Shown: positions 1 through 37,022 of the stretch, piece after piece | Layout: every line of letters starts with the position of its first letter | Position numbering within the stretch: position 1 is the first letter of the stretch | Source: a virus | Reading direction: 5' to 3' (one strand) | Length of the DNA: 37,022 nt | IMG/VR virus record: IMGVR_UViG_3300050821_005271 | Coordinates: 1-37,022 of that record | Position numbers and translations under genes: made by a program | The notes under the pieces: model-generated | Seen by the model: the letters and a program-made list of their open reading frames with translations, nothing else | What the model was told of the DNA's origin: nothing | Database searches by the model: none

Positions 1-270
1 ATCGCCCGCCACGGCGAGGGGCCTGGCTATTGGATGTCTGAGACGAGCGGCGTGCTTCGGCCGGCGGTCGAGGCCTATCTTACGCAGGAGCCAATGACCG
101 ACGAGATGATCGCCGCTATGCGCGCGTATCTCAGGCAGTGGATCATGGCGCCCGTCTGGGTTGGCCCGCAGATCGACGCGCTCAGGGCCGGGATCGACCG
201 CCTGACTACGCGCCCGGCGATCAGCCGATGGCTCGACATCGCCCTCGACGAGAATATCGACCCGCTATGA
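1..270 (+). CDS. Hypothetical phage protein, probably truncated at the left edge
   Basis: The reading frame is open from base 1. An ATG lies at 34, but the eleven codons before it have no stop and read naturally into it, so the true start is probably outside the window; 34-270 (78 residues) is the minimum. The visible part is helical and acidic, with two tryptophan-containing segments and a C-terminal region ending in DPL. I recognise no enzymatic motif. Its stop overlaps the next start in an ATGA, so it belongs to the same operon. Function unknown; the coding call rests on the coupling and on natural amino-acid composition. Confidence 0.6.
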   Translation: MARHGEGPGYWMSETSGVLRPAVEAYLTQEPMTDEMIAAMRAYLRQWIMAPVWVGPQIDALRAGIDRLTTRPAISRWLDIALDENIDPL

Positions 271-557
271 CCCACCGCATCGGCCCCGGTTATCAGTCCG
301 CGCGCATCGATCAGGGCGCATGCCTGAATTGCGGCAAACCGCTGACCGGCGCGGGCTCGCTTTACGCCGACCGCGTGCCTGAGCCGGGCGACGTCTTAGT
401 ATGCGCCTACTGCTCGCACGTCATGGAATGGACCGGCGAACGGCTGGCTGAGCCTTCCGACGAGACGCTCAAGGTGATCGCCGGCGACAAGCGCATGCTC
501 GACGCCGTCGCATTCAGCACCGCATTTCAACGCTTCGGCAAGGGAAAGGCCAAATGA
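267..557 (+). CDS. Small zinc-ribbon-like protein
   Basis: 96 residues, starting at the ATG at 267 that overlaps the previous stop. The frame is open further upstream (to 138), but the ATGA junction makes 267 the likely start. It has two CxxC pairs, CLNC and CAYC, about 25 residues apart, typical of a four-cysteine zinc ribbon; the rest is a short helical tail rich in charged residues. Such small zinc-binding proteins are common in phage accessory operons, where they may bind nucleic acid or protein partners. The specific role is unknown. It ends in another ATGA overlap with the following gene. Confidence 0.65.
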   Translation: MTHRIGPGYQSARIDQGACLNCGKPLTGAGSLYADRVPEPGDVLVCAYCSHVMEWTGERLAEPSDETLKVIAGDKRMLDAVAFSTAFQRFGKGKAK

Positions 558-844
558 TCGAAGGGCACTCCATGGAAGACGCGGCCTACGGCGTCTTGAT
601 GGTTCAGAGTAATGCGATCAAGCGCGGCAACCTGACCATCTGGACGATCTACGATCGGCCGACTGACTATCCGCATGGACACATCGCCCGCCGGTTCGAA
701 GTCGGCGGCGGTGAGACGATCGCCACCGATCATTCGCTGATCGGCGACCTCGAGGAGCTGCGCGAGGTTTTCCGGCGCGCCGGCCTGACCAACATCTGCC
801 GGCAGGAAGGCGACCAGCCGCAGGTTGTGGAGAGTTGGATTTAA
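554..844 (+). CDS. Hypothetical phage protein
   Basis: 96 residues, coupled to the upstream gene by an ATGA overlap. The sequence alternates beta-like stretches (around NLTIWTIYDRP, residues 26-36) with a C-terminal helix (EELREVFRRAG, residues 67-77), suggesting a small alpha/beta fold. No catalytic motif is recognised. It is the last gene before the tandem hairpins at 848-922, so it probably closes a first transcription unit. Unknown function; operon position and codon composition support it as a real gene. Confidence 0.6.
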   Translation: MIEGHSMEDAAYGVLMVQSNAIKRGNLTIWTIYDRPTDYPHGHIARRFEVGGGETIATDHSLIGDLEELREVFRRAGLTNICRQEGDQPQVVESWI

Positions 845-847
845 CGA

Positions 848-922
848 GCTTCCCCCCGTGCTCGGGGAAGCCGCCGCCGGACGGATAACTGCCCCCCAGC
901 CCAGTCCGGCGGCGGTTTTTTT
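848..922 (+). terminator. Tandem hairpins with a strong intrinsic terminator inside the + strand operon
   Basis: Two adjacent stem-loops follow the stop at 844. The first pairs 848-855 with 864-871 (GCTTCCCC/GGGGAAGC). The second pairs 871-882 with 904-915 as a perfect 12-bp GC-rich stem (CCGCCGCCGGAC) with a 21-nt loop, and is followed at once by seven T residues (916-922). This is a textbook rho-independent terminator for + strand transcription. The next gene starts at 951, leaving no room for an ordinary promoter between the U-tract and its ribosome binding site. Confidence 0.85.
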
Positions 923-950
923 AAACGATGGCCAGGAGGAGGCGAACCCA

Positions 951-1277
951 ATGAACGACCAACTCAGACACGCGATGTCCGCCGCTGACCTGGCGGAGAT
1001 CGACTCGCTCGCCGACGCGATCGGAACGGCGGCGGTGCAGACCGCGCTCGCGATTCACGAGCCGGACGCGCGCCGGCTCGAGGACGTGGCCCGCCAGAAG
1101 GCGGAGGCGGAGGCGCAGCGCCAGCGCGATGTCGACGCGGCGCTTGCGGACGTGATCGAAACAGTCGCCCGCCACCGGGCTCGGCTCGGCCGCAGGACAT
1201 GCTCCGCCCAGGACGGCGCCGCAATCCGAAAGATTTTCGAGATCGTTCGCGGCCTGACGCCGGGGACCGAGGAATGA
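951..1277 (+). CDS. Small alanine/arginine-rich helical protein, unknown function
   Basis: 108 residues, starting at the ATG at 951, which has a strong Shine-Dalgarno (AGGAGGAGG, about 8 nt upstream). The frame is open further upstream, but that part crosses the terminator and is rejected. The protein is almost entirely helical, with a long charged stretch (about residues 40-80, many E, A, Q and R) that could form a coiled coil. One cysteine lies near residue 84. It overlaps the next gene by ATGA. No family recognised; the length and coiled-coil character fit a small structural or adaptor protein. Confidence 0.65.
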   Translation: MNDQLRHAMSAADLAEIDSLADAIGTAAVQTALAIHEPDARRLEDVARQKAEAEAQRQRDVDAALADVIETVARHRARLGRRTCSAQDGAAIRKIFEIVRGLTPGTEE

Positions 1278-1495
1278 CATTAGAGCCGCGGCCGGACTTC
1301 GATTGGGGCCGGGTGTCGTGGGGCCGGCCGGACAGCCCGCCGCGGCCGTTCTGCGCCTATTGCCACGTGCAGATCAGCGAGGGCGACGTGCCGCTGATGA
1401 TCTGGAAAGAGGACGGCTCAGGGGCGCGGTTTTGCGACCGCTGCATGGTAGACTGGTGGGGCTTCGACGCGAGAGGGCGAGAAGCGAATGTCTGA
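1274..1495 (+). CDS. Small zinc-ribbon-like protein
   Basis: 73 residues from the ATG at 1274, overlapping the upstream stop by ATGA. It carries two cysteine pairs, CAYC near residues 27-30 and CDRC near 54-57, the arrangement of a four-cysteine zinc ribbon. The C terminus is rich in tryptophan. It overlaps the downstream methyltransferase gene by 8 nt and so is co-translated with it. The zinc-ribbon assignment is an inference from cysteine spacing; the partner or substrate is unknown. Confidence 0.65.
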   Translation: MTLEPRPDFDWGRVSWGRPDSPPRPFCAYCHVQISEGDVPLMIWKEDGSGARFCDRCMVDWWGFDARGREANV

Positions 1496-2180
1496 GCGCA
1501 TCAAGGCGGCCTGGAGATACGACGGCAGCGTCGACCGCTTTCCGCTCAAGCCCGGTCAGCTGTGGGCGTGCGGGCTCGGCCGGGTGATGGTCAACGATCT
1601 TTATGACGGGTTGCCGGACTTCATGACGGAAGCTGATTGCGTGTTCGTCGATCCGCCCTACAACGCGGCGCTCGAAAACGGCTTTCGCTCGAAGGCCAAC
1701 CTGGCGCGTAATCCCCACGGCTTCGACAAGTTCCTCCATGCGCTGTTCGCCCGCATCGACCGGATTGCGCCGGCGACCTGCTATGTCGAAATCGGCAAGC
1801 AACATGTTCAAGAGGTCACCGGCGAGCTGCGCGCGCGGTTCGCCTTCGTCGACACCTATCCGGCGACCTACTACAAGCGGAACCCCTGCTTTGTCGTGCG
1901 CGGCGGGGCTGAGCCGTCGCCGGCCGACTATAGCGGCTTGGACGAGCAAGACATCATCGTCCAGATCTGTCAGCGCGAGCGTTACGCGACGATCGCCGAC
2001 CTGTGCATGGGCCGCGGCGCCGTGGGGATCGCCGCCTATCAGGCCGGCCGGCCGTTCTGCGGCGTCGAGTTGAATCCGGCGCGGCTGGCGGTCCTGGTTA
2101 ATAGGATCCACCAGCTCGGCGGCGCCTGGAGCGTCGACGGCGTTCCCTATCAGCCGCCTCCCGAGGGCGCCGCGGCATGA
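1488..2180 (+). CDS. Permuted (beta-type) DNA adenine/cytosine-N4 methyltransferase-like protein
   Basis: 230 residues. The catalytic motif IV appears as DPPYN at residues 55-59, preceded by a hydrophobic strand (CVFV). The SAM-binding motif I (DLCMGRGAVG) lies near the C terminus at residues 171-180, followed by the acidic motif II in GVELNP (192-197). Motif IV before motif I is the permuted order of beta-class amino-methyltransferases, and DPPY is the signature of N6-adenine or N4-cytosine enzymes. No restriction endonuclease lies nearby, so it is probably an orphan methyltransferase protecting or marking phage DNA. At 230 residues it is short, with little room for a separate target-recognition domain between the motifs. 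Target unknown. Confidence 0.85.
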   Translation: MSERIKAAWRYDGSVDRFPLKPGQLWACGLGRVMVNDLYDGLPDFMTEADCVFVDPPYNAALENGFRSKANLARNPHGFDKFLHALFARIDRIAPATCYVEIGKQHVQEVTGELRARFAFVDTYPATYYKRNPCFVVRGGAEPSPADYSGLDEQDIIVQICQRERYATIADLCMGRGAVGIAAYQAGRPFCGVELNPARLAVLVNRIHQLGGAWSVDGVPYQPPPEGAAA

Positions 2181-2707
2181 CCCGGCCCTTCCGCTCTGAG
2201 CGTTGCCCCTGCGGCTTCCTGTGGGAACATTGCCCCCGCCGGGCCGAATTGGAATTTGTCGGGGCGGCGCGGGCCGCAGATCCGGGCCGGGGCCTGGCCG
2301 GGCGCTGCCATAGCCCAAAACGGGCGAGGCCTGTCCTGGGGCCTCTGTGTGCGTTTATGACGGCGCTCGCCCCGGCGCCGGCGACGGCCGCCCACTGTGC
2401 TTTCGGTGAGATCTGGCGCGTCCGCCTCGACGAGTGCGTGAGCGCGCGATCGGCGCTGGCGCAGGCCTATGTCCGACCGGTGAGCCGGCTGCCGCGGTTT
2501 CGCCCGCCGGCCGTCCGACGCGTCGCCGATAATCAGAGTCGAAACGACTCTGAAATCCCTCCGCCGCCGCCCGCGGCGCCCGCCCCAACGGTCGACGAGG
2601 CGACACTCGTTAACCCCTTTGTGCTACCTGACCTTCGGGACGGCGCGCCGGCGATTTGGCTACTTTGCCAGGCCGCGCCAAACCTGTGTAAACCTACCGC
2701 GCCATGA
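2177..2707 (+). CDS. Hypothetical protein, possibly exported, cysteine-containing
   Basis: 176 residues from the ATG at 2177, coupled by ATGA overlaps at both ends (2177-2180 and 2704-2707). The N terminus has a CPCG...HC cluster. From about residue 48 a basic segment is followed by a hydrophobic stretch and an alanine-rich site (APATAAHC), which looks like an internal signal peptide. A secreted form starting near the ATG at 2357 is therefore possible, although that start lacks the basic residues. The segment after the putative cleavage site (HC...IWRV...EC) resembles small exported proteins I associate with rhizobial genomes; this is from memory and uncertain. The C-terminal half is proline-rich. 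Function unknown. Confidence 0.5.
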   Translation: MTRPFRSERCPCGFLWEHCPRRAELEFVGAARAADPGRGLAGRCHSPKRARPVLGPLCAFMTALAPAPATAAHCAFGEIWRVRLDECVSARSALAQAYVRPVSRLPRFRPPAVRRVADNQSRNDSEIPPPPPAAPAPTVDEATLVNPFVLPDLRDGAPAIWLLCQAAPNLCKPTAP

Positions 2708-2994
2708 CGGACTTCCTCGACCGACTGACCTTTAAGTTCGCCAAGACCATGCCGCAGATTCCGCACTTCTATACGGTGCGGACGGCGGAGAACGAGGCGG
2801 ATTTCGTCGCGCTGTTTCACACCATCAGGCAAAACGGCCTAGACGAACGGTGGGGCCGGCGGACCTTTCGCTACTGGTACGCCGGCGACGGCTTTAAATA
2901 CTGGGCGATGCCCGACGACCTGCCCAGGTGCCAGATCATCAATCGGGCCAAGGTCGACGATGACACAAAACTTCTCGACGAAATCGGTCTTTGA
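2704..2994 (+). CDS. Small phage protein with FKYW-type motif
   Basis: 96 residues, ATGA-coupled to the upstream gene, and overlapping the following PP-loop enzyme gene by 35 nt. The segment FRYWYAGDGFKYWAM (from about residue 55) followed by an IINRA strand resembles the C-terminal module of phage proteins often found beside methyltransferase-like or modification genes. It has no SAM-binding glycine motif of its own, so no catalytic activity is assigned. Its position immediately before the PAPS-reductase-like gene suggests a shared role with that cassette (inference). Confidence 0.6.
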   Translation: MTDFLDRLTFKFAKTMPQIPHFYTVRTAENEADFVALFHTIRQNGLDERWGRRTFRYWYAGDGFKYWAMPDDLPRCQIINRAKVDDDTKLLDEIGL

Positions 2995-4102
2995 GGCGGC
3001 GCAGGAACGCATCCGCTTCATCTACGACAATTGCGACGACGTCGTCGTCTCCATGAGCGGCGGCAAGGATTCGACTGTCCTGTTCGAGCTCACTCGAGTC
3101 ATCGCCGCCGAGCGCGGCCGGCTGCCGGTGAAAGTGTTCTGGCTCGATCAGGAGGCCGAGTGGAAGGCGACCGGGACTTACATGGCCGCGGTCATGCGCG
3201 AGCCCGACGTCCGGCCTTTCTGGTTTCAAATCCCGTTCCGGCTGTCGAACAGCCTGTCATTCAGCAACAACTTTCTCAGCTGCTGGGCGGAGGCCGACCG
3301 GGAGAAATGGATTCGCGAGCAAGACCCGATCTCGATCAAGGTGAACCCGATCCCGGCCTACGATCGGTTTCATGATCTGATCGAGCGCCTGCCCTCGCAA
3401 TGCGATTGTGTTGGCAAGCAACACGTAGCCGTGCTGGTCGGCATGCGGGCGATGGAAAGCTCGGTCCGGCGGCTGACCATGACCGAGAAGAAACCCCACT
3501 TCAAAGGGATCACTTGGTGCCGGAAGACGCTCGCGAACACGCGCGTCTTCTGGCCGATCTATGACTGGCTCGACCGCGATATCTGGACGGCGATCGCCAA
3601 CCACGGCTGGCCCTACAATCGGGTTTATGACGCCTTCTACAAGTTCGGCAAGACCGGCCGGGAGATGCGGGTTTCAGCGCTGATCCACGAAACCGCTTGG
3701 CACTCGATCGAGCAGCTGCAGGAGACGGAGCCCGAGATGTACAACCGCTATCTCGGGCGGGTCGAAGGGGTGAATTGCTTCAACCACTTTGAGCGCCAGA
3801 TCATGCCGGATAAGCTGCCGGCGCATTTCGCCAACTGGCGCGACTATCGCGATTACCTGTTGGAGAACCTGACCGAGCCCGAGCACCGCCAGCGCTTCCG
3901 CAACCGATGGGCGAACCAAGACCAGGACCGTTGGCATCGGGTGCACGTCAAGGAGATCCTGATCAACGACCTGGACGGGACGCTGAACCAGAACGCCCGG
4001 ACCCGCTTCAAGATGGAGGACCGGCGCGTCCCCGGCGGCCTGTACGAGCAGCGCAAAGAGGCGCGCCGGCTCGCGGCCGACGCCCCGGATGGCCATGTCT
4101 GA
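2960..4102 (+). CDS. PAPS reductase/PP-loop family protein, IbrA-like (DUF3440 type)
   Basis: 380 residues. The ATP-pyrophosphatase PP-loop SGGKDST is at residues 33-39, preceded by a hydrophobic strand and followed by a helix and a VFWLDQEAEW strand. A second nucleotide-site element, GMRAMESSVRR, is at 161-171, and a WPIYDWLDRDIW segment near 198-209 is typical of the family. Scattered cysteines (108, 148, 150, 187, 273) could hold a metal cluster but do not form the classical assimilatory pattern. The C-terminal about 110 residues match what I know of DUF3440 proteins such as IbrA of E. coli. PP-loop enzymes of this kind activate a substrate with ATP, often for sulfur transfer; DndC of phosphorothioation systems is a relative. 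An IbrB/ParB-like gene lies two genes downstream, the known IbrA-IbrB pairing. The substrate is unknown. Confidence 0.85.
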   Translation: MTQNFSTKSVFEAAQERIRFIYDNCDDVVVSMSGGKDSTVLFELTRVIAAERGRLPVKVFWLDQEAEWKATGTYMAAVMREPDVRPFWFQIPFRLSNSLSFSNNFLSCWAEADREKWIREQDPISIKVNPIPAYDRFHDLIERLPSQCDCVGKQHVAVLVGMRAMESSVRRLTMTEKKPHFKGITWCRKTLANTRVFWPIYDWLDRDIWTAIANHGWPYNRVYDAFYKFGKTGREMRVSALIHETAWHSIEQLQETEPEMYNRYLGRVEGVNCFNHFERQIMPDKLPAHFANWRDYRDYLLENLTEPEHRQRFRNRWANQDQDRWHRVHVKEILINDLDGTLNQNARTRFKMEDRRVPGGLYEQRKEARRLAADAPDGHV

Positions 4103-4301
4103 CGGCAAACAGGCGCTGCTCGAGGCGCTGCGCGAGGCCGGCCTCGAGGATATGGCCAAGGCGGCCGAGGCCGGCGCTTATTCGGATTTCGCTTCGCCGT
4201 TCACCTTCCCCATGATCCAGCTCGTCAGGGAGCTGGAAGCCGCGGGCCATGACGATCTAGCGAGGCGAGCCAAGGAAGGCGAATTCGATCATGACCGATG
4301 A
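4089..4301 (+). CDS. Small conserved partner between IbrA-like and ParB-like genes
   Basis: 70 residues from the ATG at 4089; an in-frame ATG at 4095 is an alternative start. It overlaps the PP-loop gene by 14 nt and the ParB-like gene by 11 nt, so all three are translationally coupled. The sequence is an all-helical acidic protein with two helices around a central YSDFASPFTFP loop and a C-terminal helix (HDDLARRAKEGEFD). No catalytic motif is visible. Sandwiching between the IbrA-like and IbrB-like genes suggests an adaptor or regulator of that complex; this is inference from context only. Confidence 0.65.
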   Translation: MAMSDGKQALLEALREAGLEDMAKAAEAGAYSDFASPFTFPMIQLVRELEAAGHDDLARRAKEGEFDHDR

Positions 4302-4893
4302 GCAAGTCCTGGCGACCTCGGCGTTCGACATGTCCCACAATCCGGTCAGCCGCGTGCTGTGGGCGCCGATCGAAAAGGTCTACGCCAACGACTATAATCC
4401 GAACAGCGTCGCGCTGATGGAGATGCAGCTTCTTTATGTCTCGATCAAGCACGATGGTTACACCCAGCCCGTGGTCACGGTTTATGACCCGAAGCGCGAT
4501 CGCTACGTGATCGTAGACGGCTTCCACCGCTACAGCGTGATGAAGCGCTATCCGGACATTTACGAGAAGAACCACGGCCTCCTGCCGATCGTCGTCATCG
4601 ACAAGGGCGTCAATGACCGCATGGCGAGTACGATTCGCCACAACCGGGCGCGCGGCAAACATTCGATCGACGGCATGAGCGCGCTGGTGGTCGAGATGCT
4701 GGCGAACGGCTGGAGCGATCAGCGGGTGTGCGAAGAGCTGGGCCTGGAAAAGCAGGAGCTGATCCGGCTCAAGCATATCACCGGCTACGCGAAGTTCTTC
4801 CAAGGCGGCGATTATTCGCCGGCGATGGAGACCAACCGCCAGATCGAAGAGCGGCTCAAATACGAGGGAGAGGCGGCTAAGGGCGAGGAGTAG
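4291..4893 (+). CDS. ParB-like (IbrB-like) nuclease/CTPase-fold protein
   Basis: 200 residues. The N-terminal ParB/Srx-fold region (about residues 20-110) has a hydrophobic strand leading to VDGFHRY at 73-79, the position where ParB proteins carry their GxxR nucleotide-binding box. A block around residues 110-128 (RMASTIRHNRARGKHS) is characteristic of the IbrB-type subfamily, followed by a helix-turn-helix-like segment (WSDQRVCEELGLEKQELIRLKHI, about 131-154). IbrB is known only as the partner of the PAPS-reductase-like IbrA in E. coli, where the pair activates expression of immunoglobulin-binding genes. There is no ParA, so plasmid-style partition is unlikely. Probable DNA-binding partner of the PP-loop enzyme. 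Confidence 0.8.
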   Translation: MTDEQVLATSAFDMSHNPVSRVLWAPIEKVYANDYNPNSVALMEMQLLYVSIKHDGYTQPVVTVYDPKRDRYVIVDGFHRYSVMKRYPDIYEKNHGLLPIVVIDKGVNDRMASTIRHNRARGKHSIDGMSALVVEMLANGWSDQRVCEELGLEKQELIRLKHITGYAKFFQGGDYSPAMETNRQIEERLKYEGEAAKGEE

Positions 4894-4898
4894 CGGCG

Positions 4899-5453
4899 AT
4901 GGATTGGAAGAAGGGCGCGGCGCTCAGCGGCGATCAGACCGGCCATCCGATCTTGTGGCACGGCGCGCTCGAGGAGCTGGGCTACGGCGATGTCGTCGCC
5001 CTGCCCGCGCTCAATCCGGAATGGTTCTACGATTTTTGGGGCGACCAGCGCGCCTCGACGCGCCTCAAGACCTTCGGGCACAAGGCCGGGAAGGAAGGGA
5101 CCAGCCCGCATTTCCTGTGCACGCGCGGCGGCTATCCGATGCACACTGATCCCGGCGCCACCCGTTACGCGCTGCAAATCCAGTTGCACAATGACGGCTT
5201 CATCGTCCACGGCCTCGAGGATGACCTGGCTGAGATGCCGCTCTTCCGGCCAGGCCTGGCGATCATCCTCGACACCTGGTCGCCGCACCAGGTCGCACGC
5301 GATCTCCGCCTCCCTCAGACCGGCCCCAACAAGCTCCTGGTCGGCTTCGACCGGGCCGACTATCCGGACGTCGAGGTCGAGCTTCCCAAGCTGATCGAGC
5401 ACATCCCGATGCTCGCCTACTGCATTATCCGTAAAGGGCCGCGCCCGTGGTAG
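4899..5453 (+). CDS. Putative Fe(II)-dependent oxygenase (cupin/2-oxoglutarate type)
   Basis: 184 residues, 5 nt after the ParB-like gene. A candidate metal triad is visible: H82 and D84 in the motif MHTDPG, and H130 in WSPHQ, with R134 or K145 available to bind a co-substrate carboxylate. Between them lie alternating beta strands (YALQIQLHN, GLAIILDTW), consistent with a double-stranded beta-helix fold. This HxD...H layout is that of Fe(II)/2-oxoglutarate dioxygenases, a superfamily that includes nucleic-acid-modifying enzymes. I cannot assign a subfamily; a non-oxygenase cupin is the main alternative. The gene lies between two ParB-like genes and downstream of the IbrA-like gene, so it may act in the same pathway. 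Confidence 0.6.
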   Translation: MDWKKGAALSGDQTGHPILWHGALEELGYGDVVALPALNPEWFYDFWGDQRASTRLKTFGHKAGKEGTSPHFLCTRGGYPMHTDPGATRYALQIQLHNDGFIVHGLEDDLAEMPLFRPGLAIILDTWSPHQVARDLRLPQTGPNKLLVGFDRADYPDVEVELPKLIEHIPMLAYCIIRKGPRPW

Positions 5454-6034
5454 ATACAGTCAGCCAATTGGTGATGGTCGAGACGCGGAAGATCAAGCCG
5501 TACCATCGCAACGTCCGCAACAATGACGTCACGGTCGGCAAGCTGGTCGAGCTGATCCCTAAGGTCGGCTTCAACGTGCCGCTGGTGCTCGACCGCGATA
5601 ACGTGATCGTCAAGGGACACACCCGCTGGAAAGCGGCGGTGCGGCTCAAGATGGCGGAGATCCCCTGCGTCTACACCGACGCGGACCCGGAGACGGTCAA
5701 GTTCGATCGCCTCGCCGACAACAAGGTGCAGGAGTTCTCGACCTGGGATCAGGAGCTGTTAGGGGGTGAGCTGGCGAGCCTCAACCTGGACTTCGCCTTT
5801 GATCTCGGGACGCTCGATTTTCAGCTTGCCGACAATCGCCGCCGGGCGCCGGATGTAACGGGCGAGCCGGCCGCGGCGGGTGAAGGGCAAGGCGGAGGCG
5901 AGGACGGGAGGCCCTTTATCAGCGATGCCGACGTACGGGCGACCGCCTCGTTGCCGGTGAGCGAATTCAGCGAGGTCACGTGCAATCGCTGCGGCAATAA
6001 AATGTTCGTCAAGAAGACTGGATCGAGCGCATAA
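5447..6034 (+). CDS. Second ParB-like protein with C-terminal zinc-binding-like tail
   Basis: 195 residues, GTG start at 5447 overlapping the oxygenase gene by 7 nt; the ATG at 5474 is an alternative. The ParB/Srx domain covers about residues 8-95: a KIKPYHRNVR entry, a LVELIPKVGFNVPLVLD helix-strand, and the nucleotide-box-like GHTRWKAA at 57-64, followed by the LADNKVQE element seen in phage ParB-like proteins associated with methyltransferases. A disordered glycine/glutamate-rich linker leads to a C-terminal CNRCG. It differs from the first ParB-like protein and is not a recent duplicate. It is the last gene of the + operon, ending at the terminator. Probably DNA-binding, possibly nuclease. 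Confidence 0.75.
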   Translation: MVDTVSQLVMVETRKIKPYHRNVRNNDVTVGKLVELIPKVGFNVPLVLDRDNVIVKGHTRWKAAVRLKMAEIPCVYTDADPETVKFDRLADNKVQEFSTWDQELLGGELASLNLDFAFDLGTLDFQLADNRRRAPDVTGEPAAAGEGQGGGEDGRPFISDADVRATASLPVSEFSEVTCNRCGNKMFVKKTGSSA

Positions 6035-6087
6035 AAAAAGCCGCTGGCGAACCAGCGGCTCTCGGGACCGTGGGACGGTCCTTTTTT
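6033..6087. terminator. Bidirectional terminator between convergent operons
   Basis: Two hairpins lie back to back. The first (6039-6060) is a 9-bp stem AGCCGCTGG with a CGAA tetraloop, preceded on the + strand by seven A residues, which are a U-tract for minus-strand transcripts. The second pairs 6065-6071 (GGACCGT) with 6075-6081 around GGG and is followed by six T residues (6082-6087), ending + strand transcripts. The minus gene's stop codon (6086-6088) overlaps the T-tract. The element therefore closes both operons. Confidence 0.9.
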
Positions 6088-6601
6088 ACAGCTTCGGCGT
6101 CGGCCCTGGCCCGGGGCCTGGCCTCTCCGGCGGCCGGCCGCCAATGCCGCCGGCTGGCGGCGCGGGGAGTGCGTCGGCGTCGATGACGACGTAGCGGTAG
6201 TGCGCGCCGCGTCCGCCGCCTCCGATCAGCACCAATGCGAGGAACTTGCCGTGGACGCCGGGCGGCAGGGGCGGCCAGATGCTTCCGGGCGGCAGTTCCT
6301 CATCGGGTTCGCCGGGAACGGGACGGTCCGGCGGACGCCCTCCGACGCCGCCAGCAGGGGGAGAGCCGGGCGGCAGTCCATGCCCCGGACGTTCCGGCCA
6401 TGATGGGATAGGTCGCCACGGATGCTCTGGCGTCAACGGCGGCCAGATGCCGGCCGGTGGATCGGGCGGCTCTACTTCGGGAAGTTCGCCTTCATCAATG
6501 CCATAATCCGGGTCGGTGAGGTCTTCCTCGCCAGGCAAGCCCTGGTCGGGCCGGTGGCCGCGACGACCAATGATTCGTAGAAAGCCTTTTACTCTCGGCA
6601 T
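6086..6601 (-). CDS. Proline/glycine-rich protein at the end of the late operon
   Basis: 171 residues with a strong Shine-Dalgarno (AAAGGAGG) before the ATG at 6601. The N terminus is basic (MPRVKGFLRIIGRRGHR), followed by an acidic stretch and then long proline/glycine-rich tracts. Two internal repeats are visible: PPAGG[VI]GGRPP[DE]RP near residues 81-94 and again near 147-160, and an IWPPL[TP]P motif twice. Between the repeats lies an ordered beta-like core (KFLALVLIGGGG...YRYVVIDADALP, about 118-145). Its place after the lysis genes is unusual for a structural protein; a role in lysis, adsorption or virion attachment cannot be decided. No transmembrane segment or lipobox is seen, which argues against a spanin. 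Confidence 0.65.
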   Translation of the reverse strand: MPRVKGFLRIIGRRGHRPDQGLPGEEDLTDPDYGIDEGELPEVEPPDPPAGIWPPLTPEHPWRPIPSWPERPGHGLPPGSPPAGGVGGRPPDRPVPGEPDEELPPGSIWPPLPPGVHGKFLALVLIGGGGRGAHYRYVVIDADALPAPPAGGIGGRPPERPGPGPGPTPKL

Positions 6602-6677
6602 TGTTTCCTCCTTTTGAGGGGTTGGCGGAGAAGCAACTTATGCGATTCCTATGACGATTGCGCTATAGCGGGCTCTT

Positions 6678-6977
6678 TTATTTTTGCCCGCCTCGCCCGA
6701 GCCAATAGGCGACCACCCCGCCGAACGCCGCGACCAGGCCGCCGACAACCGCCGGGGTGACCTCGTCGTCGGATGGGATGTTGAACAAGAGCGAGAAGGC
6801 GATCACGCCGACCATCGATAAGACCACGATCATTGAAATGGCCAGCGGCCCGCCGGTCGGGTCAAAATGCTTGGTGACGATCAGCATAACAGTCGTCCCC
6901 GCCACGACCGCGACCACCGAAGCCAAGCTCGGATAGTCGAGGATCTTCGGAACTGGTGGAAGCTCGGCGAGGGTCAT
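6678..6977 (-). CDS. Probable holin (three transmembrane segments)
   Basis: 99 residues from the ATG at 6977, which follows the endolysin stop by 1 nt; a TTG three codons upstream is also possible. Three hydrophobic segments are visible, at about residues 18-36, 47-66 and 75-93, with a short charged loop (PSDDEV) between the second and third and a basic tail (GRGGQK). This size and topology fit a class I-like holin. Holins form inner-membrane lesions that release the endolysin. Adjacency to the M15 endolysin is the main support; some phage membrane proteins of unknown role look similar. Confidence 0.7.
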   Translation of the reverse strand: MTLAELPPVPKILDYPSLASVVAVVAGTTVMLIVTKHFDPTGGPLAISMIVVLSMVGVIAFSLLFNIPSDDEVTPAVVGGLVAAFGGVVAYWLGRGGQK

Positions 6978-6978
6978 C

Positions 6979-7431
6979 CTAAACAAAGCCGGTCTGTGTG
7001 CCGGAATTGTTGATGGTCATCGCCATGTGACGCGGCGCGCCGGCGCTCAGGCCAAGATGGACCCAAGTGTCATATTCATGGATCAACTGGTCGACGCCGA
7101 GGGTCTTCATGTGCGGCTCTAGCTTCTTGCAGATGGCTTTGGGCGTGCCAAAGCCAGGACATGAAAAGTCGGCGGCCAGCCCGCTCATGTGGGCGCTGCT
7201 TTTGCTGCCGCCGACCGCCGCGTTGACTTGCGGGCTGCGGTAGCCGGAACTGATTAAGATCGGCTTCTCGCCGAGAAGGCCGCGCACCTGCTCCATGACT
7301 TCGGCGGTGCGCTCCAGGTTCCGCCGCTCCTGGCTGTTCGCCGGCGGCACGTTGTTAAGGCCCTTGCGCGCCGCCGTCTGCGAGTCGGTCATTTCCTCAA
7401 GCGTGAAATGGGGCGTGAGTTGAGTCGCCAT
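6979..7431 (-). CDS. Endolysin, M15 D-Ala-D-Ala/L-Ala-D-Glu peptidase family
   Basis: 150 residues, ATG at 7431 with a good Shine-Dalgarno (AAAGGAG at 7438-7444). The peptidase M15A signature is complete: SGYRSP at residues 62-67, the first zinc ligands H81 and D88 in SSAHMSGLAADF, and the last ligand H125 in TWVHLGL. The enzyme cuts peptide stems of peptidoglycan. There is no signal peptide, so it needs the adjacent holin for release. At about 150 residues it is a normal single-domain M15A endolysin of Gram-negative phages. It is translated as a lysis pair with the downstream membrane protein. Confidence 0.92.
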   Translation of the reverse strand: MATQLTPHFTLEEMTDSQTAARKGLNNVPPANSQERRNLERTAEVMEQVRGLLGEKPILISSGYRSPQVNAAVGGSKSSAHMSGLAADFSCPGFGTPKAICKKLEPHMKTLGVDQLIHEYDTWVHLGLSAGAPRHMAMTINNSGTQTGFV

Positions 7432-7503
7432 GACTTGCTCCTTTCGAGAGGCCTCGGCCGACCGGACAGGCTGCGGGAGGACAGGCCAATCCGGCCGGTC
7501 GAG

Positions 7504-7531
7504 CAGAACGGCTTGCGTAAGGGCCGTTCTG
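7504..7531 (-). other. Hairpin between fibre gene stop and endolysin gene
   Basis: A 9-bp inverted repeat (CAGAACGGC at 7504-7512 and GCCGTTCTG at 7523-7531) with a 10-nt loop begins right after the stop of the fibre gene at 7533. There is no T-run in the minus-strand direction, so it is not a canonical intrinsic terminator. It may be a transcript-stabilising or processing hairpin that uncouples lysis gene expression from the tail operon. Confidence 0.45.
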
Positions 7532-7532
7532 T

Positions 7533-9179
7533 TCAGTGGTGGGGTGTGACTTGCGCCTCGAGGGAGGCGATGCGCGCCATCGCCTCTTGCAACGTCCTGG
7601 TTAGGGTGGGTAGTGTTTCCGCTTGCGCTCGCAACGCTTCGACCTCATCGATCAAGTCAGCAAGCGTGTTGGGGGTCGGGCCAAACTGCATGTACCCCGG
7701 AAGCACCGTAGTGCCAATCCGAACTAAGACGCCGGCGCCAATGCCGAGGTCGGCAAAGCCAAAACTAAACGCACCTCCAGTCGGATAAAAATCCTGATAC
7801 GATACGCCGCCAGAGGTAAGCTCTATTCCCCCAGTTACGCTGAGCCCACGAGGCAATAGCGCTCGGCCGCTGGCGCGAACGAGCCTTAGCACCGGGTTAT
7901 AAAGGGCCAGGCCGTTATCGTCCTGGCAAGAGATAACGAGATCAGACCCAGCATTCGAGCCGGTCTCGGCTGTGTTATCGCCAAGCGAGAGTATCCAGCG
8001 AAGCAAGCCGTTGACTTGGGCGCCGATGTTACGGCTGAATGGCGGCGCGGGGCCGTCGATCATCAGGCTCGCTCCTGAGACAAGAACTGGCGGCACCGTC
8101 ACCCCGACCGAAAAATTCGCGCTGGTTCCCAGGAGCGGTCCGGTCAGTTGACCGCCGATCAGCGGCAGGAAGCGACCGGTCGCCGTACCCACAAATTCTG
8201 TCGTCGCGAGGCGCTGCGAACTATCGCCCGGTAATTGAGTTGGCGCTTGAGGATTTCCGATGAAGTTCGGAGACAGGAGCAACGCCCCGCCCGCGCCGGT
8301 AATATCCGGCGGCAACAGGTTCACCGCGCCAACGCGGGTGTTGAAGCTAACGACGCCGTTATCTGGCCCTTGCGGACCGACCGGCCCTTGAGGCCCAGGC
8401 GGGCCGGTAAGCCCCTGCGGCCCTTCGTCGCCCTGCGGCCCTTGAGGGCCGATCGGGCCTTCCGGGCCAGGCGGCCCGCCCTCATCGCCCCTATCGCCCT
8501 TCTCGCCCTGCGGACCTTGGATCTGTCCGCCGTCGAGCCAGCCGGCGGTCGCCACCGTATCCGAGACGAACGTCCATTGATGTCCATCGACGGTGTAGAG
8601 GAGACCCATGCCAGGGAGCATTTGGATCGGCGCAGACGGCTTGCCCGGTCCGTCGAAGTCGATCGGGAGAAGACCGTCGATCGGCAGCATGGTTGGGTCG
8701 GCCACGTCACCGAAGTCGCCGACCAGCATCCCGTTCTGACCGGGCGGACCGTTGTTGCCAGGCGGACCTTGTGGGCCGCCCGGCGGACCGGGCGGCCCTT
8801 CTGGCCCTTCCGGCCCCGGCGGCCCCTGAACACCGGCGACGGTGATAAACCACTCGTCATGCGCGCCCGCCCCGGCGACGAGGTCGGCGAGAATCACAAG
8901 CTCATTGCTCGTTGGGTTATAGGAGAGGCAGTGGCCTTCGATGCCGGCGAGGTTCGAAGTGTCGGACGTATCAGCGGCCCGAAGCCGCATCCCCGACTGA
9001 AAGCCGAGGTTGAACTGATCCATAACGAACAGGAAAGGGACGAACGTCGGCGGCGAGGGCACGTCGATCTCGGTCGCGCTGGTGCCGGCGATTATTGGGC
9101 CCATCGGCGCATAAGGCGCAGCGAAGATTTCGGCGCCGGGAGGCGAGAGAGCGCCGGGGATGACTTGCTTGATGGTCAC
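7533..9179 (-). CDS. Collagen-like tail fibre protein
   Basis: 548 residues, GTG start at 9179 overlapping the upstream stop by GTGA. The N-terminal 118 residues form a globular module. Two Gly-X-Y collagen-like stretches follow, at about residues 119-150 and 221-274, separated by a beta-rich module containing a [20 protein letters not shown]-like segment. The C-terminal half ([21 protein letters not shown]..., then a [14 protein letters not shown] repeat) is typical of trimeric tail fibres, and the last about 35 residues form a coiled coil ([21 protein letters not shown]). The likely role is a trimeric receptor-binding or side fibre. It lies downstream of the baseplate genes, where Mu-like phages put their fibres. 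Confidence 0.85.
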
Positions 9180-9583
9180 GAGCGTGTAATCCCTTCGATG
9201 ACCTCTAGGTCGATTGTGAGCACGACTCGGCCGCCTCGAAAGCTGGCGTCGCGAGCGACGATGTCACCGACGTAGCGGCCGGCCCAGAGCGTTCGCATCG
9301 TTTCCTCGGGCACGTAGAAGATCAGATAGCCGAAATTCGGCGGCGAGCCGATCAGAAGCGACCGCTCGACGGTCGAGGCGGCGAGCACGATCTCGTGAAT
9401 CTCCGGTCGCCGCCTGAGGTGCATTTCGAAGCTGATGCCGCGCAAATCGAGTTGGTCGTAAGGCGGCGTCGGCTGGCTGTCGGCGACCAAAAAGACAAGC
9501 GTGTCGATCCAATCCTCGTTGTTCGCAACCTCTATGACGAGGTGCGCCAGCGGCAGGGCGAGAACATTGGTCGGCATCGCCAT
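9176..9583 (-). CDS. Small tail-fibre-associated protein, unknown
   Basis: 135 residues from the ATG at 9583, 8 nt after the upstream stop. The frame is open to a TTG at 9625, but that start would overlap the upstream gene by 34 nt and is less likely. The sequence alternates hydrophobic beta strands ([25 protein letters not shown]) with a proline-containing loop and looks like a compact beta-sandwich. No catalytic motif. It sits between two fibre genes and is GTGA-coupled to the collagen-like fibre, suggesting a fibre connector or an immunoglobulin-like accessory. Function is inference only. Confidence 0.65.
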
Positions 9584-9591
9584 GAGAGCAT

Positions 9592-10050
9592 TCAGCCCTG
9601 GAAGGGAGCGGCGCGGGGCGGCCAATGGCTATCCGAGGTCGGGTCGGCCGGCAGTGCGCCAACCATCGCCTTGGCGGCTTGCCGGACGGCGTTGACATAG
9701 GTCCAAGCACGCTCGATCTCCGCCTTACGCTTTGCCGAATCCTTCGCCCCTCCGGCCGCCATGAGCCCAAGCTCCAAGGCGGCATTGCGTTGCGCATGTT
9801 CGGGAAAGACCGCGAGAATGCGCCGCGCCGCCTCGCCGCGTACGACCTGCTCCCGGTTGGCCTCCCGCCATCCGGGCATAAGCGCCGGCCCGGTTTGCGT
9901 GTTGGTAATCGCCGATGAGCGCAGCGACAGAACTGTCGCTTGAGCCCCATAGGCCGAAACCTCAATGGCCTGGCCATCCTCGTGATAGCCGAGCACCCTC
10001 ATAGGCCGGTCACGGAACGCCAATTCGGCTCGGTTGATGAAGACTTGCAT
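9592..10050 (-). CDS. Hypothetical protein in tail fibre cluster
   Basis: 152 residues with an ATG at 10050 and a purine-rich ribosome site (AAAGGGA) upstream, 17 nt after the beta-helix fibre gene. The first about 45 residues are beta-like (MQVFINRAELAFRDRPMRVLGYHEDGQAIEV), followed by a helical region (about 60-135) rich in alanine and arginine and a proline-rich tail. It may be a tail fibre assembly or attachment protein by position, but I see no match to the known DUF4376 or Mu gpU chaperone families. Unknown function. Confidence 0.65.
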   Translation of the reverse strand: MQVFINRAELAFRDRPMRVLGYHEDGQAIEVSAYGAQATVLSLRSSAITNTQTGPALMPGWREANREQVVRGEAARRILAVFPEHAQRNAALELGLMAAGGAKDSAKRKAEIERAWTYVNAVRQAAKAMVGALPADPTSDSHWPPRAAPFQG

Positions 10051-10067
10051 GTCGTAATCCGGTCCCT

Positions 10068-11825
10068 TTAAGAGCTGGCGATTGCGACCGTGGCGACCAT
10101 GGAGTTGAGATTGCCGACCGTGTTAGGCGGGGGCGAGCAGGTCACAAAGCCGGGAATAGGGTTGCCTTGGGCGTCCGGTTCCGTGATGAACGTGATCGTC
10201 GCGCCGATCTGCGCCGTGACATCGGTGCCGTTCTGTAGCGCCGTGCCCCACCAGGAAGCGATGCCGGAACCGTTGTCGCAATAGAGGCCCACGCCGCCGT
10301 TGCCTCGCGACGTGCAACTCTGAAGCCAGCCGGTGGCGAAGGTTATGCCGAAACCAAAATTAGCATTGCCGAATGACCCGCAATTGTTCGCCCACAAACC
10401 GGAACCGCCGCCGCCGAAGCCGCTGTGCATGTTCGCGCTGGCGAAACAACTTGTCGCGTACATTGTGCCACGGTTGTTGTAGCCGACTTGCGAGCCCCAC
10501 ACCGTGACATTGTCCAGGCTCGCTGCGAAACCAGGGTCAATACTGACGCCGGTTTGATTCCAGCCGACCGGGGGCAAGGCCAACTGCGCGCCAGTGATCA
10601 GGAGGTCTTGAAACCGAACCACGCCAGGGCCGGCGTTGGAGACGCCGAAGCCAACCGGCGGGATGACAATTTCGGTGCCATAGTAGACCGCGCGCATCAA
10701 GGCGATGTTGGCCGCCGAATCGGTCGCTCGCGCCCCCGCCGAATTGCCGGTCACTTGAAACGTCGACGATGACGGGCGGTTATTGCCGATCAGTGTGCCG
10801 CGAACAGCGATGCGGTCGCCGCTCGGATGCGAGACAGAGATCGGGCCGGGGTACACGCCGTTAGGTCCAGACCCGCCGCCTGCGACCATTTGCAAGGTGA
10901 CGAAGCCGCTCGCGCCGATCGTCTTGCGCCTGATGGCCGCCATCGCGAGAGCGACCGTATCGAACATCTGGCCTTGGCCGATCGTGTAGCTGACCTCGGC
11001 GGTAATCTCCGGATTGGGGGCGAAGCGAAGCGCGACGCCGTCGAAAAAGAACTGCACCACGTCGCCGGCGGCAATATCGCCTTGCAGCATGATCCCGCCG
11101 CCGTTGGGCAGGAGGTTGTACTCCGTCGGCGTGCCGCCGATATCGATCCGCATCACTGTCGCGCCGGGAGCGGTGTTGGCGACCTGGACGGCGAGAATAT
11201 CGCCGGCCGTGAGCGCGCTGGTAAGCGGCGTAAGGAAGATGGGAATAATGGTCCCCGCCGTCGTCGATTGGTCGTCCCCGAACGGGATGTTGACCGATTC
11301 ATAGGTAACGTCGCCGCCGGCGCCGCCGCCGAAATTGGATAGCTGAAATCCCGTGCCGTCATAGACCAGGGTGGCGATCGCGCCTTGCGGAAGATCGCCG
11401 GGGCTAAGAACATCGCTGTTCATTCTCCGGATCGGCACATTGCCGGCGCCGGCGTTGATGCTGGTGCGCCCGGTGCCGTCTCCAAGCAGCGCATTGGTGA
11501 ACCTGACACGGACATGAAGCTCGAGGCCGAGTGTGTAGGGGTTGACCCCGGGCGTGAACGGTGGATCGAAGGTGGCGACGATGTTGTTCGGGGTTCCCGT
11601 GTCGACTGCATAGTTGAGGCGCTGAGAGCGGATGCCCCTAGACAATTGCAGAAGGTCGATATCCGACGTGACAAAGCCGCTCTTCTCGATGACGCCGACG
11701 ATTTCACGCTGCGGCTGCTCGAACGCCGCCGCCGGTGGGATGGAGCCCTGCTGGCCGAGCGCCGGGTTGCCATTGATGTAAGCGCCATTCGGATCGCTCG
11801 TGCCCCATGGCGGTTGGTATTTCAT
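10068..11825 (-). CDS. Tail fibre/tailspike-like protein with right-handed beta-helix
   Basis: 585 residues. The N-terminal about 75 residues (WGTSDPNGAYINGNPALGQQ...) look like the virion-attachment end found in phage fibre proteins; residues about 75-270 form beta-rich modules. From about residue 340 the sequence has many short repeats with asparagine and glycine turns (GVSNAGPGVVRFQDLLITGAQ, SCTSRGNGGVGLYCDNG), typical of a right-handed parallel beta-helix as in tailspikes. No obvious catalytic pair was found, so enzymatic (depolymerase) activity is possible but unproven. The gene follows baseplate gp48 but is separated from it by the inserted HNH endonuclease gene. Confidence 0.8.
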   Translation of the reverse strand: MKYQPPWGTSDPNGAYINGNPALGQQGSIPPAAAFEQPQREIVGVIEKSGFVTSDIDLLQLSRGIRSQRLNYAVDTGTPNNIVATFDPPFTPGVNPYTLGLELHVRVRFTNALLGDGTGRTSINAGAGNVPIRRMNSDVLSPGDLPQGAIATLVYDGTGFQLSNFGGGAGGDVTYESVNIPFGDDQSTTAGTIIPIFLTPLTSALTAGDILAVQVANTAPGATVMRIDIGGTPTEYNLLPNGGGIMLQGDIAAGDVVQFFFDGVALRFAPNPEITAEVSYTIGQGQMFDTVALAMAAIRRKTIGASGFVTLQMVAGGGSGPNGVYPGPISVSHPSGDRIAVRGTLIGNNRPSSSTFQVTGNSAGARATDSAANIALMRAVYYGTEIVIPPVGFGVSNAGPGVVRFQDLLITGAQLALPPVGWNQTGVSIDPGFAASLDNVTVWGSQVGYNNRGTMYATSCFASANMHSGFGGGGSGLWANNCGSFGNANFGFGITFATGWLQSCTSRGNGGVGLYCDNGSGIASWWGTALQNGTDVTAQIGATITFITEPDAQGNPIPGFVTCSPPPNTVGNLNSMVATVAIASS

Positions 11826-11863
11826 TGGTCTTGCCCATGGTTGTGGGTTTGGTAGGCTTCACG

Positions 11864-12409
11864 ATGCCTAGACCCAACCCGATCGCCTTGCCGACGCAGG
11901 ATTACCTGCGCGCCTGCTTTTCCTACGATCCGGAGACGGGCGTGCTCACATGGCGGGTGCGACCGCGCGAGCATTTCGCGAGCGACCGGCAATGGCACGG
12001 AACTAACACAATGCGCGCCGGCAAAGTCGCCGGGCATTTTCGCGAGGACGGCTACTTCTACCTTGGCCTTGCTCAATCGTTTTATCTGGCTCACCGCATC
12101 ATCTGGAAGCTCATGACCGGCGAGGAGCCGCCGGAACAGATTGACCACCGCGATGTCGATCCCAGCAACAACCGTTGGGACAACTTGCGTTCGGCGAACC
12201 AGACCGAGCAGAATTGCAACAAACGCCTGCGGCAAATCAACGCCACTGGACGCCGAGGCGTCTATTTCGGAAGGGACGGAAAAGCGATAGCCCAGTTTAC
12301 CGCCGACGGCGTGACACGCCATCTTGGCGTCTTCGCCACGGTCGAGGAGGCGGGAGACTTCGCCGATGCTGTCAGACGCGAGGTCCATGGCGAGTTCTTC
12401 CACGGCTAG
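11864..12409 (+). CDS. HNH homing endonuclease with AP2-like DNA-binding domain
   Basis: 181 residues, starting at the ATG at 11864; an upstream in-frame start at 11807 would overlap the fibre gene and is rejected. The N-terminal SYDPETGVLTW segment and H77 (LAHRIIW) lead into the HNH core with IDHRD at 93-97, N102/N103 and the WDNLR motif at 105-109. Residues about 130-175 form an AP2-type beta-sheet DNA-binding domain (RGVYFGRDGKAIAQF...HLGVF). This is a free-standing homing endonuclease, a selfish element that cuts cognate sites in related phages. It lies antisense within the late operon between gp48 and a fibre gene; its stop shares a CTAG with the gp48 stop. All catalytic residues look intact. 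Confidence 0.92.
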   Translation: MPRPNPIALPTQDYLRACFSYDPETGVLTWRVRPREHFASDRQWHGTNTMRAGKVAGHFREDGYFYLGLAQSFYLAHRIIWKLMTGEEPPEQIDHRDVDPSNNRWDNLRSANQTEQNCNKRLRQINATGRRGVYFGRDGKAIAQFTADGVTRHLGVFATVEEAGDFADAVRREVHGEFFHG

Positions 12410-13125
12410 GGCGTCCCAGCCATGGGGTCGTCGTAGTCAAAGGGGGTGTAATCAAAGACCAAAAAACTATGTGCAGGTTTCCACCTCCATAAAAGACACT
12501 CAACTGCCAGAGGATTGCGGAACTCGAGATGATGATCGACGCCCGCCTGACCCGCGCCGGAGCGAAACCAAGTCAGACCCGTGTAACCGACCTGAGCGGT
12601 CCAGACGAAGCGGCCCTCGGGGGGTCCGATGTACCAACGATGAAGATCCTCTCCCGGTGGCCTCGTATCGCCGCAGCGGCTTATGCCCGCCATGAATGGC
12701 GACCACTCCGTGATGACGATCCGGAAGCCGAGCCACTCCATCAGGTTAATGAAATACTGACGCGATTGCCCGCCTTGCCAAGTCATCTTGGTGACGAGCA
12801 TCCGCTGCCGCTCGCCGATTGTTTGAACCTCGGGAAAGCACTCCTCTGGCAGGCCCCATGCGCGTTCCCATTCGGGGAGCAATTCGACCGTTCGCTGCGG
12901 ATCGGACTCGCGCTCGAGAAGGTCGGCGGCGCGGCCGTCGACGTAGCCGAAGAACCACGCCAGCGCATCGCACAGCCGGCGAATGACGCTCGTACGCGCG
13001 GTCGGCCACGCGTCGCCGCGCGGCATCAGCGTTTGAAAGCCCTCGGCGTAATCATCACCATTTCGCCGGACGTACTTGTCCAGTGTCATCATCGCGCGAA
13101 GCTGATCGAGCGAGAGCGGCTTCAT
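12406..13125 (-). CDS. Baseplate protein, Mu gp48-like (DUF2313/YmfQ family)
   Basis: 239 residues, start ATGA-coupled to the gp47-like gene. The family signature is seen in the order TLMPRGDAWP (residues about 32-41) near the N terminus, then a helical region ending with RDWERAWGLPEE-like residues (LPEWERAWGLPEEC, about 82-95) and RQRMLVTKMTWQGGQS (about 106-121). Mu gp48 connects the baseplate wedge to the tail fibres. The gene order gp45-46-47-48-fibre is the same as in Mu. The downstream fibre gene is separated by an HNH endonuclease gene, so its translation is no longer coupled to this one. Confidence 0.88.
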   Translation of the reverse strand: MKPLSLDQLRAMMTLDKYVRRNGDDYAEGFQTLMPRGDAWPTARTSVIRRLCDALAWFFGYVDGRAADLLERESDPQRTVELLPEWERAWGLPEECFPEVQTIGERQRMLVTKMTWQGGQSRQYFINLMEWLGFRIVITEWSPFMAGISRCGDTRPPGEDLHRWYIGPPEGRFVWTAQVGYTGLTWFRSGAGQAGVDHHLEFRNPLAVECLLWRWKPAHSFLVFDYTPFDYDDPMAGTP

Positions 13126-14219
13126 AGGTTTCTACCGTAAACAATATTCCCGAGGACGGGCATGTGACCAGGCGAGGGCATGTAATCATCCGCCGCATTG
13201 GTGAGCGTATAGGAGATCACGCCGGGGGCCGACATGATCGCGTAGTTCTTCCACGCCGCATAGATTGGCTGACCAGGCACGGCGCGGTCGCGCAGCATGA
13301 GTTGAAGGGAGACGCCGATCGCCGCTCGGACGGTCGGTGTATCAGGGATGAGACGGTCGATCTGGACGTCGACCCGGCGAGGGATCGGCGCGACGACAAA
13401 CATGTCCTTGATCGCCACCGGCCTGAGCTTGTCGAGGGCCTGGGTAACGGCGTTGACGTCGCTCTGACGGGGAAAGCCGCCCTCGTCGGCGCGCAAATTG
13501 TCCATCATGAAGCGGACGGTGACAGTACCCATGCCCATTTCAAGCGGGTAGCACCAGGCGCGGGTGACGCCGGGCACGCCGAGCGCCCAAAGCTCATAGT
13601 CGATGTTGGCGCCGCCCTGAGGCGGTTGGCGAATGCGCAAAAGCACCCGCGCGCGTAGCTCCTCGGTCGTCTCCTCGTCGACGCCGTGATCCATGGTGAT
13701 GACGGTTGCGTCGGTGTCGATGCCGGGACCGGGATTGACGACGCGCATCGTCGAGCCCGGCTCGAGGTTGCCGCCGGCGCCCGGATCGAGCGCGCGGCAT
13801 GGCGCAGGCGTCGGCGCGCCGCCGGAGGCGATAAAAACCGTCTGGGTCGTTTCATAATCGACATCGCCATTGACGCCGCCGACGAGCCGTTGACCGATCG
13901 GAACCGGGGTCCAGGTCGTGCCGGTCAAATAGACGCTGCCCTCGGCGAGAGTCGCGAGCTTGCGTCCGGTGGTGCCGTCGGCGTTCTTGAGCCACATGTG
14001 GCCGAAGCGATCGAGCCATCGGACGGCCGTGTCCGGCATCAACTCCTTGGCCAGCTCGTCGATATATTGCAGCACCAGATGACAAAGGCCGGCCGAGACG
14101 TCCGCGAGCACGCGCAGGATCGAATTCGGGATCGAGGCGTCCGCGCCTTCGAGGTTGCCTTTGACCTTGTCGCGAACAAGGATGCGCGTCTCTTTGAGGG
14201 TGGGCGTCACCCAAGGCAT
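13122..14219 (-). CDS. Baseplate protein J-like (Mu gp47)
   Basis: 365 residues from the ATG at 14219, which follows the gp46-like stop; the frame is open to 14354 but the extra segment overlaps gp46 and is rejected. The order of elements matches the baseplate J family: an N-terminal LKETRILVRDKVKG helix, a helical hairpin, the central beta-rich TMRVVNPGPGIDTDATV region, and the GVDEETTEELRARVLLRIRQPPQGG motif (about 178-202) followed by VPGVTRAW. Mu gp47 forms part of the baseplate wedge that transmits contraction. Neighbouring genes are the other wedge proteins in Mu order. Confidence 0.92.
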   Translation of the reverse strand: MPWVTPTLKETRILVRDKVKGNLEGADASIPNSILRVLADVSAGLCHLVLQYIDELAKELMPDTAVRWLDRFGHMWLKNADGTTGRKLATLAEGSVYLTGTTWTPVPIGQRLVGGVNGDVDYETTQTVFIASGGAPTPAPCRALDPGAGGNLEPGSTMRVVNPGPGIDTDATVITMDHGVDEETTEELRARVLLRIRQPPQGGANIDYELWALGVPGVTRAWCYPLEMGMGTVTVRFMMDNLRADEGGFPRQSDVNAVTQALDKLRPVAIKDMFVVAPIPRRVDVQIDRLIPDTPTVRAAIGVSLQLMLRDRAVPGQPIYAAWKNYAIMSAPGVISYTLTNAADDYMPSPGHMPVLGNIVYGRNL

Positions 14220-14220
14220 T

Positions 14221-14739
14221 TCAGTTGGCCTCGTCTTCGTATTCGAGCAGCCCGGCCCACGCGATCTGATAGCGAAGGTCGACCGCCAGCGTCGGGCCGC
14301 GGTACATGATGACGTGCGCGTCAATGCGCTCGCGGCCGACTCGCTGGACGTCAACGCTCAACGTCGAGGCGATGCGGCGATCGAGGAAGGGCTGCAACGC
14401 TTCGCGGATATAGCGGTCGACGCGGGTGACGGTCGCGCCGCGCCGGCTTCCAGGGTCCTCGATCTTGTCGCGCTTGAGCAGCCAGAGGCGCGAACCGATC
14501 GGCCAGCCATCCCAGATCTCCTCGGCGTCGAGATCGCCCCACCAGCCAGCACGGTCGGTCGAATCGGGATCGGGAAGGATATCGTCCCGCTCGGCGAGCG
14601 CGTCGGTGCCGAGCGCGACGATCACCGCGGTCGCCAGCGCATAGCGGTCGTCGATCATGCCGTTGTCGCGGATCGAGGCGTCGACGGTGACAGAGTAGCG
14701 CGGAAAGAGCGTGTTCTGGGTTAAGCGGATGTCGGTCAT
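14221..14739 (-). CDS. Baseplate wedge protein, Mu gp46-like
   Basis: 172 residues. Family features are the N-terminal MTDIRLTQN, the early LATAVIVALGTDALAERDDILPDPDSTDRAGWWGD region (a D-rich segment then GWWGD), WPIGSRLWLLKRDK near residues 79-92, and a TVTRVDRYIREAL helix. These define the phage GP46 family. The protein belongs to the gp25/W-like wedge complex. Start overlaps the gp45-like stop by one base (TGATG). It lies between gp45 and gp47 as in Mu. Confidence 0.9.
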   Translation of the reverse strand: MTDIRLTQNTLFPRYSVTVDASIRDNGMIDDRYALATAVIVALGTDALAERDDILPDPDSTDRAGWWGDLDAEEIWDGWPIGSRLWLLKRDKIEDPGSRRGATVTRVDRYIREALQPFLDRRIASTLSVDVQRVGRERIDAHVIMYRGPTLAVDLRYQIAWAGLLEYEDEAN

Positions 14740-15494
14740 CAGCCGATGCGCGCGTTCACGTTAGTCGAGGGAACGTTACCGACACAAAGGACCTTAGCGA
14801 ACGTGTGGCCCTTGGCCGGATCGCCGCCGAGGTAGACTTGCCCATCGCGCACGATCACGGCGGTCCCGTCCGGCAGACTGATCTCGTGCGCCTTGTTGAC
14901 GCTCACCGTGCCGTCGTCGGTGAGTTCGAAATGAGCCGCGCTCTCGGCCTTGTAAACGGGCTTTTGCCCCATCTCCTCCTTGCCGTTCGCCTGGCCGCCG
15001 GCGGCGCTCGCGCCTTCCGCGAAGGTCGAGGCCCCGCCTTGCCCGGAGGCCTCTTTCTTTTGCAGTTGGAGGCGCAGCTTTTTGCCGGCGCCGGCGAACG
15101 CGGACATGAACGTCCCGATGCCGTTCATGTGGAATTGCTGGCCGGTGTCCTTGCCGCCGAACAAGGCGACGTCGCCGGGGACAAGGCCCTTCATCCGGTG
15201 GCGGCGATCGTCGACTGGGCCCATCGATGGAAACGACCGATTGCCGCCAATGAACGAGACGAACGCCTCCGGACCGAGGCCAGGCTTGCCGTCCTTCTCC
15301 GGATCGGGGTCGAACGGGACCGAAGTAAAGCCATATTGCTGAGCGTGCTCGATGCCCTTGCGCGCCTCGCCCTTCATGAAGCTCGCCGCGACCTCCTGCA
15401 CGCCCTTGAGATCGTCAAACTTAGACAAGAGAGCGCGGGCGCCGCCGGCCGAATAGGCGCGGAATGAACTGTTTGCGGGCGTAGCGCGATGCAT
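14739..15494 (-). CDS. Baseplate spike protein, Mu gp45-like
   Basis: 251 residues. The N terminus (MHRATPANSSFRAYSAGGARALLSKFDDLKGVQEV) resembles Mu gp45, and the phrase VSFIGGNRSF (residues about 79-88) followed by VPGDVALFGGKDTGQQFHM (about 105-123) fits its OB-fold/beta-helix spike architecture. The C-terminal segment ends with a VYLGGDPAKGHTFAKVLCVGN motif common in the family. Mu gp45 forms the membrane-piercing spike tip that binds iron through HxH in some relatives; no such HxH motif is seen here. The middle is unusually charged and lysine-rich (about 135-180). Confidence 0.85.
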   Translation of the reverse strand: MHRATPANSSFRAYSAGGARALLSKFDDLKGVQEVAASFMKGEARKGIEHAQQYGFTSVPFDPDPEKDGKPGLGPEAFVSFIGGNRSFPSMGPVDDRRHRMKGLVPGDVALFGGKDTGQQFHMNGIGTFMSAFAGAGKKLRLQLQKKEASGQGGASTFAEGASAAGGQANGKEEMGQKPVYKAESAAHFELTDDGTVSVNKAHEISLPDGTAVIVRDGQVYLGGDPAKGHTFAKVLCVGNVPSTNVNARIG

Positions 15495-15502
15495 GGTTTC
15501 TC

Positions 15503-16705
15503 CTAAAATGACGGGAGGTATAAAGGCGGCGGATCGGGCACGCTGGTCATCGGCGCCGCCGGCTTGTCGTTCTCGTATGTCGACGGGTCCTGCAACACAC
15601 CGGGCGCACCGACGTTCGCTTCCGATATGCCGCGCAGGAGAAACGGCGGGACTAGCTCGAGCGTGGTCATCGTGCCGCCGCCGGCGTCCTGAGAAAAGAT
15701 CGCCGCTTGGACCATCAGATCTTGATCGAGGATCGCCTTCGGTGAAATGACATGGACGCTTTGCCTCGGCCGCCAGATACCGCCGCTCGGCCGCTTCCAG
15801 CCATAGACGCCGACGACCGCTTGCAACACGTCGCCCTCGTGCCAGATCGACTCGTTACGGGCGCGCTTCTGCACCTCGGCGTCGCCGACCGGCTGTTCGG
15901 CCGGCGTCAGCAGCGGTGAATATCGCGGCGACGAACCGGAAACACGCCCCCTTTGCTGAGCCGACGACACCGCCTCGCTGTCGTCCTTCGGCGCCTTCTG
16001 CCCGTCGACTAAATATTCGCTATAGGTGTTTTCGACCGAGACGACGGCTTTCATGCTCTTGATGTTGAAGCCTTCGATCAGGGCGTCCGTGGCCGAGGTC
16101 GGATGCTCGCCGATCAAGAGAAAGTTGCCCTGGTGATCGGAGCCCATGACGATGCCGAGCGGTCGCGCCAGGCGTTCGAGCGTGTCCCATAACTTCTCGC
16201 CGTGCTCGATCTGCAGCTTCTCGAACGGGGTCGCGTCAAGCTTGCCGACGACGTCGACGCCGACGCCGAACGGCTTGATGAGCTTGCGCGCCACCTGCTC
16301 GAATGTCTGCCCGTCATAATCGCCAGTCTCGTCGATAATGCTGCCCTTGGCGGCGAAGAAAGTAACGCTCTTGCCCATCAATTGAACGCCAACGTTGTTG
16401 GCGTCGTAGGCGACCTGGCGCACAGTGATGACGCCGGTGATCGCCAGCGTGCCGGCGAGATAGACGGCGCAGGTGTCGCCCGGGCGAAATTGCACCGTGA
16501 CCGGGCGCTCGACGTTGGAGAAGGTGAACGTGTCGAACGATTCGGCGCAACGGCATTCGACTTTGACGCTCGTCCAGTCGTCCCAGACCCGGTTGTTGAC
16601 GACCAGCGTGGCGACCTCGGCGAAGTTCGGGACGGTCGGCGGCGGCGGTCGGCGCGCGATCGTCGACGCCGCGTTCTCGAACCACTTCCAGTTATGCTCG
16701 CTCAT
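15503..16705 (-). CDS. Baseplate hub protein, Mu gpP (gp44)-like
   Basis: 400 residues. Family features: ATLVVNNRVWDDWTSVKVECRCAESFDTFTFSNV-type beta-barrel N terminus (residues about 28-65), the LAGTLAITGVITVRQVAYD turn (about 83-101), and the YDGQTFEQVARKLIKPFGVGVDVVG region (about 129-153). These match Mu gpP, which is the gp27/gpD-like hub linking tail tube and spike. It is followed by gp45, as expected, and its start is ATGA-coupled to the upstream gpN C-terminal-like gene. The C terminus is proline-rich. Confidence 0.9.
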   Translation of the reverse strand: MSEHNWKWFENAASTIARRPPPPTVPNFAEVATLVVNNRVWDDWTSVKVECRCAESFDTFTFSNVERPVTVQFRPGDTCAVYLAGTLAITGVITVRQVAYDANNVGVQLMGKSVTFFAAKGSIIDETGDYDGQTFEQVARKLIKPFGVGVDVVGKLDATPFEKLQIEHGEKLWDTLERLARPLGIVMGSDHQGNFLLIGEHPTSATDALIEGFNIKSMKAVVSVENTYSEYLVDGQKAPKDDSEAVSSAQQRGRVSGSSPRYSPLLTPAEQPVGDAEVQKRARNESIWHEGDVLQAVVGVYGWKRPSGGIWRPRQSVHVISPKAILDQDLMVQAAIFSQDAGGGTMTTLELVPPFLLRGISEANVGAPGVLQDPSTYENDKPAAPMTSVPDPPPLYLPSF

Positions 16706-17370
16706 GAGGAAAGCGCTCGCCCTTGCCCTGGCGCGAATAACGGATGGATGACGCCGTTTTCCTCGCGCAGCTCGTCCGCCCTCGAGGCGTCGTCATAGAG
16801 CCGATAGGCCTGGACTAGCGTCGGGCCGGCCTGGGCAAAGCGAAAGGCGAGCATGACCGGCAACGGATATTGCGCCGAAACCAGGTGCTCGCTGACTGCG
16901 GCGTGAAGCGTGATCAAGGCGCGGTAAGTCTCGCTGTCCATTGCGTCGGCGGCGATCTCCTCCATCGCATCGAAGGCCTCGTTCATCTGGTCCTTGAGCG
17001 TGATCGCGGCATTGCGGCTCTTGAACTCGGTGTCGGCGATGATCCGGCCCTCGGTCGCCAGCGAGAGGTTGATGAGATTGTTACGCACAAGAGCGCCGCC
17101 CGGCGTCTCCGGCGCCTGACCAACCGCGACGCCGCGGATATAGGCGAGGTCTGTCAGCGACACGCCATTCCGCCGCGTAAGGTCGAAGATCGCATCGAGG
17201 CGCGGGCCGGCGCGGTCGTATTGGATAAGCTCCAAACCGAAGACCTCGAAGTCGCCGATCGCGGTCCTGAGATCGGCGCCCGGCCGGCCCTTGGTCGGCG
17301 TAACGTCGAGGATCGCGTCGAGGACGACGGTCACGATCGCCGCAGCCTCTTCGGCGTCAAGCTTGTTCAC
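16702..17370 (-). CDS. Probable C-terminal half of a split Mu gpN-type DNA circulation protein
   Basis: 222 residues, GTG start at 17370 overlapping the stop of the N-terminal half by GTGA. The protein is almost entirely helical; I see no known enzymatic motif. Mu gpN (gp43) is a single protein of about 490 residues with an N-terminal DNA_circ_N domain. Here that domain is encoded by the neighbouring 172-residue gene, and this gene occupies the position of the C-terminal half, in a different frame. The assignment rests on position and coupling rather than strong motif similarity. It could also be an unrelated tail protein. Confidence 0.6.
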   Translation of the reverse strand: MNKLDAEEAAAIVTVVLDAILDVTPTKGRPGADLRTAIGDFEVFGLELIQYDRAGPRLDAIFDLTRRNGVSLTDLAYIRGVAVGQAPETPGGALVRNNLINLSLATEGRIIADTEFKSRNAAITLKDQMNEAFDAMEEIAADAMDSETYRALITLHAAVSEHLVSAQYPLPVMLAFRFAQAGPTLVQAYRLYDDASRADELREENGVIHPLFAPGQGRALSS

Positions 17371-17885
17371 GGCGTCCGCTCGAGGTTGGCGAGCACCTGC
17401 GCGCGCATCCGGCTGGTCATGGTGATCAGTTCGTCGCGGCTCGATGGCGGCGGGATAGACGGCGGCGAGCCCTGCTCGACGAACACCATATCGAAGCTGA
17501 CATAGCCGCCGCGCGTAGCCTCCTCGGTCATTCGCCAGCGATCGCAGGCCACAATCACGGCCGGAACGCTCGGCAATTGGAGTCGACCGCCACCGCCCTG
17601 GTCGAGCACGTCCTTGAGCCGATCGCGAGCGATCGTATAGTCGCGCTGATAGCGCGGATCGCGGGTGTCGCGGCCGAAGGCGATGATGTAGCCCCGAACA
17701 GTGAAGCCATAAGCGCGGCGGCCCATGTCTTCCGCGTACGGGCGGTCTTTCTTCGGGAACTCATGCACGACGAGGCGCCGGCCGCCGTCGGGCGACATCG
17801 CCTCGACGTGGAACTCGGCGTTTTTGTAGCTCGCCGGCAGGAGCTTATCGCGCCACGGATTAGGGTGATCGAAGATATTGCCCAT
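17367..17885 (-). CDS. DNA circulation protein N-terminal domain (Mu gpN/gp43-like)
   Basis: 172 residues. The family begins exactly like this: MGNIFDHPNPWRDKLLPASYKN, then a VHEFPKKDRPYAEDMGRRAYGFTVRGY strand-rich segment (about 40-66), and a RDYTIARDRLKDVLDQGGGGRLQLP region (about 81-105). In Mu the equivalent protein is a tail/baseplate component despite its name. It ends soon after the N-terminal domain, whereas the typical protein continues for about 300 residues; the continuation seems to be the next gene in another frame. An endonuclease gene lies immediately upstream on the opposite strand. Confidence 0.85.
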   Translation of the reverse strand: MGNIFDHPNPWRDKLLPASYKNAEFHVEAMSPDGGRRLVVHEFPKKDRPYAEDMGRRAYGFTVRGYIIAFGRDTRDPRYQRDYTIARDRLKDVLDQGGGGRLQLPSVPAVIVACDRWRMTEEATRGGYVSFDMVFVEQGSPPSIPPPSSRDELITMTSRMRAQVLANLERTP

Positions 17886-17945
17886 TGGTCTTCAAAAGCC
17901 AGGAAAATGGCCGCCCAAAACAAGCCGGTCTAGCGCTGGTCGCCT

Positions 17946-18788
17946 ATGGTGCTGAGCACCATGAGCACCTGGCACGACCTAGCGAAGTTGAGAGAAGAGA
18001 TCGCGCTCGCGAACGCAACGCGCGCCGACTTCTATGTCTATGTCCTATTCCGCGAAACCGGCGAGCCCTTCTATGTGGGCAAGGGCGTCAACGGTCGCTG
18101 GCTTGCTCACGAATGGGAGGCTCGCAATGGCGCGAAGGGCCACCGTTTCGCGATCATCCGTTCGATGCAAGCGCGTGGCCTCGAGATCCCGAAGGTTAAG
18201 CTCCACGAGGGCCTAACCGCCGTGACGGCACTCGCCTATGAGATCGAACTTATCGCGGCTATCGGACGTCGCCACGAGGGAGGACCCCTCGTCAATTCGA
18301 CGGCTGGCGGTGAAGGCGTTGTTGACGAGTCGCCAGAAGTTTACGCGAAGCGCCTTGATCGAAAAGCATCGCTAGCGACCCGCGCAAAGCTGTCGACTGC
18401 GCTTCGCGGCAAGAAAAAGGCGCCGGAGGCCGTCGCGAAGATACGGGCCGCCAACATTGGCAAGAAGCATACGCCAGAGGCTCGCGCGAAACAGCGAGCC
18501 GCAAAGTTGGGCAAGCCGGGCCACCGTCTGACGCCAGAGCATCGCGCCGCGATCAGCGCGGCCCAGCGAGGCAGGCCGGACGGACCGCTTTCGGACGAGC
18601 ATCGCGCTAAGATCAGCGCGGCGTTGAGCGGTAAGGTGCCCCATAAGTTCACGCCCGCCGCCCGCGCGAAAATGAGCGCCGCCAAGCGCGGTAAAACTCG
18701 CTCGCCGCACTCTGACGCGACCCGCGCCAATATGAGGGCGGCTTGGGAGCGACGAAAGGCGCGCGTTCAAAGCGGCGACGCCGCATAA
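17946..18788 (+). CDS. GIY-YIG homing endonuclease with NUMOD3-type repeats
   Basis: 280 residues; start at the ATG at 17946 (17961 is also possible). The GIY-YIG catalytic core is at residues 30-47 (YVYVLFRETGEPFYVGKG), with R51 and a later NSTAGGEG motif (about 117-124) carrying the catalytic glutamate. Residues about 145-270 are an array of six basic repeats of about 20 residues (KIRAANIGKKHTPEARAK type), the NUMOD3 DNA-binding module of phage homing endonucleases. It is antisense inside the late operon between the tape measure and gpN-like genes, overlapping the 3' end of the tape measure by 22 nt. A selfish element; catalytic residues look intact. Confidence 0.92.
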   Translation: MVLSTMSTWHDLAKLREEIALANATRADFYVYVLFRETGEPFYVGKGVNGRWLAHEWEARNGAKGHRFAIIRSMQARGLEIPKVKLHEGLTAVTALAYEIELIAAIGRRHEGGPLVNSTAGGEGVVDESPEVYAKRLDRKASLATRAKLSTALRGKKKAPEAVAKIRAANIGKKHTPEARAKQRAAKLGKPGHRLTPEHRAAISAAQRGRPDGPLSDEHRAKISAALSGKVPHKFTPAARAKMSAAKRGKTRSPHSDATRANMRAAWERRKARVQSGDAA

Positions 18789-21700
18789 TTGCGTGGGCCT
18801 TCTTGAGCAGGTTGCATCTGGGTCTGGCGGTTTTGTTCCACGGTTTTAAAAAGCCCTTCACCCGAGGCGGCGACCTTGGTTCCGGCCGGAGCATTAACGT
18901 CCACTGTTAATTTGCCAGTGCCCTCGACCTTTTGCGTGATCGAGCGATCGCTGTCGGCGTCGAGCATCGCCCGGCCGGTTCCGCTGCCCAGGCCTCGAGC
19001 CCGTTGCATCTTGTCGCGCTCGCCCGCCTTGCGCGCGTCCTCGATCCAGTCCGCGCCGCCCCAGCTGGCCTTCGAGCCGCCGCCGATATGGAGCGACTCC
19101 GCCCCCATGTAGCCCATCCCGGCGCCGACGCCGGTCGCGCCTTGCGCCACCGCTTCGCGGGTGAAGCCGATCATCCGCGCCCGGTCGGCCGGTACGCGCA
19201 TATCGAGGATCTTGCCGGTCTTCGGGTCGCGCAGTTTGACGTCGGCCGCGGCGCCGAGGTCGTGCCGGGTCGAGCCGGTGCGCTTGCCCGAGGTTCCGAT
19301 CTTGGCCTGGCCGCCGGAATAGACTTCGACCTGCAGGTCGTGCGCCAGCGCCGCCGCCTCGAGTTGGCGCTTGAGCTCAGGCTGAAGCGCCATCTGGCGC
19401 GTCCTGGCGACCTTGGCTTGATTCTCGCTAACCCGGCTGCCGAGCGTGAAGTCGGACGGGCCGCTCAGGTTGCTATGATCGTGGCCGTCGCCGGGATAAT
19501 GGCCGCCGCCGAGTTGCTCGACCGGCTTGCCGGAACTGCCGGGGCTCGGCGTCGTCGACGGCAGCAAGCCGCCTCCCCGAAACTTGGTCCCGCCATAGAC
19601 CTGCCCTTGCATCTTGTTCAGATAGTCGATGTTGGTGCCCGCCCCGTAGGCTCTCGGGTCGGCGGCGGTGAAGTCCTTTTGGCTGGTTGGGACGCGGTGC
19701 AGCAAGTCTTGTGCGGCGCCCTCGATCGAGGCGGTGCGCGCTTCATTCGGCCCCTTGCGATAGGCCGCGCTCGGGCCGGGTTGAAACTTCGTCCCCGTCA
19801 CCGCCTGGAATTGGTTGGGGGCGCTGAGCGCCCCGCCGATGCCGCCCTTGTGATCGCGAGCGCGATTCAGGATCGAGCCCATGATCATCGCCTGTTCCTC
19901 GGGCGAATTCTTGCCGCCCGATTCGGCGTGGGTGGCGCGCATCAATTGGTCGTATTCGCCGGACGTGATCGACTTGCCGAGATAGGCCTCGGCCGCGGCC
20001 TTGCCGGAGCCCATCCCTGGCCGGCCGGCCGTCTGTTGGGCCGGCTCCGGCGCGCCGCTCGTGTCCGCGCCCATCGACGGCGCCCAGGACGCGCTCGCCC
20101 CGCCTCCCCCCGAAGAGCCTCCTCCGCCGCTGTAACCGCCCCCGCCTCCGCCTCCGAAGCCGGGCAGGCCGCCTAGGCCGCGCATGCGAACACCCCCGCC
20201 ACCGCCCGCCCCTGGCCCGCCTGAGCCCCCGCCGGCCTCAATCGAGCGGTTGAGGATGGCCAGTTCCTCGGTCAGCGCCTTAAGCTGGGTAGACTGATCC
20301 TCGTTTGAGGCGTTCAGCTCTCTCATTTGGTGGGTCTGCTCGGCGACGAGGCGCGTCCCCTCGGAGGAGCCGCCGCCGCGATTGGGCATGAACAGTTCCG
20401 GCCCCGCCTCGCCGACCATGTAGTTCGATCCCTGGCTGACCGGGCCGCCGCTCGCCCGCCGCTGCCACGGGGCCGGTTCCTTAGGGTCCTCAAGCCCGAG
20501 CATCGCCCGGAGCTTGGAGCGCAGACCGTGGCCGCTCTCCGAATCTTGCTTCATCGCCTGTAGGATCGGCGCGCCAGGAATGCCGCCGGCCAAGACCTCG
20601 CCGATACCGTGACCGCTCGTCGCTCCGCGGTGGCCCCGCATCGCGCCGGACGCGGCGCCGGATAAGCCTCGCGCGCCGAACATCTCGGCGGCGAGCGCCG
20701 CGCCGTAAATTCCGGTCGAGGCCCAACTCGGGATGATCGTGCCGCTTTGGCCGGGTCGGAAAAGTTCCGGACCGTTCTCGCCAACGACGCTGAGTTCACC
20801 CGCGCCGAGCGGCCCGCCGGTCGCCTTGCCAGTGATCTTGCTCCATAAGCCTTTCTTCGCCGTCGGGCTTGCGGTGGCGGCGGTAGGTGCGACGCCGTAG
20901 TCGCCGCCGCCTCGGCCGGCCATGCCCATCGCGGGAGGCGCAGCGCCGCCGAAGCCGAGCCCCTTGGCGATCGCCGGCCCCAGCTTGTTCAAGCCCGTCG
21001 CCTCGCCGGTCGCCTTGCCCGCCGCCGCGCTCGCCGCATTGACGGTGTTGAGGACATTGGCCGCGCCCGTGCCCGCCGCGTTGATGCCCCGTCCAAGGGT
21101 CTTTAGCCAATCCGGCGGCTCGAAATTGCGCATGGTGTTGACCGCGCTTTCGATGCCGTCCGCCATCTCCTTGACCAGGACGGCGATCGGCTTGAGCGCC
21201 GCCGTCGCCGCCGGCGTAGCGAGCGCGTGGATCGAGTCGCTGATCTTGCCCCAGCTTTGTCCGATCTCGGTGGTGACCGTGTTATATTCCGTCGCATCGG
21301 CGATGCGTTGGCTGAGCGCCGCCTTTTGCGCGTCGGTGGCGCTTTTCAACGTCTCCCGTAACTCGTCGATATTGGGGACGCCGAGGCGAGCCAGGAAATT
21401 CGCCTTCGCCTCGGCCGCGCGCGCCGGATTGTTGGTTTCGCTTAACACATTCCTAAAGACGTTCTCGGCCGCATCCGCGATCTTGTTGCCATAGGTCGCG
21501 ATATCCTTGGGCGCGTTTTTCAGGTCGTCGATAAACGCCTGCATGGCGCCGCGGTTCTCGCCGTGCAAGCCGCGCATCAGATCGCGCATAAGCTGGCTGT
21601 TGACGCGCCCGATATCGGCCATAGACGTCGCAATGCCAGCGATGTTTTGCCGCGCCGTCTGAGCGTCGACGCCGGCGCGCGCGAACGCGCCGACCGCCGC

Positions 21701-22015
21701 CTTGACGTCCGCAGCATCGACCCCGAGCCGCTTGGAGAACTGGCCGAGATCCTGCATCTTGGTCGTGTATTCGCCGATGCTGCCCAACGCCTTGGTGACG
21801 GCGACGCCTACCGCCGCTACGCCTACGCTGGCGATGCCGAACGACTTGGCCATGTTGAGCGCGGCGTTGGTACCGCCCTCGAAACCTCCGCGCAGGCCCT
21901 TCATGTGGTCGGTGAGGTCAGAGGTCTGACGCCGCAACCGCTCCATGCCAAGGCCGGCCGGACCGCCGCCAAGGTTGGCGATCGCGCCCCTGATCTTGGT
22001 GAGTTGCGAGGTCAC
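18767..22015 (-). CDS. Tape measure protein with SleB-like and M15-like peptidoglycan hydrolase domains
   Basis: 1082 residues from the GTG at 22015. A 17-residue in-frame extension begins at an ATC at 22066, directly behind a GAGGAG, and reads ATEYESLRLSVSLTDN, which looks like the normal tape-measure N terminus. Residues about 55-80 are hydrophobic (possible membrane segment). Helical regions cover about 80-300. Two copies of a VGExGPELF motif are at about 411-420 and 534-543. After a glycine linker (about 594-645) follow a SleB-like wall hydrolase (about 671-806, E698 and E706 region) and an M15-like peptidase (about 880-995, H918, D925, H976). The protein sets tail length and probably helps breach the cell wall on entry. 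Residue numbers are from the GTG. Confidence 0.92.
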   Translation of the reverse strand: MTSQLTKIRGAIANLGGGPAGLGMERLRRQTSDLTDHMKGLRGGFEGGTNAALNMAKSFGIASVGVAAVGVAVTKALGSIGEYTTKMQDLGQFSKRLGVDAADVKAAVGAFARAGVDAQTARQNIAGIATSMADIGRVNSQLMRDLMRGLHGENRGAMQAFIDDLKNAPKDIATYGNKIADAAENVFRNVLSETNNPARAAEAKANFLARLGVPNIDELRETLKSATDAQKAALSQRIADATEYNTVTTEIGQSWGKISDSIHALATPAATAALKPIAVLVKEMADGIESAVNTMRNFEPPDWLKTLGRGINAAGTGAANVLNTVNAASAAAGKATGEATGLNKLGPAIAKGLGFGGAAPPAMGMAGRGGGDYGVAPTAATASPTAKKGLWSKITGKATGGPLGAGELSVVGENGPELFRPGQSGTIIPSWASTGIYGAALAAEMFGARGLSGAASGAMRGHRGATSGHGIGEVLAGGIPGAPILQAMKQDSESGHGLRSKLRAMLGLEDPKEPAPWQRRASGGPVSQGSNYMVGEAGPELFMPNRGGGSSEGTRLVAEQTHQMRELNASNEDQSTQLKALTEELAILNRSIEAGGGSGGPGAGGGGGVRMRGLGGLPGFGGGGGGGYSGGGGSSGGGGASASWAPSMGADTSGAPEPAQQTAGRPGMGSGKAAAEAYLGKSITSGEYDQLMRATHAESGGKNSPEEQAMIMGSILNRARDHKGGIGGALSAPNQFQAVTGTKFQPGPSAAYRKGPNEARTASIEGAAQDLLHRVPTSQKDFTAADPRAYGAGTNIDYLNKMQGQVYGGTKFRGGGLLPSTTPSPGSSGKPVEQLGGGHYPGDGHDHSNLSGPSDFTLGSRVSENQAKVARTRQMALQPELKRQLEAAALAHDLQVEVYSGGQAKIGTSGKRTGSTRHDLGAAADVKLRDPKTGKILDMRVPADRARMIGFTREAVAQGATGVGAGMGYMGAESLHIGGGSKASWGGADWIEDARKAGERDKMQRARGLGSGTGRAMLDADSDRSITQKVEGTGKLTVDVNAPAGTKVAASGEGLFKTVEQNRQTQMQPAQEGPRNYAASPL

Positions 22016-22072
22016 GTTATCGGTCAGCGAGACCGATAAGCGCAGACTTTCATATTCGGTGGCGATCGGACG

Positions 22073-22294
22073 TTACTCCTCTCGGGCGGCGTCGGCCGCC
22101 GCGCGCTCTCGGCGCTGAACGGCCCGCAGCCGGATGGTGTGATCCATGTGCCGTTGCAGATCGGGGAGCGGCATGGCGAGAAACACTTCCGGGCTTTGGC
22201 TGTAGAAGTGCGCCAGCCGATACGCGTCTAAGACGGGGTCGGCTCCCACGTCCTCCGGTTTGGGAGGAGAATCCGCTGCATGAAGAACGAGCAC
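22073..22294 (-). CDS. Tail assembly chaperone frameshift extension (T-like part)
   Basis: The 73-codon reading frame from the GTG at 22294 is shown for reference, but expression is expected by -1 frameshifting from the upstream chaperone gene at CCCAAAC (22258-22264); only about 61 residues downstream of the slip would then be added. The sequence is helical with a LDAYRLAHFYSQSPEVFLAMPLPDLQRHMDHTIR segment and a basic, alanine-rich C terminus. This is the gpGT arrangement known from lambda and other dsDNA phages including Mu-like ones. The stop (TAA, 22073-22075) is in the same frame as the tape measure gene that follows. Confidence 0.82.
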   Translation of the reverse strand: MLVLHAADSPPKPEDVGADPVLDAYRLAHFYSQSPEVFLAMPLPDLQRHMDHTIRLRAVQRRERAAADAAREE

Positions 22295-22773
22295 GAGATC
22301 CAGTCGCGCGCGTCAAGCTGCTCGATCATCGGCGGGAAAACGTCCGAGAGCCTCGCGAGCATCAGCGTCATCTTCTGCTCGTCTACGATCACGTCGCCCT
22401 GGCTGTTCAGCCGGACGGGGTTGCCGCACTGGCTGATATCGCCGGCGGTCGGCGCACGGATCATAAGCTCATGGATGATCCGGTTTTTGGTGTCGCGCGT
22501 CGGCTTGTAAAGCAGCTTGAGCTTGATCGGCCATTCGATGTCTTCGGCCGGCGCGTCGAGGTCGATCGGCGGCGGCGCGTTCCGGTCTTTGTCCAGCTTG
22601 GCCACCTCGTCGGCCGGCGGCTCGGGCGCGCGTTCTTCGACGTGCGGCCCCTTCGGCGCCTGATAGATGACCTTCGGCTTGCGTCGCTCGATCCCGTCCA
22701 AACCTTCGTCGTTGGGCGAGATCGAAGGATCGTCGGCCTCGCGGACGAAGCCTTCACGCATTGTCGTGTTCAT
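22073..22773 (-). CDS. Predicted -1 frameshift fusion of tail assembly chaperones (gpGT-like)
   Basis: Ribosomes that slip at CCCAAAC (22258-22264) would make a fusion of about 233 residues: 172 from the upstream frame and about 61 from the downstream frame. In lambda-type phages the minor fusion recruits the tube protein to the tape measure. The in-frame heptamer position, the 67-nt overlap of the frames and the location between tube and tape measure genes all fit. No frameshift efficiency can be stated from sequence. The join follows the AAC codon, with CCG as the next codon in the new frame. Confidence 0.8.
22228..22773 (-). CDS. Tail assembly chaperone (gp41/E/14 family, G-like)
   Basis: 181 residues with an ATG at 22773 and a Shine-Dalgarno (GGAGGAA) upstream. 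The N-terminal half is disordered, charged and proline-rich. The C-terminal half carries the family region: WPIKLKLLYKPT (about 102-113), a helix, and the MIRAPTAGDISQCGNP stretch (about 128-143), then LARLSDVFPPMIEQLDARDW (about 144-163). This matches the phage tail assembly chaperone family seen in P2 gpE and Mu gp41 neighbours. It is the major product; a fraction should be extended by frameshifting into the next frame. Confidence 0.88.
   Translation of the reverse strand: MNTTMREGFVREADDPSISPNDEGLDGIERRKPKVIYQAPKGPHVEERAPEPPADEVAKLDKDRNAPPPIDLDAPAEDIEWPIKLKLLYKPTRDTKNRIIHELMIRAPTAGDISQCGNPVRLNSQGDVIVDEQKMTLMLARLSDVFPPMIEQLDARDWISCSFFMQRILLPNRRTWEPTPS
22258..22264 (-). promoter_or_regulatory. 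Programmed -1 ribosomal frameshift slippery site CCCAAAC
   Basis: The minus-strand sequence CTC CCA AAC CGG contains the X XXY YYZ heptamer C CCA AAC in exactly the phase needed: codons CCA-AAC re-pair as CCC-AAA after a one-base backward slip, then translation continues CCG GAG GAC. It lies 10 codons before the zero-frame stop (22228) and inside the 67-nt overlap of the two frames. This is the classical tail chaperone frameshift signal. Confidence 0.88.
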
Positions 22774-22776
22774 GGA

Positions 22777-23136
22777 TTAAATTTCCTCCGCGCTGACGCA
22801 TTCCCAACGAATCCGCACCTGGCCGTCGAGAAGGTTGGGTTCTGATCCGGCTTTGCACATCGCCTCGGTAAACGAGTAGATGCGGCCGTTCGGGGCTTGC
22901 ACGACGACCGTCTCGTTGGTCTGGCCGTCGATGTCTTCGATCAGCGTTTGCGGGAGCATCGAGAAATCGCCCTCGACAAACGGAACCCGAGGCAATTCCT
23001 GATAGCCGTGCACGCCGTCCTGGCCGGCGAGCATGGTGCGCTCGACGGCCGAGGGGCTGATAGTGAGGTTGCCCCGGAGGGCCATCTGTTCGCCGTTCAC
23101 CGTGATGAAGGCGACGCCAGCAATGCGCTGCGCCAT
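22777..23136 (-). CDS. Tail tube protein, Mu gpM-like
   Basis: 119 residues, ATG at 23136 with AGGAG upstream. It is a compact all-beta protein: GVAFITVNGEQMALRGNLTISPS at residues about 7-29 and the characteristic GVHGYQELPRVPFVEGDFS motif (about 41-59), then VVVQAPNGRIYSFTEAMC. These features match the Mu tail tube family (gp40/gpM). It polymerises as the inner tube around the tape measure. Located just after the sheath and before the chaperone gene, as expected for a contractile tail. Confidence 0.92.
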   Translation of the reverse strand: MAQRIAGVAFITVNGEQMALRGNLTISPSAVERTMLAGQDGVHGYQELPRVPFVEGDFSMLPQTLIEDIDGQTNETVVVQAPNGRIYSFTEAMCKAGSEPNLLDGQVRIRWECVSAEEI

Positions 23137-23198
23137 GATCGTCTCCTAGCGATGTGAGGGAAATACGGAGTCGTTTCGACTCCAAAACGCGAAGGCTT

Positions 23199-25106
23199 TT
23201 AGGCCGCGATCTGCTCGTCGAGGCCGCGGTTGTATTGCAGGCGGAACTGCGCCAGCACGGCGAAGATGCGCAGCTGGTTGATGAGGTCCGGCGGATAGAG
23301 GACGTTCAGCCGGTTCGGGTTGTTCGCATCGCGCTCGACGATGAGATGCGCCTTGAAGTTGCGGATGTCCTCGCAAAGCCCGTTGAACATGTCGACGCGA
23401 TATTGCGACACCAGCTCGGCCTTGATGATGCCGGGCGTCGCCACCCGTTGGCCGGGACCGAACCTCGTGCCGTCGTTGGCAAGCTTGCAACGCGCATACT
23501 TGGTCGTGATGACCTGGCGCTGGTTGCGCAGGAGCGCCGCCAGGGTCGAGAGGGTCGTCACCAGCTCGTAGGCGTCATCAGCGAAGCCATAGAGGTTAAG
23601 CTGATACATCGTCGTTTCCCGCGAGATCATCGGGTTGACGCCGTTCGCGCTCGGCAATTGCGTCGCTATCCCATAGGTCGCGAGGAGATTGATCTCGGAG
23701 AGGATGAACCGCTGGTCGGGCGGCGCCAGGAGGATGCCCTCGAGCATGAGGGTTTGCAGCGGGCGCGCCGGATCGTTGGTGAGCGCTCGAGCCGCCTTGG
23801 CGCAATAGGCCGCGGCCCATTCGTAAGCTGGCGACGGCGATCCGACTTCGAAGCCCATGGGCGAGACTTGCGCGGCGTTACGGCCGCTCGAGCCGAAGGC
23901 GATGAGATCCGAATAGGAGCCGCGCCGGGCCGAGTAGATACCGCCGTAAAGCTGACGCATCCAGCCCCAGCGGCCATTGTCGCTAAAGCCGAATTCAAAC
24001 TCCCAAGCTTGGAGCGAAACCGTGTCGGTATAGGGCATGCCGAGATATTCGACCGCCGTCTCGCCGAGGTTGGAGATCGTGTCGGTGAAGTCCGGGACCA
24101 TCGTTCCGCCGGTGAGCATTCCTGTCGCCGGGAGGGTAAGCTCGAGGCCGGGCGGGAGGATCTGGCCGCCGATCGCGCCGAAGTAATTGAGGCTGATCCG
24201 GATGTCGTTCCCGTTCTGGCCGGCAAACTTGCAGGTGATCGTCAAGGGCGTCGGCGCGAGGCGAGCGGCGCGACGACGGCCGGGGAGCGTCACCGCCGTT
24301 TCGGTGAGAACCGGAAGCGATGTATTGACCGGCGCGGCAAGCGGCGCGGTGACCGGGCCTAGCGGGAGGCTATCGGCCGTAGCGCTGCCCTCACTGTTGG
24401 TCGCGGTGACCTTAGCCACGATCATGTTGCCGACATCGGCGTCGGCGAGCGTGTAGCTCTGACCGGTTTCGCCGGGGATCGTCGTGCCGCCGCTCTCCCA
24501 CGCATAGGTGAACGTCGGCGCCGGATTGCCGGTCCAGGTGCCGGGGGTAACGTTGACCGCGACGCCGACGTCCGGAACGCCCGTCAAGCCAGGGGCGGTC
24601 TGGTTGACCGGCGGCGCGGCTACCATCGTCGTCGAGGCGGTGACCGGAAGCCACTCGCGATCGTTGATCGCTTCCGCGATCGCGTCGGCGATCTCCTCCT
24701 CGGTGTCCGTCTCGCCAACGCCGATCGGGACGTGGTCGGCGCCAATGTAAAGATGGATCGTACCGGAGGCGGTGGGAGGCGCCGCGACGGTGATCACGCC
24801 GCTCGCCCGAGCCGCGTTATTCGGCGCCATAACGCCGACGCCCCAGACCTCGTTGGCGAAATTGTTGGCGAAGTAGGCCTTGAACATCCGCGACAATTCC
24901 GAGCCGATGCCGAAGGCCTCGTCGGCCTGCGCCTGGGTGGCGATCGGCCGGGCGACGTCCGGCGCCGCCGAGCCGCCGGCGAGCATGATTCCGGTGAGCA
25001 ACGCCGGCATTCGCGGCGTGCCGAGGCCGGCCATCGAGGCGTCAAGCTCGGCCCAGTAAAGCGGAACTTTCCAGCCGGCCGGAATTTGTGAGAAAGCGAT
25101 AGGCAT
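23199..25106 (-). CDS. Contractile tail sheath protein (Mu gpL-like) with inserted Ig-like domain
   Basis: 635 residues, ATG at 25106 with AGGAGA upstream. The N-terminal sheath part (IPAGWKVPLYWAELDASMAG; KAYFANNFANEVWGVGV) and the C-terminal part with YSDLIAFGSSGRN (about 393-405) and a KYARCKLANDGTRFGPGQRV region match Mu-type sheaths, normally about 495-510 residues. Residues about 163-267 are extra: they form an Ig-like/PKD-like repeat (VNQTAPGLTGVPDVG...GTWTGNPAPTFTYAWE...YTLADADVG) placed between the strands VTAST and LTITCKFAGQNGNDI. The domain is the same type as the eight-copy repeats of the two proteins at 31919-34615. It should project from the sheath surface and could bind host surface glycans (inference). 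Confidence 0.92.
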   Translation of the reverse strand: MPIAFSQIPAGWKVPLYWAELDASMAGLGTPRMPALLTGIMLAGGSAAPDVARPIATQAQADEAFGIGSELSRMFKAYFANNFANEVWGVGVMAPNNAARASGVITVAAPPTASGTIHLYIGADHVPIGVGETDTEEEIADAIAEAINDREWLPVTASTTMVAAPPVNQTAPGLTGVPDVGVAVNVTPGTWTGNPAPTFTYAWESGGTTIPGETGQSYTLADADVGNMIVAKVTATNSEGSATADSLPLGPVTAPLAAPVNTSLPVLTETAVTLPGRRRAARLAPTPLTITCKFAGQNGNDIRISLNYFGAIGGQILPPGLELTLPATGMLTGGTMVPDFTDTISNLGETAVEYLGMPYTDTVSLQAWEFEFGFSDNGRWGWMRQLYGGIYSARRGSYSDLIAFGSSGRNAAQVSPMGFEVGSPSPAYEWAAAYCAKAARALTNDPARPLQTLMLEGILLAPPDQRFILSEINLLATYGIATQLPSANGVNPMISRETTMYQLNLYGFADDAYELVTTLSTLAALLRNQRQVITTKYARCKLANDGTRFGPGQRVATPGIIKAELVSQYRVDMFNGLCEDIRNFKAHLIVERDANNPNRLNVLYPPDLINQLRIFAVLAQFRLQYNRGLDEQIAA

Positions 25107-25136
25107 GACCTTGTCTCCTGTTCGCGGGGCTTGCGG

Positions 25137-25421
25137 TTAGCGGCGTTGGTCCGCCGCGAGCGTGATGTCGCCGTCCTTGAGGCGGCGATGGGTGAATTTG
25201 TCGTCGGGCCATTCGGCCGCGCCGACGCCGCGGAAGAAGCCGGCGGTCGGGTGGCGCAAGATCTGGCGCATGAGGTCGTTCTTCGGCTCGACACGCAGCC
25301 GTTTGCCGGCGCGGCTGTTCTCGCGGAGCTTGGCCAGGAGGCGCTCGCGCTTAGTGAGGAAGGCTTCGCTCGGCCGGCGCTCCTCGGGCTCGGGCCTTTG
25401 CGTGAAATTGACGTCAACCAT
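25137..25421 (-). CDS. DUF2635-like small protein (Mu gp38 position)
   Basis: 94 residues from the ATG at 25421, preceded by AAGGAG. The frame is open upstream to 25703 but that part overlaps the next gene and is not used. The N-terminal half is highly charged; the C-terminal half (LRVEPKNDLMRQILRHPTAGFFRGVGAAEW...HRRLKDGDI) has the short V-P...R.P..G...W...R.L.DGD pattern I associate with DUF2635, which in Mu is gp38, immediately before the sheath. Position fits. Identity moderate; function in the family is unknown. Confidence 0.65.
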   Translation of the reverse strand: MVDVNFTQRPEPEERRPSEAFLTKRERLLAKLRENSRAGKRLRVEPKNDLMRQILRHPTAGFFRGVGAAEWPDDKFTHRRLKDGDITLAADQRR

Positions 25422-25531
25422 GGCGCTTCTCCTTGGACGGCGTTGCTGGGGGTGAACGGATGCGCTCGCGCGCCTTCTCGATCCGGGAAGCCGGGAAACG
25501 AGGCGGTGAAATGAGGGGCGGAAGCGCGCGC

Positions 25532-26212
25532 CTACTTGCGCGGCGGCGCCGGGGTGAAGGTGATCAATTGCCGGATCTGCTGGATCTGCTCGATCTGTTC
25601 CGGCGTCCGGTGAGGCGGGAACCTCGTAGTGATGTCGAGCTCGAGGAGATCGTGCGCGATGCGCGGATAGATGTCGCGGGTGTAAACGAGTTGGATCTCC
25701 CATCGCTTCTCAGCGACCGGAGTTTCGTTGTTGAGCAGGTACGCGCCCCACGTTGTGATTGCGGATGAACGCGGGATCATTGAGAAGCGTGTGTTGTATC
25801 GCGTGGCGACGTTGAGATCGGGGTCGAAAGTGTCCTGGTGGCTGGTCAGATAGGGGTTGCCTAACAGACCGTAGAGCAGCGCTACGTAAGCACGCTCAAG
25901 CTGACGTTCGGCCTTTTCCTTGTCGCTCTCGGCGACCATGATCGACCAGTTGAGACGAAGCGTGCAGATGAACTTGAAACCATCCGCTCGTCCATCGCCC
26001 TCGGGCGCCATGCTCTCTTCGCCGATATAGCAGCCAAGGATCGGCAGGTCCTTGGTGTCGATCGGTCTCCCCTTCGTTGTCACCGGGAGGAACGAAGCGA
26101 AGAACGGCAGCCGCATCGCCTCGCTTAGAAATCGATCGCGGAGCGCCTCAGCATAGGAACCGTCGGTCGTATTTTCGTCGTCGCTGACCGCAAGCAGCGG
26201 GCCGTCATTCAT
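25532..26212 (-). CDS. Tail completion/terminator-like protein (Mu gp37 position)
   Basis: 226 residues. An alpha/beta sequence with strands such as FKFICTLRLNWSIMVAE (about 79-95) and KRWEIQLVYTRDIYPR (about 170-185) separated by a helix AERQLERAYVALLYGLLG (about 102-119). This arrangement resembles tail terminator or gpU/gp37-type proteins that cap the tail at the head side. It sits in the connector cluster between a head-tail joining-like gene and the DUF2635-like gene. No decisive motif; the role is inferred from fold impression and order. Confidence 0.6.
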   Translation of the reverse strand: MNDGPLLAVSDDENTTDGSYAEALRDRFLSEAMRLPFFASFLPVTTKGRPIDTKDLPILGCYIGEESMAPEGDGRADGFKFICTLRLNWSIMVAESDKEKAERQLERAYVALLYGLLGNPYLTSHQDTFDPDLNVATRYNTRFSMIPRSSAITTWGAYLLNNETPVAEKRWEIQLVYTRDIYPRIAHDLLELDITTRFPPHRTPEQIEQIQQIRQLITFTPAPPRK

Positions 26213-26597
26213 AGCGACCGCGCTCGCGTTGTCTCAACGGCGTGCCCGGCGGCGCGACGGTTTGATACTCTTGCAACAGAAGATTGGTCATGCCGCCGCC
26301 ATCTTTATGCGCGGCCAAGACCGTGAAGGTTCCCTCCGCCGGCACCGATCCCTCGGCCGGGATGTCGATCGCGTCGCCTTGGCGCGGCACGACGGCAAAC
26401 TCGGCGTCGCGGACGTCGATCGAAACACGATGATCCGTAACGACTGAATTGTCTTCGGCGAGGAAGTCGTTCTCGTCTTCGTGCCAGATGCCGCGGTTCT
26501 GATAGGCCCCCGCGCCCGAGGCCGGAGTGACGGTGATCGGCCGACCGAATACGTCGGCGCACATCTGTTTGACCAGGGCCGACATGTCGAGACCCAT
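26205..26597 (-). CDS. Head-tail joining protein, lambda gpFII-like
   Basis: 130 residues, ATG at 26597 with a GGAGG site upstream; overlaps the next gene by 8 nt. Beta-rich sequence with the features of the gpFII/ATP-binding-protein-like family: an N-terminal helix (ALVKQMCADVFGRPITVTP), a central IWHEDENDFLAEDNSVVTDHRVSIDVRDAEF (about 37-67) and GDAIDIPAEG...GTFTVLAAHKDGGG (about 74-101). gpFII proteins attach the tail to the head connector. Identification is moderate, helped by position. Confidence 0.65.
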   Translation of the reverse strand: MGLDMSALVKQMCADVFGRPITVTPASGAGAYQNRGIWHEDENDFLAEDNSVVTDHRVSIDVRDAEFAVVPRQGDAIDIPAEGSVPAEGTFTVLAAHKDGGGMTNLLLQEYQTVAPPGTPLRQRERGRYE

Positions 26598-26609
26598 TTG
26601 AGCCTCCTA

Positions 26610-26984
26610 TTAGAAAGCTTGATCGAGAAGGGTGCGAAACCGCTCTTTGAAGTCGACGAGCAGCGAAGCGCGCAGAACCGGCCGGTTGCTCCTCCGGATG
26701 CGTTCGTGCTGGCCGGCCTTCTTGATGCGCCGGATCAGGCGACGGCGTCTCTTGATCCGAGCTTTAGACGTCGGGTTAACGGTCGTCGCCGCGCGGGTGA
26801 AGTTCACGCTGGGCTTTTCGACATCGATCGTTCTGGTCGTCGCGTGCTTGCGATTGAGGTCGTCATTCTGCCAGTTCGCCATTTCGACCGGCAGCGCCGC
26901 GCGCAGCTCCTCCGCTTGCCGCTCGATTCTATCGAGATGGCGGAGGATGACGCCAGGGTCGAAGTTGGCGGAGAACTCCATCAC
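26610..26984 (-). CDS. Basic minor tail/neck protein, unknown
   Basis: 124 residues, coupled to the connector gene (GTG at 26984 or ATG at 26981 overlapping its stop). The N-terminal half is a helix (PGVILRHLDRIERQAEELRAAL), followed by a very basic region (KARIKRRRRLIRRIKKAGQHERIRRSNR, about 73-100; eight residues of R/K within ten). HK97 gp10-like or virion-morphogenesis-like proteins occupy this position in related phages, but I see no convincing motif. The basic cluster could bind DNA or RNA. Confidence 0.6.
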   Translation of the reverse strand: MMEFSANFDPGVILRHLDRIERQAEELRAALPVEMANWQNDDLNRKHATTRTIDVEKPSVNFTRAATTVNPTSKARIKRRRRLIRRIKKAGQHERIRRSNRPVLRASLLVDFKERFRTLLDQAF

Positions 26985-27616
26985 GCCCAGAAGCGCGTAT
27001 AGCGGCTGAGCAGCGGTTCGACGCCGGTCGGAAGCCCGCTCGACTGGCCTCCCGCCGTCTTCGCAGTCGAGGCGTTCGGGTCGAAGAAGATCACGCGGCT
27101 CTCTTTGTGGGCGATCATTCGGATGCCCTCGATCGACTCGCGCGTCGCCTGACTGCGCGCCGAACTGAGCATGAGCAGGGTCGCCTGCTTGAGGTCGAGC
27201 GGCGCGTCGTCCGGCAGCTCATAGCCGCCGCTGTAGACGATGCGCACCGGCGCGGCGAAGCGGCTCAGTCCTTGCAGCGTGCCGCTCTGCTCCTCGAGCT
27301 CATAGTCGTCAGGCCCCAACGTCGCGCCGCCGACCGTAATCTGCTCGATGTCCTCCTCAGCGACCGGGAAGGTGCGCAGGAACAGCTTGATCGCGTCGAA
27401 GTCGCGCCAGGTCTCTATGACGCGCTGGCGAGCCATCATGCGATTGCAGAGGCGCATGATCTGCGCCGAGGCGATGGCGATCTGCAGCTCGAGCCGCTCG
27501 TCTTCGATCTCAGCGGCGCCGGTCAGCGGCAGGCCGAGCAACAGCTTGGCCTCGCGCAGCGAGAGGAAGCTGATCTCGTCCGCCGGCTCAAGAATTTTGA
27601 CAACTACATCGGCCAT
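26981..27616 (-). CDS. Head-tail connector protein, gp6-like
   Basis: 211 residues, ATG at 27616. The family pattern is clear: SLREAKLLLGLPLTG at residues about 18-32, a helix in which the residues DERLELQIAIASAQIMRLCNRMMARQRVIETW (about 38-69) form the connector core, a FPVAEEDIEQITVGG strand turn (about 83-98), and PVRIVYSGGYELPDDAPLDLKQATLLMLSSARS near 123-155. It forms a ring under the portal to which the tail attaches. Neighbours (capsid upstream, neck genes downstream) fit. Confidence 0.88.
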   Translation of the reverse strand: MADVVVKILEPADEISFLSLREAKLLLGLPLTGAAEIEDERLELQIAIASAQIMRLCNRMMARQRVIETWRDFDAIKLFLRTFPVAEEDIEQITVGGATLGPDDYELEEQSGTLQGLSRFAAPVRIVYSGGYELPDDAPLDLKQATLLMLSSARSQATRESIEGIRMIAHKESRVIFFDPNASTAKTAGGQSSGLPTGVEPLLSRYTRFWA

Positions 27617-27733
27617 TCGTCACCAGTGAGATTTGACGCTCAGGCGAATCTCGATAAGGTTTGGACGTCGAGGCGTGGTCGGGCATGGCACGGCTAGGCT
27701 CGGCGGGGCGGGGTTAGACGAGGCAAGGCGAGG

Positions 27734-27765
27734 GGCGGCGATCGTGTTCCGCCACGATCGCCGCC
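27734..27765 (-). other. Strong hairpin after the major capsid gene
   Basis: A perfect 13-bp inverted repeat (GGCGGCGATCGTG at 27734-27746 and its complement at 27753-27765) with a 6-nt loop begins 11 nt after the capsid stop (27777). There is no T-run on the minus strand, so it is not a classical terminator. It could stabilise the abundant capsid messenger 3' end or serve as a processing or attenuation element. The remaining intergenic DNA (27617-27733) is GC-rich with short GGC-rich direct repeats and no visible gene. Confidence 0.6.
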
Positions 27766-27776
27766 AGCTTCCCAAA

Positions 27777-28793
27777 TCACCAGGTCGGGGTCAGCCAGGC
27801 GACTGCGGGCGCGCGCAGCACCCAACTGACCGGCAAGACAAACCTCAGCCCAGTGCTGTCGGTCTGCCAGGCGCTACGCACCGGCGTCGCCATTACGCCG
27901 CCCGGCGGATCGCCGACGATCGGCAGCGGATTGGTGTCTTCCATGTGCATGACCGTTTCGCCGCTGCTATCGATGCGGGGCGGATCAACCGCAACCGCCA
28001 GCGCCGACGCCGCCACTGCGATCAGTTGGGTGGTCAGGGTGGAGGCGACGAAGAGCGGATATTCCTTTTCAGAAAAGATGGTGTTCTGTAGGCGGACCGA
28101 GTGTCTAGCCGAGCAGATCAGCGCGATTCGTCCGTTGCCGCCGTAAGGGCCGAGCGCCTCGATCAGCGTCTCTAAATCTTCGATCATCGCCTCTGTCTTG
28201 GGCATGACGGCGGCGTCGGCCTCTCCGAGCGGCGGAACGCCGTCAAGAAGGCCCGGCGGACGCAAGCCCGGCGTGCCGGGCGCCGCTGAGAATAGCGAGC
28301 GGTCGAGCGACGGACCGATGTTGTTCATCAACGCCTCGCGCACCACCGCCTCGGCGCTGCTCGATCGCATCATTTCGTTCGAGAGCGCGACGATGGTCCC
28401 GATCTTGTGCGGCGACATACTCACCGCCGACGCGACGCCTTGCACCACCGGCATTGGCGCGCCTTCGCGAATCCAATCGGCCTGCGGCAGATCGCTAATG
28501 CTTGGCAGCGCAATGGTGGCCGCGTTGCCAAACGTCAGATTGGTGCTCAGGTTGAACAGTCCGGCTGCGGCGCTATAGGGAACGAGCGCAGTCACGAACT
28601 CAGCCAGCACGGTCGCCAGTTCGGGCGCATCGGTCAGGCTGGTCGGCGATTGCGCGGCGCGCAGGACCAGGTCGACGACGTGATCTTCCGGCCAGGGATT
28701 GCCCTCGCCCCGCGCGCGCAAGGTTCGCAGCACGCAGGCGCGCCACAGCGAGCGGACGCCGCCGGATTTCGCGAATTGGCGTTCCAGCATCAC
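27777..28793 (-). CDS. Major capsid protein, HK97 fold
   Basis: 338 residues, GTG at 28793 or ATG at 28790, overlapping the collagen gene stop. Features of the phage_capsid family: an N-terminal helix, then a central region with FGNAATIALPSISDLPQADWIREGAPMPVVQG (about 87-118, including the WIREGAP motif), SPHKIGTIVALSNEMMRSSSAEAVVREALMNNIG (about 127-160), and a C-terminal beta domain with LPVSWVLRAPAVAWLTP. These are family hallmarks. The N-terminal delta domain is short (about 70 residues). No prohead protease or scaffold gene lies beside it, unlike most HK97 systems. Confidence 0.9.
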   Translation of the reverse strand: MMLERQFAKSGGVRSLWRACVLRTLRARGEGNPWPEDHVVDLVLRAAQSPTSLTDAPELATVLAEFVTALVPYSAAAGLFNLSTNLTFGNAATIALPSISDLPQADWIREGAPMPVVQGVASAVSMSPHKIGTIVALSNEMMRSSSAEAVVREALMNNIGPSLDRSLFSAAPGTPGLRPPGLLDGVPPLGEADAAVMPKTEAMIEDLETLIEALGPYGGNGRIALICSARHSVRLQNTIFSEKEYPLFVASTLTTQLIAVAASALAVAVDPPRIDSSGETVMHMEDTNPLPIVGDPPGGVMATPVRSAWQTDSTGLRFVLPVSWVLRAPAVAWLTPTW

Positions 28794-30310
28794 TCCGTCT
28801 CCGACATAAACTGTTCGAACAGGGGCCGTAATTCGATCGGCGCCGTCTCGCTGCGGTCGCTGAGGATGCCGACGACTGTGTAAGCGTCACGGTCAATTCT
28901 CCACGCGACGATGACAGGTGCGGCTTGGCCGTCGATTCCTGGCGCGCCGCGCTCGCCCTTCTCGCCCGCTTCGCCCCGCGGCCCCTTGACGCCCGTCTCG
29001 CCCTTGTCGCCGCGCTTGCCGACCATGGCCAGGCATTGCCAGCCGTCGCCCGGGCAGTCGCCGGGCGCGTCGCGCTTGGCGATAAAGGTGGAGCCGTTCA
29101 GCATGACGGTGTCGAGGCCGTGATAGTCGGCCGTGCGGTCGTAAGTGCCGCGGACCGTCATGCTCAGGCCATCGCGCCCGCTCTGCGCCAGCAAGCGCCA
29201 GGCCTCGTGATCCGGCGGCGGCTCGCCGGTGTCCTTGATCGCCTGGAAGCAGCCGCCCATGAAGGTGACGCAGTCGTTGCGGTAGTAGACCTGCTTGGGG
29301 ACGTATTCGGTGATCGCCGGCAACCGGCCCATCGGCCCTTCCGCGCCCGGCTCGCCCTTGTCGCCGCGCTCACCCTTTTCGCCCGTCTCGCCTTTGAAGC
29401 CGCGCTCGCCCGGCTCGCCGCGCGCCCCTTGCGAACCCTTTTCGCCCTGAGCGCCCTGTGGGCCCATTGGGCCTTCCTCGCCCGGCAGGCCAGCCTGACC
29501 GGCCTCGCCTCGCGCGCCCTGCACTCCACGGTCGCCCTGCGGCCCCTGCGGGCCGATCGGCCCGATCTCCCCTGGCTGGCCGTTGAGGCCGGCCAAGCCG
29601 CGCTCGCCTTGTGGCCCGCGCTCGCCGGGCAAGCCCTGCGGACCGATAAGCCCGATCTCGCCGCGCTCGCCGACCTGGCCGGCCTGGCCGCGTTCGCCTT
29701 GCGCCCCGCGTTCGCCCGGTACGCCCTGAGGGCCCATCGGTCCGATCTCGCCGGTTTCGCCAACTAGGCCTGGCTCGCCGCGCACGCCCTGAGGCCCACG
29801 CTCGCCTTGGATGCCCTGAGGCCCTTGCGGGCCAATCTCGCCCGGCTCGCCGTTCTGGCCTGGCTCGCCGCGGGCGCCCTGAGGCCCACGCTCGCCTTGA
29901 ACCCCCTGCGGCCCCTGCGGCCCTTCGGCCCCGGTCGCGCCCGGCAGTCCCGCCATGCCCGGCAGGCCTTGCAGGCCTTGCATTCCGATCGGCCCGCGCT
30001 CGCCCTGCTCGCCCGGCGGCGGCTGCGTGAAGCCCTCGATCCGGTTAATCATCCGCGTATGGCGCTCAACCTCCCGGTCGGCGTCGCGCTTCCACGCGAG
30101 GAAAAACTCGACCGCCTGAGTCTGGACGCCGCCGCCGATGCCTTTCACCTCCGACAGCATTTCGGCCATGCGGAGATCGAGCTTCCGCTCGAGGTCGCGG
30201 GCCAGCTCGGCGAACAGCCGGCCGACCGCCTCGGTGATGGCGTCAGTGGAGGTTTCGCCGTGCGTTGCTGACGGCGGCGCGGAGTTGGTCGTAGGCGCGT
30301 TTGGCTTCAT
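28790..30310 (-). CDS. Collagen-like virion protein between portal and capsid (candidate head fibre)
   Basis: 506 residues; start overlaps the portal gene by 68 nt and the stop overlaps the capsid start. Residues 1-95 form a helical/coiled N-terminal segment, probably the attachment part. Residues about 100-330 are Gly-X-Y repeats with a 30-residue super-repeat. Residues about 333-376 and 385-427 are two small beta modules of the YxxxxxYYRNDCVTFMGGCFQAIKD type (similar to carbohydrate-binding modules in collagen-like phage proteins), a second short collagen stretch follows (about 432-462), and the last 44 residues are globular. Position between portal and capsid genes suggests a decoration or head fibre; this is inference. 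Confidence 0.85.
   Translation of the reverse strand: MKPNAPTTNSAPPSATHGETSTDAITEAVGRLFAELARDLERKLDLRMAEMLSEVKGIGGGVQTQAVEFFLAWKRDADREVERHTRMINRIEGFTQPPPGEQGERGPIGMQGLQGLPGMAGLPGATGAEGPQGPQGVQGERGPQGARGEPGQNGEPGEIGPQGPQGIQGERGPQGVRGEPGLVGETGEIGPMGPQGVPGERGAQGERGQAGQVGERGEIGLIGPQGLPGERGPQGERGLAGLNGQPGEIGPIGPQGPQGDRGVQGARGEAGQAGLPGEEGPMGPQGAQGEKGSQGARGEPGERGFKGETGEKGERGDKGEPGAEGPMGRLPAITEYVPKQVYYRNDCVTFMGGCFQAIKDTGEPPPDHEAWRLLAQSGRDGLSMTVRGTYDRTADYHGLDTVMLNGSTFIAKRDAPGDCPGDGWQCLAMVGKRGDKGETGVKGPRGEAGEKGERGAPGIDGQAAPVIVAWRIDRDAYTVVGILSDRSETAPIELRPLFEQFMSETE
29366..29905 (-). repeat. 90-nt direct repeats encoding a 30-residue collagen super-repeat
   Basis: Six consecutive 90-nt units encode ten Gly-X-Y triplets each (residues about 136-315). 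The first five follow a common pattern ending in GEIGxxGPQ or a variant. At DNA level two units share a 42-nt segment (29768-29809 and 29858-29899) with only two mismatches, 90 nt apart. The sixth unit is diverged. This points to expansion by tandem duplication of 90-nt units. Confidence 0.8.
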
Positions 30311-31688
30311 GGGGGTCAGGCTCTGCGGCTTTCAATGGCGGTAATCCGCCGCCAGGCGGGCTTGGCGGTCCGGGCGAACTTGGCGAACCTGGCGCGCCCG
30401 GCGCCGATGGGATCTTGCCCGCCGCGGACAGCGGGACGACTTGCTGTTGCACCCGCGGCTCGTCGCCGAACGGCACGGCGTCGAGGCTCTCGGACTCGCG
30501 CGCCTCGTTTGGCGCCATGATGCCGCCCTGGACCGCGCGGGCGAGCGCGTCGATCCGATCCTTGTAGTTCGAGCGCAGCAGGGAGTCGGTCGACAGCTCG
30601 ATATATTCGTGCGGCTGGCCGCGCAGGCGGAAGAACTGACCATATGCCTCTTCGATGTGGTTGAGCGCGAAGCCGAGCCCGGTCGCGATCCACATCCGCA
30701 TGAGCACTTCGGTATTGCTGCCGGGGCTCGAGCCGCCCAGGCCCAGCACCTGCAACGGGATGCGGTACGCGAGGGCGATGTGCTCTTCGGAGATCTTGAG
30801 GAACTCGGCCATCTGCGCGTCGCGCGACGACACGTTCCATGGGTTCACCTTGAGCCCCGAGGTCAGGATCGGAGTGCCGCCGGTTTTCAAGAATTGCGAC
30901 TGATCGTTCCATCGTTGCCTGAGATCCTCGACCTGCTCCCGAGACAGCGTCAGGTCGGTTGACAGCACCGCGCTCGGGCGGGCCTGGTTGAGATAGAATT
31001 GGCTCTGCGACGCCAGAATTGCGTTCTGGGTTATGAGATCGCCGTAAGTTGCGGCGAGCGGCGATTCGCCGATCAAGGGCCACGGCTCCCTTCCCCGCCG
31101 GGCGTTGAGCCGGACGTGCAGCACGTCGCGGCCCGGCACCATGATCGTCTGGGTAGTGGTTCCGCCGAGCTGGCGGGCGATCACGTCATTGCCGGCGAGC
31201 GAATAGAAGATGTCGCCATCGACCGAGAGCATCGGACGGCTCAGCCCGGCGTGCATCAGGTGAAATTCCTCGGCTTCGAACCGGTCGTTGCGCAGCGCCA
31301 GCGCGTAAGCGTTGCCGTCCGAGTAGAGGTCGCGCGTCAGGTTCAGCTGGAAGTCGGAAATGCTCTGATAGGCGTTGGGCTTCCTAAGCAGCCGCGAGGC
31401 GGCCGAGTTGTCGACTCGCTCGCGCCCGCCTTTCGCCGTGGCGCGCCAATGATCGCCCGGGCACATCGCGGCGGTCTGAGCATAGGCCGAGATACAGGCC
31501 TCAACGATCGCCGATCGGCCGATGGACTGCACGTCGCGGCCCATCTGCCAGAAGTTCCAATACTGGCCATCCTCGGCGCTGAGCCATCCGCCGCTGAGCG
31601 GCAGATGCCACGGCCCCGGCCGCGTCGCGCCTTCGGCCGCCCGTTGAATCAGCGAGCGCGCCGCAGCCATCAGCCGCCCGCCGATCAT
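30243..31688 (-). CDS. Portal protein, HK97 type
   Basis: 481 residues, ATG at 31688. Family features: VQSIGRSAIVEACISAYAQTAAMCPGDHWR (about 53-82), NAYQSISDFQLNLTRDLYSDGNAYALALRND (about 105-135), VPGRDVLHVRLNARRG...GESPLAATYGDLI (about 183-218), QVLGLGGSSPGSNTEVLMRMWIATGLGFALNHIEE (about 316-350), and a C-terminal part rich in proline and glycine. This matches HK97-type portals. The 12-mer forms the DNA entry vertex. The gene's end overlaps the collagen gene start by 68 nt. The proline/glycine-rich C-terminal tail (about 428-460) lies just upstream of that overlap. Confidence 0.9.
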   Translation of the reverse strand: MIGGRLMAAARSLIQRAAEGATRPGPWHLPLSGGWLSAEDGQYWNFWQMGRDVQSIGRSAIVEACISAYAQTAAMCPGDHWRATAKGGRERVDNSAASRLLRKPNAYQSISDFQLNLTRDLYSDGNAYALALRNDRFEAEEFHLMHAGLSRPMLSVDGDIFYSLAGNDVIARQLGGTTTQTIMVPGRDVLHVRLNARRGREPWPLIGESPLAATYGDLITQNAILASQSQFYLNQARPSAVLSTDLTLSREQVEDLRQRWNDQSQFLKTGGTPILTSGLKVNPWNVSSRDAQMAEFLKISEEHIALAYRIPLQVLGLGGSSPGSNTEVLMRMWIATGLGFALNHIEEAYGQFFRLRGQPHEYIELSTDSLLRSNYKDRIDALARAVQGGIMAPNEARESESLDAVPFGDEPRVQQQVVPLSAAGKIPSAPGAPGSPSSPGPPSPPGGGLPPLKAAEPDPHEAKRAYDQLRAAVSNARRNLH

Positions 31689-31700
31689 CGAGCATTGACC

Positions 31701-31922
31701 CTATCGAGTTTCGTAACCGCCACGCGGGTTGCGCTTCGGCCACATCGCCCGCGCGCGTTCAACGTGAGGATCAGGGCCGCCGCCGTCTGGCCGCTTGTTG
31801 ATCTCACCGGCCGACACGCCCATCGCCAGGAGATCGCTTTCCTCCTGCGACGGCGTCGGCAGCAAGCCTTGCTTGGCCTTGAGGGCCGCGTCGCGCTTAG
31901 CGCGCTGTTCGTCGGTCATCAT
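31701..31922 (-). CDS. Small protein sharing a motif with the Ig-like repeat proteins
   Basis: 73 residues, ATGA-coupled to the upstream gene and 12 nt before the portal start. The segment LLPTPSQEESDLLAMG (residues about 20-35) is nearly the same as in the neighbouring repeat protein (RPTPSQAESDALAG, and a second TLPTPMQAESDSLSG). The rest is charged and lacks the tryptophan and EPPGRP part of the module. It may be a truncated or specialised copy. No known family. Confidence 0.65.
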   Translation of the reverse strand: MMTDEQRAKRDAALKAKQGLLPTPSQEESDLLAMGVSAGEINKRPDGGGPDPHVERARAMWPKRNPRGGYETR

Positions 31923-32920
31923 GACGGCTTCCCGTTTCTGCGCCGGTGCGGCAGCGCGCTCTCGTCGCCGCCGGGATCGGCCGCCGTTGGCGTGATCGGG
32001 CCGACTGCAGTGCTGGTCGCAGGAACGCTTCCGGCGGAGTTGGTCCCGGTCACTCGGCAGGAAATCATCGTCCCCTCATCAAGAGCGACTAGGACATACG
32101 TCAGCCCGGTCGCGGCGCCGATATTGTTGCCGTCTCTGAGCCACTGGCGGGTGTAGGTTGGCGTCGGCGAGCCGGTCCACGTCCCGTTGGTGGTGGTCAG
32201 CGTAGAGCCGGTCACCGTTGTACCGGTCACCGCGGGCGCCGCGGTGTTCGCCGGCGGCGCCGTGATCGGCCCCACAGCGGCGCTCTCGGCGCCGACCGTG
32301 CCCGCCGCATTGGTCGCAACCACGCCGCAAGAGATCATCGCGCCGGCATCCTGAGCGTTGAGAATGATGGACGAGGCGGTCGAGGCGGGGCGAGCGGTCC
32401 CGTTGCGCAGCCACTGATAGGTGAATGTCGGCGAGCCGCTCCACGTGCCGTTGCTCGTCGTGAGGACGCTGCCTTGGCTCGGCGTGCCGGACACGACCGG
32501 CAAGACGGTATTGACCGGCGGCCCCTCAGGCCGGCCAGGCGGCTCGGTGGGATCGAACGCGTTGGGATCGACCGGGCTTAAATCCCAGTGTTTTCTCATC
32601 ACCAGCACGCCCTGCCCGGAAAGCGAGTCGCTCTCGGCCTGCATCGGCGTCGGCAAGGTGGTGGCGAATTCGCCGATGCGGGGCGCAACCTCAGGCGATG
32701 AGCGGACGCTGCCGGTGGGGCGGCCGGGCGGCTCGGTAGGGTCGTGCGAGTTGGGATCGACTGGCGACAAATCCCACTGCTTGCGCATGACCAGGGCGGT
32801 GTTACTGCCCGCCAGGGCGTCGGATTCGGCCTGGCTCGGCGTCGGCCTGGTGGTTGCAAATTCGCCGACCCTCGGCGTCGGCGTCAATTCAGCTAATGCA
32901 GTTGGTGAGACTTGGCCCAT
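31919..32920 (-). CDS. Ig-like repeat protein (two domains) with duplicated N-terminal module
   Basis: 333 residues, ATG at 32920 with a Shine-Dalgarno (AAGGAGG). An N-terminal module of about 60 residues occurs twice (about 20-69 and 84-132), each ending in a WDLSPVDPN...DPTEPPGRP segment. Two Ig-like domains follow (about 135-227 and 228-320), each with a GTWTGSP-type strand, a YQWLRNG-type strand and a VxATNxAG strand. Ig-like domains in phage virions are accessory and often bind surface glycans. No signal peptide or membrane anchor. It lies upstream of the portal gene, so it could be a decoration or fibre protein. Confidence 0.82.
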   Translation of the reverse strand: MGQVSPTALAELTPTPRVGEFATTRPTPSQAESDALAGSNTALVMRKQWDLSPVDPNSHDPTEPPGRPTGSVRSSPEVAPRIGEFATTLPTPMQAESDSLSGQGVLVMRKHWDLSPVDPNAFDPTEPPGRPEGPPVNTVLPVVSGTPSQGSVLTTSNGTWSGSPTFTYQWLRNGTARPASTASSIILNAQDAGAMISCGVVATNAAGTVGAESAAVGPITAPPANTAAPAVTGTTVTGSTLTTTNGTWTGSPTPTYTRQWLRDGNNIGAATGLTYVLVALDEGTMISCRVTGTNSAGSVPATSTAVGPITPTAADPGGDESALPHRRRNGKPS

Positions 32921-32983
32921 GTGGAAAGTCCTCCTTGGGGTGGCACACGGCGGGCCGCGGCCCGGTACGGCGCTTGGCGAGGC

Positions 32984-34615
32984 TTAGGCGAGGCCTTTTC
33001 GCGGCAGGCCCGCCGGCATGACCGGGCCGACCGGCAAGCTATCGAACGAGGACGCGCCCGCCGCATTGCGCGCCGTCACCCGGCTAGCGATTTGCGTCGT
33101 GATCTCGGCGTCGGTCAGGACGAAGGTCGCCTCGTACTCGCTGATCAAAAGGCCGTTGCGCGTCCACGTATAGGCAAACTCGGTCGGCGCATTGATCCAC
33201 ACGCCATCTGTCGTCGTGAGCGTCTGGCCGCTCTCGGCGTCACCTGAGATGACCGGCAGCGTCGTGCAGAACGGTAAGCCCGCGCCGATGATCGGACCTA
33301 GCATCTGGCTACGCGCCGGAGCGGATACGCCGCTCGCGTTGATCGCGCGGACCTCGCAATAAACGCTCCAGTTCTGATCTAGGCCGGCCAGCAGATAGGT
33401 CGCGGCGGTTGCGCCGGCGACATCCTCGGCGCCGCGCCGCCATTGATATTCGAAGGCAGTCGGCAAGCCGGTCCAGGTTCCTTCATCGACGGTCAACGTC
33501 TGGCCGACCTGGCGCATGCCGCTGATGCTTGGCGGCGTAGCGTTCGCCGGCGGCACGCCTTCGACCGGCGCATCTTCGACCGGGCCCACCGGCAGGCTGA
33601 TCGCTGTCGCCGAACCCAACGTGTTGCTCGCAACAACTTGGACGCTGATCATCGCGCCAAGGTCGGCGGGAACGAGAACGTAGGTGACGCCAGTTGCGCC
33701 GGGGATATCGACTGCATCGCGCCGCCACTGTCTGGCATAGGCCGTTGGCGCGTTCTGCCAGGCCCCGACCGAACTCGTTAACGTCGCGCCGACTGCCGTT
33801 TGGCCGGTAACCACGGGCAGAACCGTGTTGACGGGAGGCGCGCCAGGGGCTGCGGCGCCGCCGACCGGGCCGATCGCGGTCGAATAGGCGATCGAGCCAG
33901 GCCCGCCGGCGTTGACGCCGCGCACGCCGGCTCTCAACGTAAAGCCTTCGTCCTCGACGGTTACGGTGTAGAGCGGGCCGATCTCATCATCAATGACGCT
34001 GAGGTCACGCCGCCATTCGAAGACGTACGAGGTCGCCGCGCCTGACCATCCGCCGACTCCAGCGGTCAATTGCTGGCCGATCTCAGGCGCGCCGGATACA
34101 ACAGGAACGATGAAGCAGGTCGGCGCGGCCGGCAGGACGGGCGCGGAAAACGCGCTCCTCGCGGCGGCCGGGCCGACGGCGTTGCTGGCGGTGACGCGGA
34201 CGGCGATTGGCCAGTGAAGGTCGATGACGGTGGGAATATAAACCGCTTCGGTCGCGCCCGCGATGTCGTAACCGCCGCGCCACCATTGATAGGTGAAGCC
34301 GGTCGGCGCGTTCGTCCAGGTTCCGGTCGAGGCGGTGAGCGGATCGCCGACGCGCGCCAGGCCGGCGATGACCGGCGGCTGGGCCAACACAGGGCGCCCG
34401 TCATCGGGCCGGCCCGGCGGCTCGGTGGGGTCAAAGGACAGGTTGTCGATCTCGGACAGGTCCCATTCCTTGACCAAGACCGGATCGCCATCAGCGGCGC
34501 GGTTGCTTTCCTCGCGCGTCGGGGTCGGCCGCCAGGTCTGGAATTGCGCGAGCTGCCGGTTCCACCGCTCGGCCTCTGCGGCGCGGATGGCGCGGGCTTG
34601 GGCGAGCGTGATCAT
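32984..34615 (-). CDS. Ig-like repeat protein (five domains)
   Basis: 543 residues from the ATG at 34615, which overlaps the previous stop (ATGA); an upstream GTG at 34642 is less likely. The N-terminal about 70 residues carry the same module as the neighbouring gene (WRPTPTREESNRAADGD...WDLSEIDNLSFDPTEPPGRP). Five Ig-like domains follow, each about 90 residues and with recognisable FTYQWWRGG, YVFEWRRDL, YARQWRRDA, FEYQWRRGA and FAYTWTRNG strands. It is a candidate surface-exposed fibre or decoration protein. The gene is part of the late operon upstream of portal. Confidence 0.85.
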   Translation of the reverse strand: MITLAQARAIRAAEAERWNRQLAQFQTWRPTPTREESNRAADGDPVLVKEWDLSEIDNLSFDPTEPPGRPDDGRPVLAQPPVIAGLARVGDPLTASTGTWTNAPTGFTYQWWRGGYDIAGATEAVYIPTVIDLHWPIAVRVTASNAVGPAAARSAFSAPVLPAAPTCFIVPVVSGAPEIGQQLTAGVGGWSGAATSYVFEWRRDLSVIDDEIGPLYTVTVEDEGFTLRAGVRGVNAGGPGSIAYSTAIGPVGGAAAPGAPPVNTVLPVVTGQTAVGATLTSSVGAWQNAPTAYARQWRRDAVDIPGATGVTYVLVPADLGAMISVQVVASNTLGSATAISLPVGPVEDAPVEGVPPANATPPSISGMRQVGQTLTVDEGTWTGLPTAFEYQWRRGAEDVAGATAATYLLAGLDQNWSVYCEVRAINASGVSAPARSQMLGPIIGAGLPFCTTLPVISGDAESGQTLTTTDGVWINAPTEFAYTWTRNGLLISEYEATFVLTDAEITTQIASRVTARNAAGASSFDSLPVGPVMPAGLPRKGLA

Positions 34616-35004
34616 TCCGCCGCCTTTTGCGTTGGAAACCACTCGGGAGGCCCGTCAGAGGCCTCGAAAGCATCGGGCCATCCGGTCTCGACCAGGCTGA
34701 CCTCGCCCTGCGGGGTGCGGTGCGAATAGACGCAATAGGCCCATCCGACCGGCGCGCCGCCGAGAAACTTGAAGGCGTGTCGGCAGTCTTTTTCGATCAG
34801 GACGTGGAACGGCCCGTCGCGCTCGAAGTCGAACGCCAGCTTGTCGTCAGCCATCCACTTCTGGACATGCCAGCGACCGCCGAAGCAGATCGTCGTGTGA
34901 TCGAAATTATGCTTATGCCCGCCGACGATCTCGCCGGGCTTGAGGCCGGCGCCGCCCTCGCCCATGACGCGGATATAGATCGAACCGCTTACAAATTCGG
35001 TCAT
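34612..35004 (-). CDS. Cupin-like small protein, possible metal-binding
   Basis: 130 residues, ATGA overlap with the S74-fibre gene at its start. The sequence is beta-rich with GGHKHNFDHTTICFGGRW (about 28-45), CRHAFKFLGG (about 74-83) and YCVYSHRTPQGEV (about 90-102). The HxH...H and later H residues at strand ends fit the cupin fold (metal site from two histidine motifs). Metal-binding is a guess from histidine placement. It is next to tail fibre and Ig-like genes and may be a fibre tip or assembly protein; function unknown. Confidence 0.6.
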   Translation of the reverse strand: MTEFVSGSIYIRVMGEGGAGLKPGEIVGGHKHNFDHTTICFGGRWHVQKWMADDKLAFDFERDGPFHVLIEKDCRHAFKFLGGAPVGWAYCVYSHRTPQGEVSLVETGWPDAFEASDGPPEWFPTQKAAE

Positions 35005-37022
35005 AAGCCGTTCGCGGCAAGCCGCCCCTCTAGCGATTGAATCTTCGCCGCCATCATGGCCACCAGCCCGCCGAGGTCGATGCTCTTGCCTTCGTCGCGC
35101 GAGTTCGTCACCAGGTCAGGCGCGGCGGCCTCGACGTCCTGAGCGACAAAGCCCCAATGCAGCCGCTGAGGGTCAGGGTGCGGCTCTTGGCTCTTGCCGG
35201 TGATGGAAAGAGGATCATCAATCTCGCCCGGCTTCCAGCGAAAGCGGACCGGCTTGAGCTTGTCGAAGGCCGCGACCGCCTCGCGCTCGTCCGCCGGGGC
35301 AATGTCGGTTTTCTTGCCGATGTCGGATGAGAGTTGCACCCCGTTGGCGAACACTCGGCTGGCGACATAGAGATCGTTGCCGGTCCCGTACATGGTGCGA
35401 CGCTGGATGCCGCTGCCGCACCAAAACTCGACGCGCGAATAGTCTTGGTAGGCGTACCATTGCGCCTCTTGCCAGCAGATGATGCGGCCGATCGCGGTGT
35501 TGCTCTTGGAATTGGTCCAGTCGATTGACGGGCAGTGCGTGTTGGCGTCGCGGTTCGGCTTATACAGCAGGATGCCGCGCGTGTTGTTGCCCATGTTGAC
35601 GGTGAGCAGGCCGGTCATCGTGTCGCCGGTCTTGGCGATACGGGTATCCCGCTGCTGATCGACGTAACGCTTGTTCGCCGCGTCAGTCGCGGTAGTGCCA
35701 GGGTCGCGCAGGTTGGTAATCCAGTTGCCGCCGCAATCGAGGCGGTCGGTGCTCATGTAGAAGCGAAGCGCCGCGTTCAGGTAAAACTTAAAGCCGGCGG
35801 TCTGGGTGCCCTGACCGCCCTGAAACCACATGTTGCCGCTCTCGATGCCGATAGCGAACGAGCCGGCGTCGTTGGCGCCGGGATAAAGGCGCAGCTTATT
35901 GCCGGCGCTGATGGCGGTCGCGCTCGGCGGGGCAGGCGCTGGCGTCGTGGTCCAAAATGTCAGCGGGCCGGTCATCGTGTCGCCGGCCTTGAGGACGGCG
36001 GTTCCGGTGAGCATCCCGGTCGCCGCGGTCAGGATGTTCTGGCGGTTCGTCCCATCGACGTTCTCAATGCCGACTTCGATATTGCCGGTATGACGGCGCA
36101 AGGTGAGGCCGGTTCCGGTCTTCTTGTAGATCGCCGCGCCACTGAAGAAATTGATTCCTTGACCATCGGTCTGAAGGCTCAGGTTGTTCTGATCAAAGGT
36201 GTACCGGAGGACGCCGCCGAAGTAGTAGCGGAACAGTCCGTTGTTGTCTGACCGAGTCTGAAACCAAAGCGTGTTGTTACCGTCGACGCCCATCGAGATT
36301 TCGTTCGCCGCCGGGCCATTCGGATAGAAGGCGATACGAGTGCCTGCGCTTCGTGCGCCCGCGCCGGTAGCCGGCGGCGCGCCGGCTGGCCCGTTAGTGT
36401 TCCAGAACGACAGCGGACCCAGAAAGGCCGGGCCGCTCTCTAGCGCGTCGAATCCAGCCTGGACGTTATTAGCGCCTAGCCGGTTCGGCAGCAGCGCGAC
36501 CTGATCGGCGGTCGAGACGATATCGCCGACGCCGACCGCGACCAGCACCCAGAGGGTGCCGACATCATAAATCTGGTCGCCAAGCCGCATGGTGAGGCCC
36601 GCGGCCGGCGAGCCGGCGGGAATGGTGCCCGCCGTGGTGCAGATGAAGTAATCATGGCTCCCGGTCGGATCGTCCAGCGGCCCCTGAGAGCCATCGGTAT
36701 GGATGACGATACCGGTCGCCGCGTTGATGACGCCCCTGAGCAGCGCCGCGCCGCTGAATAGCTGATCGACATAGGCCTTGGTCGTCGCCTCGGCGTTGAC
36801 GGTTGGCGCGCCTGACAGGAGCAGCGGCCCGGTCATTTGGCCGCCGGTCAGCGGAACCAGAAGCGCGTCGCGCGCGATCGAGCGCGCCTCGGCGTCAGCG
36901 ATATCGCCGGACAGGGCCGTATCCGCGGCCTGGCTGCGTCCTTCCAGGGCGACGATGTCGGCGGCCAGGCCCGCGTCAGCCGCTTGCATGCGCGCTTCCA
37001 GCGCGGCCAGGTCAACGGACCC
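35001..37022 (-). CDS. Tail fibre protein with C-terminal S74 intramolecular chaperone (partial)
   Basis: The frame is open to the end of the window (673 residues visible; the first internal ATG is at 36989), so the start is missing. The visible N-terminal part is coiled-coil-like (AADIVALEGRSQAADTAL), followed by phage-tail-repeat segments such as PLTGGQMTGPLLLSGAPTVNAEATTKAYVDQ and later TGDTMTGPLTF-type repeats. The C terminus carries the peptidase S74 domain: SSDIGKKTDIAP with the cleavage Ser and catalytic Lys/Asp, then the DKLKPVRFRWKPG and HWGFVAQDVE motifs. It self-cleaves after trimerisation in fibres and spikes. The gene lies at the upstream end of the visible late operon, not next to the baseplate genes. 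Confidence 0.88.
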   Translation of the reverse strand, partial: GSVDLAALEARMQAADAGLAADIVALEGRSQAADTALSGDIADAEARSIARDALLVPLTGGQMTGPLLLSGAPTVNAEATTKAYVDQLFSGAALLRGVINAATGIVIHTDGSQGPLDDPTGSHDYFICTTAGTIPAGSPAAGLTMRLGDQIYDVGTLWVLVAVGVGDIVSTADQVALLPNRLGANNVQAGFDALESGPAFLGPLSFWNTNGPAGAPPATGAGARSAGTRIAFYPNGPAANEISMGVDGNNTLWFQTRSDNNGLFRYYFGGVLRYTFDQNNLSLQTDGQGINFFSGAAIYKKTGTGLTLRRHTGNIEVGIENVDGTNRQNILTAATGMLTGTAVLKAGDTMTGPLTFWTTTPAPAPPSATAISAGNKLRLYPGANDAGSFAIGIESGNMWFQGGQGTQTAGFKFYLNAALRFYMSTDRLDCGGNWITNLRDPGTTATDAANKRYVDQQRDTRIAKTGDTMTGLLTVNMGNNTRGILLYKPNRDANTHCPSIDWTNSKSNTAIGRIICWQEAQWYAYQDYSRVEFWCGSGIQRRTMYGTGNDLYVASRVFANGVQLSSDIGKKTDIAPADEREAVAAFDKLKPVRFRWKPGEIDDPLSITGKSQEPHPDPQRLHWGFVAQDVEAAAPDLVTNSRDEGKSIDLGGLVAMMAAKIQSLEGRLAANGL

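Follow-up and report, generated by a model that had tools for sequence, protein, structure and literature searches.

A predicted −1 frameshift in a phage tail assembly chaperone gene and the likely replacement of its slippery site

Frameshifting in tail chaperone genes is well known and is conserved though the sequences differ between distant phages, among which the slippery heptamers reportedly vary as well. The heptamer of lambda G/GT is GGGAAAG, and P2 E/E′ uses a −1 shift on T TTT TTG. For lambda G/GT the −1 frameshift has been reviewed (PMC5009743, citing Levin 1993; Xu 2004, 2013, 2014); the gpGT fusion links the tape measure to the tail shaft subunits, and a ratio of about 30:1 matters (PMC5009743). 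Frameshift efficiency is 2–3 times higher in P2 and related phages, and Mu itself has been reported to use −2 frameshifting (PMC5009743).

In the present study, a candidate site of this kind was analysed in the window, the whole 37,022 nt stretch of the virus record IMGVR_UViG_3300050821_005271. A lambda G/GT-type −1 programmed frameshift of the tail assembly chaperone (TAC) gene at CCCAAAC, where the slip site has turned over, is proposed with a probability of roughly 85 %. It is the best explanation for the anatomy of the locus, the phase and rarity of the heptamer, the sites in the relatives and the purifying selection on the extension, from which the slippage event and its efficiency are predicted.

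Overlapping frames between the tail tube and tape measure genes

The order of the tail genes is tail sheath, tail tube, TAC, extension, tape measure and then DNA circularisation protein, with two overlapping frames sitting between the tail tube gene and the tape measure. The TAC matches Pfam PF10109 Phage_TAC_7 with 26.2 bits, above the gathering cut-off of 25. The features are as follows.

22258..22264, minus strand: slippery heptamer C CCA AAC, the only in-phase XXXYYYZ of the overlap
22228..22773, minus strand: zero-frame TAC, 181 aa, PF10109 Phage_TAC_7
22073..22258, minus strand: −1 frame extension after the slip, 61 codons (PEDVGADPVLDAYRLAHFY...) and TAA; predicted 233 aa fusion
22228..22312, minus strand: 85 nt in which the zero and −1 frames are both open and in which the slip has to fall
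22264..22272, minus strand: putative ancestral T-run site, ATT CTC CTC in the window versus TTT TTT TTG/TTA in L004–L006
22777..23136, minus strand: tail tube protein (PF10618), preceding TAC
23199..25106, minus strand: tail sheath protein (PF04984/PF17482), interrupted by an insert spanning roughly aa 139–257
18767..22066, minus strand: tape measure protein, following the extension; conserved N-terminus from the ATC codon at 22066–22064

The heptamer is read on the minus strand from 22264 to 22258 (GTTTGGG on the plus strand) in the phase C CCA AAC, as codons P171–N172 of the 181 aa ORF, and these zero-frame codons, CCA AAC, could re-pair as CCC AAA. At the 3′ end of TAC (CAG CGG ATT CTC CTC CCA AAC CGG AGG ACG TGG GAG CCG ACC CCG TCT TAG, minus strand) the zero-frame stop is the tenth codon past N172, following nine sense codons. 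The −1 frame, which starts 85 nt before the end of this stop and is open for 61 codons past the slip, runs to the TAA at 22075–22073, giving a predicted fusion of 172 + 61 = 233 aa, and the next open frame is the tape measure. The initial annotation had described an in-phase CCCAAAC at 22258–22264, a stop ten codons further on and a −1 frame of about 61 codons ending just before the tape measure, all of which is confirmed. It had also called the heptamer textbook. The site is indeed an in-phase XXXYYYZ, but this label suits eukaryotic viruses better; in Escherichia coli, the X_XX.A_AA.C motifs, A_AA.A_AA.C and G_GG.A_AA.C among them, shift inefficiently but are probably used by insertion sequences (PMC4066793). 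With the IS3 pseudoknot, shifting above background occurs in E. coli on 61 out of the 64 X_XX.Z_ZZ.N motifs, and CCCAAAC does not belong to the three failures (PMC4066793). No measured frameshift value for CCCAAAC was found in open literature texts.

In-phase heptamers are rare in the window. Across 9,174 codons of its other genes there are 13 in-phase XXXYYYZ, only two of which have A or T as YYY and none of which is CCCAAAN, and the chance of an occurrence in a 28-codon overlap is about 3.9 % for any XXXYYYZ and 0.6 % where YYY is A or T. Synonymous-codon resampling of the TAC protein gave 5.1 % for any such heptamer and 2.9 % for CCCAAAN; CCA makes up 8 % of the proline codons in the other genes. 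A chance origin of the heptamer is unlikely on this frequency count, and it is the comparative evidence that decides. Elsewhere in the genes of the window, T TTT TTG occurs in phase just once, at 12460–12466 (minus strand), about 20 codons short of the end of the ORF at 12406–13125; the −1 frame there closes after two codons, such that a shift would just truncate the protein.

Slippage within the overlap at some place other than CCCAAAC, for example on a single tRNA at the C-rich tetramer in CTC CTC CCA, is improbable. The overlap is long, at 85 nt, and C_CC.N tetramers including C_CCA are weakly shifty in E. coli, but slippage on the best heptamers exceeds that on the best tetramers about tenfold (PMC4066793), and the one in-phase XXXYYYZ available lies 6 nt from the putative ancestral site.

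The tape measure has a conserved N-terminus (IATEYESLRLSVSLTDN) upstream of the GTG (22015) picked by ORF calling. The ATC at 22064–22066 (minus strand) aligns with the tape measure starts of relatives, which are ATG in L086 and GTG in L002 and L005. Among 37 loci compared, only the window, L004 and L006 are without a canonical start, the aligned codon being ATC in all three, and an AGGAG-type Shine–Dalgarno sequence precedes it in the window and L006. This suggests that translation of the tape measure starts at AUC in these three loci; L004 also has an alternative start, CTG, three codons upstream. Insertions are found at different points of the tail module in this group: L003 (2969–3640) has one separating tube and TAC that by eye resembles a GIY-YIG endonuclease gene, in L002 (2572–3600) a gene resembling a DNA methylase separates the extension from the tape measure, and in the window a GIY-YIG-like ORF lies past the tape measure (17946–18788, plus strand). 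The insert in the sheath protein matches PHROG virion decoration and major tail protein families and is probably an Ig-like domain. A PDB search gave no match. The extension of the window did not match Pfam PF06528 Phage_P2_GpE, and one member of the extension alignment matched it weakly (E = 0.21).

Slip sites in related phages and a probable slip-site replacement

Relatives were gathered from the tail tube protein, and their TAC and extension were located by profile HMM. Both frames were found in 81 sequences, including the window, or 72 loci once identical sites had been removed. The extension is in the −1 frame in every one of the sequences in which both frames are readable (81/81). The slip site is T TTT TTN in 68 of the 72 loci, where it lies at a conserved Phe-Phe-Leu-Pro, G TTT TTT in two (L061 and L081) and CCCAAAC in the remaining two, the window and L002, the TAC of which is 92 % identical to that of the window. 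The G TTT TTT sites, at the end of TAC, have six T and a mismatched P-site position, and possibly slip by one tRNA only.

Seven cultured phages that carry a Mu-like tail module and have been annotated (from Serratia, Bordetella, Stutzerimonas, Citrobacter, Pantoea, Yersinia and Edwardsiella) likewise show T TTT TTN together with an open −1 extension; the annotation of each lists the short TAC alone and no frameshift product. The Silvanigrella phage (L104) has T TTT TTC. Bradyrhizobium prophages, found by searching genome contigs with the tail tube, all carry the T-run, and because they are among the relatives an alphaproteobacterial host is plausible for the window. A second scan of viral contigs, using the tube alignment, returned essentially the same loci. 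No relative was found with the TAC alignment in genome contigs, nor was there any match to TAC by tblastn among cultured phages. A DNA pattern search of viral contigs for further bearers of CCCAAAC returned only the contig of L002 and L106, L107 and L109; the last three were rejected as the flanks do not translate into TAC.

The tree was based on TAC and extension, plus the tail tube where the script found one, and with few columns many forks are unresolved. The window and L002 group together (96/99), followed by L004/L005 (97/88), with L006 outside. As L004, L005 and L006, next to the window and L002 in the tree, all bear the T-run, parsimony favours the T-run as the ancestral state. In L005, CGC TTT TTT TTG CCG AAT aligns codon by codon with CGG ATT CTC CTC CCA AAC in the window: Phe-Phe becomes Ile-Leu, the Leu codon changes synonymously and the Pro and Asn residues are retained (CCG to CCA, AAT to AAC). 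In this alignment the T-run heptamer that is in phase in L005 falls on 22270–22264, and the new one at 22264–22258 is thus 6 nt downstream. In both the window and L002 the T-run is erased at 22264..22272 (minus strand). It appears that the T-run was erased by the Phe-Phe to Ile-Leu change and synonymous recoding, while CCCAAAC arose from further synonymous changes within the conserved Leu-Pro-Asn.

It is likely that this is a natural slip-site replacement, in which the frameshift has been rebuilt at a new position with an unrelated heptamer, through mostly synonymous changes, with the predicted fusion protein kept. The initial annotation had counted loss of the heptamer in close relatives keeping both frames against frameshifting. 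Such relatives do lack CCCAAAC, yet the idea stands because the site appears to have been replaced rather than lost, the relatives carrying T TTT TTN 6–9 nt upstream. CCCAAAC is confined to two related contigs, between which conservation is inseparable from short divergence. In L003, with a tail tube 97 % identical, the contig stops before the slip site and is of no help in dating the switch. The replacement maps to a single branch that separates close relatives, and the states before and after it are both visible. The less usual part is that a site retained as a T-run across phages with widely differing hosts is here seen to be swapped within a set of close relatives. If this is true, selection would hold low-level slippage and not a particular heptamer, and CCCAAAC would shift usefully in a probably alphaproteobacterial host despite belonging to a class that is weak in E. 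coli. The matched pair of T TTT TTG and C CCA AAC in a homologous context would serve for testing how slip-site strength is tuned.

Transcriptional rather than ribosomal slippage in the T-run relatives, and by descent in the window, is very improbable. The relatives have runs of 6–8 T, and long T runs can make RNA polymerase slip (PMC3711429), but more than half of the loci have just 6–7 T. At the end of the TAC gene in the window there is no run of at least six T, and in both the window and L002 the overlap is without a homopolymer run, yet the extension is under selection. The CCCAAAC version therefore argues for ribosomal over transcriptional frameshifting.

The main alternative is that the extension is translated alone, from an internal start or coupled to termination of TAC, with no fusion in this lineage, although this is unlikely. 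Candidate −1 frame starts exist in the overlap, among them GTG 22294 and the GTG in GAC GTG GGA just past the heptamer, and 52 of the 72 loci have a start codon between the slip site and the conserved domain. Further out among the relatives, Paraburkholderia phage IPK (L103, an UNVERIFIED record; 3084–3365) also looks to have lost the slip site: TTC TTC replaces the T-run and the −1 extension opens just 10 nt or so before the zero-frame stop, leaving almost no overlap. Frameshifting may have been lost in this phage and the extension expressed separately, which would mean that members of the group can lose their slip sites. Against internal initiation, a strong Shine–Dalgarno sequence precedes an internal −1 start in only 1 of the 72 loci, and the T-run, for which a separately initiated gene would have no need, is near-universal in the relatives.

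Selection on the extension and the proposed mechanism

Between the window and L002 there are 14 base differences in the 50 extension codons past the zero-frame stop. Ten of these (10/14) are at third positions of the −1 frame, and only two amino acids change, against 9.6 expected under random placement, a number as low as two being reached in none of 20,000 simulations. Compared with L002, L004, L005 and L006, the extension of the window has a dN/dS of 0.13–0.31. The split between the window and L002 postdates the replacement, because both share CCCAAAC, and purifying selection on the extension since that split indicates that it is still translated in the lineage of the window. That CCCAAAC arose by chance and that the extension is decaying as a remnant is thus highly improbable: some in-phase heptamer would fall in the overlap by chance in 4–5 % of cases, but the extension protein is conserved between the window and L002 far past random placement (0/20,000; dN/dS 0.13), with neither indels nor stops. 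Programmed −1 frameshifting of the tail chaperone, as initially annotated, is supported by the gene order, the Phage_TAC_7 match, the −1 relation in 81/81 sequences and this selection.

With frameshifting at CCCAAAC, most ribosomes would make the 181 aa TAC, and a minority would slip one base back at C CCA AAC to produce TAC up to N172 followed by the 61 aa extension. The roles of the two products are proposed by analogy with lambda, the extension probably bringing tail tube subunits to the tape measure; in lambda, frameshifting at a low level is enough. An earlier T TTT TTN would have been lost to substitutions, CCCAAAC 6 nt downstream taking over. As for stimulators, the 71 nt past the heptamer are predicted to fold no more stably than shuffled sequences (z = 0.13), downstream folding across the 72 loci is unconvincing (mean z −0.77 with simple mononucleotide shuffles) and there is no upstream Shine–Dalgarno-like stimulator in the 72 loci.

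Comparison with known systems

The −1 shifts of insertion sequences on A_AAA_AAC and G_GGA_AAC represent the same bacterial use of XXXAAAC despite low efficiency (PMC4066793), although they differ from the TAC of the window in gene family and purpose. As regards the gp41 module of Mu, tail-tube relatives in culture are annotated as Mup38–43-like (DUF2635, sheath, tube, TAC, tape measure and DNA circularisation); however, the window and all sequences examined have the −1 frame, not the +1/−2 frame. P2 E/E′ is likewise a contractile-tail chaperone with the T-run type of site that is shared by the relatives of the window, and the Pfam family name of TAC covers 'E, or 41 or 14', but the window itself has no T-run and its extension no Phage_P2_GpE match. 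The locus resembles lambda G/GT in its position before the tape measure, the −1 direction, a heptamer in phase towards the 3′ end of the first gene and a short C-terminal extension, and differs from it in the heptamer, which is CCCAAAC in the window and GGGAAAG in lambda.
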